Of a stretch of DNA of 64,000 nt, positions 1 to 64,000 are shown one piece after another. Numbering within the stretch: position 1 is the stretch's first letter; every line of letters begins with the position of its first letter. The translations under genes and the position numbers were made by a program. The notes beneath the pieces were generated by a model. It did not search any database. It worked only from the letters and a program-made list of their open reading frames with translations, and was not told where the DNA came from. Origin of the DNA: Desulfonatronovibrio hydrogenovorans DSM 9292 (GTDB lineage: Bacteria > Desulfobacterota > Desulfovibrionia > Desulfovibrionales > Desulfonatronovibrionaceae); the NCBI RefSeq assembly GCF_000686525.1, contig NZ_JMKT01000010.1:186001-250000 (forward strand), in the 5' to 3' direction.

Positions 1-567
1 GTCCATAAAGGCGATCAGCAGCTTTATGAGCACCTGCCCAACGATCAAAGGTAAAATAGGCATGATCCCATAAAAGGCTATGCTGATGAAAATCACACTG
101 TCTATGACCTGAGAAGATCCCGTGGACAGGTTGTTCCTGATCCAGAGATGTCTGCCCCGGAATATCTTTTTCCAGAAGTGAAAAGCCCAAACATCATGGT
201 TCTGGCTGATTACATAAGCAATCAAAGAGGCCAGGATGATCCTGGGAGCAGCCCCCAAAACTGATCCGTAGGCTTCCTGATTGTCCCAGAAGGAAGCTCC
301 AGGCCAGGCCAGGGCCAGATGAATAAGCCCGAGACTGACCACCAGGGCGGCAAAACCACCCAAAACCACCTGCTTGGCCTTTTCCTTACCCCAGATTTCA
401 CTGATGACATCCGAAGCAACAAAGGTGATGCAATAGGCCAGGATCCCTGCCGGAAGCACCACACTGCCGATGGTAATAATCTTTGAAGAAATAACTGATG
501 CCACCACCAGGCTTCCGGAAAATACCGTGGCAAGCAAAATAAACGCCAGGCTGTTGTCCCGATCCAC
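1..567 (-). CDS. VUT family (YhhQ-type) queuosine precursor transporter, partial
   Basis: This gene runs off the left edge of the window; 189 codons are visible. The product is a multi-spanning inner-membrane protein with alternating hydrophobic segments. The stretches reading SSKIITIGSVVLPAGIL near the N-terminus and STGSSQVIDSVIFISIAF near the C-terminus are typical of the VUT/YhhQ family, whose studied members take up queuosine precursors (preQ0/preQ1). The likely start is a GTG whose G is the last base of the purE stop codon, with AGAGGAG a few bases before it, so it should be translationally coupled to purE. The missing part is only the C-terminal end. Family assignment is from motif memory; the substrate is inferred. 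Confidence 0.82.
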   Translation of the reverse strand, partial: MDRDNSLAFILLATVFSGSLVVASVISSKIITIGSVVLPAGILAYCITFVASDVISEIWGKEKAKQVVLGGFAALVVSLGLIHLALAWPGASFWDNQEAYGSVLGAAPRIILASLIAYVISQNHDVWAFHFWKKIFRGRHLWIRNNLSTGSSQVIDSVIFISIAFYGIMPILPLIVGQVLIKLLIAFMD

Positions 568-1049
568 TAGATCTCCTCTGAGGCCTTTTCTACATCGTCA
601 CGCATCTTCTGTCTGGCAGCCTCGATTTTCCGGGCCAGTTCCTGATCATCCAGGGCCAGGATCTGGGCCGCCATCCAGGCTGCATTTCTGGCCCCGGCCT
701 TATCCAAGGCCACGGTGGAAACAGGAAAACCCGGAGGCATCTGGACAGTAGCCAGCAGTGCATCCATTCCCCCAAGGCTGGAAGCGGACAGAGGAATTCC
801 TATGACCGGCTTGATAGTGGACGCAGCCACAGCCCCGGCCAGGTGCGCAGCCATGCCGGCGGCACAGACAAATACCTTGCATCCCTTTTCCTCCATTTCC
901 CGGATCAACTTTCTGGTCCTCTCCGGTGTCCTGTGGGCAGAGGTAATGGTCATGAAATGTTCAATACCCAGCTTATCCAGAACTTCTGAACAGGGCCTGA
1001 CCTTTTCCAGATCAGACTTGCTTCCCATGAAAATAGCAACCTTTACCAT
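567..1049 (-). CDS. purE: N5-carboxyaminoimidazole ribonucleotide mutase PurE
   Basis: PurE acts in de novo purine synthesis, converting N5-CAIR to CAIR in the cytoplasm. The 160-residue length is normal. Visible signatures are MGSKSD at the N-terminus, SAHRTP near residue 38, the glycine-rich GMAAHLAG loop near 65 and VQMPPGFPV near 102. The AAHL loop points to the bacterial class I enzyme, which needs a PurK partner; no purK is in this window. The usual HLPG reads HLAG here. The start ATG has AGGAG at a good distance. It ends one base into the downstream transporter gene. A gap of about 190 bases separates it from the upstream ligase gene, so it may have its own promoter. Confidence 0.95.
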   Translation of the reverse strand: MVKVAIFMGSKSDLEKVRPCSEVLDKLGIEHFMTITSAHRTPERTRKLIREMEEKGCKVFVCAAGMAAHLAGAVAASTIKPVIGIPLSASSLGGMDALLATVQMPPGFPVSTVALDKAGARNAAWMAAQILALDDQELARKIEAARQKMRDDVEKASEEI

Positions 1050-1236
1050 ATGATACTCCTGTATTTATCTAAAAACATGCTTCCTGATAGGAATTGCCAC
1101 ATCCACGCATCTTCAAGTTATCCTGACGGACATGGCTGAAAAATGATTCGCCCGCAGCAGCCAGGATCTTAGTATCATTGCAGCCCTTCACCGTCCTGAT
1201 CACCAGGTGATTTTAAAGGACAGAATCAAGCCCGCT

Positions 1237-2526
1237 TTATCTTTTGTCCACCACCCTCACGGCCTTGCCCTGGTTTTTGGGCAGGCTTCCGTGCTCCACC
1301 AGATCGACCTTGGCAGTAATAAGGATCTCTTCCCTCAAAAGGCCGGCTATTTTCTGCTGCAAAGCCTGAAGAGTCCGCATGTCCTCCACGAAAAATTCAT
1401 CCCGGATCTCCACTTTGACCCGCATCTGATCCAGGTATCCTTTTCGTTCCAGTTCAATTACATAGTTCTGACCAACTTCCGGGATGGACATAAGTACTTT
1501 CTCCACCTGCATGGGATAAATGTTCACTCCCTTGAGAACGATCATGTCGTCGGACCGGCCGGTTATCCGGTCAATTCTTTTGTGGATGCGGCCACACGGA
1601 CAGTCACCCGGAATAAATCTGGTCAGATCCCTGGTCCTGTATCTGATGATGGGCATTCCTTCCCGACAAAGAGTTGTCAGGACCAGCTCGCCCACTTCTC
1701 CATCCGGCACAGGCTCAAGGGTCTTGGGATCAACTATCTCGGCCAGGTATGAATCCTCCCACAGATGCATCCCAGACTGGGCCTCACACTCAAAAGCCAC
1801 CCCCGGACCGTTCATTTCAGACAGTCCATAGGAGTTATAAGCCTTAACCCCGTAAATGGCTTCGATTCTCCGACGCACCTCTTCTGAATGAGGCTCAGCT
1901 CCGATGAGCATGATCTTCAGCTGCAAAGACCTGGGATTAATTCCCAGATCGTCAAACACCGAGCCAAGGTGCAGGGCATAGGACGGAATAATGTGAGCCA
2001 CTGTCACTTTGAAATCCTTAAGCATCTTGATCTGACGCTTGCTGTTGCCGGCTCCGGCCGGAATGGTCAGACAACCCAGTCTTTCAGCACCATAATGAAT
2101 GCCCAGCCCCCCTGTAAAAAGGCCGTATCCACTCATATTCTGAAATACGTCCCAGGAACGGACCCCTGCAGCATGCATGGATCTGGCCACCAGACCGGCC
2201 CAGGAGTTGAGATCATTGGAGGTATGATAGATTACCGTGGCTGCGCCTGTTGTTCCGGATGAAGCATGCAGACGGACCATCCTGTCCACAGGCATGGTCA
2301 GAAGACCGTCCGGGTAATTGGCCCGCAGATCCTCTTTGGTGGTAAAAGGCAGACTGGTGATGTCCTCTGCCTGGTTTACCGAAGAAACCCTTATTCCGGC
2401 CATAGCCAGCTTTCCACGGTAAAACCTGGAGGCCGTGGCCTGGTAAACAGTATTCTTCAGCCTTATGCCCTGAATCCGCCGTATTTCGTCCTGATCAGCA
2501 AACTCAATTCGATCATAGTATTTCAT
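1237..2526 (-). CDS. phenylacetate-CoA ligase family protein (PaaK-like)
   Basis: This is an AMP-forming acyl-CoA ligase of the PaaK family, which activates an aryl or acyl acid with ATP and CoA. The adenylation loop HASSGTTGA lies near residue 90, the YNSYGLSEMNGPG motif near 230 and the RTRDLTRF/GRSDDMI region near 305-330, followed by the small C-terminal lid domain. Starting at ATG 2526, with AAGG upstream, gives 429 residues, the usual family size; the longer frame begins at a TTG without a ribosome binding site. PaaK paralogs are common in anaerobic sulfate reducers, often for arylacetates from amino acid fermentation, so phenylacetate itself is only one possible substrate. It follows dnaB by 76 bases. 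Confidence 0.85.
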   Translation of the reverse strand: MKYYDRIEFADQDEIRRIQGIRLKNTVYQATASRFYRGKLAMAGIRVSSVNQAEDITSLPFTTKEDLRANYPDGLLTMPVDRMVRLHASSGTTGAATVIYHTSNDLNSWAGLVARSMHAAGVRSWDVFQNMSGYGLFTGGLGIHYGAERLGCLTIPAGAGNSKRQIKMLKDFKVTVAHIIPSYALHLGSVFDDLGINPRSLQLKIMLIGAEPHSEEVRRRIEAIYGVKAYNSYGLSEMNGPGVAFECEAQSGMHLWEDSYLAEIVDPKTLEPVPDGEVGELVLTTLCREGMPIIRYRTRDLTRFIPGDCPCGRIHKRIDRITGRSDDMIVLKGVNIYPMQVEKVLMSIPEVGQNYVIELERKGYLDQMRVKVEIRDEFFVEDMRTLQALQQKIAGLLREEILITAKVDLVEHGSLPKNQGKAVRVVDKR

Positions 2527-2602
2527 ATCCGGTACCTTATGTATCCAGTTCAAAAAACAACCAGGTGGGAACCAGAATCAGGGCTGTTCAACCCACCCTT
2601 GT

Positions 2603-4021
2603 CTACAGTAACCCATCAGCAGCACTTTCAGACGGCACAGGAATGTCCGCCAGATTTTCAAAGGCTGTAAATCTCTCCAAAAATGACAGCTCCACCATGC
2701 CTACTGGACCATTGCGCTGCTTTCCAACAATGATCTCGGCAATCCCTTTTCTGGGATTGTCGTCCTTTTTATTGTAGGCATCGTCTCTGTATAAAAAAAG
2801 AATAACATCAGCATCCTGCTCAATGGCTCCGGATTCACGCAGGTCAGACAAAACAGGCCTTTTATTGGTCCTTTCTTCAACCTTCCGGTTGAGCTGGGAA
2901 AGGGCTACCACAGGCACGCCAATTTCCTTGGCCAGGGCTTTCAATGACCTGGAGATCTCGGATATCTCCTGTTCTCTGGAGTCGATCCGTCTGCCAGCCC
3001 TCATCAGCTGAAGATAGTCAACTATAACCAGGCCCAGATTCTTCTCAGACTTGAGACGCCTGCACCTGGCCCGCATCTCAATGGATGACAGGGCCGCAGT
3101 ATCGTCAATAAATATGGGAGCCTTGGAAAGAGCGTCCGCTGACTGGTAAAGTCTGGCCCAGTCCTCGTCATTCAGATATCCGGTTCGCAAATTTTTCAGG
3201 TCCACCTTGCCAAACGAGCAGAGCATGCGCATCATGAGCTGCTCCATGGACATTTCCAGGGAAAAAATGGCTGTAGGCACTTCATGGGCTGTGGCTGAAC
3301 GCATGGCCACGTTCAGGGCAAAAGCTGTCTTTCCCATACTGGGTCTGGCTGCAATGATGATCAAGTCTGTGGGCTGGAGTCCGGCTGTTATTTCATCCAG
3401 ACTGTGGTATCCAGTTGGCACCCCTGTGACCAACTCCTTTCTTTCAACCCTTTTTTCCAGAAGCTCAAAAACTTCAGCCACCAGTTCCTTGCTTGACCTG
3501 AAGACCTGTTTGGACTTGGCTTCACTGATGGCGAATATTTTCTGTTCAGAAGTATCCAGCAGGTCATTGACCTCTGAAGCAGGCTCAAAACTCTGGGAGA
3601 TTATCTCAGTAGCTGCCTGGATCAGGCTCCTGCGAATGGACTTCTCCTTTACGATCTGGGCGTAATACAGGGCGTTGGAAGCCGAAGCCACTGCCTCGGT
3701 CAGGGAAGCCAGGTATACAGCTCCGCCCACACTTTCCAGCCGCGCTTTTTTCTCCAGGTCTTCATGGATGGTGACCAGATCTATGGGGATGTTTTTCCGG
3801 TAAAGGTCCACAAATGACCTGAATATGATCTGGTGGGCCGGAGAGTAAAAATCTTCTTCAGACAGGATATCGATTATGGAATGCAGAACCGTATTGGATA
3901 AAAAAACCCCGCCCAGAACCGCCTGTTCGGCTTCAAGGTTCTGGGGGGGCATATTCCTGATCAGATCCGAAGAAATTCTGTTCAGATTGTCAGGCAGGTT
4001 TTCTTTTTTTGCTGAAGCCAC
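2603..4021 (-). CDS. dnaB: replicative DNA helicase DnaB
   Basis: DnaB unwinds DNA at the replication fork as a hexamer. The N-terminal domain begins around MPPQNLEAEQAVLGG. The RecA-like domain carries Walker A ARPSMGKT near residue 225, Walker B VIVDYLQLM near 330 and the conserved SQLNRKVEERTNKRP arginine-finger region. I place the start at GTG 4021, which gives 472 residues, the normal length; the same frame stays open upstream but only as an out-of-frame shadow of rplI. The ribosome binding site is weak, so coupling to rplI, which ends 7 bases earlier, is likely. The rpsF-rpsR-rplI-dnaB order is conserved in many bacteria. Confidence 0.95.
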   Translation of the reverse strand: MASAKKENLPDNLNRISSDLIRNMPPQNLEAEQAVLGGVFLSNTVLHSIIDILSEEDFYSPAHQIIFRSFVDLYRKNIPIDLVTIHEDLEKKARLESVGGAVYLASLTEAVASASNALYYAQIVKEKSIRRSLIQAATEIISQSFEPASEVNDLLDTSEQKIFAISEAKSKQVFRSSKELVAEVFELLEKRVERKELVTGVPTGYHSLDEITAGLQPTDLIIIAARPSMGKTAFALNVAMRSATAHEVPTAIFSLEMSMEQLMMRMLCSFGKVDLKNLRTGYLNDEDWARLYQSADALSKAPIFIDDTAALSSIEMRARCRRLKSEKNLGLVIVDYLQLMRAGRRIDSREQEISEISRSLKALAKEIGVPVVALSQLNRKVEERTNKRPVLSDLRESGAIEQDADVILFLYRDDAYNKKDDNPRKGIAEIIVGKQRNGPVGMVELSFLERFTAFENLADIPVPSESAADGLL

Positions 4022-4028
4022 CTTGTCA

Positions 4029-4568
4029 CTATTTGTTCTCTTCCGGGGCTTCTGCAGCCTCGGGTTCAGCCGGAGTGTCCACAGCCTCTGATTCGACCGA
4101 CTCCTCCACAGCCTGAGGTTCGCTTCCGTGTCTGACCACGCTGACCTTGACCATGCACTGAACATCCTGGTGAAGCTTGACCTCCACCTCAAAATCACCA
4201 AGGGTCCGGATGGGGTTGTCCAGGACAATCTTCCTGCGGTCCACCTCGATCCCCATATCAGAAAGGGCGTCTCCAATATTGGTGGTGGTTACAGAACCGT
4301 ACAGCTTGTCATTCTCACCCACCCTGACCGGGATGACCACTTGGGCAGCATTAAGCTTGTCAGCCAGACTCCGAGCTGCCTGACGGATCTTTTCCATTTT
4401 GGCCTCAAGTCTTTTTCTCTCCCTCTCAAAGATATTCATGTTGGCCTTGGTGGCCGGCATGGCCAGGCCCTGGGGAATAAGATAATTTCGCCCGTACCCC
4501 GGCTTCACCTTGACCACCTCGCCCAGACGGCCGAGATTGTCCACATCTGCTCTAAGTATTATCTGCAT
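4029..4568 (-). CDS. rplI: 50S ribosomal protein L9 with acidic C-terminal tail
   Basis: L9 binds 23S rRNA near the base of the L1 stalk. The N-terminal MQIILRADVDNLGRLGE and GYGRNYLIPQGLAMPAT are the L9 signature, followed by the long connecting helix and the C-terminal globular domain. At 179 residues it is about 30 longer than E. coli L9. The extra tail after about residue 150 is made almost entirely of Glu, Ala, Pro and Val and looks disordered. The start ATG has GGAG upstream. It lies between rpsR (103 bases upstream) and dnaB (7 bases downstream). Confidence 0.95.
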   Translation of the reverse strand: MQIILRADVDNLGRLGEVVKVKPGYGRNYLIPQGLAMPATKANMNIFERERKRLEAKMEKIRQAARSLADKLNAAQVVIPVRVGENDKLYGSVTTTNIGDALSDMGIEVDRRKIVLDNPIRTLGDFEVEVKLHQDVQCMVKVSVVRHGSEPQAVEESVESEAVDTPAEPEAAEAPEENK

Positions 4569-4671
4569 GATGATGCTCCTGAAACAGCATATTCTAATAT
4601 TTATTGTCGTTTAATCAATGCATCTTGCCGGGCCGCAACATATTCCCGGCTGTGCTGAAAAATCCATCAGC

Positions 4672-4929
4672 CTAGATGGTCCTCTTATGCACCTGACTGC
4701 TGTGGGTGGCCGTGTAATACAACAGGGCCATCTGCCTGGACTTCTTGATTTCACCAGTCAACTTACGCTGATGCTTGGCGCAGGTTCCAGTAATTCTACG
4801 GGCAATAATTTTACCCCGGTCAGTGATGAAATCCTTGAGCAGCTCAACATTCTTGTAGTCCAGATCTATGTCTTTGTTGGCGCAGAACCGGCAGAACTTT
4901 TTTCTTGGTGCAAATTTCCTGAATGCCAT
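4672..4929 (-). CDS. rpsR: 30S ribosomal protein S18
   Basis: S18 binds the 30S platform as a dimer with S6. The 85-residue protein has the family core [18 protein letters not shown] and [19 protein letters not shown]. The N-terminus carries two cysteines (CRFCANK), the zinc-ribbon-like C+ form of S18 in part. The ATG directly follows the rpsF stop codon, with AGGAG inside the end of rpsF, so the two should be translated together in the stoichiometry of the S6-S18 dimer. Confidence 0.96.
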
Positions 4930-5241
4930 TTAACTCTCCTTTGACTCAGTCTTTTGTTCAAGCTTGACAGTCAGAAACTTGAATATTCCGTCAGCGTTCC
5001 TGATGTTTCTTTCCAGTTCAGCAACCTTGTCTGCAGGCAGGCTGTATTCCAGCCGCACATAATGTCCCCGGGTCTGTTTGCGAACCGGATAGGCCAGCTC
5101 CTTGATACCCCAGTCGTCGTTCTCAACGACCTGTCCGCCATCCCTGTCGATAATTCCGGACAGGGTCTCCACCAGCTCCTTACTGCCTTCAGAGCCCAAC
5201 TCCGGACTGAGCAAGAGAAGAGTCTCATACGTAGCGTTCAT
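4930..5241 (-). CDS. rpsF: 30S ribosomal protein S6
   Basis: S6 is a ferredoxin-like-fold protein of the 30S platform and partner of S18. The N-terminal YETLLLLSPEL, central GIKELAYPVRKQTRGHYV and DGIFKFLTVKLE match the family; 103 residues is normal and there is no long C-terminal tail. ATAAGGAGG stands before the ATG. It is the first gene of the rpsF-rpsR-rplI-dnaB unit and is preceded by a strong promoter and a leader hairpin, listed separately. Confidence 0.96.
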   Translation of the reverse strand: MNATYETLLLLSPELGSEGSKELVETLSGIIDRDGGQVVENDDWGIKELAYPVRKQTRGHYVRLEYSLPADKVAELERNIRNADGIFKFLTVKLEQKTESKES

Positions 5242-5266
5242 TCAAAATCCTCCTTATGGTCATTAG

Positions 5267-5288
5267 GCCCTCATCCACGGATGAGAGC
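5267..5288 (-). promoter_or_regulatory. hairpin in the rpsF leader, candidate S6:S18 autoregulatory element
   Basis: On the transcribed strand a 9-bp stem (GCUCUCAUC with GAUGAGGGC) closes a CGUG loop. It sits just after the predicted transcription start and ahead of the rpsF Shine-Dalgarno. rpsF leaders in many bacteria carry an S6:S18-binding hairpin with an exposed CCG; here a CCG lies at the stem-loop junction. The hairpin is seen directly; the regulatory role is inferred and the match to the known motif is only partial. Confidence 0.35.
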
Positions 5289-5302
5289 AAGGTAAACAGT
5301 AA

Positions 5303-5331
5303 TTATTATTTTGATATAAATATCATGTCAA
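5303..5331 (-). promoter_or_regulatory. sigma70-type promoter for the rpsF operon
   Basis: Read on the minus strand there is a consensus -35 box TTGACA (5326-5331), a 17-base spacer and TAATAA as the -10 box (5303-5308). The -35 box overlaps the last codons and stop of ispG, so rpsF transcription starts from within the end of its upstream neighbour. It fits a strongly expressed ribosomal protein operon. Confidence 0.7.
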
Positions 5332-6417
5332 GCGCAAATACTCATCCAGTTCCCGCATGAATTCGGACAGCAGTTCTCCGCCTTTGACTTTTTTGACCAT
5401 CTCTCCTTTTTTAAAAATAATCCCGCAATCCCTGCCTCCAGCCAGTCCGATATCAGCTTCTCTGGCTTCCCCCGGACCGTTGACCACACACCCCATGATG
5501 GCCACGGTAAAGACTTTCTCAATATTTCTGAGCTTCTTTTCAACCGCTTCAGCCATGGCTGTCAAATCTATTTCGGTCCGGCCGCAGGTAGGACAGGATA
5601 TTATGTCTGGTCCGCGCTGCCTCAGACCCAGGGACCTGAGTATCTCCCAGGCAACTGGCATTTCATTGACCGGGTCACCGGTCAGAGATACCCGCAAGGT
5701 ATCCCCAAGGCCCTGATAGAGAAGAACTCCCAGCCCCACCCCGGATTTGACTGCTCCACGCATGGGGGTCCCTGCCTCGGTGATCCCGATATGCAGAGGA
5801 TAATCCCTTTGATCAGCCATCAGCCTGTATGCCTCAATGGTCCCAAGGACCGAGGAAGACTTGAGGGAAATCTTAATAAGTTCAAAACCCCGGTCTTCAA
5901 GCATTCTTATATGCCCCATGGCGCTTTCAACCATGGCTTCAGGGGTTGGCCCTCCGTATTTCTTCAGAATGGTCTTGTCCACTGAACCACTGTTCACCCC
6001 GATCCTGATGGGAATAATATTTGACTTGGCCGCGTCCACCACCCGGTTGACTCTGGACTGATCCCCTATGTTTCCCGGATTAAGGCGCAGGCCATTGATC
6101 CCGGCTTCAATGGATTTCAGAGCCAGTCTGTGGTCAAAGTGAATATCCGCCACAACCGGGACAGGAGAGCCGGCAATTATTTCTTTGAGCCTGGATGCAG
6201 CCGGTGCATCAGGTACAGCTACCCTGACCAGCTCACATCCGGCCAGGACAAGCTGGTTTATCTGGTCCAGGGTTGCCCTGACATCCCTGGTATCGGTATT
6301 GGTCATGCTCTGGACCCGGACAGGATTGTCCCCGCCGATCCCGACATTCCCGATCATGACCTGCCTGGTCTTTTTCCTGTTCATGAAATGAGCATTACCA
6401 TCCGCTACCAGGCCCAT
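5323..6417 (-). CDS. ispG: 4-hydroxy-3-methylbut-2-en-1-yl diphosphate synthase IspG (GcpE)
   Basis: IspG is the [4Fe-4S] enzyme of the MEP isoprenoid pathway that reduces MEcPP to HMBPP in the cytoplasm. The TIM-barrel part contains VQSMTNTDTRD and ADIHFDHRLAL. Cluster ligands are in SCPTCGRTE near residue 255 and GCVVNGPGEA near 290. The length (about 364) is that of the compact bacterial form. The start is uncertain: TTG 6420, ATG 6417 or an internal ATG at 6384 (MNRKKTRQ), the last closest to E. coli IspG; none has a strong ribosome binding site. The gene end overlaps the rpsF promoter. Confidence 0.95.
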   Translation of the reverse strand: MGLVADGNAHFMNRKKTRQVMIGNVGIGGDNPVRVQSMTNTDTRDVRATLDQINQLVLAGCELVRVAVPDAPAASRLKEIIAGSPVPVVADIHFDHRLALKSIEAGINGLRLNPGNIGDQSRVNRVVDAAKSNIIPIRIGVNSGSVDKTILKKYGGPTPEAMVESAMGHIRMLEDRGFELIKISLKSSSVLGTIEAYRLMADQRDYPLHIGITEAGTPMRGAVKSGVGLGVLLYQGLGDTLRVSLTGDPVNEMPVAWEILRSLGLRQRGPDIISCPTCGRTEIDLTAMAEAVEKKLRNIEKVFTVAIMGCVVNGPGEAREADIGLAGGRDCGIIFKKGEMVKKVKGGELLSEFMRELDEYLRLT

Positions 6418-6531
6418 CAAGAAGTAAAATATCCTGCCTGTTGATATTTTCCCCCATCAACTCTATTATTTCCAGGGTCTCAATAACCAGAACTTATTGT
6501 TCAGCAACCAGTCAATTCAAGGAGTCCGGCA

Positions 6532-7467
6532 ATGAAAATCGGCATCAGCACCTGCCTTCTGGGTGAAAAAGTACGTTACGACGGTGGACACAAACTGGAC
6601 AGATACCTGCGCGACATACTGGGGAAATATGTCAGTTATGTGCCGGTCTGTCCGGAAACCGAGTCCGGACTTCCCACGCCCAGAGAAGCCATGCGTCTGG
6701 TGGGGCCCGAGGACAACCCCAGGCTGGTGACCATAAAAACCAATATCGACCATACCCTGCGCCTTAAAACCTGGGCCAAAGAAAAGCTGGACCAACTTGA
6801 AAAGCAGGACCTGTCCGGTTTTGTGTTTAAAAGCAAATCACCCAGCAGCGGCATGGAGCGGGTTAAGATCTATAATGAAAAGGGAAATCCTGCTCCCAAG
6901 GGCCGGGGGATATTTGCAGGCATGTTTATAGACCGTTTTCCCCTGACCCCTGTTGAAGAAGACGGCAGGCTCAACGACCCCATGCTCAGGGAAAATTTCA
7001 TCACCAGGATATTTGTTTTCAACAGATGGAGGGAACTTTCAGGTAAAAAATTTAATTCCGCCGCACTGGTTGACTTTCATACCAGACACAAGCTCCTGGT
7101 CATGGCTCATGATGTGGAAGCATACCGGCAGCTGGGCAGGATGGTGGCCAGGGCCGGCGAGTTCAGCAGGGAACTGGCCGAAGAGTATGCCACCCGGCTA
7201 ATGTCTGCTTTAAGGCGCTCTTCAACTGTCAAAAAAAACACCAATGTGCTCCAGCACGTCATGGGGTACTTCAAAAAACAGCTGACCAGGGATGAAAAAC
7301 AGGAACTCCTGGAGGTAATTAAAAGCTATGCCGACCATGAGGTGCCGATCATAGTTCCAGTTACCCTGCTCAACCACTATGTCCGCAAATACGGGCAGCC
7401 CTACCTAAAAGACCAGGTCTATCTCAATCCCCATCCCAGGGAATTGAAGCTTAGAAACCATGTTTAA
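6532..7467 (+). CDS. DUF523 and DUF1722 domain protein
   Basis: The N-terminal half (about residues 1-150) is a DUF523 domain, recognisable from MKIGISTCLLGEKVRYDGGHK and VCPETESGLPTPREAMRLV, with conserved cysteines (STCLLG, PVCPE). The C-terminal half (about 190-305) is a DUF1722 domain with FHTRHKLLVMAH and NVLQHVMGYFKKQL. This two-domain form is widespread in Proteobacteria, but I know of no biochemical function. AAGGAG lies at an ideal distance before the ATG. It is a single plus-strand gene between two minus-strand blocks, so probably monocistronic. Confidence 0.85.
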   Translation: MKIGISTCLLGEKVRYDGGHKLDRYLRDILGKYVSYVPVCPETESGLPTPREAMRLVGPEDNPRLVTIKTNIDHTLRLKTWAKEKLDQLEKQDLSGFVFKSKSPSSGMERVKIYNEKGNPAPKGRGIFAGMFIDRFPLTPVEEDGRLNDPMLRENFITRIFVFNRWRELSGKKFNSAALVDFHTRHKLLVMAHDVEAYRQLGRMVARAGEFSRELAEEYATRLMSALRRSSTVKKNTNVLQHVMGYFKKQLTRDEKQELLEVIKSYADHEVPIIVPVTLLNHYVRKYGQPYLKDQVYLNPHPRELKLRNHV

Positions 7468-7632
7468 ACTGAAAAACAGCATCCATATTAATCAGAATCA
7501 CTTCCAAACCCAGGGAGCACCACATAATCTACCAGCATAACAGTCATTATCCATTCCAGGAAAGTGGATGGAGCCTTTTGCATAGCTGGCCCGGAGACGC
7601 ATTGTTTTGCCCATAAAAACAGAAAAAAAGAC

Positions 7633-10050
7633 TCAGCTCTGATTTTTCTTCGCCTCCTCCTGGTCTTGAGGATCCCTGTCCTCCTGTTCAGCCTTTCTGA
7701 GTTCTTCCATCACATCCTGGGAAGCCTCAGTTTCAGACGTATAATTTATCTCAGACCGGGCCCGGTCCTGACCGCTTCCAGTATCCACTGCTCGGGCAGA
7801 AACCTCCAATCCCGGCTCTTTGAGGATGCGCATGGGCGGTGCAGACCCGTCTTTGTCAACTCCGAACCAGATGGTTTGGTGAGGAAAGGGGATTTCAATA
7901 CCTCGGTCATCAAATATTCGTTTCATCCTTTCCAAAAAGGCCCTGCGTACGGAAAACTGACGGCCCGGCATGGTCTTCAGCCTTACCCGGATTTCAACTG
8001 CTGAATCAGCCAGATTGTTCAGCCCGAAGACCTCCAGGTCTCCAATGACGTCCGGCCCCCATACTTCGTCCTGACGCAGCTCAATGGCAACGTCCTGCAG
8101 GGCCTGGACAACTTCTCCGTAGTCCTCCCGATAAGCTACGCCTGCATCAATCAGGGCGTAGCCATAGTCCCGATTATTGTTCTTGACCGTTGTTACATCC
8201 CCAAAGGGTATCACATAAACCGCTCCGCTCAGATCCCGCAGGGTCACCGTTCTGATGGACAGCTTTTCAACCGTGCCTGCATACCCTCCAGCCTCCACCC
8301 AGTCTCCCACGGCAATGGAATCTTCAAGCAAAATAAAGGCTCCGGTTATCACATCCCTGACCAGGGTTTGTGCTCCAAAGCCGACTGCCAGGCCGATTAC
8401 GCCGGCTCCAGCCAGAAGAGGGGCAATGTTTATGCCCAGGTGAGCCAGAACGCTCATTCCAGCCACCAGGAACAGAGCAATGCGGACCACATTCCTGAGC
8501 AAAGGCAACAGGGTCAGGATTCGGGTGCTGGACTGCTTGCCTCCATTAAGGCGTTCCTTGGCCAGGTAGTTCTCAATTTTAACGCTGACCACCTCCCAGA
8601 CCAGAAATGCTCCGGCAATAATCAGAAAAATAACCAGCAGCTTGGAAAAAACTGCTCCCCCCTGGGGAGACAATAGCCAGCTCAGGGTGCCAAGCCCCCA
8701 GACCTGCATGATGGAAAAGAAGGCTATTGCATATAAAACCCCTCTGACTGTATGCTGAAGCAATGGAAGATACCGGTTGGCCCTTGCCTCCAGCTCTGGA
8801 TGGTCCTTTTTCAGTTCATCACTTATTTTAAATAAATGGTCTATTCCCCGGCGGCTTAGCCGGACCAGAAAACTGATCAGGACAAGAACCATGACAGTCA
8901 GAATCACAGCCCTGATCACAAAATACAGCCCGCCCTGGATCTCCAGGACCCAGGTTCCAAAAAGGCCCACCGCAAACATGACTGCTCCTACATGCCAGAA
9001 ATCAGCCAATCTGCGGCGAAACGCACTTATCCTCCTGGTGTGATCCTTGACCGGCTCCTCAGGCAAAACCGGCTCCGGCTGATCCGGTCCGCCCCGAATC
9101 CAGGCAGCTACATCCCTCCGGTTCTGCATAACCAGGATGATTACCATCAGGGTGATGACCAGTCCCAGAAGCTTGAGCACGAACAGGTAGAGGCTTTGAG
9201 GCAATCCCAGGATTAGGGCAGCTTCCAGGGTAAAGTATCCGTACACTCCGATCCTTGCCACCCTTCGGGCCCAAATATACAGATACTGGACAGATTCATT
9301 GTCCAGGGGAAGAAACCGCAGAGAGGGCACCCCGGGCACCAGGATCAGCCTGGTAAGAGCCAAGATCAGCCGGACAAAGACATTGGCATTGATCAGGGTC
9401 AGGGCTACCAGCTGGGTCCCGGGACGGGGATCGAGAAAAGGCAGCAGGCCATAAGCTGCTGCTGCAAAAGCTGCTATGGGGATGATCTCCAGAAAGGTAT
9501 TGCCCACCATCAGAATCCCTCTGAATCCCAGACTGTAAGCATCCTGATCTTCCAAAGCCTTCCGGACCCTGGAAAGCAGACGGATGACCAGAACCTGGGC
9601 CAGGAGACCGGCCATAAGAACCAGAAAAACCTTCCCGGCCATCTCACCCCAGCTCTTCAGCACTTCAGGGTCCCGGGCCTGTTCAGACAGTTCCACCAGC
9701 AGTGCAGGAACTTCCAGAACATGCTTGCCGGTTTCTGACAGCATCTGATTAATACCCTGCACGTATTCAGACGCCAGAAAAAGCAGATCTCCAACCAGCC
9801 CTCTGGATTCAATCTTGAGTTCATCAGGTTCAGCCTGGCCTGCTTCCAGCAGGATGCGCAAGTCCTGCTTCAGCCTCTCCAATTGCTGCGGATCTTCCAG
9901 ATCCTGCAAAAGCCTTTCAATACCGGCCCTGGATATATCAGCCGATTCCTGGCCCTGGCTTTGCCGGGCATCTGACGGATGAGCAAGGATGCACAGGATA
10001 AAAAGACTGGACAGCAGGATGATACCCGGGTTCAGAGATTGAAAGCGCAT
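7633..10050 (-). CDS. large MscS-family mechanosensitive channel
   Basis: This is an inner-membrane channel protein of the MscS superfamily, which opens under osmotic stress. A signal peptide (LLSSLFILCILAHPSDA) is followed by a periplasmic region of about 100 residues, many membrane segments, and then the MscS pore and beta domain near residues 540-640 (LLAGAGVIGLAVGFGAQTLV, then ISGAFI-like helix and FGDVTTVKNNNRDY). The C-terminal alpha/beta domain ends with IEIPFPHQTIWFG, followed by about 75 polar residues. The start at ATG 10050 is chosen because AAAGGAG stands 5 bases before it; this gives 805 residues. A large MscS with extra N-terminal helices fits the MscK/YbdG-like group. Confidence 0.9.
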   Translation of the reverse strand: MRFQSLNPGIILLSSLFILCILAHPSDARQSQGQESADISRAGIERLLQDLEDPQQLERLKQDLRILLEAGQAEPDELKIESRGLVGDLLFLASEYVQGINQMLSETGKHVLEVPALLVELSEQARDPEVLKSWGEMAGKVFLVLMAGLLAQVLVIRLLSRVRKALEDQDAYSLGFRGILMVGNTFLEIIPIAAFAAAAYGLLPFLDPRPGTQLVALTLINANVFVRLILALTRLILVPGVPSLRFLPLDNESVQYLYIWARRVARIGVYGYFTLEAALILGLPQSLYLFVLKLLGLVITLMVIILVMQNRRDVAAWIRGGPDQPEPVLPEEPVKDHTRRISAFRRRLADFWHVGAVMFAVGLFGTWVLEIQGGLYFVIRAVILTVMVLVLISFLVRLSRRGIDHLFKISDELKKDHPELEARANRYLPLLQHTVRGVLYAIAFFSIMQVWGLGTLSWLLSPQGGAVFSKLLVIFLIIAGAFLVWEVVSVKIENYLAKERLNGGKQSSTRILTLLPLLRNVVRIALFLVAGMSVLAHLGINIAPLLAGAGVIGLAVGFGAQTLVRDVITGAFILLEDSIAVGDWVEAGGYAGTVEKLSIRTVTLRDLSGAVYVIPFGDVTTVKNNNRDYGYALIDAGVAYREDYGEVVQALQDVAIELRQDEVWGPDVIGDLEVFGLNNLADSAVEIRVRLKTMPGRQFSVRRAFLERMKRIFDDRGIEIPFPHQTIWFGVDKDGSAPPMRILKEPGLEVSARAVDTGSGQDRARSEINYTSETEASQDVMEELRKAEQEDRDPQDQEEAKKNQS

Positions 10051-10088
10051 ATATTCTCCTTTGGAAAAGTACATCTGAATTAAGCTCA

Positions 10089-10254
10089 CTAAAGTGCGCG
10101 ACCCTCTTCTACTCCAATAAAATGCATATATTTCAAATAGTTATCCACAGCTTGCCAGGTGTCATCCAGGTACCGACACTGACCGTGGTGCTGGACAGCT
10201 GCATAGTAGCTGCCCGAAACTTTTCCCACCGGACAGCAACCTTTCTGAGCAGGA
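10089..10254 (-). pseudogene. possible remnant of a GyrI-like (AraC effector-binding) domain
   Basis: Between the DUF2271 gene and the channel gene, the minus strand stays open for about 55 codons without a start codon of its own. The translation contains VSGSYYAAVQHHG, then LDDTWQAVDNYL and VEEGRAL before two stops. This resembles the core of GyrI-like small-molecule-binding domains (pattern: small-G-x-YAAVxHxG, then LxxTWQxLxxYL, then GPAxE). The N-terminal half of such a domain is missing, and in this frame the upstream region is the coding sequence of the DUF2271 gene in another frame. I read it as a decayed fragment; chance resemblance cannot be excluded. Confidence 0.33.
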
Positions 10255-10866
10255 TTATTCCGGGTTGAACTCTGCCCTGACCTGTTCCAGGAGGATTCCT
10301 TTTCTAAAGGCCCGTTCCGGAATATACTCGGCCTGAGCCTGGGATTGATCAGCAGTACCGCCAATTGTTATCTCACCGGTCCAGATCACTCGATTTTCCC
10401 AAAAAATATTGCCCTCAACCCTGTACACATACCGGCCCTGGTCAACCGGCTGGTCTTTAAAATCCTTACAATCCCAGACCACAGTATGGTCACCGGAAAG
10501 CTGAGTTGCCCGACTGATTGCATCGACATACCCCGGATCAGCCCGGTCCCAGCCGGATACTTCCCGCCACAAAGGAAGACTCAACGGTCTCAGCTCATAA
10601 CCTCCCTGGGCTGTATAATCATTGGCAAAAACTGTTGCCACATAGTTTCCAGCCTGGTCCTCAATCCAGACTGCAATCTGGTTGCTGGCCATTCTTGGCT
10701 GGATATGCAGAAAATAACTGATTTCAATGCGGCAGGATCCTGGCTCAGAGGAATCCGACCCTGTCAGGTTCTCGCCCGGTGCTTCCCGGCAGACACCATT
10801 TCCTGCTGTCAGGCCGGCTGCAGCAATCCCCAGCAAAACTCCCCAGAACACTTGTTTTATCCTCAT
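10255..10866 (-). CDS. DUF2271-type periplasmic protein
   Basis: A 203-residue exported protein of unknown function. A signal peptide (VFWGVLLGIAAAGLTAGNGVC) ends near residue 26. The mature part has a beta-sandwich look, with MASNQIAVWIEDQAGNYV, YELRPLSLPLWREVSG, DHTVVWDCKD and QGRYVYRVEGNIFWENRV; this fits DUF2271 (often next to PepSY/flavoprotein redox genes). No such partner is visible here. The gene is about 165 bases upstream of the end of the channel gene's leader and shares its strand. The start ATG sits near the divergent EAL-HDOD gene. Confidence 0.7.
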   Translation of the reverse strand: MRIKQVFWGVLLGIAAAGLTAGNGVCREAPGENLTGSDSSEPGSCRIEISYFLHIQPRMASNQIAVWIEDQAGNYVATVFANDYTAQGGYELRPLSLPLWREVSGWDRADPGYVDAISRATQLSGDHTVVWDCKDFKDQPVDQGRYVYRVEGNIFWENRVIWTGEITIGGTADQSQAQAEYIPERAFRKGILLEQVRAEFNPE

Positions 10867-10977
10867 GATACCATCACCACTTTTTAAAGAAAAAAGACTT
10901 TTTCCTTGATAAGCAAAAGGTTAACTAGTAGAATTTATAAAAAAAATAATAAATTTTTGCAATCCACTCCAGGTAAA

Positions 10978-12222
10978 ATGGAAATTCTCCAAACCTATCC
11001 AATATTTGTCGCCAGGCAACCCATTTTTGACCGCCAGGACAAGGTCTGGGCATATGAACTACTTTACAGGGATCAAGAGATTCCCAACAGCGCCAGGATT
11101 GACAACCCGGATCATGCAACCCTCAAGGTTATCTCCCAAGGTTTTTCCGTGGCCATTACAGCCACAGGAGGACGCAAGCCAGTCTTTATTAATTTTCCTG
11201 AGCGGCTGATCCTGGAGAAAAGTGCCTTTGCCCTGCCTTCCGAGCTTTGTGTTGTTGAAGTTCTGGAAACTGTCACGCCGGACGAAAACATAGTCCAATC
11301 GTGTCTTGAACTCCAGCAGAACGGATACAGGATAGCCATAGACGATTACTTCGGGCAGCCGGAATTTGAGAGACTCATCAAGATTGCGGACATAATCAAG
11401 GTGGACATCCTTAAGCTCTCACCTCTTGAAATCAAAAAACTCGTAAAATCCATGTCAAAGCTAAAAGCCAAGATCCTGGCTGAAAAAATTGAACATCTGA
11501 CCATATACAACCTTTGCAAAAAAATTGGATTTGACTACTTTCAAGGTTTCTTCTTCTGCATGCCGCAGATCATATCAGGATCCAAGCCTTCTCCGGCCAA
11601 GGTTTCAAGCATCAAGCTCCTCAAAGAGCTGGCCAGAGAGGATCTGGAGCTATCAGACTTGAGCAAAATCATCCAGAAAGACGCCTCCCTGAGTTACAGG
11701 CTACTGAAGTTCATAAATTCAGCTTACTTCGGATTCAGAAATGAAATATCTTCCATCCAGCAGGCCGTGACCCTGCTGGGCATCAGGCAAACCTCTCAAT
11801 GGCTCAGAGTGAATATCCTCTCGGATATGAGTGAAACTCCAATGGACTCTGAGGTAACTTACCTTGCTGCATTGCGAGGAAAATTCCTGGAACAGGTTTC
11901 AGCCAGTCACAACTCCCCGCCCTTTGACCCTCCCTCCATGTTCTTGCTGGGACTCTTTTCCCTTCTGGACACTCTGATTGGCAGGCCCATGGAAAAAATT
12001 CTTGAAGAACTTCCCTTAAAAGAAGAAATGAAACAGGTTTTGGCTGATAAAAGCAGTACCTCCAACGGTTACTGGCTGAAGCTGGCCAGGTTTTACGAAA
12101 AAGGAGACTGGCAGAAGACCCTGGATACCATCAGCTTTCTTGGACTTGACCCTGAAGAAACCGCCCGGATCTACAATCAGTCCCTTGAATGGGTCAGATC
12201 ATCCCTTGCTTCCAGAATCTGA
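10978..12222 (+). CDS. EAL-HDOD domain signalling protein (YuxH/CdgJ-like)
   Basis: A cytoplasmic c-di-GMP-related signalling protein. The N-terminal EAL-like domain (1-200) begins with IFVARQPIFDRQDKVWAYELLYR. Its catalytic motifs look degenerate: EVL instead of EAL near residue 92 and DDYFG instead of DDFG, so it probably does not hydrolyse c-di-GMP. The HDOD domain (about 205-390) contains LLKFINSAYFGFRNEISSIQQAVTLLG. ATG 10978 follows AGG at a short distance and gives 414 residues, the normal family length; an earlier in-frame TTG lacks a ribosome binding site. Family members act in motility and surface behaviour. Confidence 0.88.
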   Translation: MEILQTYPIFVARQPIFDRQDKVWAYELLYRDQEIPNSARIDNPDHATLKVISQGFSVAITATGGRKPVFINFPERLILEKSAFALPSELCVVEVLETVTPDENIVQSCLELQQNGYRIAIDDYFGQPEFERLIKIADIIKVDILKLSPLEIKKLVKSMSKLKAKILAEKIEHLTIYNLCKKIGFDYFQGFFFCMPQIISGSKPSPAKVSSIKLLKELAREDLELSDLSKIIQKDASLSYRLLKFINSAYFGFRNEISSIQQAVTLLGIRQTSQWLRVNILSDMSETPMDSEVTYLAALRGKFLEQVSASHNSPPFDPPSMFLLGLFSLLDTLIGRPMEKILEELPLKEEMKQVLADKSSTSNGYWLKLARFYEKGDWQKTLDTISFLGLDPEETARIYNQSLEWVRSSLASRI

Positions 12223-12365
12223 CGAGCCCGAAGATGTGGTCCGCCTCTGGCCATTGTACCTGGTTTGTTTTTTCTTGACTGACCAGTTTGCAATAATCCC
12301 TTGTTTTTCTGAAATCATCGGACTAAATTGCAGCCCATGGTGTGCAGCTCACGATTGTGCCGGTC

Positions 12366-13475
12366 ATGAAAAAAGCTGTTGCCTCATGTTCGGATGGTCC
12401 ATATGAGAAATTTTTGATCCAGATTCCTGAAAAACAATATTTTTTCCAAGGCCTGCCATTTTATTTAAATACTGAGACCATGCTCACTCAAACAAGCTCT
12501 CCTGCAATGCAGGAAGTCTTTCAAAAGGCGAATTTGGTAGCCCCGACCAGCACCACTGTCCTGCTTACCGGTGAAACCGGAGTAGGCAAAAGCAGCCTGG
12601 CCAGGTACATCCACAACCGCTCCACCCGGAAAGACCACCCTTTTGCCGCCATAAACTGTGGGGCCATACCAGAAAACCTCATTGAGAGTGAGCTGTTCGG
12701 CCATGAAAAAGGAGCCTTTACCGGCGCCATCAACAGAAAGGCGGGTAAATTTGAACTTGCTGACCAGGGCACAGTGTTCCTTGATGAAGTTGGCTCCCTG
12801 AGCCAGAACGCTCAGGTCAAGCTTCTTTCCTTTATGCAGGACCGCACTTTCCAGAGAGTGGGGGGTACCAAGGACATCCATGTCCAGGTGCGGATCATTG
12901 CCGCGACCAATGCCGATTTAAAAAGTCTGGGTCAGCAAGACAAATTCAGACAGGACCTGATGTACAGGTTGAATGTATTCCCCATTGAAATCCCTCCCTT
13001 AAGGGAAAGAACTCAGGACATCCCAGCCATTGCCCGGGACATCTTTGTGAGGCTGAAACCTGGTTTTCCCGGTCCGGTCCAGGAGATATCCAGAGAAGTG
13101 ATCCAGGCCTTCATGGATTATTCCTGGCCTGGAAACGTGCGTGAACTGGAGAATCTTATTGAACGGGCCTTTATCCTGGAAAGTTCTGAGCTTTTGACTC
13201 CCATGAGCTTCCCCCCGGAACTGTTTGTTCACCAGGCCGGAAATGAGACTGAATATATCAATATCGACCTGCCCCTGTCCGAAGTCAGAAGAATCCACCT
13301 GGAGGCAATTGAAAAACAGTACCTCCAGCAACTGCTGATCAAAAACAAGGGTAGGATAAGGAATGCAGCCCGCCAGGCCGGCATCGGCGAAAGGCAGCTC
13401 AACAAGCTCATGGGCAAATATGGTCTTAAAACCAGAGAGTTCAAACCTTGCTCCGCCCAAAACATCGACAATTAA
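12366..13475 (+). CDS. sigma54-dependent transcriptional activator without sensor domain
   Basis: The product activates RNA polymerase with sigma54. The AAA+ domain has Walker A GETGVGKS, the sigma54-contact loop GAFTGA, Walker B GTVFLDEVG and the RLNVFPIEIPPLRER motif. The C-terminal helix-turn-helix (RIRNAARQAGIGERQLNKLMGKYG) is Fis-like. Only about 45 residues precede the AAA+ domain, so there is no receiver, GAF or PAS domain; activity may be constitutive or controlled by another protein. The start is uncertain (GTG 12342, ATG 12366 or ATG 12480; no clear ribosome binding site). The next gene downstream, after a 555-base gap, is the aminomutase operon, a possible target. Confidence 0.9.
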   Translation: MKKAVASCSDGPYEKFLIQIPEKQYFFQGLPFYLNTETMLTQTSSPAMQEVFQKANLVAPTSTTVLLTGETGVGKSSLARYIHNRSTRKDHPFAAINCGAIPENLIESELFGHEKGAFTGAINRKAGKFELADQGTVFLDEVGSLSQNAQVKLLSFMQDRTFQRVGGTKDIHVQVRIIAATNADLKSLGQQDKFRQDLMYRLNVFPIEIPPLRERTQDIPAIARDIFVRLKPGFPGPVQEISREVIQAFMDYSWPGNVRELENLIERAFILESSELLTPMSFPPELFVHQAGNETEYINIDLPLSEVRRIHLEAIEKQYLQQLLIKNKGRIRNAARQAGIGERQLNKLMGKYGLKTREFKPCSAQNIDN

Positions 13476-14030
13476 AAACCAGCTGGTCCGACCCCAGGCC
13501 CCGGGATAATTAATTGCGAAAAATTTGCCTGTCCTGGGCGGAATGAAAAAACCGGTATCAGCGGTTCTGTTTTTATAATACCTGGAACCCTTGATTCTGG
13601 TTTTCCATCTGCAGCCAAGCCACTCTTTCCCTATCCAGCCCTCTTTTTTCAGTAGCCGCGGTCTTAAACAACTCTGGCTTCAACTCCGACTTATGCCCAT
13701 TTCCTTTAATAAAGACACCTGATCCACTGTTTCATGGCAATCAGCCAGAAAATAAACACCTAACCCGAAAGTAACCGGCAAACCCCAGGGTACATCACCA
13801 GCAGACTCCGGCTGGGTCAGGCAGCAACTTTCCGGCTGACCAGACCAAGTATAACCCCTTAAGAAAAACAGAATTTCCAGGACTGACTTTCATCAGGCTA
13901 AGAAACTCTTCTTGCTGTTTTCATTTGCTTTTTTTAACGGCACAGATCTTGATTAACAGCTTTTCAACAGGTGAAAACGTAATCAGGCCCCAAAAAACAT
14001 AAGCCATTAAAACAGAAAAAGGATCTTATC
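13476..14030 (+). other. 555-base intergenic region ahead of the aminomutase operon
   Basis: No convincing open frame is present on either strand and no RNA gene was recognised. The only structured element I could see is the inverted repeat at 13961-13977. AAAAAGGA precedes the ATG of the aminomutase gene. A GG-N10-GC pair at 13599-13612 loosely resembles a sigma54 promoter but is too weak to annotate. Confidence 0.5.
13961..13977. promoter_or_regulatory. inverted repeat TTTTCA-N5-TGAAAA upstream of the aminomutase operon
   Basis: A perfect 6-base inverted repeat with a 5-base centre lies about 55 bases before the start codon of the aminomutase gene. Its position and symmetry fit an operator for a dimeric regulator, but a repeat of this size can occur by chance. 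No regulator can be assigned. Confidence 0.25.
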
Positions 14031-15347
14031 ATGGATAAACTCGAACAGATTGAAGTTGAAACTGAGCCTCCTTCTGAGGACCCTCCGGCCGCCTATGACC
14101 TTGGATTCAGGGCTGAATCACTGTTCCATCCGACTATCCGCACCATTTCCCATTCTAGCCATAATATTTTTGAATTCAGCCCTCAGGAATTCAGGAGGAC
14201 TCACTACAAAAGAGTTTCTGATAGAGACTGGAATGACTGGAAATGGCAGGTGCAAAACAGAATAACCAGATTTCCGGATCTTGAAAAAATCCTGCCTCTC
14301 TCGGGGCAGGAGCTCCAGGCCGGATCAGGACAGGACCTGCTTCCCATGTCCATAACTCCATACTATTTAAGTCTCATCCATCCATTTGATCCTGATGATC
14401 CCATACGCAAGTGCGTTGTTCCTACTGGGCTTGAATTTAAAAAAGGGCTGGGAGAAGAGAATGACCCCCTGCATGAAGACAGGGACAGCCCGGTTCCAGG
14501 CATTGTGCACAGATACCCGGACCGGGTGCTCTTTCTGGCAACTGGATTCTGTTCCACCTACTGCCGGTACTGCACCCGGTCCAGGATGGTCGGACACGAC
14601 TCCCTGGGCCACCCTGAAAAATGGATCAAGGCTATTGACTACGTTAAAAACAATCCTCTGGTACGTGATGTGCTCATATCTGGCGGTGATCCACTGACCA
14701 TGGGCGATGATCAGCTGCAATACATTCTGGAAAAACTCAGAGCCATCCGCCATGTGGAAATAATCCGGATAGGGACAAAGGTACCGGCAGTCCTGCCTCA
14801 AAGAATCACCAGATCTCTGTGCAAGATGTTGAAAAAGTTTCATCCCCTTTTCCTCAGCCTGCATTTTACCCATCCCAGGGAGATGACAGAACAGGCTGCT
14901 CAGGCCTGCAGCCGACTGGCCGATGCCGGGATACCCCTGGGCAGCCAGACTGTTCTTTTAAAGGGTATTAACGACCAGACATCCATCCTGAAAAACCTAT
15001 ATCATAAACTCTTAGTTGCTAGGGTAAGGCCTTACTATCTCTACCAGTGCGACCCTATACCTGGTTCCAACCACTTCAGAACAACCATTGAAAAAGGAAA
15101 GGAAATGATCCAGGGACTCAGGGGGCATACTTCGGGCTATGCCGTGCCCCAATATGTTATTGATCTTCCGGGAGGGGGAGGAAAAACCCCGGTTCTACCC
15201 GGGTATTATCAAGGCCGGACCAGCACCGGCCTGGTATTCAAAAATTTTGAGAACAGGCACTATGTTTACCCGGATCAATCCATGGCTGAAAACCAGGCAG
15301 GAATGAACCTGGTGGCCCCTGAAAACATCGCCGGAGGAGCACAATGA
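14031..15347 (+). CDS. lysine 2,3-aminomutase-like radical SAM enzyme
   Basis: A PLP- and SAM-dependent aminomutase of the KamA family, expected to move the alpha-amino group of an amino acid to the beta carbon. The radical SAM cluster motif CX3CX2C is at residues 174, 178 and 181 (CSTYCRYC). Lys385 in PGGGGKTP matches the PLP lysine of clostridial lysine 2,3-aminomutase (K337 there). Asp341 (YQCDP) and Asp378 (VIDLPGGGGK) keep the spacing of the two aspartates that hold the lysine side-chain amino group, which argues for L-lysine to beta-lysine rather than glutamate. AAAAAGGA precedes the ATG. The stop overlaps the next start (ATGA). The 438-residue length is slightly above KamA because of a longer N-terminus. 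Confidence 0.88.
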   Translation: MDKLEQIEVETEPPSEDPPAAYDLGFRAESLFHPTIRTISHSSHNIFEFSPQEFRRTHYKRVSDRDWNDWKWQVQNRITRFPDLEKILPLSGQELQAGSGQDLLPMSITPYYLSLIHPFDPDDPIRKCVVPTGLEFKKGLGEENDPLHEDRDSPVPGIVHRYPDRVLFLATGFCSTYCRYCTRSRMVGHDSLGHPEKWIKAIDYVKNNPLVRDVLISGGDPLTMGDDQLQYILEKLRAIRHVEIIRIGTKVPAVLPQRITRSLCKMLKKFHPLFLSLHFTHPREMTEQAAQACSRLADAGIPLGSQTVLLKGINDQTSILKNLYHKLLVARVRPYYLYQCDPIPGSNHFRTTIEKGKEMIQGLRGHTSGYAVPQYVIDLPGGGGKTPVLPGYYQGRTSTGLVFKNFENRHYVYPDQSMAENQAGMNLVAPENIAGGAQ

Positions 15348-16420
15348 ACATTGGATTAACTTATGATCTGCGCCAGGACTATCTTGCTGCAGGCTTTACC
15401 ATGGAGCAGACCGCAGAACTGGACAAGCCGGAAACCATCGACGGAATCGAAAATGCCCTGACCGGCCTTGGTTTTGAGGTGACCAGAATCGGCAGTGCCC
15501 GGAATCTTGCCCGGCTTCTGGACAAAGGAAAGAGATGGGACATGGTCTTTAATATTTGTGAGGGCATGTTCGGGTCGGGAAGGGAATCCCTTGTGCCCTG
15601 CCTGCTCGATTATTACCAGATACCATACGTTTTTTCCGACCCAGCGGTACTGGCTCTGTGTCTGGACAAAGGACGCTCCAAGCAGATTGTCAGGGACATG
15701 AACCTGCCTACTGGCTGGTTTCAGGTAATTGGATCTGTGTCCGACCTTAAGCAAATAGAGCCTGTGTTTCCGGCATTTGTCAAACCTGCGGCTGAAGGAA
15801 CAGGAAAGGGCATTGACCAGAAATCAGTGGTCCATGATCCTTGGGAATTACTGTCTGTCTGCACCGACCTTTTTACCCGGTTCAATCAGCCTTTACTCAT
15901 TGAGGAATTCCTGCCTGGCACAGAAGTAACTGTAGGCATAGTAGGGTCAAAGGACTGGGCTGAGCCTGTGGCAACCATGGAATTGGTGTTCAGAGATGAA
16001 AACATTTACTCATGTTCAGTCAAGGAAAATTACCTGGAAAAAGTACAGTACAGGCTGGTCCTTGGAGATCTAAAAAACCAGGCCGAAGACCTGGCTCTGA
16101 AAATCTGGCAGGGACTGGGCTGCATGGACGGAGGAAGAGTTGATCTTCGTCAGGACCAAAATGGCTGCATGACCTTTATTGAAGTCAATCCCCTGGCTGG
16201 ACTGAACCCTGTTCATTCAGACCTGCCTATCTTGAGCCGCCTGGCCGGATGGAGTTATGATGATCTCATTAAGACCATCATGGACTCCGCCCTTAGACGA
16301 TCCGGCCTCAAGCTGCCTGAAAAGACGGGTAGCTGGCAGAAGCCGGATAACAGGTCCCTTAATCCCCTCCCAGAAACAGAAAGTTCCCCCAGGTCCTTGG
16401 TACAGCAAAAATGCAGCTGA
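15344..16420 (+). CDS. D-Ala-D-Ala ligase-like ATP-grasp enzyme (first of two)
   Basis: A cytoplasmic ATP-grasp ligase related to D-alanine-D-alanine ligase, which joins a carboxylate to an amine with ATP. The N-terminal preATP-grasp part has FNICEGMFGSGRESLVPCLLD, with the grasp domain from about residue 105 (LDKGRSKQIVRDMNLPTGW) and the ATP-binding PAFVKPAAEGTGKGI. The metal-binding FIEVNPLAGLNP lies near residue 280. Residues after about 320 are a polar tail. It is 4 bases inside the aminomutase gene and overlaps the next ligase by 10 bases. A cell-wall Ddl role is unlikely: two copies sit side by side with a radical SAM enzyme, away from mur genes. The substrate is inferred to be beta-lysine or a product of it. 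Confidence 0.85.
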   Translation: MNIGLTYDLRQDYLAAGFTMEQTAELDKPETIDGIENALTGLGFEVTRIGSARNLARLLDKGKRWDMVFNICEGMFGSGRESLVPCLLDYYQIPYVFSDPAVLALCLDKGRSKQIVRDMNLPTGWFQVIGSVSDLKQIEPVFPAFVKPAAEGTGKGIDQKSVVHDPWELLSVCTDLFTRFNQPLLIEEFLPGTEVTVGIVGSKDWAEPVATMELVFRDENIYSCSVKENYLEKVQYRLVLGDLKNQAEDLALKIWQGLGCMDGGRVDLRQDQNGCMTFIEVNPLAGLNPVHSDLPILSRLAGWSYDDLIKTIMDSALRRSGLKLPEKTGSWQKPDNRSLNPLPETESSPRSLVQQKCS

Positions 16421-17406
16421 TCGTACTTACCTCGTCTTTTTCTTCCAGGGCCCGTTCGGACCAGGCAGACAACCTGGTCCAGGCGGGCATGGTTGTGGAA
16501 GCTTTGACCAGCCTCGGCCATGAGGTAAGCATGATCTCAGCGACCCTGGACATGGAAAGTCTGAGCAGGCAGCTCAGCATGCTCAATCCTGGCCTGGTCT
16601 TTAATCTTGTAGAAGAAATCAATGGCAGAGGAAACTTTATTCATTTTGCTCCAGCTGTTCTGGAAAGCATGAACATACCCTTCACAGGCAACGGTCATTC
16701 AGCCATGGTAACCACCTCGGACAAGCTTCTGGCCAAAAAAGTAATGCTTGCCCATCATATCCTGACCCCTCACTGGCTGACTGCTGAAGAGGTGGATCAA
16801 AACAAGTCCATAAAAGGAGGAGCATTGGTCAAGTCGGCCTGGGAACACGGATCTTTTGGCCTGGAAACATCATGTGTATTCAAGGACTTTTCAAAGGATA
16901 AGATCGAAAAACAGATCAAAAAGTTAAGAAAAAGGCATGGCGGGGTCTGGTTTGTTGAAAAATACGTGCCAGGAAGGGAGATTAATGTTTCCATTCTGGA
17001 TAAACCTGACGGCCCAGTGATCCTCCCGGTAGCTGAGATTGTGTTTTCTGATCAGTCTCTGAAAACAGCCCGTATCGTCGGTTATAAAGCCAAATGGAAT
17101 CCCGGCTCAAAAGAAGAGCAATGCCTAAGCCGGGAATTCATTTCGGGCAAAGAAAACCAGAAACTCATCCGTCAGGTATCGGATATTGCGCTGCACTGTT
17201 GGGAAGTATTTGAAATGTCTGGATATGCCAGGGTTGACTTCCGGGTTGACTCAAAGGGAATTCCTCTGGTTCTGGAGATAAACGCCAACCCCTGTCTGTC
17301 CCCTGATGCCGGGTTCATGGCTGCTGCCCAGGAAGCCGGATTCAGCCCGGACCAGGTCATCCAGTGCATAGTTCAGTCAGGGTTGGCCAGGTATGGCCGT
17401 GAATAA
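16411..17406 (+). CDS. D-Ala-D-Ala ligase-like ATP-grasp enzyme (second of two)
   Basis: A second ATP-grasp ligase, clearly different from the first, so the pair is not a recent duplication. The preATP-grasp domain has FNLVEEINGRGNFIHFAPAV and MNIPFTGNGHSAM. The grasp domain starts near residue 105 (TSDKLLAKKVMLAHH) and contains GALVKSAWEHGSFGL and FVEKYVPGREINVSI. The metal site is VLEINANPCLSP near 290. It overlaps the first ligase by 10 bases and the acetyltransferase by 14. Two non-identical ligases in one operon suggest two successive amide bonds, or one enzyme making the bond in a second building block. Function beyond ATP-dependent ligation is not known. Confidence 0.85.
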   Translation: MQLIVLTSSFSSRARSDQADNLVQAGMVVEALTSLGHEVSMISATLDMESLSRQLSMLNPGLVFNLVEEINGRGNFIHFAPAVLESMNIPFTGNGHSAMVTTSDKLLAKKVMLAHHILTPHWLTAEEVDQNKSIKGGALVKSAWEHGSFGLETSCVFKDFSKDKIEKQIKKLRKRHGGVWFVEKYVPGREINVSILDKPDGPVILPVAEIVFSDQSLKTARIVGYKAKWNPGSKEEQCLSREFISGKENQKLIRQVSDIALHCWEVFEMSGYARVDFRVDSKGIPLVLEINANPCLSPDAGFMAAAQEAGFSPDQVIQCIVQSGLARYGRE

Positions 17407-17902
17407 TATAACCATCGATGATCATGTGGACTGTTCACTTCCGGATCAAATCCAAGATCTCCTGGTCTCCACAGGAACTTTCAGCCGGGAAGAAATCAGG
17501 GTTGCCAAAGAGCTGATCCGGGAATGCCTTGAAAAGGGTAACAAAAAATCTGGTTATCACTTTCTTCTGGCCAAAGACACTCTGAATAACCTGGCCGGGT
17601 ACACCTGCTTCGGTCCTGTTCCCTTTACCCGCTCAGGCTTTGATCTCTACTGGATGGCCGTTCGTCGGGAGTTTCAGGGGGCAGGCCTGGGCAGAAAGCT
17701 GTACCTGGCTACGGAACAGGCTGTAAAAAAGATGAACGGAAACATGATCTATGTTGAGACCTCAGGCAGGCAAGAGTACCATCCAGCCAGACTGTTCTAC
17801 CAGCAGATGGGATTCAGTCTGAACTGCACTCTGGTGGACTTTTATGCCCCTGGGGATCACAAGCTGATCTACTCAAAACAGGTCTTGAGCGCATTAATCT
17901 AG
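17393..17902 (+). CDS. GNAT family N-acetyltransferase
   Basis: A 169-residue acetyl-CoA-dependent N-acetyltransferase. The acetyl-CoA pyrophosphate loop is REFQGAGLGRKLY near residues 95-107, preceded by the strand DLYWMAV and followed by YHPARLFYQQMGF, typical of the GNAT C-terminus. It starts 14 bases inside the second ligase gene and is the last gene of the operon. In known N-acetyl-beta-lysine synthesis (AblA/AblB) a GNAT enzyme acetylates the product of lysine 2,3-aminomutase; here two ligases stand between the two steps, so the acceptor may be a peptide-like conjugate. That is inference. Confidence 0.85.
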   Translation: MAVNNITIDDHVDCSLPDQIQDLLVSTGTFSREEIRVAKELIRECLEKGNKKSGYHFLLAKDTLNNLAGYTCFGPVPFTRSGFDLYWMAVRREFQGAGLGRKLYLATEQAVKKMNGNMIYVETSGRQEYHPARLFYQQMGFSLNCTLVDFYAPGDHKLIYSKQVLSALI

Positions 17903-17913
17903 CCAGAATCCCA

Positions 17914-18477
17914 TCAGGATCTTATGGCAGGCCTGGACTGGGCCTGGAACGCGGCTATTATCTTGCCTGCATTCAACTCAGGCGGCTTTCCGGCATCCAG
18001 GATCAAATCTGCACAATCCAGGTATAGCGGCTCCCTCTGAGCCAAATTATTTTTCACTTCCTCTTCAAGGGATAAATCCGACAAAGGGGGCCTTTGACCG
18101 GAAACAGGAGATTCTGCCAATCTTTTCAAAACCTGTTCAGGTGAAGTCTTCAAATAGACCGTCAAAAAAAAACTATCTTTCAGGATCTTTCTGCTGGCCT
18201 CACTGAGAACAGCTCCACCGCCAGTGGCCACCACCAGATGTTTAACCAGGGCGGTCTGGGCCAGCACCTCCTCTTCCATACTCCTGAACCATGCCCATCC
18301 TCTTTCAGCAACCATTTCTTCAATGGTCATCCCTGCCTCATCCTGGATCAACTGGTCAGTGTCCATGAAATTCAGGCCGCATCTTCCAGATATTATCCTG
18401 GCCAGGGTTGTTTTTCCACTGGCCCGGTACCCTGTAAGATATATGCTCTGAAAGGCTTTTGCTATTTTTCTATCCAC
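17914..18477 (-). CDS. aroK: shikimate kinase
   Basis: Shikimate kinase phosphorylates shikimate in the chorismate pathway. The P-loop GYRASGKTT is at residues 16-24, FMDTDQLI holds the metal-binding aspartate, and the shikimate/ATP regions ATGGGAV (near 83) and GQRPPL (near 127) are present. The length of 187 is normal with a short C-terminal tail. The start appears to be a GTG that lies 16 bases inside the upstream methyltransferase gene, indicating coupling. It converges on the acetyltransferase gene with an 11-base gap. Confidence 0.92.
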   Translation of the reverse strand: MDRKIAKAFQSIYLTGYRASGKTTLARIISGRCGLNFMDTDQLIQDEAGMTIEEMVAERGWAWFRSMEEEVLAQTALVKHLVVATGGGAVLSEASRKILKDSFFLTVYLKTSPEQVLKRLAESPVSGQRPPLSDLSLEEEVKNNLAQREPLYLDCADLILDAGKPPELNAGKIIAAFQAQSRPAIRS

Positions 18478-19055
18478 TTTTGAAATAAGTCTTCCAGTTC
18501 TTCCTGAGAAAAATATGACCCGGAATTAAATCCGACCCGGTTTCTCTGCCGGTATGCCTCATAAAGAATAATTGCTGCAGCCACTGACACATTTAGACTC
18601 TGAACCATTCCCAGCATGGGGATATAGATTTCCTGATCCACCACCTTTTGAAGATCTTTTTCCACCCCGCTGTGTTCATTTCCCAAAACCACTGCAGTAG
18701 GCCGGGTAAAATCCCATTCATGGACAGCAATGGCTGTTTTGCTGAAACCAGTCCGGATCAGATTCATCCCCTGGGAAGAAAGTGATTCCACCAGGCTCGG
18801 CACGCAGGGATGGTTGACTCGTTCCACCCACTTCTTGGCCGAGGCTGAAGACTTTTTGCCCAGGACCGGAAAAGTATTTCTGGTGTACAAAAGATGGACT
18901 GCTGCAACCCCAAAGGCATCGCAGCTTCTGAGAATAGCAGAAACATTGTGGGGATCATGAATGTTATTGATGACCAGGGTCAGGTCCTTCTGCCTCTGGC
19001 CAAGGACCTTCCTGACCCGCTCAACCCTCTGACTAGTTCTGATCTTACTGGTCAT
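18462..19055 (-). CDS. TrmH/SpoU-family tRNA or rRNA 2'-O-methyltransferase
   Basis: A SPOUT-fold RNA ribose methyltransferase. The three SPOUT motifs are visible: NIHDPHNVSAILRSCDAFG near residue 33, VVLGNEHSGV near 125 and IYIPMLGMVQSLNVSVAAAI near 148, which form the SAM-binding knot. The short size (about 197) without an L30e-like N-terminal domain fits TrmH (tRNA Gm18) better than RlmB. The start may be ATG 19055 or TTG 19070; neither has a strong ribosome binding site. It overlaps aroK by 16 bases. Confidence 0.88.
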   Translation of the reverse strand: MTSKIRTSQRVERVRKVLGQRQKDLTLVINNIHDPHNVSAILRSCDAFGVAAVHLLYTRNTFPVLGKKSSASAKKWVERVNHPCVPSLVESLSSQGMNLIRTGFSKTAIAVHEWDFTRPTAVVLGNEHSGVEKDLQKVVDQEIYIPMLGMVQSLNVSVAAAIILYEAYRQRNRVGFNSGSYFSQEELEDLFQKWIEK

Positions 19056-19085
19056 GGTCTCTGCTTTCAACTGCCCGGAGTTGGA

Positions 19086-19853
19086 TCATCCGTCCGCTTT
19101 CCTGGGTTTATTTTTTCGAAACCAGACCAGATACTCCTGATTGCCTTTGGGGCCCTTGATCATAGATGGAACCATTCCTTTATACTCCAGGTCAAAATCA
19201 CGGACCGATCCGGAGATCACCCTTTCAACTGTTTCCATGGCCAGATCATGCGACTTGACAATTCCCTTGACGGTCCGGCCCGGACCAACTTCAAACTGCG
19301 GCTTGACCAGGACCACTGCCTCCCCTCCTAACTTTAGAAAAGGCAGAGCACCTGGAAGCACCCGGGTCAAAGAAATAAAAGAACAATCAATCACAAGTAA
19401 GTCCACCTGCTCCGGCAACAGGTCAGGCCGGGCCATCCTGATATTCACCTTTTCCAGGTTGACTACCTGCTCATGTCCGCGCAGTTTCCAGTGCAACTGT
19501 CCGTAACCCACGTCCAGGGCGTAAACCCTGGCTGCACCAAACTGAAGAAGGCAATCCGTAAACCCGCCTGTTGAAGCCCCGACATCCAGACAGACCTTAT
19601 CTTTGACCTGGATTGAAAATTTTTCTATGGCCGTCAGCAGCTTGTACCCGCCCCGACTGACAAAACGTTCCGACTCCTTGACAAAAATGGCAACTTCCCG
19701 GGGCAATGGTCGACCAGGCTTGTCAATACGCATCCAGTCAGCACCCTGTTTGATATAGGCCTGGCCGGCCATGATCAGCCGCTTGGCCTGTTCCCTGGAC
19801 TGGGCAAAACCCTGGGCGAGGAGAAGTTCGTCTGCCCTGACTTTTTCAGCCAT
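19086..19853 (-). CDS. tlyA: TlyA-family rRNA 2'-O-methyltransferase
   Basis: TlyA proteins methylate ribose positions in 16S and 23S rRNA. The N-terminal S4 RNA-binding domain spans about residues 1-65 (VRADELLLAQGFAQSREQA, GRPLPREVAIFV). The FtsJ-like methyltransferase domain follows, with CLDVGASTGGFTDCLLQFGA as the SAM site and DLLVIDCSFISL. The ATG at 19853 gives 255 residues; the frame also opens from a TTG 10 codons earlier. It stands 30 bases upstream of the TrmH-type gene on the same strand, so RNA modification and aroK form one transcription unit. Confidence 0.9.
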   Translation of the reverse strand: MAEKVRADELLLAQGFAQSREQAKRLIMAGQAYIKQGADWMRIDKPGRPLPREVAIFVKESERFVSRGGYKLLTAIEKFSIQVKDKVCLDVGASTGGFTDCLLQFGAARVYALDVGYGQLHWKLRGHEQVVNLEKVNIRMARPDLLPEQVDLLVIDCSFISLTRVLPGALPFLKLGGEAVVLVKPQFEVGPGRTVKGIVKSHDLAMETVERVISGSVRDFDLEYKGMVPSMIKGPKGNQEYLVWFRKNKPRKADG

Positions 19854-20044
19854 CAGTAAGAACTCATTATAAAGAATAGACAACTGCTCAAAACCAGAAG
19901 ATCAGTCTCTTGCCCAATGTCTCCAGGCTGCATCATCTGATCACTCTGTACCAGGCATGCCAGCCAGTTCCCATTGTCTGTCAATTCCACACCCTATCCA
20001 TTCTTTTCTCCAGCCTTATCAGGACAGATCCTCCTAGCTGCCTG

Positions 20045-22606
20045 TTATGCCCAGTGAATCAGCCCCAGGCAGTGGGGATCAAGGAGCAGCGGATGATGAG
20101 GCAGAATCCTCACAGTATATCCGAATCTACCTGTTGTGTCAGGGACAACCCGCCCTTGAAAAGCCATCCAGCCGTCTCCTGTGCTGTCTGCCTGTTCCAT
20201 CTGCACGGTCTTTCTGTTGGCAAAGTCCCCGTGCATGTCCACTCCGCCAGAATAGATCTCCACCAGAATGTCCTGCGGAGATAGACCGTTAATAAACACT
20301 TCAGCTGTAACCACCAGTTCTTCACCTGAATGGAGGCTGTCTTCTGTGGAGGCCCGGACATTCCTGATTTTGACATCACTCCACTTGGTCATGAGATCCA
20401 TTCTCCAGGATGCCAGGTTCTTGGCCTGTTCAAAGCCGTTCTTCTCCAGCTTGACAAAATTCTGGTAGGCAGGGAGGTAGGCTGTCCTGCTATAGTCTTC
20501 AACCATGCGATGCGAACTGAACATGGGCGCCAGATCCCTGAGTCCGTCCTTCATCTTCCTGATCCACTCCATGGGCAGATTCCCGGTGGAGCGATTATAA
20601 AATGTCGGGATAACATCCTTTTCCAGAACATTGTACAGATAGTGGCTTTCAGTCAGGTTCTGATATTCCTGGTCCTGATACTCCTCTCCCTCTCCAATGG
20701 ACCAGCCGTAACGGTTGTCCGGGGTATAGGCTTCATCCCACCAGCCGTCCAGGACACTGAAATTCAGGACTCCATTGGCTACGGCCTTCATTCCGCTGGT
20801 TCCGCATGCTTCCAGTGGGCGTCTGGGATTATTCAGCCAGACATCGCAACCCTGGAGCATGAAGCCACCGATTTCCATATCATAATCTTCAAGAAAAACA
20901 AAATGATGCCTGCAATCCTCATTTCGACAAAACTGAACAATCTCCTGGATAAGTTTTTTTCCTTCAACATCCTTGGGATGGGCCTTTCCAGCAAAGATAA
21001 ACTGAACAGGCTGCTTTTTATTGTTCATTATTTCCAGGATCCGCTTGACATCAGTAAGAATGAGATTGGCCCGCTTGTAAGTAGCGAAGCGCCTGGCAAA
21101 ACCAATGGTCAAGGCCCCGGGGTCTAAAACCTCATCAGCCAGCTGAAGCTCGTACCGCCTGCCTCCCCTGGCCAGAGTCTGTTCCTTGAGCCTGGTACGG
21201 ACAAAATCCACCAGCCGTTCGCGCAGGCGTTCGCGGGTTCTCCAGAGCTCTGCATCAGGTATGGCCTGGGACTGCTTCCAGACCCTCTGACAGTCCGGGT
21301 CTTCCCTCCAGTCCGAACCCAGATAGCGATCAAACAGGTAAGCCATGTCAGGTGCGATCCAGGTGGGTATGTGGATGCCGTTGGTTATGGCGGCAATGGG
21401 AACGTCATCAACCGGATACTGAGGCCAGACCTTTTTCCACATGTTTCTGGCCACTTTTCCATGCAGCTGGCTGACCCCGTTGTTAAATCTGGACAGCCGC
21501 AAGGCTAGAACCGTCATGCAGAACAGCTCCTGGTCATCCCTGGGATCTTCCCTTCCCAGGGCCATAAAAACCTTGAAGGCAAGGCCTATCTCCCTGGCGT
21601 AGCTGTCAAAATATTTCTGCATCAGTTCTGGGGCAAAGCGGTCGTTTCCAGCCGGAACAGGAGTGTGGGTGGTGAAAACACTGCTGGATGCGACCAGCTC
21701 CATGGCCGCCTCAAAGGACATGCTGTGTTCCCGCATGAAGATGCTGATTCTTTCCAGGCCGGCAAAGGCTGAATGTCCCTCATTCATATGGATCACCCTT
21801 GGGTTCAGGTTCAGAGCATGCATTGCCCTGATCCCGCCCACACCCAGCACGATTTCCTGCTTAAGGCGCATCTCCCAGTCTCCGCCATAAAGCTGAGCTG
21901 TGATCTCCCTGTCCTGAGGCATGTTTTCATTCAGGTTGGTATCCAGAAGATAGAGGCTGATGCGACCTATCACGGCCTTCCAGATATTTATCCGGACAGT
22001 GCGGTCCAGCAGCTCCACTTCAACTGAAACAGGCTCTCCCTGCTCATTCCTGACCAGACTCAAAGGCATCTCTTCAAAGTCATTAACCGGATACCTTTCC
22101 TGCTGCCAGCCGTCTCCGGTAAGATACTGCCGGAAATAACCCTTTTGATAGCAGAGCCCTATGGCCACCAGAGGAAGATTCAAATCACTGGCTGACTTCA
22201 GATGATCTCCAGCCAAAACTCCCAGTCCTCCGGAATATATGGGCAGAGAAAGGCTGATGCCGTATTCAGCACTGAAATATGCGATGACAGGTTCCCCTTT
22301 TACGCCTTCAAACTCAAAGACGGTCTTGGTGGAAGTCCTGTACTTTTCCAGGCTTTCTCTGGTCTGGTTGAGTCGATCCAGAAAAAAAACATCCTCAGCC
22401 AGATCCTCAATGACCTCCTGAGAAAGCAGGTTCAGGAACTTGACCGGATTCTGCCTGCACTTTCGCCACAACTGGTAATCTATACGCTCGAAAAGCTCGG
22501 ATATCTCATGCTTCCAGGAAAACCAGAAGTTGTAGGCCAAATCCCAAAGCGGGGTCAGCTTATCAGGCAATTTGGGAGTGACGCTGTACACCTTTAACGG
22601 ACGCAT
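20045..22606 (-). CDS. glgP: alpha-glucan phosphorylase (GT35, DUF3417-containing)
   Basis: A PLP-dependent glycogen/maltodextrin phosphorylase that releases glucose 1-phosphate. The N-terminal DUF3417 region (LWDLAYNFWFSWKHE) marks the alternative, Thermotoga-type family rather than E. coli GlgP. YFSAEYGISLSLPIYSGGLG, HMNEGHSAF and TTHTPVPAGNDRF form the active site. The PLP lysine is in EACGTSGMKAVANG. A ribosome binding site GGAGGG lies 6 bases before ATG 22606, giving 853 residues, the normal length; the open frame extends 17 codons upstream without support. The C-terminal 90 residues (about 760-853) form a beta-rich tail. It stands alone on its strand. Confidence 0.93.
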   Translation of the reverse strand: MRPLKVYSVTPKLPDKLTPLWDLAYNFWFSWKHEISELFERIDYQLWRKCRQNPVKFLNLLSQEVIEDLAEDVFFLDRLNQTRESLEKYRTSTKTVFEFEGVKGEPVIAYFSAEYGISLSLPIYSGGLGVLAGDHLKSASDLNLPLVAIGLCYQKGYFRQYLTGDGWQQERYPVNDFEEMPLSLVRNEQGEPVSVEVELLDRTVRINIWKAVIGRISLYLLDTNLNENMPQDREITAQLYGGDWEMRLKQEIVLGVGGIRAMHALNLNPRVIHMNEGHSAFAGLERISIFMREHSMSFEAAMELVASSSVFTTHTPVPAGNDRFAPELMQKYFDSYAREIGLAFKVFMALGREDPRDDQELFCMTVLALRLSRFNNGVSQLHGKVARNMWKKVWPQYPVDDVPIAAITNGIHIPTWIAPDMAYLFDRYLGSDWREDPDCQRVWKQSQAIPDAELWRTRERLRERLVDFVRTRLKEQTLARGGRRYELQLADEVLDPGALTIGFARRFATYKRANLILTDVKRILEIMNNKKQPVQFIFAGKAHPKDVEGKKLIQEIVQFCRNEDCRHHFVFLEDYDMEIGGFMLQGCDVWLNNPRRPLEACGTSGMKAVANGVLNFSVLDGWWDEAYTPDNRYGWSIGEGEEYQDQEYQNLTESHYLYNVLEKDVIPTFYNRSTGNLPMEWIRKMKDGLRDLAPMFSSHRMVEDYSRTAYLPAYQNFVKLEKNGFEQAKNLASWRMDLMTKWSDVKIRNVRASTEDSLHSGEELVVTAEVFINGLSPQDILVEIYSGGVDMHGDFANRKTVQMEQADSTGDGWMAFQGRVVPDTTGRFGYTVRILPHHPLLLDPHCLGLIHWA

Positions 22607-22951
22607 AAAAAACCCTCCACTGCAATACTTTTTAAACAGACTTTGCCGGACAAACATTGAAATTGCAAGGGCTCATTTAATCCTTGCAGGTTTCAACCCA
22701 TGCAGGTAAATTATAAATTTTAGACTTAACAATAATCTGGTCCAGAGACCATCCAGTACTGGACCCTTTGAAGTCCACGTAGTCTGACCATAACCTAAAT
22801 TGAGCGATTTTTCATGTAACTGCCCAGGTCAGGACCCCAAGACACGTCATCATCCGATGCCGCCCATGCTCTTCCCTGCAGCAAACCGGCCCAAACCCGG
22901 ACAGAAAAATGCGCCGGACCTTATCTAGCTCCAAACCATAAAGGACTCCTG
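22607..22951. other. divergent intergenic region between glgP and dut
   Basis: These 345 bases hold the upstream regions of both neighbours. On the minus strand a TATAAT at about 100 bases before glgP could serve as -10, but its -35 box is poor; on the plus strand TTGCAG, 17 bases and TAAATT lie far from dut. I saw no open frame and no RNA gene. Neither promoter is strong enough to annotate separately. Confidence 0.4.
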
Positions 22952-23416
22952 ATGAACCACACCATCAATGTCAAATTCAAATTCCTCAGGGAAACGGAAA
23001 AACAAGGAAACACCCTTGAATACGCCACAGAACATTCTGCAGGCCTGGACCTGAGGGCATTCATGGAATCTTCTGAAGTCAACCTTGAACCAGGCCAGAG
23101 ATTCCCTTTTCCCACAGGCGTGTGCATGGAAATATCAACCCCGGGTATTGCGGGTTTTGTCTATTCCAGAAGCGGCCTGGGAACCAGACATGGTCTGGTG
23201 GTAAGCCAGGGTGTAGGGGTCATTGATCCGGATTACCGGGGAGAAATCATTGTCTCTTTGCTCAACAATTCACCGGTCCCTGGAACAGTCAAAAGAGGTG
23301 AGCGAATTGCCCAGCTCCTTTTCCTGCCTTTTTTTCAGGCCAGAATCATCCAGACAGATGAACTTTCAGCAACCCGCAGGGGATCCGGCGGATTCGGACA
23401 CACAGGGACACTTTAG
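22952..23416 (+). CDS. dut: dUTP diphosphatase
   Basis: Trimeric dUTPase hydrolyses dUTP to dUMP, keeping uracil out of DNA. All five conserved motifs are present: AGLDLRA (I), YSRSGLG (II), GVIDPDYRGEI (III), GERIAQLLF (IV) and RGSGGFGHTG (V, the C-terminal arm). Length 154 is normal. AAGGA precedes the ATG. It is the first gene of a plus-strand run (dut-argD-prmA-nth-like) with short gaps. Confidence 0.95.
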   Translation: MNHTINVKFKFLRETEKQGNTLEYATEHSAGLDLRAFMESSEVNLEPGQRFPFPTGVCMEISTPGIAGFVYSRSGLGTRHGLVVSQGVGVIDPDYRGEIIVSLLNNSPVPGTVKRGERIAQLLFLPFFQARIIQTDELSATRRGSGGFGHTGTL

Positions 23417-23439
23417 CAGGACAAACCGGAGTATGAAAC

Positions 23440-24642
23440 ATGGCAGACAATAATTATATTAAAGACAGCACCAGCAAGTTCATCTGTCCGACCTATGCCA
23501 GGTATCCCCTGGGAGTTGACAGGGCCAGAGGATGCTTCCTGTATGACTTCAACGGCAGGGAATACCTGGATCTTTTATCCGGAATTTCGGTCTGTAATCT
23601 GGGTCACAGCCACCCCGAAGTGGTTAGTGCCATAAAAAAACAGGCTGACAAGCTCATTCATGTCAGCAACCTCTTCTACCAGAGAGAACAGGTTGAATTG
23701 GCTCAAGCACTGCTTGAGACCTGCGCCATGGACAAAGTTTTTTTCTGTAATTCTGGAGCCGAAGCCAATGAGGGAGCCATCAAGCTCCTGCGCAGGTACA
23801 TGAAAAACATCAAGAAACAGGACCGGTTCGAACTCATCACCATGTCCGGGTCTTTTCACGGACGGACTCTGGCCACCCTGACCGCCACTGGTCAGGACAA
23901 GATCAAGCAGGGCTTTGCTCCGCTTCCCCCAGGGTTCAAAACAGTTGAGTTCAACCAGGTTGACGGCCTGGAAAAAGCCATTACCCCGAATACGGCCGGA
24001 ATCATGCTGGAAATCATCCAGGGTGAAGGGGGAATCAGAATGGTCTCTGAACTGTTCCTGGATGAAGTCATCAGGGTCTGCAACAGACATGACCTGCTGC
24101 TGATTGTGGATGAGATCCAGACTGGTATGGGCAGGACCGGACAATTCTGGGCCCACCAACACTACGGTTTAAAACCGGACATCATGACCTCAGCCAAGGC
24201 CCTGGCCGGAGGGCTGCCCATGGGAGCGGTACTGGCCAGGGATGAAATTGCCCAGGCCTTTGATGCGGGCAGCCACGGCACCACCTTTGGAGGTAATCCA
24301 CTGGCCTGCGCTGCAGCCCTCAAGACCCTGGACATCATCAGCCGGGACGGGCTTGTCCGGCATGCTGCAGAACTTGGCCGGGAAGCTCTGGAGATATTCA
24401 GCAGGCTCAAGGCAAAGCACCCCAAAAAAATAAATGATGTCAGGGGAAAAGGTCTCATGCTTGGAATTGAGCTGACCTTTCCTGGGACCGGAATATGGCG
24501 GGCTCTACTGGAAAAGGGTTTTGTGCTCAATCTCACTCAGGACACTGTTTTGCGGCTGCTGCCACCCCTTATTATCTCCAAAAAACAGATCCAGGACTTT
24601 GCCAAAACACTTGACCAGCTCCTCCATGATTCGCAAGATTAG
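23440..24642 (+). CDS. argD: acetylornithine aminotransferase
   Basis: A class III PLP aminotransferase of arginine synthesis, using glutamate to aminate N-acetylglutamate semialdehyde; related enzymes also act in lysine synthesis. Visible are FCNSGAEANEGAIKLLRRY, SFHGRTLATLTATGQ, the PLP-aspartate region LLIVDEIQTGMGRTG, the PLP lysine in TSAKALAGGLPMGAV and THGTTFGGNPLAC-type HGTTFGGNPLACAAAL. Length 400 is normal. GGAG is located 9 bases before the ATG. It lies 23 bases after dut. Confidence 0.92.
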   Translation: MADNNYIKDSTSKFICPTYARYPLGVDRARGCFLYDFNGREYLDLLSGISVCNLGHSHPEVVSAIKKQADKLIHVSNLFYQREQVELAQALLETCAMDKVFFCNSGAEANEGAIKLLRRYMKNIKKQDRFELITMSGSFHGRTLATLTATGQDKIKQGFAPLPPGFKTVEFNQVDGLEKAITPNTAGIMLEIIQGEGGIRMVSELFLDEVIRVCNRHDLLLIVDEIQTGMGRTGQFWAHQHYGLKPDIMTSAKALAGGLPMGAVLARDEIAQAFDAGSHGTTFGGNPLACAAALKTLDIISRDGLVRHAAELGREALEIFSRLKAKHPKKINDVRGKGLMLGIELTFPGTGIWRALLEKGFVLNLTQDTVLRLLPPLIISKKQIQDFAKTLDQLLHDSQD

Positions 24643-24678
24643 CCAGCCTAAAACTCGAATCAGAGGTCAAAGTAAAAA

Positions 24679-25530
24679 ATGTACGCACTAGTCATCAGAT
24701 CCGAACCGGACTACCTGTCCTGCCTGGAAGCACTGCTGTATGAGCACATTGCCTGGGGATGGGAAGAAAACGCGCCGGGCAGAGTCACTGCCCATTTCAG
24801 CCAGGAAAAACAGGCCATTGAATTCCAGGAGCTTGTGCTCAAGGCCTGTCCCAAGTCAAAGTTTGAGCTGGAGTCGGTGCAAGACAAAGATTGGAGTGAG
24901 GACTGGAAGCAGTTTTTTACCCCCATTGAAATCGGCAACACCTTTGTCATCCTGCCGGATTGGCTTGGACAGACACCGTCAGAACTGGAAAAGATCGTGA
25001 TCACGCCCAAGATGGCTTTTGGAACAGGTCACCACCCTACCACCTGCCTCTGTCTTGAAAAACTATCCGGGCTTTACTCCAAAGGCCTAATCCCTTTGGG
25101 AGCTAACTTCCTTGACCTGGGAACAGGTTCGGGCATACTGGGAATAGCCTGCTCCAGGCTTGGATTTCAGGGAATCGGCCTGGACATTGACCAGTGCGCC
25201 ATTGACAACGCTGAGGAAAACATTGTTCTGAATAATGTTCAGGATCGTTTCCAGGTCTGGACCGGAGACATAACTTCACTGGACAAGGGAAGAAAATTCA
25301 ACCTGATTTTTGCCAACATCCTGGCACCCACCCTCAAGGAGCTGGCTTTTGACATCCTTTCTCTGCTGGACACAGCCGGTTATTGCCTGGTTCTTTCCGG
25401 AATCCTTGATCAGCAGGCCCGGGACGTGGCAGATGAGTATGTCAGGCTCGGGATGGACTTCCCTGAAATCACCCACCATGGAGAGTGGAGTGCCTTGGTC
25501 TGGTGTAAACTGCCCCATGCCCGAACATGA
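24679..25530 (+). CDS. prmA: ribosomal protein L11 methyltransferase
   Basis: PrmA trimethylates amino groups of ribosomal protein L11. The N-terminal domain (1-85) recognises L11; the linker WSEDWKQFFTPIEI is typical. The methyltransferase domain has TPKMAFGTGHHPTT, the SAM loop FLDLGTGSGILGI and the NPPY-like FANILAPTL. Length 283 is normal. Its stop overlaps the start of the next gene (ATGA). The ribosome binding site is weak. Confidence 0.93.
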   Translation: MYALVIRSEPDYLSCLEALLYEHIAWGWEENAPGRVTAHFSQEKQAIEFQELVLKACPKSKFELESVQDKDWSEDWKQFFTPIEIGNTFVILPDWLGQTPSELEKIVITPKMAFGTGHHPTTCLCLEKLSGLYSKGLIPLGANFLDLGTGSGILGIACSRLGFQGIGLDIDQCAIDNAEENIVLNNVQDRFQVWTGDITSLDKGRKFNLIFANILAPTLKELAFDILSLLDTAGYCLVLSGILDQQARDVADEYVRLGMDFPEITHHGEWSALVWCKLPHART

Positions 25531-26180
25531 AGATTGAAACCCTGCTTCTAAACTATTTTGAGACCCTGCGCTCCAGCCTGGGACCCAGTAATTGGTGGCC
25601 AGGTGAAACCCCGTTCGAAATTGCTGTTGGAGCGATTCTGACCCAAAACACCAACTGGTCCAACGTGGAAAAAGCCATCCTGAACCTCAAGAGTCAAAAC
25701 CTGCTTGATCCAGAGACCATGTTCTTCCTGGGTGAAGACGAACTGGCTCAACTCATCAGATCGGCAGGATATTTCAGGGTCAAGGCCAGGAGATTAAAAA
25801 ATTTTCTATTCTTCCTGAATAATGAATGCGCTTTTAATTTTTCCTATCTTCAGAACATGGATATTGAGGAACTCAGGGCAAAGCTTCTTGAAGTCAAGGG
25901 AATAGGGCCGGAAACTGCTGACAGCATCCTCCTTTATGCACTGAATAAACCGACTTTTGTTGTGGATGCTTACACAGCAAGAATCTTCAACAGGCACAGT
26001 CTGGTTCATCAGGATGTGGATTATCATCAGCTCAGAGAAATGTTCATGTCAAATCTGCCGGAAGATCCTGAACTGTACAATGAATTTCACGCCCTTGTTG
26101 TCCGGACCGCCAAAAAATGGTGCAAAAAAAAGAATCCCCTGTGTCATGAATGTCCCTTAAGCCCATACCTTGACCAATAA
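25527..26180 (+). CDS. HhH-GPD DNA glycosylase, endonuclease III/MagIII-like
   Basis: A base-excision repair glycosylase of the endonuclease III superfamily. The N-terminus has PFEIAVGAILTQNTNW, the helix-hairpin-helix is LLEVKGIGPETADSILLYA and the catalytic aspartate lies in FVVDAYTARIF. The lysine of bifunctional endonuclease III (GVGRKTA) is Glu here (GIGPETA), so a monofunctional, 3-methyladenine-type glycosylase is more likely. The C-terminal cluster motif reads CX6CX2C and then lacks the fourth cysteine (Leu at that position). It overlaps prmA by 4 bases. Confidence 0.88.
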   Translation: MKIETLLLNYFETLRSSLGPSNWWPGETPFEIAVGAILTQNTNWSNVEKAILNLKSQNLLDPETMFFLGEDELAQLIRSAGYFRVKARRLKNFLFFLNNECAFNFSYLQNMDIEELRAKLLEVKGIGPETADSILLYALNKPTFVVDAYTARIFNRHSLVHQDVDYHQLREMFMSNLPEDPELYNEFHALVVRTAKKWCKKKNPLCHECPLSPYLDQ

Positions 26181-26235
26181 ACCCGAATATAGTGTCCATA
26201 TGCAGTATTCAGCATCAAAAACAGCAAAAAATTCT

Positions 26236-27330
26236 ATGAAATCCCTGCTCTTCTTCCTGCTGGTCCTGTTTTGGCCGGTATGGAGCCTTGCCGAACGACC
26301 CGGCAGCATCCAGTCGGAAATTGAAGCCAGACAGGATCAGCTGGAAAGGCAGCAAAGGGCCATTGACAGGCTCTCCCAACAGGAAAGAGAGGCATATTCC
26401 AGGCTGGCCAGGGCTGAGGACCGACTGGATAAAATCAACAATGAACTGGAGGCCCAGGAAGGGGAACTGCGGGAAATACTTTCCCAGGAAGCTCAACTTG
26501 CAGCAAGATACAATGATCTTGTTCGGGAAAAATCTGAAACGCAAAAAAAACTGGCCGAAATACTTGAGGATATCTGGCCGATTTTTCTGGAAAGCCAGGG
26601 TCGCGGACTAGGTCATATTCAACAATGGACAGACCTTGACCGGCAAATGACCTGGCTCAGGGCGTTTTACCTAGAAGCTGAGGAGATTTACTCCCTGCTT
26701 CAGGAGCAGTCTGGCGAACTGGCCTCTAATCTGGCCGGCCTCCAGATACTCAAGGCCAGCTATCAGGATAAGCTTGCCCAGGTCAACAGGACCAAAGACC
26801 GGATGCTCGGAGAAAAGCTCAGCTTTCTGAATGAATTGCAGGAAATCAGGGCTCAGCGTCTTGCAGGCGAAGAGATGATCGACCAAATACTTGATGTAAT
26901 AGATTCCCTCAATTACCAGTTAAGGGCTGTTACAGAAAGGGAATTTGAAGGTTTGAAAGGCCATCTGTCATGGCCGGTCCATGGAGACCTGGTCGCCACT
27001 TACCAGCCTTCCAGCGAACCTCCCCACAACGGGCTCAGCATATCTGTACCTGAAAACAGCCCCATCAGGGCAATCTCCTGGGGAAAAGTTGTTCACAACG
27101 ATACCTTGCGCGGCTTCGGCAGAGTGGTTATTATCTTTCATGGTGCAGATTACTATACCCTGTACGCTTATCTGTCCGAGAGCAATCTGCAGATCGGCCA
27201 GGAGGTGGAAAAGGATGAAGTAATCGGCCGGGCCGGATACTATCCACAGATCAATGCGCACGGTATTTATTTTGAATTGCGTTTTAGGCAAAAAGCCATT
27301 AACCCTGTTCCCTGGCTGGCAAAATCATAA
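26236..27330 (+). CDS. EnvC-like murein hydrolase activator with degenerate LytM domain
   Basis: An exported cell-division protein that activates amidases. A signal peptide (MKSLLFFLLVLFWPVWSLA) is followed by a long coiled coil (about 25-240) and a C-terminal LytM/peptidase M23 fold (about 255-364). The zinc ligands look lost: HNGLSISV lacks the aspartate of HxGxD and the last motif reads AHGIYFELR instead of HLHFE. Such loss is known for EnvC, which activates rather than cuts. I choose ATG 26236 to place the signal peptide at the N-terminus; earlier in-frame starts overlap the glycosylase gene. It heads the envC-ctp-YibQ group. Confidence 0.85.
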   Translation: MKSLLFFLLVLFWPVWSLAERPGSIQSEIEARQDQLERQQRAIDRLSQQEREAYSRLARAEDRLDKINNELEAQEGELREILSQEAQLAARYNDLVREKSETQKKLAEILEDIWPIFLESQGRGLGHIQQWTDLDRQMTWLRAFYLEAEEIYSLLQEQSGELASNLAGLQILKASYQDKLAQVNRTKDRMLGEKLSFLNELQEIRAQRLAGEEMIDQILDVIDSLNYQLRAVTEREFEGLKGHLSWPVHGDLVATYQPSSEPPHNGLSISVPENSPIRAISWGKVVHNDTLRGFGRVVIIFHGADYYTLYAYLSESNLQIGQEVEKDEVIGRAGYYPQINAHGIYFELRFRQKAINPVPWLAKS

Positions 27331-27537
27331 AGTCACTGCTGAAAATAAATTAACAGCATTATGGACAAGGCAGGTTTTACCCGCTTTAAAGCCTGGTTCT
27401 CCATATTAATATCAGCAGGAGATTGATTTCCAAAATACTGAGACCGTGCCTCGGGAGAAAAACAGCCGGTAACAAGTTTGGGAAAAAGCCAGACCATGTA
27501 TTTTAATGCCAACGATCCTGACAAGCTGGAGGAAATA

Positions 27538-28824
27538 ATGCGATTAAACCACTTGATTGGAATACTTTTAATACTGTTTTTAATCATGGTCTCGCCGTGG
27601 ACTGGCCAGGCCAGAGAAGACCAATATGAAGGGCTTAAAAGATTCAGCCAGGTCCTGCATCTCATTGAAGACAACTATGTCCATGAAAAAAGCCGGGAGG
27701 ATCTGCTTCAAGGGGCCATAGAGGGAATGCTTCAAAAGCTTGACCCCCATTCATCCTTTGTATCCCTGGATGAACTCAGGATGATGCAGGAGGACTTTTC
27801 CGGTGAATTCGGAGGGATAGGCATTCAGATTGGAATGAGGGACAATCAACTGGTGGTTATAGCTCCCATTGAAGACACCCCAGCTCACAAGGCCGGCCTG
27901 CAGCCGGGCGACATGATTCTGGAGATAAACTCCAAATCCACCCAGGGAATGAGTCTAACCGACGCCGTAAGGCTCATCAGGGGCCCCAAAGGTGAGCCTG
28001 TGGAGCTGACCATCCTGTCTGCAGACGATCAGAAGCCCAGAAAGGTGGAGATCGTCAGAGACACCATTCCGGTTCATTCGGTCAGAATCCAAGAATTGGA
28101 GCCAGGATACGTCCAGCTCAGAATAACTGATTTCAAGGGAAACACCACTGAAGATCTCAAAAGCGAAATCCTTAAGTACGCATCCCAAAAAGACCTTAAA
28201 GGAATAATTCTGGATCTGCGCAACAACCCCGGGGGCCTTCTGGACCAGGCAGTTTCAGTTTCTGACCTGTTTCTGGATGAGGGGCTCATTGTATACACTC
28301 AGGGAAGAGACCAGAGACAACGCAAGGACTATAATGCCACCAGAAGCGCTGCTGACGTGACCACCCCCATGATCGTGCTTATCAATGCCGGATCAGCTTC
28401 TGCTTCAGAGATCGTTGCCGGAGCCCTCCAGGACCGCAACAGGGCCCTAGTGGTGGGAGAGAATACCTTTGGCAAGGGATCTGTCCAAAGTATTATTCCC
28501 CTTTCTGATGGCGCTGCCATAAAATTGACCATTGCTCTGTACTATACTCCAGCAGGACGCTCCATTCAGGCCGAGGGGATTGCCCCTGACCTCAGGATCC
28601 CGTTTCAGAGAAAGACCTCTGCCCAGAGTGACCCTGAACACCCGGCCCTTAGAGAGTCCGGACTGCAGATGCATCTGAGAAATCCGGATCTTCGAGAAAA
28701 AGATGACCAGGACTTGACCGATGAGGTCAAGGAAATCCTTGAACAGGACAATCAATTACGTCTTGCCCTTGAAATATTGAGATCCATGCCCAGGATAAAA
28801 GAGCTTAGCTATAAAAAATACTAA
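27538..28824 (+). CDS. ctpA: C-terminal processing peptidase (S41 family)
   Basis: A periplasmic serine protease that cleaves C-termini. An N-terminal hydrophobic segment (LIGILLILFLIMV) is a signal peptide or anchor. A PDZ domain spans about residues 75-155 (FGGIGIQIGMRDNQLVV, GLQPGDMILEINSK). The S41 domain has LRNNPGGLLDQAV, the catalytic serine in NAGSASASEIVAG and the lysine in GENTFGKGSVQ. GGAGGA is located 5 bases before ATG 27538, giving 428 residues; an upstream in-frame ATG lacks a binding site. Its stop is 3 bases before the next gene. Confidence 0.93.
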   Translation: MRLNHLIGILLILFLIMVSPWTGQAREDQYEGLKRFSQVLHLIEDNYVHEKSREDLLQGAIEGMLQKLDPHSSFVSLDELRMMQEDFSGEFGGIGIQIGMRDNQLVVIAPIEDTPAHKAGLQPGDMILEINSKSTQGMSLTDAVRLIRGPKGEPVELTILSADDQKPRKVEIVRDTIPVHSVRIQELEPGYVQLRITDFKGNTTEDLKSEILKYASQKDLKGIILDLRNNPGGLLDQAVSVSDLFLDEGLIVYTQGRDQRQRKDYNATRSAADVTTPMIVLINAGSASASEIVAGALQDRNRALVVGENTFGKGSVQSIIPLSDGAAIKLTIALYYTPAGRSIQAEGIAPDLRIPFQRKTSAQSDPEHPALRESGLQMHLRNPDLREKDDQDLTDEVKEILEQDNQLRLALEILRSMPRIKELSYKKY

Positions 28825-28827
28825 AAC

Positions 28828-30156
28828 ATGGCCTCAGCAAAAAAATCCGGCAAAAAGAAAAAAAAAGAAACCGGACAGACTCCGTTTCCCGGAGTCCGTC
28901 CGGTGCTCTGGGGAGCAGCCTTTGTATTGACCCTGTTCACCCTGGTGGCCATCCTCCTCCTGCCCCACAAGGACACCTCCCGCCAATCCGATCTTGTAAG
29001 GCCTGATAAAACCCGGACCATCCCTGCAGAACCCTCTGATGATCTTTACCCTGATCCGGCCCATGAGCCGCCTTCTCCTTTCAAACCCAAGACATTTGTT
29101 TACGAAGAAAAGATTGGACTAGACTTTGACCTGCGGGTCTGGGAGGCTGACATGGCCATCCTGCAGACCATGACGCTGCTGGGACATGATCCAAACCGGA
29201 TGTCCCACAGAAACGTTGAAACCCGGTTTTTTTACGGGACACCTTATCATTTCCAGGAAATGGTCATCTATACCAACAACGCTCATGAAATCTTCATCCA
29301 AAAGCTCAAAGAAAACCTTGAACGCTTTCTGTCCAATGTTGCCCTGACCAGGGGAACCCGTGAAAACACCATATCAATAAGCATCAACGGGCAAGAGACC
29401 CACAGCATAATCCTGGAAAGGATATTTGAAAAGCCCCTGCCTGGTTCCGGCAAACTGGTCATAATTATTGACGATCTAGGAGGCGATTTAAAGTATGCCA
29501 AAGAGCTGGCCAAACTGGACTTCCCAATAATTTTTTCAGTTCTCCCCCACATTTCCGCCACTGATCAGGTTGTGGATCTTGCCAGGCAGAACAATATCGA
29601 ACTCATGCTTCATTTGCCCATGGAGCCACTGGGCTTCCCTGAAGGGGTGGACCCGGGACCAGGGGCCCTGTTCGTTAATATGGATGAAAATGAAATTAGA
29701 CGCAGGGTCAAGGACAATATCAAGCAGGTGCCCGGGGCCATTGGCGTCAACAATCATATGGGGTCCAGGTTCACCCAGGATGCCAAAGGCATGGCCATAG
29801 TCTTTGACGAACTCAAGAAAAATCAGCTTTTCTTTCTGGACAGCCTGACCACCCCCAAGAGTGTGGCCGGAAAACTGGCCAAGGAACAGGATATTGCTTT
29901 CCTGAAAAGAAACATCTTTCTCGATAATGTCCAGGACACCAATGCCATCATGTTTCAGCTGAGCAAAGCTGAAAACATTGCCATCAAGCTGGGTATGGCC
30001 GTGGCCATAGGCCATCCTTACCCTGAGACCATCAAGGCCCTTCAAAAGTGGAATTCTTTAAAAAACAATCAGGTGGAGGTTGTCCGTGTCTCGGAGTTCA
30101 TTTCTACCCAGAGATACAGGACCGTCTCCCACGACAGACCCGGATCATTGAACTGA
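28828..30156 (+). CDS. divergent polysaccharide deacetylase (YibQ family)
   Basis: A membrane-anchored periplasmic protein with a lysine-rich N-terminus, one membrane helix (about residues 28-46) and a C-terminal NodB-like deacetylase fold from about residue 205 ([47 protein letters not shown]). Its gene follows envC and ctpA as in many Proteobacteria, where the three work in envelope remodelling. The enzymatic activity of the family is not well defined. It starts 3 bases after the ctpA stop. Confidence 0.9.
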
Positions 30157-30217
30157 TCCAGAACCTTTTAACTCCTTCGCCATGCATATCCTAGCGCAGG
30201 ACCTTTTAGGAGAAAAA

Positions 30218-30637
30218 ATGACTCAAAGAACCCTGTCCATCATCAAGCCCGACGCCACCCAGAGAAATCTGCAGGGAGCGATCCTCAAGATGATTCAGGA
30301 TGCCGGACTAAAGATCGTGGCCATGAAAATGATCACCCTGACCAGAAACCAGGCTGAAGGCTTCTATGCCGTACACAAAGAAAGGCCTTTTTTCGACAGT
30401 CTTACCCAGTTCATGTGTTCAGGCCCGGTAGTGGTATCAGTCCTTGAGGGGGAGAATGCCATTACCAGATACCGGGAAGTCATGGGTGCCACCAATCCGG
30501 CCAATGCGGATGAAGGAACCATCCGCAAGGCTTTTGCCCTGGACATTGAAAAAAACTCAGTCCACGGTTCGGATGCTCCAGATACGGCTGCTACTGAAAT
30601 AGCCTATTTCTTCAATCAGCTGGAGATTACAGGCTGA
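30218..30637 (+). CDS. ndk: nucleoside diphosphate kinase
   Basis: Ndk transfers phosphate from NTPs to NDPs through a phosphohistidine. [49 protein letters not shown] and the active-site histidine in ENSVHGSD-type [13 protein letters not shown] are all visible. AGGAG lies before ATG 30218, giving 139 residues, the normal length. The stop overlaps the proC start by one base (TGATG). Confidence 0.96.
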
Positions 30638-31440
30638 TGTCTGTCCGCATCGGTTTCATTGGAGCCGGAAATATGGGCGGGGCCATGATTGCAGGCCTGG
30701 CCCGGGACAAGGATCTCAGACTTTTTGGCTTTGATCCAGATGCTGAAAAACTGACCAGGCTCCAGGAGCAATACGATCTTAGGCCTCTGGAGACCCCCTT
30801 GTCCGTGGCCGAGGGCTGCGATTATATCTTCCTGGCTGTCAAGCCTGGATTGACCAAAGAAGTCACAACCCGGATCAGTCCAGCCTTGTCCAGTAAAAAG
30901 TGCCTGGTGTCCATAGCAGCAGGGATTTCAGTTCAGTCAATTGTGTCCTGGTCTGAGGACGTGTGCCCGGTGGCCAGGATCATGCCCAACACTCCGGCCC
31001 TGGCGGGCCGGGGTGTTTTTGCCGTTTGCCTGGACCACGAAAAGATCCAGCCGGAGCATAGGCAGCTTTTAGTCAGAATCATCTCCAGTCTGGGCAAGAC
31101 CTTTATTTTGCCTGAAAAGAAATTTGATGCATTCACAGGCCTGATAGGTTCAGGCCCTGCCTATGTCTACTACTTCATGGAGAGCATGGTCGAGGCGGGG
31201 GTATTGTTGGGCCTGGACCGAACATCTGCAACCGTCATGGTCAAAGAGCTTTTTGCAGGTTCGGCTGAAATGAGCATTAGTTCAGAGCTGCACATCACCC
31301 AATTAAAAGAAATGGTCACCTCACCAGGTGGAACAACAGCAGCTGGATTAAGCAGGCTTGAGAAAAAAGCAGTCAAGGCCTCCATCATGGAGGCCGTAAA
31401 AAAAGCAGCGTCCAGGAGCAATGAGCTGGGCAAAGAGTAA
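30637..31440 (+). CDS. proC: pyrroline-5-carboxylate reductase
   Basis: ProC reduces pyrroline-5-carboxylate to proline with NAD(P)H. The Rossmann loop is IGFIGAGNMGGAMIAGL at the N-terminus; ARIMPNTPALAGRGV and the C-terminal dimer motif MVTSPGGTTAAGLSRLE are diagnostic. Length 267 is normal. It is coupled to ndk by a one-base overlap. Proline can also serve as an osmolyte, but nothing in the sequence shows osmotic control. Confidence 0.95.
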   Translation: MSVRIGFIGAGNMGGAMIAGLARDKDLRLFGFDPDAEKLTRLQEQYDLRPLETPLSVAEGCDYIFLAVKPGLTKEVTTRISPALSSKKCLVSIAAGISVQSIVSWSEDVCPVARIMPNTPALAGRGVFAVCLDHEKIQPEHRQLLVRIISSLGKTFILPEKKFDAFTGLIGSGPAYVYYFMESMVEAGVLLGLDRTSATVMVKELFAGSAEMSISSELHITQLKEMVTSPGGTTAAGLSRLEKKAVKASIMEAVKKAASRSNELGKE

Positions 31441-31459
31441 GCAAAGACTACAAGCTCTT

Positions 31460-32269
31460 TCAAAGACCTGGCGGAGACACCAGGTGATTCACCGGCCCGT
31501 CTCCCCCGCCCAGATTAAAGGAGTTTTCCAAAGCTGACTGCAGATAATCCCTGGCCTGCTCAACCGCAGGCCCTATTTCCAGACCCCTGGCCAGGTTGGC
31601 TGCAATGGCCGCAGACAAAGTACATCCGGTTCCATGGGTATTTCTGGTCTTAATCCTGGGTCGTTTAATGGGAAATGGTGCACAGCTCTCTATACCCAGC
31701 CAGTCCACCATCTCATCCTGTTTTTGGAAGTGACCACCCTTGAGCAGGACTCCCTTTGCTCCCATCTTTATGAAAATATCAATGGCCTCCAGCACCTTCT
31801 CTCTGGAGTCTATCTCTTTGATCCCGGTCAAAAGTTCTGCTTCCGGCTTGTTGGGGGTGACAAGGATGGCTTTGGGAATCATCATCTTTTTCAAGGCCTC
31901 GACTGCATCTTCCCTTAACAGCCTGTGACCGCTCTGGCTTATGCAGACCGGATCAACTACAAGCAATAAGTCTTTATCCTTAAGGCTATTCCAGACCTCG
32001 GATATGATCTCCACGGAAAAAAGCATGCCGGTCTTAGCCGCCTTTACTGGAAAATCATCAAGAACCCTGTCAAGCTGGAGAGAGACAAAACCGGGTTCAG
32101 GAACTGATATTCCGTAAACTCCCAGGGTATTCTGGGCTGTAAGGGCTGTGATAACCGACATCCCATAGACCCTGTGCGCGGCAAAGGTCTTGAGGTCGGC
32201 CTGGATTCCGGCCCCACCCCCGGGATCTGACCCTGCTATGGTCAGGGCACAATTCAAAGGTTTGGTCAT
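31460..32269 (-). CDS. thiD: hydroxymethylpyrimidine (phospho)kinase
   Basis: ThiD phosphorylates HMP and HMP-P in thiamine synthesis. Ribokinase-fold signatures are [18 protein letters not shown] at the N-terminus, [24 protein letters not shown] and [15 protein letters not shown] with the catalytic region. The ATG at 32269 follows AGGA and gives 269 residues; a TTG six codons earlier is less likely. It converges with proC. It is about 11 kb from the riboswitch-controlled thiC and has no riboswitch of its own that I could see. Confidence 0.93.
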
Positions 32270-32323
32270 TTGTTTTCCTGGCGACAAGGTTTCAGGTCAA
32301 AGACGTCTGCCGGTTCCCAATAT

Positions 32324-34012
32324 TTATCTGCCTGATTTGTTCCGGATCTTGGCCCAGGCATCTCTGAGGGTAACTGTTCGGTTGAATACAGGCCTGTTCG
32401 TTCTGGTATCTGGATCAACGCAGAAGTAGCCAAGCCTTTCAAACTGGATTCTTTCCCCGGGTTCAGCATGTTCCAGGCCAGGCTCAATATAGCATTCGTC
32501 AAGGATGTCCAGAGAGTCAGGGTTAACATATTGAATAAAGTCAACCCCTTTTTTCTCATCCTTGGTAGGACTGGCAACGGAAAAAAGCCGGTCATAGAGC
32601 CTGACTTCTGCCTTTTTGGCGTGCTTTGCCGAAACCCAGTGCAGGGTGGCCTTGACCTTGCGGCCGTCAGGAGCATCGCCCCCTCTGGTAGCTGGATCAT
32701 AGGTACAGCGGATCTCAATGATCTGGCCGGTTAAAGGATCCTTGATCACCTCCTGACAGGTGATGAAATAAGCATACCTCAACCGGACCTCGCGTCCGGG
32801 AGCAAGACGGAAAAACTTCCTGGGCGGGTCTTCCATAAAATCATCACGTTCAATATACAGCTCCCTGGAAAACAAGAGCATGCGCTTGCCCATGGAATCA
32901 TCCTCAGGATTGTTGATTGCTTCGAGTTCCTCTTCCCGGCCTTCAGAATAGTTGGTTATGACCACCTTAAGCGGATTTAGGACAGCCATCCTTCTGGGAG
33001 CCCTCTTATTCAAGTCCTCCCGTATACAGAACTCGAGCATGGACATGTCCACGATATTATCACTTTTAGCCACGCCTATCAGATCGCAAAACCGCCTGAT
33101 GGATGCCGGTGTATACCCTCTGCGTCTCAAACCGGAAAGAGTGGGCATCCTGGGGTCATCCCAGGACTTGACATGACCCTCACTGACCAGCCTGGAAAGC
33201 TTTCTCTTGCTCATAACTGTGTAATTAAGATTGAGCCTGGCAAATTCAATCTGCTGTGGATGACAATCCACTGAGAGGTTGTCCAGGATCCAGTCATACA
33301 AGGGACGATGGTCCTGAAACTCCAGGGAGCAGAGGGAGTGAGTGATCCCTTCAATGGCATCGGACAGACTATGGGCGTAATCATAGGTAGGATATATGCA
33401 CCATCTGTCTCCTGTCCGATGATGGTCAGCCCTGACTATCCTGAACAGGACCGGGTCACGCATGTTTATATTGGGAGAGGCCATATCGATCCTGGCCCGC
33501 AGAACATGTGTCCCTTCTTCAAACTCATTATTTTTCATCCGCTGAAACAAATCCAGATTCTCTTCAATGCTCCGATCCCTAAATGGACTGTTCTGTCCTG
33601 GTTCAGTCAATGTTCCCCGGTAGCTGCGGATCTCCTCAGGGCTCAGGCTGCACACATAGGCCTTGCCCTTGTTGATCAGCTCCAGACCAAACCGGTACAG
33701 CTGGTCAAAATAATCCGAGGCATGGCAGAGATGTTCCCCCCATTCAAAGCCCAGCCAGCGGACATCTTCCATTATGGATTCAACAAACTCTGGCTGTTCC
33801 TTTTTGGGGTTGGTGTCGTCAAACCGAAGATGGCACCTCCCGCCGTAGTCTCTGGCCACTCCAAAGTTAAGACATATGGACTTGGCATGGCCTATATGCA
33901 GGTATCCGTTGGGCTCGGGTGGAAAACGGGTGATCACCTCGGTGTGTTTTCCGGCTTCCAGATCTTTTTCAATTATGTCCCGTATGAAGTTCGGCTGTGA
34001 AGAATTTTCCAT
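32324..34012 (-). CDS. glnS: glutaminyl-tRNA synthetase
   Basis: GlnRS charges tRNA-Gln. The class I signatures are [14 protein letters not shown] near residue 32 and [11 protein letters not shown] near 265; the C-terminal beta-barrel anticodon-binding domain spans about 330-550. Length 562 is normal. Presence of GlnRS means that at least some Gln-tRNA is made directly rather than by the GatCAB route. AGGATGG spans the start. It lies 54 bases upstream of thiD on the same strand. Confidence 0.95.
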
Positions 34013-34125
34013 CCTGGTTCCAAAATCCTTTTGTAATTTAACTAGATTAGGTTGTTGTTGAACGTGGTCCCTGGACCTGACTGCTGATTCTCACCAGACA
34101 GATTCATCTCTGAAGACTGGGACCT

Positions 34126-36297
34126 TCATCCGTCAAGAAGATCATTGCAGGGATCAATGTATCTGTGCACCATTCCCATAAGCTCCGTGTTTTCAATTGG
34201 CTTGGAAAGATAGGCGTTCATTCCGGCCTCAAAACATTTTTGTCGACTGTCATGGTCGGCCAGTGCAGTCACTGCGATTATGGGCACATCCCTGAGCCCT
34301 GAGAATCTGCCTTGCCTGATCATGGCAGTCAATTCAAAGCCATCATGTTTAGGAACCATGATGTCCATAAGGACCAGGGAAATATCAGGATTGCTGTTCA
34401 TAAGTTCCAGAGCCTCCTGTCCGTCCGTGGCAGTCAGCACGTCAAAACCTCTGCTTTTGAGCATCCTTTCTATGAGCATGCGATTAATTTTTTCGTCTTC
34501 CACCACCATTATGGGCTTGGGCCCGGGTTCAGACCTGCATTCAAGCCTGTGTTTGGCCTGCTTGAAAAGTGGCTCTGAGACAGCAAAATCAACACCCAGA
34601 AAAAACCGGCTTCCCTGGCCCGGCCTGGATTCAACCCCGAGTTCAGCTCCCAGGGTCTGGGCCAGTTGCCTGCAAACGCTAAGACCTATGCCAGAACCAA
34701 GCTGGCGCTTGAACTGGACATCATCGCTTTTTACAAATGGCTCAAAAATATCATCCTTTTTGTCCAGGGGAATACCAGGCCCACTGTCTTTGACTTCAAA
34801 CAGAATCCTTACGGCATTCATCCTCTGATCATCGTCACCCTGCCGGGGCAAGCTGCTTACCCTGAACAGGACCTTCCCATCCGGTGTGAACTTGATGGCG
34901 TTTTCAAGAAGATTCCAGAGTATCTGCCTGACAATGCCCATGTCGCCACTGAGCTTAGCAGGAATATCTGAGGCAACTTCAAAATCCAGGTCAAGACCTT
35001 TGTTCCTGGCCATGGGGTCAAAAACATCCTTGATCTTATTCATTTCAACTTCAAGGTCAAAAGGTTGGGAATGAACCTTGTACATTCCCTTTTGTAAACC
35101 TGAAAGTTCAAGGATCTTGTTTATGGACATCAAAAGCTGTCTGGACGAGTCAAGGGCGATGCTGACAAGTTCCTTTTCCGGGTCATTAAGCCTTGCTTCC
35201 AGCATGGTCTGCAGGACACTCATTATCCCATTGAGAGGAGTGCGCAGTTCATGGCTCATGGCCTCCAAAAACCTGTCTTTGGCAGAATTTGCCTTTTGCA
35301 GTTGTCTTTCCGCCAGTTTCCTTTTTTGCCGACTCCTCAGAAACCATATCCCATAGCCCATGTTTCTGGCGACCCTCTCCAGGTGCTCTACCTCCTGAGG
35401 CGTAAATTCGGTCTTAACCCCGCCGTAAATGGTCAATGCCCCGAATCCCACGCCAGAATAGGAAATGGGAAATGACAGGATGTATCTGATGTGGTTTTTC
35501 CGGATCAACTCTTTCCAGGGATCAAGAGAAGGATCTTTTTCAGGTTCCTGGATATACACAGTTTCTCCAGTACGGATGGCCGTACCTGTAGGCCCCATTC
35601 CCAGTGAGCTGGCGTCCCAGGTGAGTTTCATGGTTTGGGTCATGCCTTTTTTGTCACCACTTGCGGCTCTGATGCTGATACTGCTCTGGTCATCCATTTC
35701 AGCATACCCAACCATGACCAGACAGGAATTCAGACTTGAGGCCAGGATATCGCAGACTCCCTGAAGCATATTATCTTCGTTGCCGGCTTTTATGATCACT
35801 TCTCCGCACCGGTTCAGGGCTTCCAGGTTCCAGTTGGTCCGGCGCAGATCCTGTTCAAGACCTGACAGCTTTGCAACCCGCTCTTTAAGCTGGGTTCCAA
35901 GGTTAAGATTCATGGCTCGGAGCTCGCAAATCTTAAACAGATATTCCAGCTGAACTTGAAGCATGGCCTCATCCCAATGAGTATCCATAACTCCGTCAAC
36001 CGGCAAAGCTTCCTTAACCTCAGTACCCAGAGCCGATCCGGATTGTGAAATAGCCAGGACAGCTATTCCCCTTTCTCTTGATGCAGTATCAACCCAGTTC
36101 CGGATCCCTTCATAGCCCGGTCCGGGATAAGGGATTTCCACCATCAGGACAATCAGCTCCTCATTGAGAGTCAGGTTCTCAAGATCCGACTCCTGATCCA
36201 GACAACGGATCTCGCCCCCAGAGGGAAACTTCGTCAGAGATCTTCTGAGCCGGCCTTCAAGGTCCTTGTTCCTGATCAAGAGATACGTCGCTGTCAT
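34126..36297 (-). CDS. hybrid histidine kinase (receiver-like, GAF, HisKA, HATPase, receiver)
   Basis: A cytoplasmic sensor kinase of 723 residues without membrane segments. The first 130 residues look like a receiver that has lost its phosphorylation site (LIVLMVEIPYPGP in place of the Asp strand). A GAF domain spans about 165-320. HisKA has FLEAMSHELRTPLNG near 345; HATPase has the N box LLENAIKFTPDG and G boxes DSGPGIP and GSGIGLSVCRQL. The C-terminal receiver (about 590-710) is intact, with VVEDEKIN, LVLMDIMVPKHDG and LSKPI. It starts 14 bases after the end of recD2. Its signal and partner are unknown. Confidence 0.88.
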   Translation of the reverse strand: MTATYLLIRNKDLEGRLRRSLTKFPSGGEIRCLDQESDLENLTLNEELIVLMVEIPYPGPGYEGIRNWVDTASRERGIAVLAISQSGSALGTEVKEALPVDGVMDTHWDEAMLQVQLEYLFKICELRAMNLNLGTQLKERVAKLSGLEQDLRRTNWNLEALNRCGEVIIKAGNEDNMLQGVCDILASSLNSCLVMVGYAEMDDQSSISIRAASGDKKGMTQTMKLTWDASSLGMGPTGTAIRTGETVYIQEPEKDPSLDPWKELIRKNHIRYILSFPISYSGVGFGALTIYGGVKTEFTPQEVEHLERVARNMGYGIWFLRSRQKRKLAERQLQKANSAKDRFLEAMSHELRTPLNGIMSVLQTMLEARLNDPEKELVSIALDSSRQLLMSINKILELSGLQKGMYKVHSQPFDLEVEMNKIKDVFDPMARNKGLDLDFEVASDIPAKLSGDMGIVRQILWNLLENAIKFTPDGKVLFRVSSLPRQGDDDQRMNAVRILFEVKDSGPGIPLDKKDDIFEPFVKSDDVQFKRQLGSGIGLSVCRQLAQTLGAELGVESRPGQGSRFFLGVDFAVSEPLFKQAKHRLECRSEPGPKPIMVVEDEKINRMLIERMLKSRGFDVLTATDGQEALELMNSNPDISLVLMDIMVPKHDGFELTAMIRQGRFSGLRDVPIIAVTALADHDSRQKCFEAGMNAYLSKPIENTELMGMVHRYIDPCNDLLDG

Positions 36298-36311
36298 GGG
36301 TCATTAATCCT

Positions 36312-38480
36312 TCAAGTAAATGCCTTCTGGAGACGGAATCGAAAATGGGTGAAACGTCTGCCTGCGCCCTGGTTTCGAATTCCGATTCCCATTGCCTTTT
36401 TGGACCCAATGAGAATAGCCAGTCTTCTGGCCCTGGTGAGTCCAGTGTATATGAGATTTCGCTGCAAAAGCAAATAGTGCTGGGTGACCACAGGCATCAC
36501 AATAGCCGGGAATTCGCTGCCCTGAGACTTGTGAACGCTGACTGCATAGGCCAGACCAAGCTCATCCACTTCGTCAAATTCATATACAATATTTCTGCCT
36601 TCAAAATCAATGATAAGTTCTGAATCTTCCTGATTGACCTGCTTTATCCAGCCAAGGTCGCCATTAAACACTTCTTTTTCGTAATTGTTCCGCAATTGCA
36701 AAACCCGATCTCCAGGCCTGAAGGATCTGCTGCCGCGAACCACAGCATCAGGACCTGGATTAAGCCGATCCTGCAAGATATTGTTGAGCTCCTGGGTACC
36801 CACGCCTCCTTTATGCATCGGAGTGAGCACCTGGATATCCTTCATGGGGTCCAGACCGTAAACCTGGGGGATGCGTTCACAGACCATGAAGGTGATCAGG
36901 TCCTGAATCCTTGCAATATCCTCCTGTTCCACCCAGAAAAAATCAGCCTGAGGGGGTTTCTGGGCTGAACTGACTGGAAAATGTCCGGTATTGATTCGGT
37001 GTGCATTGACAACTATGGAACTTTCCCTGGCCTGCCTGAAGATGCTGGTCAGCATGGAGCTGGGCAGGACCTGACTGGCCAGGATGTCCTTGAGGACATT
37101 TCCAGGACCCACAGCTGGAAGCTGATTCACATCTCCCACCAGGACCAGCCTGCAGGTTACTGGAAGGGCCCTCAGGAGCTGGGTAACCAGATGGGCGTCA
37201 AGCATTGAACTCTCGTCAACAATAACCGCATCTGCCCTGATTTTATTCTCTTCGTTGTAGTCGAATCCTCCGGCAGGATTATACTTGAGCAGTCTATGGA
37301 TAGTAGCCGCTTCAGCCCCGGTGGCCTGGGAAAGCCGCTTGGCTGCCCGGCCTGTGGGTGCAGCCAGCTTGACCTTCATTCCCAGCCTGTCAAACACCTT
37401 GACGATCATCCGGGTTATGGTGGTCTTTCCTGTACCAGGGCCTCCGGTGATAACACAGGCCTTGTTCAGGCAGGCATTGATCACAGCGTCTTTCTGTTCC
37501 GGACTGAGGGTGATTCTCTCCTCTTTTTCCAGGGCCTTGACATGGGATCTGATCTTTTTTTCCGCTGCTGCCCCTGGATGGGTTGAAAGGCTGCACAACC
37601 TGTGGGCAGCTTCCTTTTCCAGGCCATAAAAAAAAGTCAAGTAAACAGCCCTGGCTATTCCCTGTTCAGCCAGATCCTCCACAATGACTTTCTTTCGTTC
37701 TTCCAGAAGATCAATGGCTTTTTCAATAAGCCCGGGGTCAACTTCGCCCAGGATCTCAACCACCTTTTCCACCAGGGCGGCCCCGGGGAAAAAAAGATGT
37801 CCCTGTTCACTCAGCATGAAAAGAACATAAACTACGGCAGCCTGGAGTCTCTGGGGGCTGTCCCGGACAACCCCCAGGTTCAAAGCCATGCGGTCGGCAG
37901 TCTTGAACCCGATGCCCCGGATATCATAGACCAGATCATAGGGATTTTCAGTGATTTTGGAAACCGAGTCCCTGCCGAATTTTTTGTATATTTTGCTGGC
38001 AAAAGTTGTCGGTATCTGGTGGGTCTGCAAAAAAAGCATCAGGTTTCTTATTTCGCGCTGGTCTTCCCATGAAGACCTTATTCTCTGCAGCTTCTTGGGG
38101 CCAATCCCCTCCACCTGCAGTAGTTGGTCAGGATTCTCCTCAAGAATATCAAGGACCTTTTTTCCGAATCTCTCCACCATCTTTTCAGCCATGACCGGGC
38201 CTACTCCCTTGATCATGCCTGAACTCAAATAGCGCTTTATCCCGTTTATACTGGCCGGAAACAGTTGCTCAAACTCGGAAACCATGAACTGCCTGCCGTA
38301 TTTGGGATGATCCTTCCACTCACCTTTCAGTGAAAGCAGTTCCCCAGGAACTATCCTGCCCATGGCTCCGCAGACCGTCACCTGGCCCGGCTCCTGGGAG
38401 GATTTAACCCTGGCCACAGCATACCCGCTGTCCTCGCTGAAGTAAACTAGACTGGTTACCTCAGCCTTAAGTGTGCCCAT
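36312..38480 (-). CDS. recD2: RecD2-type ATP-dependent DNA helicase
   Basis: A 5'-3' superfamily 1B helicase that works without RecBC. An N-terminal OB-like region (VTSLVYFSEDSGYAVARVK), a tandem helix-hairpin-helix region near residues 95-190 and the helicase core follow, with Walker A VITGGPGTGKTTITRM near 350, Walker B VIVDESSMLD, GDVNQLPAVGPGN and the C-terminal YAVSVHKSQGSEFP. I prefer ATG 38480, which has AAGGA 6 bases upstream (722 residues), over ATG 38525, which has none. The same strand continues into the hybrid kinase. Confidence 0.92.
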   Translation of the reverse strand: MGTLKAEVTSLVYFSEDSGYAVARVKSSQEPGQVTVCGAMGRIVPGELLSLKGEWKDHPKYGRQFMVSEFEQLFPASINGIKRYLSSGMIKGVGPVMAEKMVERFGKKVLDILEENPDQLLQVEGIGPKKLQRIRSSWEDQREIRNLMLFLQTHQIPTTFASKIYKKFGRDSVSKITENPYDLVYDIRGIGFKTADRMALNLGVVRDSPQRLQAAVVYVLFMLSEQGHLFFPGAALVEKVVEILGEVDPGLIEKAIDLLEERKKVIVEDLAEQGIARAVYLTFFYGLEKEAAHRLCSLSTHPGAAAEKKIRSHVKALEKEERITLSPEQKDAVINACLNKACVITGGPGTGKTTITRMIVKVFDRLGMKVKLAAPTGRAAKRLSQATGAEAATIHRLLKYNPAGGFDYNEENKIRADAVIVDESSMLDAHLVTQLLRALPVTCRLVLVGDVNQLPAVGPGNVLKDILASQVLPSSMLTSIFRQARESSIVVNAHRINTGHFPVSSAQKPPQADFFWVEQEDIARIQDLITFMVCERIPQVYGLDPMKDIQVLTPMHKGGVGTQELNNILQDRLNPGPDAVVRGSRSFRPGDRVLQLRNNYEKEVFNGDLGWIKQVNQEDSELIIDFEGRNIVYEFDEVDELGLAYAVSVHKSQGSEFPAIVMPVVTQHYLLLQRNLIYTGLTRARRLAILIGSKKAMGIGIRNQGAGRRFTHFRFRLQKAFT

Positions 38481-38620
38481 GATGATCCTTGACCAGGCAA
38501 AGCCCCGGACAAAATATCCAGACATAACTGCTAATCATACTTAGATGTTAACTTAACTTGTTCAGAATGACAATTCCCAACGGCCCGCCAAAATCTCAGC
38601 AAGCTGGGCAGTGATCAACC

Positions 38621-38649
38621 TTGACAGATATATTGACATATATTAATAT
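38621..38649 (+). promoter_or_regulatory. sigma70-type promoter and probable operator of the ArsR cluster
   Basis: TTGACA at 38621, a 17-base spacer and TAATAT at 38644 form a near-consensus promoter. The spacer itself is AT-rich and contains a second TTGACA and imperfect dyad elements (ATATATTGACATATATTAATAT, 22 bases overall, described here as two segments: ATATATTGAC and ATATATTAATAT). ArsR-family repressors usually bind such sites between or over -35 and -10. The repressor gene begins 30 bases downstream. The promoter is seen; repression is inferred. Confidence 0.65.
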
Positions 38650-38678
38650 TGAAATAAATCAAAACCAGCAGGAACAAA

Positions 38679-39041
38679 ATGAAAGAATTCATCTTGACCG
38701 TAAAAGCCCTGTCCGACCCGACCAGGGTCAGGATATTAAAGCTGCTTGAACAGAAAAGTCATTGCGTATGTGAACTCCAGAATATCCTGGAGATTGCCCA
38801 GCCTACAGTTTCACGACACCTGAAAGTCCTTGAGCAGGCTGAATTTGTTTATAGTTCCCGAGAAGGGTCCTGGGTCAATTACTGCCTGAAACCAAATCCT
38901 TCCAATATTTATGCTGCTGCCATGATTAAGAATCTTGGATCGTGGCTCAACCATGATCCAAGTATCACCAGCCTTATTTCCAAGGCACAGACAGTTGATC
39001 GAAACAAAATCCTGAGCCGGAATCAAGACCCGGCCAATTGA
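38679..39041 (+). CDS. ArsR-family metalloid-responsive repressor
   Basis: A 120-residue winged-helix repressor. The N-terminal ALSDPTRVRILKLLEQ and DNA-recognition helix IAQPTVSRHLKVLEQAEFV are typical. The sequence HCVCEL near residue 28 matches the CVC metal-binding site in the third helix of As(III)/Sb(III)-sensing ArsR (ELCVCDL in E. coli). No poly-His or other site is evident. GGAAC is near the ATG. It lies 7 bases ahead of the permease, and a promoter with operator-like symmetry precedes it, so it probably controls the cluster. Confidence 0.88.
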   Translation: MKEFILTVKALSDPTRVRILKLLEQKSHCVCELQNILEIAQPTVSRHLKVLEQAEFVYSSREGSWVNYCLKPNPSNIYAAAMIKNLGSWLNHDPSITSLISKAQTVDRNKILSRNQDPAN

Positions 39042-39048
39042 CTCAGAT

Positions 39049-40221
39049 ATGAAAGAATGGCAAAAACTGCTGTTAATACTGGTGGCCTTCTGGCTGGCCT
39101 ATCTCACGCCGTGGGATTCTGAAACCGTCAGAAGGTCTGGTCTGGAAGCTTTCATGATGCTCCAGGATTACGCCCGGGAGCATGTCCTGACCTGCCTGAT
39201 CCCAGCCTTTTTCATTGCCGGCGCAATTGCAGTATTTGTGTCCAAGGCCGCAGTTCTGAAGTACTTCGGATCAAAAGCCAATAAAGTCCTGTCCTACTCA
39301 GTAGCTTCTGTATCCGGGACCATTCTATCGGTCTGCTCCTGCACAGTCCTGCCCCTTTTTGCAGGGATTTATTCCAGAGGAGCCGGAATTGGACCTGCCA
39401 CAGCCTTTTTATATTCCGGCCCAGCCATCAATGTTCTGGCCATAAGTATGACTGCCAAGGTTCTGGGCTGGCAACTGGGATTGGCCAGGGCTGTTGGAGC
39501 CATCTTCTTTGCAGTAGTCATTGGAATTTTGATGTCCTGGATTTTCTGCAGGGATGAAGCAGAAAGAGAAGAATGTCAGATGCATCTGCCTGATGAAGAG
39601 CCCAACAAGCGGACCTTGCTTCAGGACGGCCTGTTCATATTCACCATGGTCCTTGTTCTGGTCTTTGCCGCTTTTGCCGAGCCAGGACCTGGAGCACACA
39701 ACTTCTGGACGACCATTTATTCCATCAAGTGGCACAGTACCGCTGTTCTGCTTGTCCTGGTCTGTCTCATGGCCTGGAAATGGTTCGAGAAAAACGAACG
39801 TCAGGACTGGATCCACTCCACTTGGTCTTTTATCAAGATGATCAGTCCCCTTTTATTTGCCGGGGTCCTGGTTGCTGGCTTTCTGCTGGGTCGACCCGGG
39901 TATCCTGCCCTTATTCCTGAGCAGTGGGTTGCAGAACTGGTCGGAGGAAACTCTTTGCAGGCCAACCTTATCGCCTCTGTGGCCGGAGCCCTCATGTACT
40001 TTGCCACTCTGACTGAAGTACCCATTCTGCAGGGACTCCTTGGCTCAGGCATGGGACAGGGACCGGCCCTGGCCCTTCTTCTGGCCGGACCAGCCTTGTC
40101 CCTGCCCAACATGCTGGTCATCGGGAGCGTGATGGGCCTGAAAAAGACTGTGGTTTTTTCACTGATTATCATTGTTATGGCCACATTCTGCGGATTGATT
40201 TACGGCAATTTCTTCAATTAA
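39049..40221 (+). CDS. UPF0718/ArsP-like permease
   Basis: An inner-membrane permease of about 8-10 helices (390 residues). The family core is SVCSCTVLPLFAGIYSRGAGIGPATAFLYSGPAINVLA in two parts: the CSC motif near residue 90 and the following glycine-rich helix, repeated in related form at LMYFATLTEVPILQGLLGSGMGQGPALALLL. In ArsP, which exports trivalent methylated arsenicals, conserved cysteines are required. Position behind an ArsR-type repressor with a CVC site supports a metalloid or thiol-reactive substrate. The true substrate is not shown by the sequence. Residues 167-185 form a charged cytoplasmic loop. Confidence 0.85.
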   Translation: MKEWQKLLLILVAFWLAYLTPWDSETVRRSGLEAFMMLQDYAREHVLTCLIPAFFIAGAIAVFVSKAAVLKYFGSKANKVLSYSVASVSGTILSVCSCTVLPLFAGIYSRGAGIGPATAFLYSGPAINVLAISMTAKVLGWQLGLARAVGAIFFAVVIGILMSWIFCRDEAEREECQMHLPDEEPNKRTLLQDGLFIFTMVLVLVFAAFAEPGPGAHNFWTTIYSIKWHSTAVLLVLVCLMAWKWFEKNERQDWIHSTWSFIKMISPLLFAGVLVAGFLLGRPGYPALIPEQWVAELVGGNSLQANLIASVAGALMYFATLTEVPILQGLLGSGMGQGPALALLLAGPALSLPNMLVIGSVMGLKKTVVFSLIIIVMATFCGLIYGNFFN

Positions 40222-40270
40222 CACCATCAGCATGCTTGCAAAGCAGTAAAATTCACCCAAGGAGGATTCA

Positions 40271-40501
40271 ATGGATATCAAAGTACTGGGCCCAGGATGT
40301 CCCCGCTGTGAACAGGTCAAAAATCTGGTCATGGAAGCAGTCAGGGAAACCGGAGTTGAAGCCAATGTAGAAAAAATATCCGATACCATGCAGATCGCCA
40401 GCTACGGAGTGTTTGGAACACCGGCCATAGTCATCAACGGCAAAGTCAAAAGCGTGGGCAAGGTGCCCACCAAAGACCAGATCAAGGAATGGATTTCCTG
40501 A
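40271..40501 (+). CDS. small thioredoxin-fold redox protein
   Basis: A 76-residue cytoplasmic thioredoxin-like protein of the MTH895/redox-active-disulfide type. The active site CPRC is near residue 10 in VLGPGCPRCEQVKN, and the cis-proline stands in FGTPAIVINGKV. It has no signal peptide. AAGGAGGA precedes the ATG. Proteins of this kind often follow UPF0718 permeases, where they may deliver or receive thiol-bound substrate or reduce the permease cysteines. The function in this cluster is inferred. Confidence 0.85.
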   Translation: MDIKVLGPGCPRCEQVKNLVMEAVRETGVEANVEKISDTMQIASYGVFGTPAIVINGKVKSVGKVPTKDQIKEWIS

Positions 40502-40527
40502 TTATCCTGCTCAGGTATTGACGAGGT

Positions 40528-40569
40528 GGTGGCATATGTTTAAATCAGGTTATCTGATTTTTTGCCACC
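40528..40569 (+). terminator. two-tier hairpin with T-run, terminator or attenuator inside the ArsR cluster
   Basis: An inner stem AAATCAG/CTGATTT (40542-40548 with 40554-40560, loop GTTAT) leads into a run of six T. An outer 7-bp stem GGTGGCA/TGCCACC (40528-40534 with 40563-40569) encloses it. The inner hairpin with T-run looks like a weak intrinsic terminator. It sits between the cytoplasmic thioredoxin gene and the exported thioredoxin gene. A TTGACG with TAAATC 17 bases later overlaps it and might restart transcription. Confidence 0.5.
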
Positions 40570-40588
40570 CCAAACAGGTTATTCAATC

Positions 40589-41020
40589 ATGAAAAAATTT
40601 GCAGCAGTAATCATATTTATCGGTGCGGTCTTTGTCTTGATGCTTCTGTATTCCATCCAGCAAGGCCAGGAATCTGTTCTTCAACCGCTACCTCAGGTCC
40701 CGGCCCCTGGCATGGTGACCATGGTCAATCTCGGTGCTGACTCCTGCCTGCCCTGCCAGATGATGGAGCCAATTATTGAGGAGATGCGCGAAAAATATGA
40801 GGATCAGGCCAAGATCGCCTTTATAGATATCTGGAAACACAGTGATCAGGGCCAAAGATTCAGGATAACCACCATACCTGCACAGATTTTCTATGACCAC
40901 CAGGGACAGGAAGTGTTCCGGCATCAGGGATTCATGGATGCAAAATCTGTCGCCAGCATCCTTGACGAACTACTGGAAAAACAAACTGCTGCCCAGCCCG
41001 CCCAGGTGTCAGGCATCTGA
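40589..41020 (+). CDS. membrane-anchored periplasmic thioredoxin
   Basis: A 143-residue protein with an N-terminal membrane anchor or signal peptide (FAAVIIFIGAVFVLMLLYSI) and a thioredoxin domain facing the periplasm. The active site CLPC is near residue 54 (ADSCLPCQMMEPII) and the cis-proline is in ITTIPAQIFYD. I choose ATG 40589 because the anchor then begins at the N-terminus; a TTG upstream has no support. It is followed 15 bases later by a CcdA-like protein that could keep it reduced. Hairpin 40528-40569 separates it from the upstream genes. Confidence 0.87.
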   Translation: MKKFAAVIIFIGAVFVLMLLYSIQQGQESVLQPLPQVPAPGMVTMVNLGADSCLPCQMMEPIIEEMREKYEDQAKIAFIDIWKHSDQGQRFRITTIPAQIFYDHQGQEVFRHQGFMDAKSVASILDELLEKQTAAQPAQVSGI

Positions 41021-41035
41021 TTGTCTTAAACATTC

Positions 41036-41740
41036 ATGCTGGAATCCCTTCTCATCACCATCAACTCCTGGATTACTCAGGACACCGGATTCGCTTATAT
41101 CGGGTCTTTTCTGTGGGGAATGGTCAGTGTTGTCTTCAGTCCCTGCCATCTGGCTGCCATTCCCCTTATTGTCGCTTATGTGGGGGGTCAGAACAGGATA
41201 TTGGACTCCAGGGAAGCCGGAACCTATTCACTCCTTTTCAGCCTGGGGCTATTCATCACCATTGCGGCAATTGGGGCTGCATGCGCTGCTCTGGGCAGGG
41301 TCCTGGGTGATGTTGGAGGATACTGGCAGATTATTATCGGAGCCATACTGATATGGGTCGCCTTGGGCATGATGGGTGTTCCCCAGTGTTCCCTGCCCGG
41401 CAACTTTCTGCACAGGTTCAAACTTCGCGGCCACATGGGAGCCCTGGGCCTGGGGCTTGGCTACGGGGTTCTTTCAGGAATGTGCACCTTTGGCTTTCTC
41501 GCCCCCATCCTGGCCATCATAACCATCCAGGAAAAAGTGGCCACCGGGATTGTCATGATCATTCTCTTTGCCCTGGGACATTGTCTGCCCATCCTGGTGG
41601 CAGGATGCTCAGCCGCCCTGGCCAGGAGAGTAACTGAACTGAAAGCCTGGCATGGTGCCGGGACCTGGTTCAGGAAAGGGGCTGGGATCTTGATTCTGAT
41701 CCTTGGTGTCTACTTCATCCTCAACCCTTTTTTCAGCTGA
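41036..41740 (+). CDS. CcdA/DsbD-like transmembrane thiol transporter
   Basis: A 234-residue membrane protein with six predicted helices, carrying reducing power from the cytoplasm to the periplasm. The two redox cysteines are in SPCHLAAIPLIV near residue 38 and SGMCTFGFLAPI near 155. It is the last gene of the plus-strand cluster and almost certainly the electron donor for the adjacent CLPC thioredoxin. Cytochrome c maturation is a possible alternative role, but no ccm or res genes are nearby. Confidence 0.88.
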   Translation: MLESLLITINSWITQDTGFAYIGSFLWGMVSVVFSPCHLAAIPLIVAYVGGQNRILDSREAGTYSLLFSLGLFITIAAIGAACAALGRVLGDVGGYWQIIIGAILIWVALGMMGVPQCSLPGNFLHRFKLRGHMGALGLGLGYGVLSGMCTFGFLAPILAIITIQEKVATGIVMIILFALGHCLPILVAGCSAALARRVTELKAWHGAGTWFRKGAGILILILGVYFILNPFFS

Positions 41741-41759
41741 ATCTAAAAAACACCAGCCT

Positions 41760-42140
41760 TTAGTCGTCGGGAAAAAGCGACGAATGGTGTTCAACAATCA
41801 ACCAGTTGTCGCCAGTGTTGCGATACACAAAGGTAAATCTGGCCGGAACTGCGGCCCTGTCCCCACCCTTGGATACGTGAAAGGTGTATGAGCCGGAGTT
41901 TATGGCAATATCCCCATAAATTCTGACATGCTCATCCTGGACCGTACATCCCGGTTCCAACTGCACCAGAAACTCGAAATACTCTCTGAGTTCCGGCCTT
42001 GTCCTTCTTATTCTGGAGGACAGGGTAGGCAGAAGAGATGCATGGACATCATAACAGGCCAGAATATTTTCCGGATCAGCACTTTTTAGAGCCTGGCACC
42101 ATTCCTTCAATCGATCTGATACTTTTGTTTTTTCTTCCAT
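41760..42140 (-). CDS. NTF2-like/SnoaL-type small protein
   Basis: A 126-residue cone-fold protein of the NTF2/DUF4440 superfamily: the N-terminal helix RLKEWCQALKSADPENILACYD, the strand ASLLPTLSSRIRR and the C-terminal FTFVYRNTGDNWLIVEHHSSLFP resemble calcium/calmodulin kinase association-domain-like proteins. No catalytic residues can be assigned. AGGAAG precedes the ATG. It converges on the CcdA-like gene and is 98 bases downstream of the EamA gene on the same strand. Confidence 0.75.
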   Translation of the reverse strand: MEEKTKVSDRLKEWCQALKSADPENILACYDVHASLLPTLSSRIRRTRPELREYFEFLVQLEPGCTVQDEHVRIYGDIAINSGSYTFHVSKGGDRAAVPARFTFVYRNTGDNWLIVEHHSSLFPDD

Positions 42141-42238
42141 ATACCAACTTCCTGTTTATTTTTCCCAAGAGTATAGAATTCAAGTTCAAACTACCAGGGT
42201 TAACTGGTCAACGGTCCCAAAAAGCCTGGTCCTGACCA

Positions 42239-43141
42239 TCACCACCTGGTGGCAACTGCAATTCCTCCAAGAATCATGACCCCGCTCAGGGCATGAATCC
42301 AGCCAATGGGCTCCCCTAAAAGCAGAAAAGCGCCAAGCCCGCTGAACAGAGGCAGAGTATAGTATATAAGCCCGGCTGTGGACGGACCCACAAGGGATAT
42401 GGCTTTGGCCCAGAAAAAAAACGATACCAGCGAGGCCCCAATCCCAATATACAGGACCGACCCCAGAATATCCATGGTAATGGCAGGGAATCCTTTAAAA
42501 AAAATTTCAAGACCGGCCCAGGGCATAAGCATGGCCAGGCCCAGACCGAAAGTGGACATGAGCATGGTTGCCTGACTGATCTCAGCAGGTTTTATCCTGA
42601 TAAGGATAGTGTATCCGCCGAATATCATGGCAGCAGCCACCATCCACAAATCTCCAGCTGCAAAAGACAGCTCCCTGAGAATAGAAAGGTCACCCCTGGT
42701 TATCAGCACAACCACCCCGGAAACAGCCAGAACCAGCCCTCCGGACCGGGCCCAGGTTATGGGCTCGCCCAGGAATATCCTGGAAAAAATAATTATAAAA
42801 ATTGGGGTAGAAGTGGCTATCAAAGAAAGATTCAAAGCAGTCGAAGTGTGGGCTGCTATATAGATCAGGGTATTGAATACCGTCACTCCTAGAAAGGCAG
42901 CTGACAATAGATATCCGAGATTGACCCTGACTGTCTGCCTGTCTTTCCATGTTCCAGCCCCGGCCAGGGGGAAAAGGACCAGACAGGCCACAAGCCAGCG
43001 TAACATAGCCAGGGTGGCTGGGTTGACCTGTTCGTTCAGCCCCCTGGCCACAATAAAATTGCCAGACCAGATCACAGTGGCACCCAGGGCAAAACCAAGC
43101 CCGGCCAGCCTGGCGACTCGGCAGGATCCGACTTTATCCAT
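42239..43141 (-). CDS. EamA/DMT-family transporter in the thiC transcription unit
   Basis: A 300-residue inner-membrane transporter with ten predicted helices in two EamA repeats (first half to about 150, FIVARGLNEQVNPATLAMLRW; second from about 160, with GPSTAGLIYYTLPLFSGLGAFLLLGEPIGW). Its ATG stands directly after the thiC stop (TAAATG), so the two are translated together and share the TPP riboswitch. This suggests a substrate tied to thiamine, such as HMP, thiamine or a precursor. DMT proteins are diverse, so substrate prediction rests on context only. Confidence 0.87.
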   Translation of the reverse strand: MDKVGSCRVARLAGLGFALGATVIWSGNFIVARGLNEQVNPATLAMLRWLVACLVLFPLAGAGTWKDRQTVRVNLGYLLSAAFLGVTVFNTLIYIAAHTSTALNLSLIATSTPIFIIIFSRIFLGEPITWARSGGLVLAVSGVVVLITRGDLSILRELSFAAGDLWMVAAAMIFGGYTILIRIKPAEISQATMLMSTFGLGLAMLMPWAGLEIFFKGFPAITMDILGSVLYIGIGASLVSFFFWAKAISLVGPSTAGLIYYTLPLFSGLGAFLLLGEPIGWIHALSGVMILGGIAVATRW

Positions 43142-44413
43142 TTACATCTTCTCTTCACAACTCACAGCACATAATTTTCCGCACATGGAGCATCCCTTTT
43201 CATCGTCCGTAATCTGGAGTCGTTTTCTGACCAGGTCCGGATCCAGGGAATTGGAGATAATCCCTTCCCAGTCAAGGGCCTGCCTGCACTTTGAAATCTT
43301 CATGTCCTGCTCCAGAGCGCCAGCCACCCCTTTTTCAATGTCCGCGATATGCCCTGCAACCCTGCAGGCCATAACCCCCTGGTACACATCGTCTTCATCA
43401 GGGAGGCCCAGGTGTTCGGCCGGAGTCACATAACACAGGAAATCAGCACCAGCAGCCCCGGCAAGAGCCCCGCCTATGGCTGCGGTTATATGGTCATATC
43501 CGGCTGCGATGTCCGTGGGAAGCGGACCAAGTACGTAAAAAGGAGCATCGTTGCAAAGTCTTTTCTGGAGCTTTATCTGACTGCTGATCTGGCCAAGGGG
43601 TACATGGCCCGGGCCTTCAATCATGACCTGGACCCCCTTCTCATAGGCCCTCCGGGCCAGATGGGCCAGGGTCATCAGTTCATCCACCTGGGCCTGATCC
43701 AGAGCATCGGCAATACAGCCCGGCCTCAGACCGTCACCAAGACTCAAGGTGACATCATAACTGCCAGCAATCTCCAAAAGGGTATCAAAGTTCTCGAAGA
43801 GTGGATTTTCTTTTTTATTCTTTTTAATCCAGTTCATGTGGATGGAACCGCCCCGGCTGACGCAGGGCATGATACGTTCGGACCTTTCCAGCATTTCCAG
43901 AGACCGGCTGGTGATGCCGCAGTGCACGGTTATATAGTCCACTCCCTGCCTGCACTGCTCTTCGATTTCCCTGAAAAGGATATCGCTGTCCATCCTGCTC
44001 AGAGGTCGCCCCTGATGAACCATCTTGGCTGCCAGACCGTATATGGGAACGCTGCCCACCATCACCGGAGACTGTTCCAAAAACATCTCCCTGATCCGGG
44101 TCAGATCTCCGCCGGTAGACAGATCCATTATGGAGTCGGTTCCAGCCCGCAACGCCTGGTTCAGCTTCTTTTTCTCTAGACCCTGGTCAGCAAGGACGCC
44201 GCTTGTTCCCAGGTTGGCATTGACCTTGGTCTTTAACCCCTGACCAATGGACCGAATTTCCCTGAAATCACGCTTGATATTTTTGGGCAGTACTGCCAGG
44301 CCCCTGGCCAGGAGCTGACAGATCCTGCTGCTGTCAACTCCTTCATGGGCAGCGGCTGCTTCCATTTCCGGGGTGATTATCCCGGCTTTGGCTTTTTCCA
44401 GTTGGGTTTTCAT
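43142..44413 (-). CDS. thiC: phosphomethylpyrimidine synthase ThiC
   Basis: ThiC is a radical SAM enzyme that rearranges AIR to HMP-P in thiamine synthesis. GTLGTSGVLADQ-type NLGTSGVLADQ, VDYITVHCGIT, SRGGSIHMNW, SYDVTLSLGDGLRPG and EGPGHVPL are visible. The C-terminal cluster motif reads CSMCGKLC (CX2CX3C), one residue shorter than the E. coli CX2CX4C, a form I know from anaerobes. ATG 44413 with GGGAGGA upstream gives 423 residues; the open frame extends 26 codons further through the leader, which is not coding. A TPP riboswitch and a Shine-Dalgarno hairpin precede it. Confidence 0.95.
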   Translation of the reverse strand: MKTQLEKAKAGIITPEMEAAAAHEGVDSSRICQLLARGLAVLPKNIKRDFREIRSIGQGLKTKVNANLGTSGVLADQGLEKKKLNQALRAGTDSIMDLSTGGDLTRIREMFLEQSPVMVGSVPIYGLAAKMVHQGRPLSRMDSDILFREIEEQCRQGVDYITVHCGITSRSLEMLERSERIMPCVSRGGSIHMNWIKKNKKENPLFENFDTLLEIAGSYDVTLSLGDGLRPGCIADALDQAQVDELMTLAHLARRAYEKGVQVMIEGPGHVPLGQISSQIKLQKRLCNDAPFYVLGPLPTDIAAGYDHITAAIGGALAGAAGADFLCYVTPAEHLGLPDEDDVYQGVMACRVAGHIADIEKGVAGALEQDMKISKCRQALDWEGIISNSLDPDLVRKRLQITDDEKGCSMCGKLCAVSCEEKM

Positions 44414-44417
44414 TAAA

Positions 44418-44444
44418 TCCTCCCAGTAATAAAGTTCAGGAGGA
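44418..44444 (-). promoter_or_regulatory. Shine-Dalgarno-sequestering hairpin ahead of thiC
   Basis: On the transcript, UCCUCCU pairs with GGGAGGA, the thiC ribosome binding site, over 7 positions (last pair U-G), with a 13-base loop. It lies between the TPP aptamer and the thiC start, exactly where a translational expression platform should be. A second stem, GGCCGG/CCGGCC in 44462-44489, lies between and could be the switching partner. No U-run is present, so control of translation is more likely than termination. Confidence 0.55.
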
Positions 44445-44495
44445 ATATGCAGAGGAAGGCCTGGCCGGGCAATTCCAATTATCCGGCCCATCCTC

Positions 44496-44575
<80 letters not shown>

Positions 44576-44825
44576 GGCATGGTCGAAAAATACATTCAAC
44601 CAGAATCGCCTTACTATTTCAACTGATTTTCAAGAACCTTTTTTCTGCGTCAGATGCCTGGCAGGCACTGTCATTTGTTTCATCATCCTGACAAAGGCTT
44701 TTCCTGCATAATTCCACCAGTTCAATCCCTGGACATGATCTTTAAATTATGCACGTCAAACAACCATCCCAAATTATGGCCTGAATCTTGAATATGATAA
44801 CATGAAAACCAAAAAGGATCTGGAC

Positions 44826-46199
44826 ATGATTATCAAACAACCTGAACAACATATGATGGCTTTCATGCGGAACAGCCTGTCCAAAAGCCCTGCAGCCGGG
44901 GAACTACCCGGAGGCGAATACAGGCTCTTTGAAATGATCATGAACAACAACCTGGCCGCTGCTCTGCCTCCATCACTGGCTGATTCCAGGACAATGCCGG
45001 CCCCAGACCAGGGTCGGACCGGTCCAGTTGCTTCTGACAGAGCTTCAGAACAGCCTGCAGCTGCCCCGACTTTAGAATCCGGCCAGGCCAGAATCCGCAT
45101 GCCAATAACAGTCGATACTCCCAGGTACGCCTCCAACGCCATCAGACAAAAAATTGACTTTTCTGCCGCCTCACTGGACCCTGCAATAACTTCAGGCAGC
45201 CAGGTTCCTGAAAGTTCCAGCCAGGCGCAAATTCTGGAAATCCTGAATACCATCCACCAAAAAGACCCATCCCTGAATGGTCTCCTGGTTAAGGGCCTTG
45301 AATCCAATCTTCAGAGTGGATTAAAAGGGTTTCAGGCTGTATCCATCCAGACCATGGCCCTGGCCTCCACCATCAGTTCCGGCCCAGGGCTGCTGTCCGG
45401 GAGTGCTCCAGTCAGCACCGGGCAGAACCGTCTGGCTGATAGTCCTGCATTCAGGGACCATGCACCTGATCCCACCCTGCAGAAAAAAGCGACTTCAGCC
45501 TATATGGAACATGCTGCCTTCAGAAAAAAGCCTGAACACCAGGAAATTGAGTCTGGTCAGAAGGAAGACCTCAGGCCGGGAAGCCTGGCAGCCAGATTCG
45601 AATCAGCAGACCGTTCCGGGGCCATTGGTTATGATCGGATGGGCGGAACCTGCTATGGAATTTACCAGCTTTCGTCCCGCATGGGCACCCTGGACGAATT
45701 CCTGACATTTCTCGACACGAAAGCTCCTGATCTTTCCCAGAGATTGCGTCAGTCCGGACCAGGTAATACCGGGTCCAGAACCGGGGCAATGCCTGAAGAA
45801 TGGAAAAAAATTGATGAGCAGCATCCCAGGCTTTTTGCCGACCTCCAGCACCAGTTCATCTATGACAGTTTTTATCTGCCAGCCGCCAGAGGGGTTAAGG
45901 CCAGAACCGGCCTGGATATTAAATCAGCATCCTCTGCCTTGAGAGAAGTCCTGTGGAGCACGGCTGTCCAGCACGGTGTGCATGGAGCCATGAATATATT
46001 TCAAAGGGCCGCAGGAAAGGTCGATCTGCAGCAGGCTGACAATCCTGATCGAGACATGATCCAGGCTGTCTACCAGGAACGCAAAACCCGTTTTTCCGGC
46101 TCCAGCGATTCTATCCGCACTGCGGTTCACAACAGATTCTCCCAGGAGATGAAGCTGGCCCTGGCCATGCTGCCAGGCACCGCTGATACCCAGGCATAA
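44826..46199 (+). CDS. protein with VgrG3-type peptidoglycan hydrolase-like C-terminal domain
   Basis: A 457-residue protein. The first 250 residues are rich in Ser, Ala, Pro and Gln and look disordered, except for a short helical segment near the start (GEYRLFEMIMNNNLAAAL) that weakly recalls flagellar rod-binding proteins. The C-terminal domain (about 250-400) has SLAARFESADRSGAIGYD, TCYGIYQLSSRMGTL, FIYDSFYLPAARG and REVLWSTAVQHG. These match the muramidase-like domain at the C-terminus of Vibrio VgrG3 and related phage-type endolysins; the Glu in FESAD is the likely catalytic residue. No signal peptide is seen. AAGGA located 7 bases before ATG 44826 decides the start. No type VI secretion genes are nearby. 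Confidence 0.7.
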   Translation: MIIKQPEQHMMAFMRNSLSKSPAAGELPGGEYRLFEMIMNNNLAAALPPSLADSRTMPAPDQGRTGPVASDRASEQPAAAPTLESGQARIRMPITVDTPRYASNAIRQKIDFSAASLDPAITSGSQVPESSSQAQILEILNTIHQKDPSLNGLLVKGLESNLQSGLKGFQAVSIQTMALASTISSGPGLLSGSAPVSTGQNRLADSPAFRDHAPDPTLQKKATSAYMEHAAFRKKPEHQEIESGQKEDLRPGSLAARFESADRSGAIGYDRMGGTCYGIYQLSSRMGTLDEFLTFLDTKAPDLSQRLRQSGPGNTGSRTGAMPEEWKKIDEQHPRLFADLQHQFIYDSFYLPAARGVKARTGLDIKSASSALREVLWSTAVQHGVHGAMNIFQRAAGKVDLQQADNPDRDMIQAVYQERKTRFSGSSDSIRTAVHNRFSQEMKLALAMLPGTADTQA

Positions 46200-46513
46200 C
46201 TTCTTAAAAGCCTAGGCCTCTTGTCGCCCATTCAAGACAGCCCACCCGGATCCAGACCAGTTCTGAGGCATTCTTCCGGATAAGGGACATGAACCAGCCA
46301 TTTTTTTCAGAGAACAACTGATCTTTACCAGACTGATCTGGTTGCAAAACCAGATCTAAAGTGACATTGTGTTACAGGACCGGTTTTGGATGGAGATTGC
46401 AGTCCCTGACCAATTCTGAATTGCCTTGATCCGTCCAGGCTGAAGCTGCTGCCTGTCCAACCCTCCCTGGCCGGATCCTGCTGAAGAGTCCTAACCATTA
46501 ACCCTGGACAGCA
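46200..46513. other. intergenic region between the hydrolase-like gene and the hybrid kinase
   Basis: These 314 bases contain no convincing open frame. Apart from the GNRA-capped hairpin at 46335-46356, nothing is recognised. The kinase start has no strong ribosome binding site. Confidence 0.5.
46335..46356. promoter_or_regulatory. perfect 9-bp hairpin with GCAA tetraloop
   Basis: GATCTGGTT and AACCAGATC form a perfect 9-bp stem closed by GCAA, a GNRA-type tetraloop. No T-run follows on either strand, so it is not an ordinary terminator. It lies mid-way between two same-strand genes and could be an RNA element, an RNA processing site or a DNA-level operator. Function unknown. Confidence 0.5.
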
Positions 46514-49849
<3,336 letters not shown>

Positions 49850-49906
49850 ATCCTGATTCAAGTCCGGTTTCAGCTCATGATCCCCTTGACCCTTCCAGGG
49901 TTTTCT

Positions 49907-50356
49907 CTAGACAGTAATTCGACCCAGCAGTCTGCTGTAATACTTTCTAAGGCTGTAGCTGTACTCTGAAAGCTCCACCGGCAAGAACTCCCTTGACTCG
50001 ACGCCCTTAACATACAGATCAACCCTTGAATACGGCTGTTCCCTGCTATCCTCATGCCTGGACTGTGCCCCTTCTCTGGCTGATCCTTCCGGAACCGGCC
50101 GCTTTTTGTGCTTATCCTCCTTGCCAGGGGCAATTTCAGCCAGACTTGCTTTTATGGCTGACCCAGCTGGCTCTGCCCTGAAAGCTGATCCCAGACTGAT
50201 GCTTACCCTGTCGTCTGGCAGATCCCTTGAATAACAAGGATAGTCAGTGTCCTGACATTTTTTTGACTGGCCAGTGCTGTTCATTCCTTTGGGCAGGAAA
50301 CATTCATTCCCATGAAAAGGGTTTGATTTTAATGAATAAAGGCTGGTTGAGTCCAT
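49907..50356 (-). CDS. hypothetical 149-residue protein
   Basis: I do not recognise this protein. It is polar, without membrane segments or signal peptide, and has four cysteines in its N-terminal part (NECFLP, KKCQDTDYPCYS). The middle is rich in charged residues and Ser; the C-terminus (EYSYSLRKYYSRLLGRITV) is basic with many tyrosines. AAGGAGG lies 6 bases before ATG 50356, a very good ribosome binding site, and decides this start over the ATG two codons upstream that abuts it. This site is the main reason to believe the gene. It is 79 bases downstream of the receiver-TPR gene. Confidence 0.55.
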   Translation of the reverse strand: MDSTSLYSLKSNPFHGNECFLPKGMNSTGQSKKCQDTDYPCYSRDLPDDRVSISLGSAFRAEPAGSAIKASLAEIAPGKEDKHKKRPVPEGSAREGAQSRHEDSREQPYSRVDLYVKGVESREFLPVELSEYSYSLRKYYSRLLGRITV

Positions 50357-50435
50357 GGTCATCCTCCTTGGTGATCCTTAACTGAATCACAAAAGCAAGA
50401 TACAGACCATTAGCCCTCAAAGCAGGACCAGATAG

Positions 50436-51818
50436 TTATGACTGGTGTGGTTGGCGGGATGCTGAAATCTTTTTCTTCCAGACGGTCAGCAGAATCCTTT
50501 TGGTTTCCTTATGATCCGGGTCCTGCTTGAGGGCCATGTTCAGGAACTTTGCCGCCTCTTTCTTCCTGCCAAGGCCTATATAGGCCTTAGCTATATTGCA
50601 GGGGATCACAGCCTGCTTCTTGAGAATTTCCGGAGAATACTCAATGGTCTTCTGAAAACTGGACAAGGCCTTGTAAAACTCTTTTCCCTGCAGATAGGCC
50701 ACTCCGATATTATAATAAAGGTATCCACTCAGTGGTGCCACTTCAAGGCCTCTTTTATAATAGGAAATGGCCTCCTGCCATTTGCCCTGCTGCCTCAGGG
50801 CCACCCCCATCTCTGCAATCATCCATAGATCTTCTCTGCTCAGAAGCTTACCCTTCTGCTCAATGGCCATGCTGATGTATTTACTGCTTATATCCGGCCT
50901 GACTCCTTGAGCCTTTCTGGCGATCTTCATCAAGGTCCCGCAAATCATTTCCCCGACCTGTTTTTTTACCTGCTCCACTGCCAAGTTAAAATTCTGAATG
51001 GCCATTTCTTCATTACCTGCCTCAAGATAGGTCTGGGCAATGTCAATTTTTCTCTCAGGGTTCAGGGGAGAGATCACATCCAGTTTTTTAAGCAGTTCCA
51101 GTTTTTTTTCCAGGCGGTTGGTATCAGAATATAATTCAGCCAGCTTCTTTAGAGGGTCAAGGTAATGTCCATTGAACCTTGAAGCCTGGAGATAATTTTG
51201 CTCTGCAGTATCAAACTCCTTTTTTTTCTTGGCAATATCTCCCTTCAAAATATAGGCAATGGGACTGTCCGCCTTGATGGAGATGATGGCCTGAACTGTT
51301 TCCTCTGCCTTATCCAGCTCATCCAGGGCAATCATGGCCCGGCATTCATCCACCAGCCTGCCGATTTTTTTGTTGGGATTTATGGTATGGGCAATTTTCT
51401 GGATCAAGGAATCAACTGAAATGGGCTTTATTATGACATTGTCCGCTCCCATCTCATACATCTGTATAATCCTTTCCCTGCCCACTTCATTGGTTGCAAC
51501 AACAATCCTGCAGCTGCTACCCATGAGTTCTTTGATACTCTTCAGGTGAATAACACCTGTTTTCCCCTCCATGGTGGTATCCACCAGAAAAATTACCTGG
51601 GTAAATCTGACCAGCAGACTTTTTCCTTGAGATATGGCCTTATCCAGCTGGGAACAGTTAAAAAGAGAATTAGTAGGCAGTCCGGCTGACCTGAATGCCC
51701 CTCTGATCACCTTGGAAAAAAGCTGATCACTGGTAATGGCAAGTATGCACCCCTTGTCCTTGGAGATAAAATGTTTAAAAATTTTATCGTAGATATTCAG
51801 TTTTTTCCTGGTAATCAC
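50436..51818 (-). CDS. receiver-like domain with TPR repeats
   Basis: A 460-residue protein. The N-terminal 135 residues have a receiver fold with the phospho-acceptor position kept (VIFLVDTTMEG) and the conserved lysine (NVIIKPIS), but the acidic pair at the first strand is absent (ILAITSDQ instead of a DD pair), so phosphorylation by Mg2+ chemistry is doubtful. From about 165 to the end are eight or so TPR-like helices (AYILKGDIAKKKKEFDTAE, GYLYYNIGVAYLQGKEFYKAL, NIAKAYIGLGRKKEAAKFL). GTG 51818 has AGGGG upstream. Such proteins act as protein-interaction adaptors in signalling or motility; the partner is unknown. Confidence 0.82.
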   Translation of the reverse strand: MITRKKLNIYDKIFKHFISKDKGCILAITSDQLFSKVIRGAFRSAGLPTNSLFNCSQLDKAISQGKSLLVRFTQVIFLVDTTMEGKTGVIHLKSIKELMGSSCRIVVATNEVGRERIIQMYEMGADNVIIKPISVDSLIQKIAHTINPNKKIGRLVDECRAMIALDELDKAEETVQAIISIKADSPIAYILKGDIAKKKKEFDTAEQNYLQASRFNGHYLDPLKKLAELYSDTNRLEKKLELLKKLDVISPLNPERKIDIAQTYLEAGNEEMAIQNFNLAVEQVKKQVGEMICGTLMKIARKAQGVRPDISSKYISMAIEQKGKLLSREDLWMIAEMGVALRQQGKWQEAISYYKRGLEVAPLSGYLYYNIGVAYLQGKEFYKALSSFQKTIEYSPEILKKQAVIPCNIAKAYIGLGRKKEAAKFLNMALKQDPDHKETKRILLTVWKKKISASRQPHQS

Positions 51819-51861
51819 ACCTTGCCCCTGACCCAGCTAAAAGAATAACGGCCTGGAAAAG

Positions 51862-52518
51862 CTAACCAATATGCTTTCTAATGCTTTTTTCTTCGAATTC
51901 CCATACATCCAGGGGAAGATCATCATAACCTGCTCTTTTGCCAGCTAATTGAGCTATACCGTTATCCTGGGGCTGGGCTGTCCAGGATATCTTTTTCCCA
52001 TCCTGGTAAAGTTCAAGGTTTCCAGGGAGCATTTTTTTCTTGAGAAGCCTGGTCATCTCCTCCAGAACACTGGTCACCCTGGCTCTGCCTCCAAGGTTCT
52101 CCAAGGCAATCATCATGTATTCCCGGAGTATTTCCCTGTCGTTTTTATCAACGCTGGCACTGTGCGGACGATTCTTTGCCTTTAATGGTTTTTCAGGCTG
52201 GCCGCCCATCCGGAACCTTAAGTCCTGCAGAATTCCCTCGAATTCATAGGCCAGATAAACAAGAGAATCATAACCCTCTGCTTTTGAATTCAAAAGTGAT
52301 GAGAGCCTGTGCTTTTCTGTCCGCAAGGCCGGAGGGACAGCAACCCCAAGTTTTTTTAACCTGACGATTGTATTGGATATTTCCCGAAGCTGGGCCTCCA
52401 GAACAGGGATCTCCACATTGTCCACTGAATCCTCAAGGCGTTCCACAACATTACGGCATAATCCAATCAACAGTTTTGGCTCTTTTGCCAAACGATCAGC
52501 CCCGGGAATCTTATCCAT
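51862..52518 (-). CDS. hypothetical 218-residue protein
   Basis: Not recognised. The N-terminal half (to about 100) is helical and probably coiled coil (DSVDNVEIPVLEAQLREIS, PALRTEKHRLSSLL). The C-terminal half has ILREYMMIALENLGG and VTSVLEEMTRLLKKKMLPGN, which looks like a winged-helix pattern similar to the N-terminal domain of Mrr-type proteins, but it ends without a nuclease domain. AGGAG is 6 bases before ATG 52518 and sets the start. It lies 43 bases before the receiver-TPR gene and 91 bases after the XRE-PAS gene on the same strand. Confidence 0.6.
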   Translation of the reverse strand: MDKIPGADRLAKEPKLLIGLCRNVVERLEDSVDNVEIPVLEAQLREISNTIVRLKKLGVAVPPALRTEKHRLSSLLNSKAEGYDSLVYLAYEFEGILQDLRFRMGGQPEKPLKAKNRPHSASVDKNDREILREYMMIALENLGGRARVTSVLEEMTRLLKKKMLPGNLELYQDGKKISWTAQPQDNGIAQLAGKRAGYDDLPLDVWEFEEKSIRKHIG

Positions 52519-52609
52519 GTTCAACTCCTGATTTTGATTAAGTGAAACCAGCCACCAACAGTAACTGCGACCTCATAAACAGACATCCAAATTTGATTAT
52601 GAAATGCAT

Positions 52610-54097
52610 TTAAGTTATCAATGCATCATTGCTGATTGTCTTTCTCAACCAATAGGAAGAACCCAGGTTCACCACCATCACCGTAGCTCCCAGAAAAGAA
52701 CCTGTTCCATCAAACAGCCGCGAAGAGCAGACATGGACAAGAACCAGGCTGCCATTTCTGTGAATAAACCTGGCCTCAAACCTGGAAGAGCCTGTATGGT
52801 CATTCGCTTTTTTAATACTCTCTTCAACATGATTAACATCCTGGGGATGAACCAGTTCCAGGAGAGACAGCCCTGACATGGACTTTGGGTCATAGCCCAG
52901 CAGCTCAGACACATTCTCATTAGCAAAGGAGATTTCCAGCCTGCTGTTGACCTCCAATATCGTTTCTGTGATCGTCTCAACTATCCTTTTACAGCTTTCC
53001 TCGGCCATTCTCTGGTCGGTCATGTCCTGAACCGAAACGATGATTCCGGTTAATATACCCTTTTCAATCAGCGGGACATGTTTGACACAGATAAAAACCG
53101 TCCTGTTGAACGTATCTTCTATCCACTGCTCAAACTGGACTTGGACGCCCTTAAGGGCCAGCAGGATGTTCTGCTCAATTGGTTTCAGGCACTGCGTGTC
53201 CCTGAACCGGTTCTTCATGACCTCAAGGTAGTTCTTTCCAACGACTGCTTTTCGGGTCAGGCTGAAAATTTCCTCAAAGCTTTTGTTGACCACTTTAAAC
53301 TTTGCCTCGGCACATAAAAATGCCAGCCCGTCAGCAGATCCGGAAACCATGCGTTCGCTGATCTTCAACTCATGTTCATATTTTTTTCTTCTTTCCAGCT
53401 CCTGTTGATAACTCTCCAGAGCCCTGGACAACTCAAGATTTCTCTTGTTCACATATTCTTCCAGCTGCTGTCTGTCCCGTATCCAGAAGTCCCTCAAGAC
53501 CATGTAACCGGAAAGGTCGGTCAGCAGGAACAATATTCTCTTGGAGTCACTCTCTTTGCTCCAGATCACGTCCCGGCAAAGCTTCAGCGTAACCTGAGAA
53601 CCTTTTCTCATCAGCCTGACCACTATCTCGACCGGTTTATTCTGGGATACATGGTTCTGAAAGAAATCCCGGCACAAGGGACGGTCTTCAGGAATTACCA
53701 TCTTGATAAACCTGTTCAAAGTTGGATAGAATGATCCTGGATTATGTCCCATCAGCCGGTATGCTCCGGAAGAAAACTGGACTTTCCCGGCATCATCAAA
53801 GGTGATCATGCCAGAGGGGCTTGAAACACTGGTCTCGCAACCAGAAAAATCCTGGGGACCAGACCTCCCGGATCCATCCGGCCAGGTATCAGGAAAAGCA
53901 AAAAGAAATAAATCCACCAGATCTGTCTGCAGGCAATGGCAGATCCTTTTCAGGGTGGCCAGGGAAGGATCTGAAACCCCTCTTTCCACCCGGCTCAAAT
54001 GCTGTGAAGACAGACCAACCTCAAACGCAAGCTCTTCCTGGCTCATTCCCTTGAGAGAGCGAAGATAACTGATTCTCTGGCCCAATGCTTGATTCAC
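52610..54097 (-). CDS. XRE-PAS transcriptional regulator
   Basis: A 495-residue regulator. The N-terminal XRE helix-turn-helix (about 5-60) has LRSLKGMSQEELAFEVGLSSQHLSRVERG. PAS domains follow: about 95-190, 255-365 and 375-490 (the last with VNSRLEISFANENVSELLGYDP). I choose GTG 54097, preceded by AAGGA at a spacing of about 8, over TTG 54115, which has none. It is divergent from the PotBCDA-type importer operon with a 361-base gap, which makes it the likely local regulator, responding to a small molecule via the PAS domains. Confidence 0.87.
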   Translation of the reverse strand: MNQALGQRISYLRSLKGMSQEELAFEVGLSSQHLSRVERGVSDPSLATLKRICHCLQTDLVDLFLFAFPDTWPDGSGRSGPQDFSGCETSVSSPSGMITFDDAGKVQFSSGAYRLMGHNPGSFYPTLNRFIKMVIPEDRPLCRDFFQNHVSQNKPVEIVVRLMRKGSQVTLKLCRDVIWSKESDSKRILFLLTDLSGYMVLRDFWIRDRQQLEEYVNKRNLELSRALESYQQELERRKKYEHELKISERMVSGSADGLAFLCAEAKFKVVNKSFEEIFSLTRKAVVGKNYLEVMKNRFRDTQCLKPIEQNILLALKGVQVQFEQWIEDTFNRTVFICVKHVPLIEKGILTGIIVSVQDMTDQRMAEESCKRIVETITETILEVNSRLEISFANENVSELLGYDPKSMSGLSLLELVHPQDVNHVEESIKKANDHTGSSRFEARFIHRNGSLVLVHVCSSRLFDGTGSFLGATVMVVNLGSSYWLRKTISNDALIT

Positions 54098-54458
54098 CCG
54101 CAATTTCCTTTCCAAGGCATCAAAAAGTTTAGCTCTTATTCAATTGAAGTATGCATATTTTTCAAAACAATCAAACAGCCTCACATGTTCAATTTCACAA
54201 AAAATGTAACCGCCGGTCAAAACTTTGTCAGACCGGCTGGACCAGCTGCCGGAATTCTCACCTTTCTTCAGGCAACCAGCCTTGATTGCCAAAAGGGACT
54301 ATTTGTACGACTTACAGACCTGAAACAGGCTTTTCTGATGGGCTTTATAAAGGCCAAATTATAAAAAAACCAATTAATGCTTGACGATACACAATCATCA
54401 GGGTAAGTCATATAAGATAGCATACTGTTTTTTGACCATAACCCACCACCCATACTAC
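54098..54458. other. divergent intergenic region between XRE-PAS gene and importer operon
   Basis: These 361 bases contain no gene. A perfect 10-base palindrome CTTTATAAAG sits at about 54343. TTGACG at about 54382 could be a -35 box, but no good -10 follows at 17 bases; a TATAAG lies further downstream. It should hold operator sites for the XRE-PAS regulator, none of which I could identify with confidence. Confidence 0.4.
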
Positions 54459-55325
54459 ATGAAAAAAATCAACTGGAAACCCTGGGCTCTGCTTTCTCCG
54501 TCTTTAACCGCCATCTTCCTGCTGCTGGTCATTCCGATACTTTTTGTAATTGTATACAGTTTTTGGCTAAGGGCTCCTACCGGGGCTGTAATTCCAGCCT
54601 TTCAGTTCGGAAACTATGCCAGATTCTTTGAAGACCTGTTTTATCCCAGTATCCTGTTCAGGACCATTAGAGTCTCCCTTTTCTGTGTCTTGCTGTGCCT
54701 GGTCATGGGCTATATTCCGGCTTACTTTTTTCACAGGAGCACTTCCCGGTACAGACAGGCCCTGATTCTTCTCATCATGCTGCCCTTCTGGATCAGCTTC
54801 ATAATCCGGACCATGAGCTGGATCAACATCCTGGGGGCCAACGGATTCCTAAACCATTTCCTGATGAAGATCGGACTTATATCCCAGCCCCTGTCATTAT
54901 TGTATAACGAAGCTGCAGTGCTTATGGGCCTTATTCAGTTTCTGCTGCCCTTTATGATTCTCAACATTTTTGTCAGTCTGGAGGGAATCGACAAGAACCT
55001 CCTTGAAGCTGCCAGGAGCATGGGCTGCAATGAATGGCAGGCCTTTAAAGAAGTCACCCTGCCCCTGAGCCTGCCCGGGGTCAGTGCGGGTTGTTTGCTG
55101 GTCTTTGTGCTCACTGCCGGAACATATCTTCCCCCCATGATTCTGGGCGGGGCTGGAAATGAAATGATCGCCAACCTGATATTCAACCGGGTCATCGGCA
55201 CTCTGGACTGGCCGTTTGGATCAGCCATCAGCGTAATCCTGCTGCTGCTTCTTGGAACCATTGTCTGGACGTACAACCGTTATCTGGGGATCAATCAACT
55301 CTTTAAAGCTTTCAAAGGTAATTAA
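54459..55325 (+). CDS. PotB-like ABC transporter permease
   Basis: A 288-residue inner-membrane permease of the spermidine/putrescine type with six helices. The N-terminus is typical (PWALLSPSLTAIFLLLVIPI) and the EAA loop near residue 185 reads LLEAARSMGCNEWQAFKEV, the contact site for the ATPase. ATG 54459 begins at the N-terminal basic residues; the open frame extends upstream without support. The next permease starts 2 bases after its stop. Confidence 0.9.
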   Translation: MKKINWKPWALLSPSLTAIFLLLVIPILFVIVYSFWLRAPTGAVIPAFQFGNYARFFEDLFYPSILFRTIRVSLFCVLLCLVMGYIPAYFFHRSTSRYRQALILLIMLPFWISFIIRTMSWINILGANGFLNHFLMKIGLISQPLSLLYNEAAVLMGLIQFLLPFMILNIFVSLEGIDKNLLEAARSMGCNEWQAFKEVTLPLSLPGVSAGCLLVFVLTAGTYLPPMILGGAGNEMIANLIFNRVIGTLDWPFGSAISVILLLLLGTIVWTYNRYLGINQLFKAFKGN

Positions 55326-55327
55326 GC

Positions 55328-56119
55328 ATGTTCAGGATCACAGGCTGGTCTTTCATCAGACTATACACCATTCTGGTCTACGTATTCATGTTCCTGCCCA
55401 TTGTGGTGGTCATAATCCTGTCTTTTGACACTCAGCAGTTTGCCAGCTTTCCAATGCAGGGATTCACCCTGAAATGGTATGCTGAACTGGCTCAGAATCA
55501 GTCCATCATCCAGGCCTTTAAAAGCTCCCTGCTTCTGGGAACCCTTGCCGCTCTTATATCCACGACCATTGCAGTTCCAGCAGCTATGGCCTTTGTCCGT
55601 TATTCATTTAGAGGCAAGAACTCACTGAACACCCTGCTTCTTGCTCCCATCATGGTCCCGGAAGTCGTGCTCGGCGTGGCCCTGCTTCTGTTCATGCGCT
55701 GGCTGCAGCAACCCAAGAGCTTTGCCATGCTTCTACTGGGGCATGTCATGCTTACCCTGCCCTATGTCCTGCTCATAGTTCAGGCCAGGATGGTCAGCAT
55801 AAACAATGTCTATGAAGAAGCGGCCAAATCCCTTGGAGCCAATCCATTTCAGACTTTCCGGGAAGTAACTCTTCCCCTGCTTTTGCCGGCAGTGCTGGCC
55901 GGGATTCTTTTCGCCTTCACTATTTCCTTTGACAATATTACCGCCACCCTCTTTTGGGCCACAGCTGAGCACCAGACCGTACCGGTCAGAATTTTCGGGA
56001 TGCTCAGGCATTCCATAAGTCCTGAAATTAACGCCTTGGGCACGGTGATGATCTTTTTCACCATAATGGCCCCCCTGACAGCGGCTCTGCTGATCAGGTA
56101 CTTTTCAAAAAACAGATAA
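55328..56119 (+). CDS. PotC-like ABC transporter permease
   Basis: A 263-residue second permease, with six helices and the EAA loop AAKSLGANPFQTFREVTLPL near residue 170. MVPEVVLGVALLLFM and ITATLFWATAEHQTVPVRI are family-typical. It is coupled to the first permease by a 2-base gap. Together they form the membrane channel of the importer. Confidence 0.91.
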   Translation: MFRITGWSFIRLYTILVYVFMFLPIVVVIILSFDTQQFASFPMQGFTLKWYAELAQNQSIIQAFKSSLLLGTLAALISTTIAVPAAMAFVRYSFRGKNSLNTLLLAPIMVPEVVLGVALLLFMRWLQQPKSFAMLLLGHVMLTLPYVLLIVQARMVSINNVYEEAAKSLGANPFQTFREVTLPLLLPAVLAGILFAFTISFDNITATLFWATAEHQTVPVRIFGMLRHSISPEINALGTVMIFFTIMAPLTAALLIRYFSKNR

Positions 56120-56149
56120 ATTTGCTAACTTCAAACCCAGGAGGAAATC

Positions 56150-57295
56150 ATGAACAAGAGACTGGAGGAAGTAAGACACCAGTATCGTCAGGGAAACCTT
56201 TCCCGGAGGGACTTTGTAAAATATCTCGGTGTGGCTGGGGTAGCTGCCGGGCTGGTAGGAGGACCCTTTGGTCTGGTCCGTAATGCCATGGCCCAGGGCA
56301 GGATAAGGTTTGACGGCTGGGGCGGCACCACCTCCCAGGCCTTCAGACGCTACGCCTTTGAGCCCTTTACCAGTGCTACAGGGATACGAGTCGTGGACGG
56401 TGAATTCGGTGATATGGATTCATATCTGACCAGGGTAATTGCCTCCTTTCCACCTGGAGGAGAATTCAATCTGGCCCACTTAAGCGGAGTCTTTGACTAT
56501 GCCCGGTATGTCGGTCTCGAATTCAACACAGCCCTGGATGAATCCAAAATTGGAAATCTGGAGCTGGTCATGGAGGCCATGATTGAGCCTTACCGCAGAA
56601 TCACTCCGGAAGCGTTGTCCGCAGTTCCTTATAATCTCGGTCAGACCGGGATCGCCTACAACACCAAGTACATCTCAGAGGAAAAAGCTGAAGAACTTGG
56701 AGCCTCCCTGCTCTGGGACGATTCCATCAGAGGCAACCTGGGCAGCTGGGTTGAGTGGCGGACCAACATCTGGTATGCAGCGCTCTACACTGGCCAGGAC
56801 CCCAACAATATCCAGGATATCAACGCAGTATGGGATGCCCTGCGCAAACAGGTGCCCATGGTCAGGAAGTACTGGGGCTCGGGAGCTGAACTCATGAACC
56901 TTCTGGCCAGTGAAGAGGTCTATGCCACTGTTGCCTGGTCCGGACGAGTAGCCCATCTCCAGGAGCAGGGATACCCCATAGGGTTCCTGGCCCCTGAAGG
57001 TTGTTACTCCTGGCAGGAATGCATCTTTGTCATGAAGGGTACTGACCTTGATGTTGCTCATCAGCTGCTTGACTTCATGCTGGCCCCGGAAGCTTCAATT
57101 GCCGTGGCTGAAGGGCAGATGTATCCCCCCAGTCTTGACCCCACCAAGGTGGAACTGACTGAAAAAATTAAAAATCTGCCGGCCTTTGATCCCACCGGAA
57201 AACTCCAGGGCTATCTTTTTGCTGATCCCCATTACTGGAATGAAAGGCAACTGGAATGGGCTGAGAGATGGGACCGGGTCAGGGCCGGACGCTGA
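56150..57295 (+). CDS. PotD-like solute-binding protein with Tat signal
   Basis: A 381-residue periplasmic binding protein of the spermidine/putrescine group (SBP family 1/6). The N-terminus carries a twin-arginine signal, LSRRDFVKYLGVAGVAAG, so it is exported folded. The mature part begins near residue 45 (RIRFDGWGG). The ligand-binding residues cannot be assigned with certainty; the classical PotD polyamine acidic and aromatic set is not obvious, so another cationic or amino acid-like ligand is possible. AGGAGGA precedes the ATG. A hairpin follows the gene, separating it from the ATPase. Confidence 0.87.
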   Translation: MNKRLEEVRHQYRQGNLSRRDFVKYLGVAGVAAGLVGGPFGLVRNAMAQGRIRFDGWGGTTSQAFRRYAFEPFTSATGIRVVDGEFGDMDSYLTRVIASFPPGGEFNLAHLSGVFDYARYVGLEFNTALDESKIGNLELVMEAMIEPYRRITPEALSAVPYNLGQTGIAYNTKYISEEKAEELGASLLWDDSIRGNLGSWVEWRTNIWYAALYTGQDPNNIQDINAVWDALRKQVPMVRKYWGSGAELMNLLASEEVYATVAWSGRVAHLQEQGYPIGFLAPEGCYSWQECIFVMKGTDLDVAHQLLDFMLAPEASIAVAEGQMYPPSLDPTKVELTEKIKNLPAFDPTGKLQGYLFADPHYWNERQLEWAERWDRVRAGR

Positions 57296-57458
57296 TCATA
57301 ACCAGAACAGCTACCTGAACCTGATGCCAATTCTCAGCCCATGGGAACTAAAGGTCGCAACCGGTCATCATTAAGGCTGGGCATGACCTGAGGCTCCTTT
57401 GGCGTTGACGGTCTTGGCCCAGGGCAAAAAACCTTCTGTTCAAAAAACAGACAAATCC

Positions 57459-57493
57459 AAGGCCCCTCAGCTTGTTTACCTTTGAGGGGCCTT
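57459..57493 (+). promoter_or_regulatory. strong intercistronic hairpin between binding-protein and ATPase genes
   Basis: AAGGCCCCTCA and TGAGGGGCCTT form a perfect 11-bp stem with a 13-base loop. No T-run follows, so it is not a typical intrinsic terminator. Hairpins behind binding-protein genes often protect the upstream mRNA from 3' decay and raise binding-protein level relative to the rest of the operon. AGGAG for the next gene stands just after it. Confidence 0.65.
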
Positions 57494-57515
57494 AACATCA
57501 GGAGAATTTCGCAAA

Positions 57516-58631
57516 GTGGAAAACTCGCAACAGCAGCCTGTGGTGCAGCTCAAGGGAATCGTAAAGAGATTCGGAAAAATGGAGGCTGTTAAAAAAATAG
57601 ATTTGAATATTGAACAGGGTTCTCTGGTCACCCTTCTTGGCCCTTCCGGATGCGGAAAAACCACTATCCTGCGAATGATAGCCGGGCTTGAACACCCGAC
57701 TGAAGGGGAAATCTACATCAATGGCAGGATGGTCAATGATATCCCCATTCATAAGCGTAACCTTGGGATGATATTTCAGAACTACGCCCTTTTTCCTCAT
57801 AAGACCATCTTTGACAATGTAGCTTTTGGTCTGAAGTACCGCAATGTATCCAAGACTGATTTAAAAGAAAAAGTCAGGAATGCTCTGGAAATGGTCCGTC
57901 TGCCCGATGTGGGCCAGCGTTACCCTTCTCAGCTCTCCGGGGGACAACAGCAGCGCATAGCTCTGGCCAGGGCCATTGTTATTGAGCCCGATGTCCTGCT
58001 CATGGACGAGCCTTTGTCCGCCCTGGATGAAAACCTTCGTGAAGACATGCGCAGAGAGATCGACAACCTGCAGCAGATGCTCGGAGTGACAACCCTGTTC
58101 GTCACTCATGATCAGCGTGAAGCCTTAAGCATGTCCGACAAGATCGTGGTCATGAAAGACGGGCGTCTTCAGCAGGAAGGTCCTCCTGAAGACGTCTATA
58201 ATTTTCCTGCCAACCGGTTTGTAGCTGACTTTCTGGGTTCATCCAACTTTTATCCGGCCAGGGTGGTGAACAAAACAGGCGATACATATACCATCAGACT
58301 TGAAAGCGGTCATGAATTCCTCTCCCGGCATCCATCAGACTGGAATGAAGGTGCTGATGTGGAACTGGTCATCAGAGCCCAGAAATTTTATATTTTTCCC
58401 CATGATGAGGTTCCTGAGGAAACCCAGGGTAATGTCTTTAAAGGGGTGATCAAGGATCGGAGCTACATGGGAGGTGAAGTAAGTTATTTTGTCGACCTGG
58501 AGGGCGGACTTTCCATCCACGTCATCAGCATTGTCAATATCACAGCCTTGAAGATCGGGGACAGGGTAGTAGTAGACGTTGCCCCCAGGCACTGCGGACT
58601 CCTGTCTGCCCAGAAAGCTGGTTCAGAGTAG
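57516..58631 (+). CDS. PotA-like ABC transporter ATPase
   Basis: The 371-residue ATPase subunit of the importer. Walker A LLGPSGCGKTTIL, the Q-loop region FQNYALFPHKT, signature LSGGQQQRIALARA, Walker B VLLMDEPLSAL and the H-loop FVTHDQREAL are in the normal order. The C-terminal 130 residues form the TOBE regulatory domain. The start is a GTG with AGGAG about 11 bases upstream. It is placed after the binding-protein gene, unlike the E. coli potABCD order. Confidence 0.93.
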   Translation: MENSQQQPVVQLKGIVKRFGKMEAVKKIDLNIEQGSLVTLLGPSGCGKTTILRMIAGLEHPTEGEIYINGRMVNDIPIHKRNLGMIFQNYALFPHKTIFDNVAFGLKYRNVSKTDLKEKVRNALEMVRLPDVGQRYPSQLSGGQQQRIALARAIVIEPDVLLMDEPLSALDENLREDMRREIDNLQQMLGVTTLFVTHDQREALSMSDKIVVMKDGRLQQEGPPEDVYNFPANRFVADFLGSSNFYPARVVNKTGDTYTIRLESGHEFLSRHPSDWNEGADVELVIRAQKFYIFPHDEVPEETQGNVFKGVIKDRSYMGGEVSYFVDLEGGLSIHVISIVNITALKIGDRVVVDVAPRHCGLLSAQKAGSE

Positions 58632-58643
58632 TATATTTTTCTC

Positions 58644-59684
58644 ATGCATCAAGATGACACCTATGCCGCCTTTAAAAGGCGGTTCCCTACAGGCATAACA
58701 ACCATAGACTCCCACACTGCCGGAGAATACACCCGGCTCGTGGTTGAAGGCTTGGGCCCAATTCCCGGCAGGACCATGGCTGAAAAAAGAAATTTCACAA
58801 TCCACAACCTGGATCGGGAAAGACTTCTTTTGACCACCGAGCCTAGGGGAAACCGGGATGTTGTTGCTGCACTGATGACTGAACCCACTACCCCGGGTGC
58901 ATCATTCGGACTGATATACATGGATGCCCGCAGGTACCCGTATCTTTGCGGCCATGCAACCATCGGCGCAGTAACTACCCTCCTGGAAACAGGAATGATC
59001 AAAGCCTTTCCTGATGCTGACGGCTGCCTGCGTCTGATCGTGGACACACCTTCAGGACCCATGCCTGTTCTGGTCAAAATGAGACCCGGCCGGGTTGATT
59101 CTGTTTCCTTTACTTCTGTGCCCTGTTTTACATATGCCAGAAACATTTCTCTGGCTGTTCCCGGGATAGGCACTGTCTGCATCGACCTGGTCTGTGCCGG
59201 GGGCTTTTTTGCCATGGTGGACCTCAGCCAGCCCCTTTTTGAATCTCTTGAGCTTTCCCATGATCAAATAATCCGGCTGGGGATGGACATCACAGCCCTG
59301 GCCTCCAGACACCTGGATGTCCGACATCCTGAAAGGGACGAGGTGGCCAGTATAGATGTAACTGAATTTTACAGGACCAAGGGTCCCTGTCAGGGTAACA
59401 GCTTTGTGGTTTACGGCGAATCCCACCTGGACCGTTCCCCCTGTGGCACTGGAACCTCGGCCAAGATGGCCCTGCTCTACTCCAGAGGACTTGTATCCAG
59501 AGACGCTGTTTATGAGAACAGCGGTCCTCTGGGCACCTCTTTCAAAGCAAGGATTGTCCAGGAAACCATGGTCGGAGAATACCGGGCAGTCTGCGTGGAA
59601 GTCACTGGCAGCGCCCATGTCACTGGTCTGCACACCTTTGTTCTGGATAAAACTGACCCTTTCCCTTCAGGCTTTCTGCTTTGA
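58644..59684 (+). CDS. proline racemase family enzyme (4-hydroxyproline epimerase-like)
   Basis: A 346-residue cytoplasmic epimerase of the proline racemase family. Both catalytic cysteines are present, in YLCGHATIGA near residue 99 and RSPCGTGTSA near 265, so it should racemise or epimerise rather than dehydrate (the dehydratase form lacks one cysteine). IDSHTAGEYTRLVVEGLG at the N-terminus is typical. It follows the ATPase gene by 12 bases, within the importer operon; this suggests the imported compound is proline-, hydroxyproline- or a related cyclic amino acid. The exact substrate is not readable from the sequence. Confidence 0.85.
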   Translation: MHQDDTYAAFKRRFPTGITTIDSHTAGEYTRLVVEGLGPIPGRTMAEKRNFTIHNLDRERLLLTTEPRGNRDVVAALMTEPTTPGASFGLIYMDARRYPYLCGHATIGAVTTLLETGMIKAFPDADGCLRLIVDTPSGPMPVLVKMRPGRVDSVSFTSVPCFTYARNISLAVPGIGTVCIDLVCAGGFFAMVDLSQPLFESLELSHDQIIRLGMDITALASRHLDVRHPERDEVASIDVTEFYRTKGPCQGNSFVVYGESHLDRSPCGTGTSAKMALLYSRGLVSRDAVYENSGPLGTSFKARIVQETMVGEYRAVCVEVTGSAHVTGLHTFVLDKTDPFPSGFLL

Positions 59685-59693
59685 GGAGAGAAA

Positions 59694-61322
59694 ATGCGCA
59701 AGCCTGATCTGATCCTGGAAAACGCCCGCATCCATACTATGGACCCCCTGATTCCAGAGGCCGGTTCCCTGGCCATTGCTGGAAAACGGATCATGGCTGT
59801 GGGTGCTGGCCCTTGTCTTGGCCTGAACCCTGGCCCAGGAACCAGGACCATTGACCTGGAAGGCAGTCTGGTCCTGCCAGGGTTCTGGGATTCACATTTT
59901 CACTACTACCAGTGGGCCATGGGCCGGACCTATATTCCCCTTGACCGGGCTGAATCTTTTATTCATTGCCTGGAAATGATCCGTCACAAGGCCAGTATAC
60001 TGGCAATGCACGGAAGTAGCCAGTGGCTACAGGGGCTGGGCTTCAATGAGTCAGACTGGCCTGAAAACAGAATGCCCCTGCGCCGGGATCTGGACATAGT
60101 CAGCCCGGAGATCCCGGTCCTCATCTGGAGATGTGACATGCATCTGGCCGTGGCCAACTCCAGGGCCCTCCAGCTGAGCGGACTGGCCGACGAAAGACCG
60201 GACCCGGTCCGTGGCCTGATCGGCCGGAACCCGGATGGAAGCCTGAACGGAACCCTGCGCGAAGAAGCCATTAACATCGTTAAAAAGGCTATGCCTGAAC
60301 CAAGTCTTGAGTCTGTAACGTCCATCATGGATCAGGCCCAAAAGGACCTGCACTCCCTGGGAATAACCTCCATTCACGACGTCCGTCTGGCAGGAAACCA
60401 GTCTGAATCCGCCTTGACTTTCAGGGCCTGGCAGGCATTGCACCACCAGGGCAGACTCAAACTTCATTGCTGGACCAGCCTGCCTGGAGAAGAAAGGGCA
60501 GCTGTTGAAGAAATCGGCCTCAGAACCGGATTCGGGGACAATTATCTCCGGGTCGGCCATCTCAAGTACTTTATGGACGGAGGAATGGGAGCCAGAACAG
60601 CCTGGATGAAAGAGCCTTACCTGGACACCGGGGGCACAGGTCTCTGCCTGATACCTCCTGCTGATCTCCTTGAAGAAATCAGGGCTGCCGACCAGGCAGG
60701 TCTGGCTGTTATGATCCATGCCATCGGCGACCAGGCCAACCATGAGCTGATTTCAATTTTCGAAAAATTACAGGCTGAAAAAAAAGCCAATATCATCGGA
60801 CCCGCCCTCCAGCATCGTTTGGAACATGTCCAGGTCATCAGAGAAAAAGACATCCAGAGGCTGGCCCGGCTGAATATGCCGGTTTCTGTTCAGCCCGCCA
60901 ATATGGTGCTGGACATCAACATGATAAACCACTGCGCAGGAAGAGTAGGCAGACATGCCTATGCCTTTAAGGCAATGCTCGACCAGGGGATCAATGTCCT
61001 GTTCAGCTCAGACTGCCCGGTCTGCAGCCCGGACCCCTTAGTGGGAATTCAGGCCGCTGTAACCAGAACCCGGGCCGATGGGACCCCCAGGGGCGGGTGG
61101 TACCCTGACCAGATCTTTTCCCTGGACCAGGCCCTGAGAGCCTACACCATGTCACCTGCCGTGGCCTACAACGCCCAAAACCTCCAGGGTAGCATCAGTC
61201 CGGGCAAACTGGCTGACCTGGTTGTCTTTAAAAACAATCTCTTTCACACTGATCTCAATCATCTCCATCGATCCAAAGTGGCCATGACCATTTTTGATGG
61301 TCAGATCGTTTACCAGTCATAA
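59694..61322 (+). CDS. YtcJ-like amidohydrolase
   Basis: A 542-residue metal-dependent hydrolase of amidohydrolase family 3. The metal-binding HFH (DSHFHYYQWAMG) is near residue 65; a further histidine motif is VMIHAIGDQANHE, and LQHRLEHVQVI supplies more ligands. ATG has GGAGAG at a good distance and starts 9 bases after the racemase stop. Its role may be opening an amide, lactam or cyclic derivative brought in by the importer. The window shows no partner for the hydrolysis product. Confidence 0.86.
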   Translation: MRKPDLILENARIHTMDPLIPEAGSLAIAGKRIMAVGAGPCLGLNPGPGTRTIDLEGSLVLPGFWDSHFHYYQWAMGRTYIPLDRAESFIHCLEMIRHKASILAMHGSSQWLQGLGFNESDWPENRMPLRRDLDIVSPEIPVLIWRCDMHLAVANSRALQLSGLADERPDPVRGLIGRNPDGSLNGTLREEAINIVKKAMPEPSLESVTSIMDQAQKDLHSLGITSIHDVRLAGNQSESALTFRAWQALHHQGRLKLHCWTSLPGEERAAVEEIGLRTGFGDNYLRVGHLKYFMDGGMGARTAWMKEPYLDTGGTGLCLIPPADLLEEIRAADQAGLAVMIHAIGDQANHELISIFEKLQAEKKANIIGPALQHRLEHVQVIREKDIQRLARLNMPVSVQPANMVLDINMINHCAGRVGRHAYAFKAMLDQGINVLFSSDCPVCSPDPLVGIQAAVTRTRADGTPRGGWYPDQIFSLDQALRAYTMSPAVAYNAQNLQGSISPGKLADLVVFKNNLFHTDLNHLHRSKVAMTIFDGQIVYQS

Positions 61323-61495
61323 TCCACAGCTCTTAAAAAACTCCCAAGAGTGCAGCACCCCGAACCAGACCCAGGAACTTGAACACCACCTGAAGTCCCG
61401 GCCTGAAATCGTTAAGACCTTTTTTCTTTCTGCCAAAAACCCATTTATGGCCAGATATCTAATAACGTCCCTGTCCAGTCTGGAAAAATAAAAAT

Positions 61496-61524
61496 TTGAA
61501 CCTTTTCAGAATAACAGTTATTTA
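61496..61524 (+). promoter_or_regulatory. sigma70-like promoter of the Mrp operon
   Basis: TTGAAC (61496), a 17-base spacer and TATTTA (61519) stand 46 bases before the mrpF start codon. The match is moderate but the position is right, and the 247-base region upstream otherwise has no gene. The promoter separates this operon from the importer operon. Confidence 0.5.
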
Positions 61525-61569
61525 GCAGGAAGTGAAATTTTAACCTGCAACGTATCCGGGAGCCTGACC

Positions 61570-61839
61570 ATGAATTTATTTTACCTGGGAATGGCCCTGT
61601 TTCTGCTTTTAAACATCCTGGCAGGGCTGTGGAGGGTCATGGCCGGTCCCAACCCTTCAGACCGGATGGTCTGCGCCCAGCTGTTCGGAACCACAGGGGT
61701 GGCCATTCTACTGCTGCTCTCCCAGGCCCTTGAATCACCTTACATCAGAAATGCTGCCCTTGTTTTCGCCCTGCTCATCATTCCGGCAGTGCTGGCCTTT
61801 GTCCGCAACACCTCCTATGAGATAACAAAGGAAAACTGA
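61570..61839 (+). CDS. mrpF: Mrp/Mnh Na+/H+ antiporter subunit F
   Basis: An 89-residue subunit with three membrane helices. The family core ALFLLLNILAGLWRVMAGPNPSDRMV and GVAILLLLS and FVRNTSYE-type endings are seen. GGGAG lies 8 bases before the ATG. It is the first gene of the operon; in most operons of this type an mrpE gene stands upstream, but here the preceding gene is the amidohydrolase. The stop overlaps the next start (TGATGA). Confidence 0.88.
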   Translation: MNLFYLGMALFLLLNILAGLWRVMAGPNPSDRMVCAQLFGTTGVAILLLLSQALESPYIRNAALVFALLIIPAVLAFVRNTSYEITKEN

Positions 61840-62138
61840 TGATAAACAACATCCTGTCAATAGCCTTCTGCCTGGCTGGGGGCTTCTTTTTTCTGGGGGG
61901 CACCCTGGGACTGATCCGTTTCCCTGACACCTACAGCCGTCTGCATGCCTTAACCAAGGCCGACAACCTGGGCCTGGGCTTCATAGTCCTTGGCCTGATC
62001 CTGGTAGCCCAAACCATTCCAGAAATGATCAAACTGACCCTGATCTGGCTTTTGGCTTTGGTAGGCAGTTCAAGTGCCTGTTATTTCATTGGAAACCATC
62101 TCTTTAACAATTCTGACAGACCAGAGAACAAGGCATGA
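61839..62138 (+). CDS. mrpG: Mrp/Mnh Na+/H+ antiporter subunit G
   Basis: A 99-residue membrane subunit with three helices. GGTLGLIRFPDTYSRLHALTKADNLGLG is the MnhG signature (two shorter pieces: LIRFPDTYSRLHA and KADNLGLG). It overlaps mrpF by one base and the B subunit gene by four (ATGA), so all are translated together. Confidence 0.92.
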   Translation: MINNILSIAFCLAGGFFFLGGTLGLIRFPDTYSRLHALTKADNLGLGFIVLGLILVAQTIPEMIKLTLIWLLALVGSSSACYFIGNHLFNNSDRPENKA

Positions 62139-63079
62139 ATCTCTTGTTTGACCTGATTTTGGGCATAACCCTGGTGGGTGTATGCTGGAGAATCATCCGG
62201 ACCAGCGGAAACTTTCAGGCCATTGTCCTGTTCATAACCTTTGGACTCCTCCTGTCTCTGATCTGGACCAGGCTGAAGTCACCGGATATTGCCATTGCCG
62301 AGGCTGCAGTAGGAGCCGGTCTGACCGGAGTCCTGCTCATGGACGCTCTGGGTGTATTCAGCCAGTCCCAGGAAAAGCCTGCACCCAAGCTCAAACCGGG
62401 ATTATTCATTCCAGGCCTTTTCCTGGCCGGATTATTTTTTTGTTCGGTTTTCTTCATTTCCCAGGATATCGACCGCCTGGGAAACCTGGTTCAAAAGCAT
62501 CTGCCAGGGTCATCCCTGGAACACCCCATCACAGCAGTGCTGCTGGATTTCAGAAGCTACGACACCTGGCTGGAAATGGGAGTCCTGCTGGCTGCGGTCC
62601 TGGGAGTCCTCTGTGTAAGCCAAAGGCAGGACCTGGAAAGGACATTGCTTCCAGCACCGGCTGAGCCTGTTGGGAGGTGGATCATCAAGATCCTTCTGCC
62701 CATGATGGTCCTGATCAGCGGATACTTATTATGGCTCGGGGCCTTCGCCCCTGGGGGCGCCTTTCAGGCCGGAGTAGTCCTGGCAGCAGGGGGTGTCCTG
62801 CTCTGGCAGGGTGGCCATCCATCCCTGGCTTCCCTGTCCAGAACCTGGTGGAAGGTGCTGTTATGTGCCGGGTTCGCCTCCTTTCTTGTCCTGGCAAAAG
62901 CCTCCCTCTTCTACAGCGATCATATGCTGACCCACCCTGATTCTAAAATCTGGATTCTGGCTCTGGAATACGGAGCTGCCCTGTCCATTGCCATCTGCCT
63001 GATCAGCCTTGTGCTGGCCTCTCCTGCTGGACACCAAACAGCAAAACAACAGTCCCCTGAGGAGGATGTAAAACCATGA
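62135..63079 (+). CDS. mrpB: DUF4040-MrpB fusion antiporter subunit
   Basis: A 314-residue membrane protein combining two parts. Residues 1-75 form a DUF4040/MbhD-type domain (DIAIAEAAVGAGLTGVLLMDALG), normally the C-terminal end of MrpA or a separate subunit. The region from about 180 to 300 is an MnhB domain (KILLPMMVLISGYLLWLGAFAPGGAFQAGVVL). The linker between them has two more helices. It overlaps both neighbours by four bases. This fused form is seen in archaeal- and clostridial-type Mrp/Mbh operons. Confidence 0.87.
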   Translation: MNLLFDLILGITLVGVCWRIIRTSGNFQAIVLFITFGLLLSLIWTRLKSPDIAIAEAAVGAGLTGVLLMDALGVFSQSQEKPAPKLKPGLFIPGLFLAGLFFCSVFFISQDIDRLGNLVQKHLPGSSLEHPITAVLLDFRSYDTWLEMGVLLAAVLGVLCVSQRQDLERTLLPAPAEPVGRWIIKILLPMMVLISGYLLWLGAFAPGGAFQAGVVLAAGGVLLWQGGHPSLASLSRTWWKVLLCAGFASFLVLAKASLFYSDHMLTHPDSKIWILALEYGAALSIAICLISLVLASPAGHQTAKQQSPEEDVKP

Positions 63080-63396
63080 CAGCCTCAACCACCATGACCA
63101 TCTATGCCCTTTCTTCTGTCATCATTTTTTGTATCGGCCTGCTGGGTCTCATCAGCCATCCCCACATGCTTAGAAAAATAATCTCTCTGAACATCATGGC
63201 TGGAGGATCTTTTCTTTTTTTAATCAGTCTGGCCTATCAGGACAGGTCCCCTGAAGTTGATCCTGTCCCCCAGGCCATGGTCCTGACTGGTATAGTCGTG
63301 GCCGTCAGCGCCACTGCTTTTGCTTTGAGTTTGGCCCGACGTATCAGGGAAAAAACCGGACGCAGCGACCTGGAATGGGTGCAGGAAAAAGAATGA
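63076..63396 (+). CDS. mrpC: Mrp/Mnh Na+/H+ antiporter subunit C (NuoK-like)
   Basis: A 106-residue NuoK-like subunit with three helices. LLGLISHPHMLRKIISLNIMAGGSFLFLIS and DPVPQAMVLTGIVVAVSATAFAL carry the family signature (shorter landmarks: DPVPQAMVLTGIVV and VSATAFAL). The ATG has GGAGG upstream inside the B gene and overlaps its stop. Confidence 0.93.
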   Translation: MTASTTMTIYALSSVIIFCIGLLGLISHPHMLRKIISLNIMAGGSFLFLISLAYQDRSPEVDPVPQAMVLTGIVVAVSATAFALSLARRIREKTGRSDLEWVQEKE

Positions 63397-63462
63397 ACAG
63401 CTGCGTTGCAAAACGAATCCATCCCTTAAACATTTCAAAAGGTCTGATCAGCACCAGAAACC

Positions 63463-64000
63463 ATGCTTGAACTGATGGTTCTCATTCCTTTTTCCGGAGC
63501 AGTGCTCTGCCTGTTCCTTCCCGGCCAGCTGCGACGCTGGCCAGGGCTGCTGAGCGCAGGTTCCGTCCTGATGATCTCTGTTCTGCTGGCCAGGGACATT
63601 TACCTCCATGGGGCAATCCGCCGACACCTGGGAGGATGGGTGGAACCCCTGGGGATTGGCCTGCACATTGACGGCCTGTCTGTTTTTTTTATTCTTATGA
63701 CCGGTCTGGTGGGTTTTCTGGTCAGCCTTTACAGTTTTTCTCAATTTTCCTTTGGCCGCAGCAGGGATCAGGCCGCCCACTTCTGGCCCCTGTGGCTGCT
63801 CTTATGGGGCGCACTGAATACATTGTTCTTTGTTTCAGACATCTTCAACTCCTATGTAGTCCTGGAACTGATAAGCATCAGCGCGGCCGCCCTGGCTGCC
63901 CTTTCCGGAAGCAGGGCATCCCTGGTGGCTGCACTGCGCTACTTTCTGGTGGCCATGGCCGGATCCATGGCTTTTCTGCTGGGAATCGGATTCATTTATG
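63463..64000 (+). CDS. mrpD: Mrp/Mnh Na+/H+ antiporter subunit D (NuoL/M/N-like), partial
   Basis: The right edge of the window cuts this gene after 179 codons. It starts at ATG 63463 and codes for an N-terminal helix (LELMVLIPFSGAVLC), then GIGLHIDGLSVFFI and the helix pair around FFVSDIFNSYVVLELISIS, typical of NuoL/M/N-type proton-pumping subunits. The catalytic lysines lie beyond the visible part. The upstream ribosome binding site is weak. It is 66 bases downstream of mrpC. Confidence 0.88.
   Translation, partial: MLELMVLIPFSGAVLCLFLPGQLRRWPGLLSAGSVLMISVLLARDIYLHGAIRRHLGGWVEPLGIGLHIDGLSVFFILMTGLVGFLVSLYSFSQFSFGRSRDQAAHFWPLWLLLWGALNTLFFVSDIFNSYVVLELISISAAALAALSGSRASLVAALRYFLVAMAGSMAFLLGIGFIY

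Follow-up and report, generated by a model that had tools for sequence, protein, structure and literature searches.

A conserved operon of a lysine 2,3-aminomutase-type enzyme, two Ddl-fold ligases and an acetyltransferase: a candidate route to reversibly acetylated β-lysine amides

Introduction

What does a bacterium make with a lysine 2,3-aminomutase-type enzyme, two different ATP-grasp ligases and an acetyltransferase, if the four genes overlap each other? The question is raised by a locus of the salt-loving sulfate reducer Desulfonatronovibrio hydrogenovorans DSM 9292, which lies in a stretch of 64,000 nucleotides here called the window. A preliminary description had taken the genes for a single operon with Nε-acetyl-β-lysine as the natural point of reference, and had known of no characterised system of this composition. 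The operon, the lysine-type residues, the intact ligases that are not of the Ddl type, the co-occurrence of the genes and the lack of a described counterpart have stood up to analysis; the Nε-acetyl-β-lysine osmolyte has not. A linked GNAT-deacetylase, a polyamine context and a conserved upstream σ54 activator were absent from that first reading.

The four genes and their products

All four genes are read from the plus strand: KamA, a lysine 2,3-aminomutase-type radical SAM/PLP enzyme (14031-15347, 438 aa), the Ddl-fold ATP-grasp ligases GraspA (15344-16420, 358 aa) and GraspB (16411-17406, 331 aa), and a GNAT N-acetyltransferase (17393-17902, 169 aa). The ORF coordinates reproduce the successive overlaps of 4, 10 and 14 bp on which the proposal of one operon had been built. 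Pfam and NCBIfam domains agree with the folds that had been claimed: Radical_SAM and LAM_C in KamA, the latter domain being matched at its beginning, PF07478 (Dala_Dala_lig_C) in both ligases, and PF00583 and PF13508 in the GNAT. A shikimate kinase-like gene, read from the sequence, lies convergently downstream of the GNAT gene. A defence system was also considered; this reading was dropped, since neither the four operon proteins nor the GNAT-deacetylase discussed below matched any PADLOC anti-phage model.

KamA scores 346.9 bits against TIGR00238 (cut-off 199.2). It stays under the curated cut-offs of TIGR03820 (AblA; 463.2 bits, cut-off 525.4) and of TIGR03821 (EpmB, the enzyme of EF-P β-lysylation; 255.6 bits, cut-off 369.3). 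The closest solved structure is 2a5h (470 bits), the lysine 2,3-aminomutase from which the roles of the residues were assigned. The CxxxCxxC motif, the arginine that contacts the substrate, the lysine that carries PLP and the two aspartates that in LAM bind the ε-amino group of lysine are invariant in all 70 operon KamAs, which confirms the lysine aminomutase-like residues noticed earlier. BlsG, an arginine 2,3-aminomutase, is without the second of these aspartates, and the third KamA-like protein of the genome differs from the operon KamAs at the lysine-determinant positions. The C-terminal Cys tail motif of AblA is found in none of the 70. The operon KamAs form one group apart from AblA with 99% SH-aLRT in a quick tree that contains long branches; in the same tree the KamAs of two loci (L104 and L057) fall outside the main operon group. 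Judged by its residues, KamA is a predicted lysine-type mutase of a subfamily of its own, without the Cys tail.

The two ligases share 25% identity. Their AF2 models (pLDDT 89 for GraspA, 92 for GraspB) both find Ddl as top Foldseek matches, those of GraspA at 22-24% identity, so the claim of two distinct Ddl-like ATP-grasp folds is borne out. The equivalents of the Ddl residues that bind ATP and Mg, i.e., Lys97, Lys144, Glu180, Glu187, Lys215, Arg255, Asp257, Glu270 and Asn272, are invariant in both. (The numbering follows an E. coli DdlB reference sequence whose known residue numbers were confirmed.) The substrate positions Ser150, Tyr216 and Ser281-Leu282 are replaced by Thr, Glu and Ser-Asp in GraspA and by Gly/Ala, Trp and Ala/Ser-Gly in GraspB. 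The change of Tyr216 to Glu is seen in most GraspA sequences, that of Leu282 to Asp in all of them; in GraspB, Gly276 of Ddl has become Cys. Both proteins stay under the cut-off of the curated Ddl models. By their sequences, they are catalytically intact and not D-Ala-D-Ala ligases. The earlier reading would have fallen if they were; the substrate residues are changed and a separate true Ddl is encoded elsewhere in the genome (G000:C9, 150.5 bits), and on these grounds the reading as a cell-wall Ddl was rejected. The substrate specificity of ATP-grasp ligases is not readable from sequence.

The Ddl fold common to both ligases could also be taken as a sign that a macromolecule (peptidoglycan, a lipid or a protein) is modified with β-lysine or a β-lysyl peptide. 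A precedent is EF-P, which is β-lysylated by EpmA/EpmB (PMC2821294), and in one locus (L068) a Mur ligase overlaps the end of the operon. This link, however, was seen in that one locus of those examined, the loci surveyed contain no consistent macromolecule-acting neighbour, and both ligases are Ddl folds for small substrates. We regard macromolecule modification as distinctly unlikely.

The acetyltransferase has its closest solved structure in 2r7h, a ‘putative D-alanine N-acetyltransferase’ (114.8 bits). It does not match TIGR03827 (AblB) and is without BLAST similarity to the AblB of the same genome. That AblB (TIGR03827, 321.8 bits, cut-off 205.1) overlaps a canonical AblA at another locus (L147), the latter scoring 749.6 bits with TIGR03820. 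Since the genome carries an ablA-ablB pair and a true Ddl elsewhere, the operon is not the known route to Nε-acetyl-β-lysine, nor is it a locus for cell-wall Ddl. The osmolyte Nε-acetyl-β-lysine is therefore no longer the natural reading, and an osmolyte by analogy to ablAB was rejected as the leading interpretation.

Several genomes carry fusions between these genes. GraspB and GNAT are fused in four genomes (L046, L078, L118, L127), GraspA and GraspB in one (L107), and a related double ligase occurs in L187. Two genomes (L156, L161) encode GNAT-deacetylase-GNAT fusions, in which the GNAT-deacetylase is joined to the operon GNAT. One could still suppose that KamA, being lysine-type, and the GNAT duplicate the pathway to Nε-acetyl-β-lysine, the ligases being unrelated. 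But in other genomes these ligases form fusions with one another and with the GNAT, some operon-like loci (L101, L126) have KamA-GraspA without adjacent GraspB and GNAT, AblA and AblB are located elsewhere, and the operon GNAT is unrelated to AblB at the BLAST level. Such a duplicate is highly improbable.

Distribution

Among 20 loci fetched from the genus, the family and the taxonomic order, 17 contain KamA-GraspA-GraspB-GNAT completely and in this order; the other three are cut by contig ends or carry a fusion (L046). When a GraspA profile was run against all of GTDB, at least 571 relatives were obtained, of which the best 80 loci were analysed. All four genes, all in the same order, are present in 53 of these 80, and 72 have KamA together with GraspA; most of the loci that lack the full order end with their contig, carry a fusion or are reduced by the loss of a gene. 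The records are mostly MAGs, and their names, as deposited, comprise Bacteroidota, Thermodesulfobacteriota, Acidobacteriota, Aminicenantes, Spirochaetales, Planctomycetota, WOR-3, Sumerlaeota, Proteobacteria, Bacillota and others. The operon is spread over about ten bacterial phyla. The genome-neighbourhood search that had been suggested as a check thus has a clear outcome: the four-gene set co-occurs across phyla, far beyond chance, and is not a chance neighbourhood.

Its density varies. A close GraspA (E ≤ 1e-110) was detected in 62 of the 297 genomes of a phylum-wide sample, any GraspA homologue in 109. In a Bacteroidota sample of 247 genomes only the centre genome matched at E 1e-90; the presence of the operon there is therefore rare and patchy. 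The four-gene set was not found in the plasmid-borne KamA neighbourhoods of Deinococcus, Rhizobium, Thioflavicoccus and Leptospira.

Might the product be a secreted, β-lysine-containing secondary metabolite or antibiotic? A KamA-type mutase and an ATP-dependent ligase do occur together in blasticidin-type clusters (L197). Against this stands the wide, slowly varying distribution, which is unlike that of a typical antibiotic cluster, and no exporter, regulator or resistance gene consistently adjoins the operon across the phyla. Nor was a recurrent transporter found in the neighbour survey of the loci. We consider secretion very improbable.

A fifth partner

The operon has an additional partner of about 580-600 aa (about 583 aa where it lies within the operon), composed of a GNAT domain and a C-terminal domain of the histone-deacetylase fold. 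It is encoded inside the operon in 16 of the best 80 of the at least 571 GraspA relatives, at three positions: upstream of GraspA, in the GraspB-GNAT interval, or downstream of GNAT. The genome under study has an unlinked copy (G000:C8:184626-186425, 599 aa). The deacetylase domain matches PF00850 with 250.5 bits, and its closest solved structures are acetylpolyamine amidohydrolases (9gkz, 3q9b; 1e-68).

A GraspA homologue is present in 27 of the 28 genomes of the phylum sample that have the GNAT-deacetylase, compared with 109/297 overall (Fisher p 3.5e-12, shared ancestry ignored). In about ten of these genomes, the two genes reside on one contig, a few kb apart. Of 35 operon genomes tested that carry no copy inside the operon, 8 have one elsewhere, in one of these cases as a partial match. 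Since the GNAT-deacetylase is missing from most operon genomes, it has to be classified as accessory.

The deacetylase also bears on the possibility that an acetylated β-lysine di- or tripeptide serves as a compatible solute, by analogy to N-acetylglutaminylglutamine amide (NAGGN), a product of a GNAT and an ATP-grasp enzyme. The GraspB-GNAT fusions resemble the acetyltransferase-ligase fusion of NAGGN synthesis. The host, too, belongs to a genus described as haloalkaliphilic or halophilic (PMC4158274, PMC3346931). A deacetylase, however, is unexpected in the company of a bulk solute, AblA/AblB are already available in the genome, and no NAGGN model matched among the families scored. According to the record titles, moreover, relatives were sampled from freshwater, aquifers and digesters as well as from saline sources, which leaves the osmolyte role suggested earlier without specific support. 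A compatible solute appears unlikely to us.

The polyamine context

In at least nine loci (L157, L164, L173-L178, L180) related ligase pairs adjoin a pyruvoyl-dependent arginine decarboxylase. Most of these loci contain an agmatinase and/or a deoxyhypusine-synthase homologue, and no KamA was seen within the stretch fetched. A third, RimK-like ligase accompanies KamA in L186 and is also found in L164. One genome (L191) brings the elements together: its gene order is KamA-GraspA-GraspB-(GNAT-deacetylase)-(GNAT-agmatinase), the last gene being a GNAT-agmatinase fusion with 220.9 bits for agmatinase (cut-off 174.3). Near other KamA-type operons, the polyamine genes found were a DHS-like gene 0.5 kb upstream (L058) and a distant agmatinase (L063). 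With just these two neighbours, the polyamine linkage of KamA-type operons is weak, L191 excepted. The link consists of related ligase pairs, mostly without KamA and confined to a single phylum, where they come from a few families, and of the one GNAT-agmatinase fusion.

The KamA type and the arginine decarboxylase type would then be two sister systems with related ligases and different amine sources. Going further, one may tentatively unite them as the makers of β-lysine/polyamine conjugates with reversible acetylation, a class that would be widespread and as yet undescribed, although we rather doubt it: KamA would supply β-lysine, or arginine decarboxylase and agmatinase would supply putrescine, to the same ligase pair, while the GNAT and the deacetylase of the acetylpolyamine-amidohydrolase type would work as an acetyl switch.

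Regulation

Upstream of KamA, on the plus strand, lies the gene of a σ54-dependent activator (12342-13475) with an AAA+ domain (PF00158) and a weak Fis-type HTH, the likely regulator of the operon. Within the taxonomic order, ten other long loci have a close homologue, 52-76% identical, next to the operon, nine on the same strand and one (L039) divergent. A candidate activator-binding dyad, ACCGGTATCAGCGGTTCTG (13551-13569, plus strand), was obtained as a derived motif; it is the sole exact match in the 2.9-Mb genome, the expectation in the window being 0.09 at ≤2 mismatches. The dyad ACCGGWAYCNNNNGTTCTG stands between the activator gene and KamA in the window, and the corresponding intergenic regions of the congeners L036, L037 and L038 contain it twice.

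A weak candidate -24/-12 box, CGGCACAGATCTTGAT (13938-13953, plus strand), is not significant alone (p 0.13). Counting the window, seven loci have such a box at a distance of 42-93 bp upstream of KamA; among the six relatives, it reaches significance in three (L042, L043, L044). A σ54 consensus scan of the whole window gave fewer matches than chance; weight is therefore placed only on the positional comparison with relatives. σ70 promoters and terminators were no more frequent than in shuffled sequences. In Desulfovibrionales, the operon is probably under σ54 control and switched on by the adjacent activator.

The proposed pathway

On balance, we consider it somewhat probable that the operon makes an intracellular, reversibly acetylated β-lysine amide, which might be polyamine-like or a peptide. 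The gene set with its conservation and co-occurrence, the intact catalytic residues and the fusions are observed; the substrates, the order of the steps and the product are what we infer. KamA would make L-β-lysine out of L-lysine. With ATP, each of the two ligases would turn a carboxylate into an acyl phosphate, and two successive amide bonds could so be formed. These would link β-lysine to amine-bearing partners, be it an amino acid or a diamine (putrescine or agmatine, for example). Acetylation of the conjugate, at a free amine, would fall to the GNAT. The present genome is one of many in which the GNAT-deacetylase may take off or reset such an acetyl group, by which acetylation would become reversible and might act as a protecting group or as an on/off switch. 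The loci in which KamA-GraspA has no GraspB and GNAT beside it (L101, L126) speak against this scheme.

That four genes form so compact a unit, with an order preserved over many phyla and a recurring deacetylase partner, points to a real, unrecognised small molecule. The carriers are mostly anaerobic bacteria. The members are currently misnamed as lysine 2,3-aminomutase, D-Ala-D-Ala ligase and D-alanine N-acetyltransferase, and the annotation of hundreds of genomes would have to be corrected.

Comparison with known systems

No published description of the four-gene system was found in the literature searched, which was largely open-access and contained few preprints; the claim that no such system had been characterised agrees with this result. 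The relatives differ in instructive ways. The ablA-ablB pair likewise combines a lysine 2,3-aminomutase with a GNAT, and β-lysine would be the first product in both cases. Yet ablA-ablB has no ligases, and the operon KamA, which does not reach the cut-off for AblA, is devoid of the Cys tail; the GNAT of the operon is not AblB. With DdlA/DdlB and the VanA type, GraspA and GraspB have the fold and all ATP/Mg-binding residues in common, but they are only about 20-25% identical to solved Ddl structures and their specificity residues are changed.

The blasticidin-type cluster resembles the operon in that a radical aminomutase (BlsG) is encoded near an ATP-dependent carboxylate-amine ligase. It differs by arginine mutase residues and nucleoside antibiotic genes, and neither a GNAT nor a deacetylase is among the genes shown. 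In NAGGN synthesis, acetyltransferase and ATP-grasp enzyme are fused or adjacent, as in the operon fusions. The operon, in contrast, has ligases of another subfamily and a KamA, and its proteins matched no NAGGN model among the families scored. On inspection of the loci examined, no glutamine-amidotransferase or asparagine-synthase-like partner was noticed. Acetylpolyamine amidohydrolases, finally, are structurally the closest solved relatives of the fifth partner in its deacetylase domain, which here is fused behind a GNAT domain and tied to a ligase system. Every enzyme family is known; the pathway alone is undescribed.

Related genes in the host genome

The host carries a canonical ablA-ablB pair on another contig, C11 (L147:2607-4863, minus strand), the two genes overlapping by 35 bases. 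It should therefore make Nε-acetyl-β-lysine without the window operon. An Ilyobacter protein of 716 aa (L196:2935-5085, plus strand), annotated solely as lysine 2,3-aminomutase, looks like an AblA-AblB fusion.

A third KamA-like protein of the host (L148:3054-4127 on C12, minus strand) adjoins glutamine synthetase. It has Glu/Ala where the ε-amino Asp residues stand and reaches the curated cut-off of the KamA subfamily only, staying under all others.

The GNAT-deacetylase partner, sited within the operon in other genomes, has its host orthologue on contig C8, a 599-aa GNAT-acetylpolyamine-amidohydrolase fusion (C8:184626-186425, equal to L146:2127-3926; plus strand). Upstream of the operon, a dyad repeat at window positions 13551 and 13581 is common to congeners and nearly unique within the host genome, a candidate for the site that the σ54 activator binds.

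Related clusters in other genomes

An XRE-cupin-type regulator, a 736-aa GraspA-like protein and a GNAT are grouped at L158:4530-8905 (plus strand) and L171:3446-7826 (minus strand). The ligase is the C-terminal part of the 736-aa protein, the N-terminal 400 aa of which have no Pfam match; the GNAT has an N-terminal part of about 290 aa to which no domain is assigned. A related ATP-grasp pair, frequently with a GNAT, lies within polyamine clusters of arginine decarboxylase, agmatinase and deoxyhypusine-synthase-like genes (L157, L164, L173-L178, L180) and apparently represents a second undescribed system. The KamA cluster of a Thioflavicoccus plasmid (L033:7091-11437, minus strand), where a Ddl-like ligase adjoins KamA in opposite orientation, together with ornithine cyclodeaminase, SbnA and diaminobutyrate transaminase, is a different small-molecule cluster.
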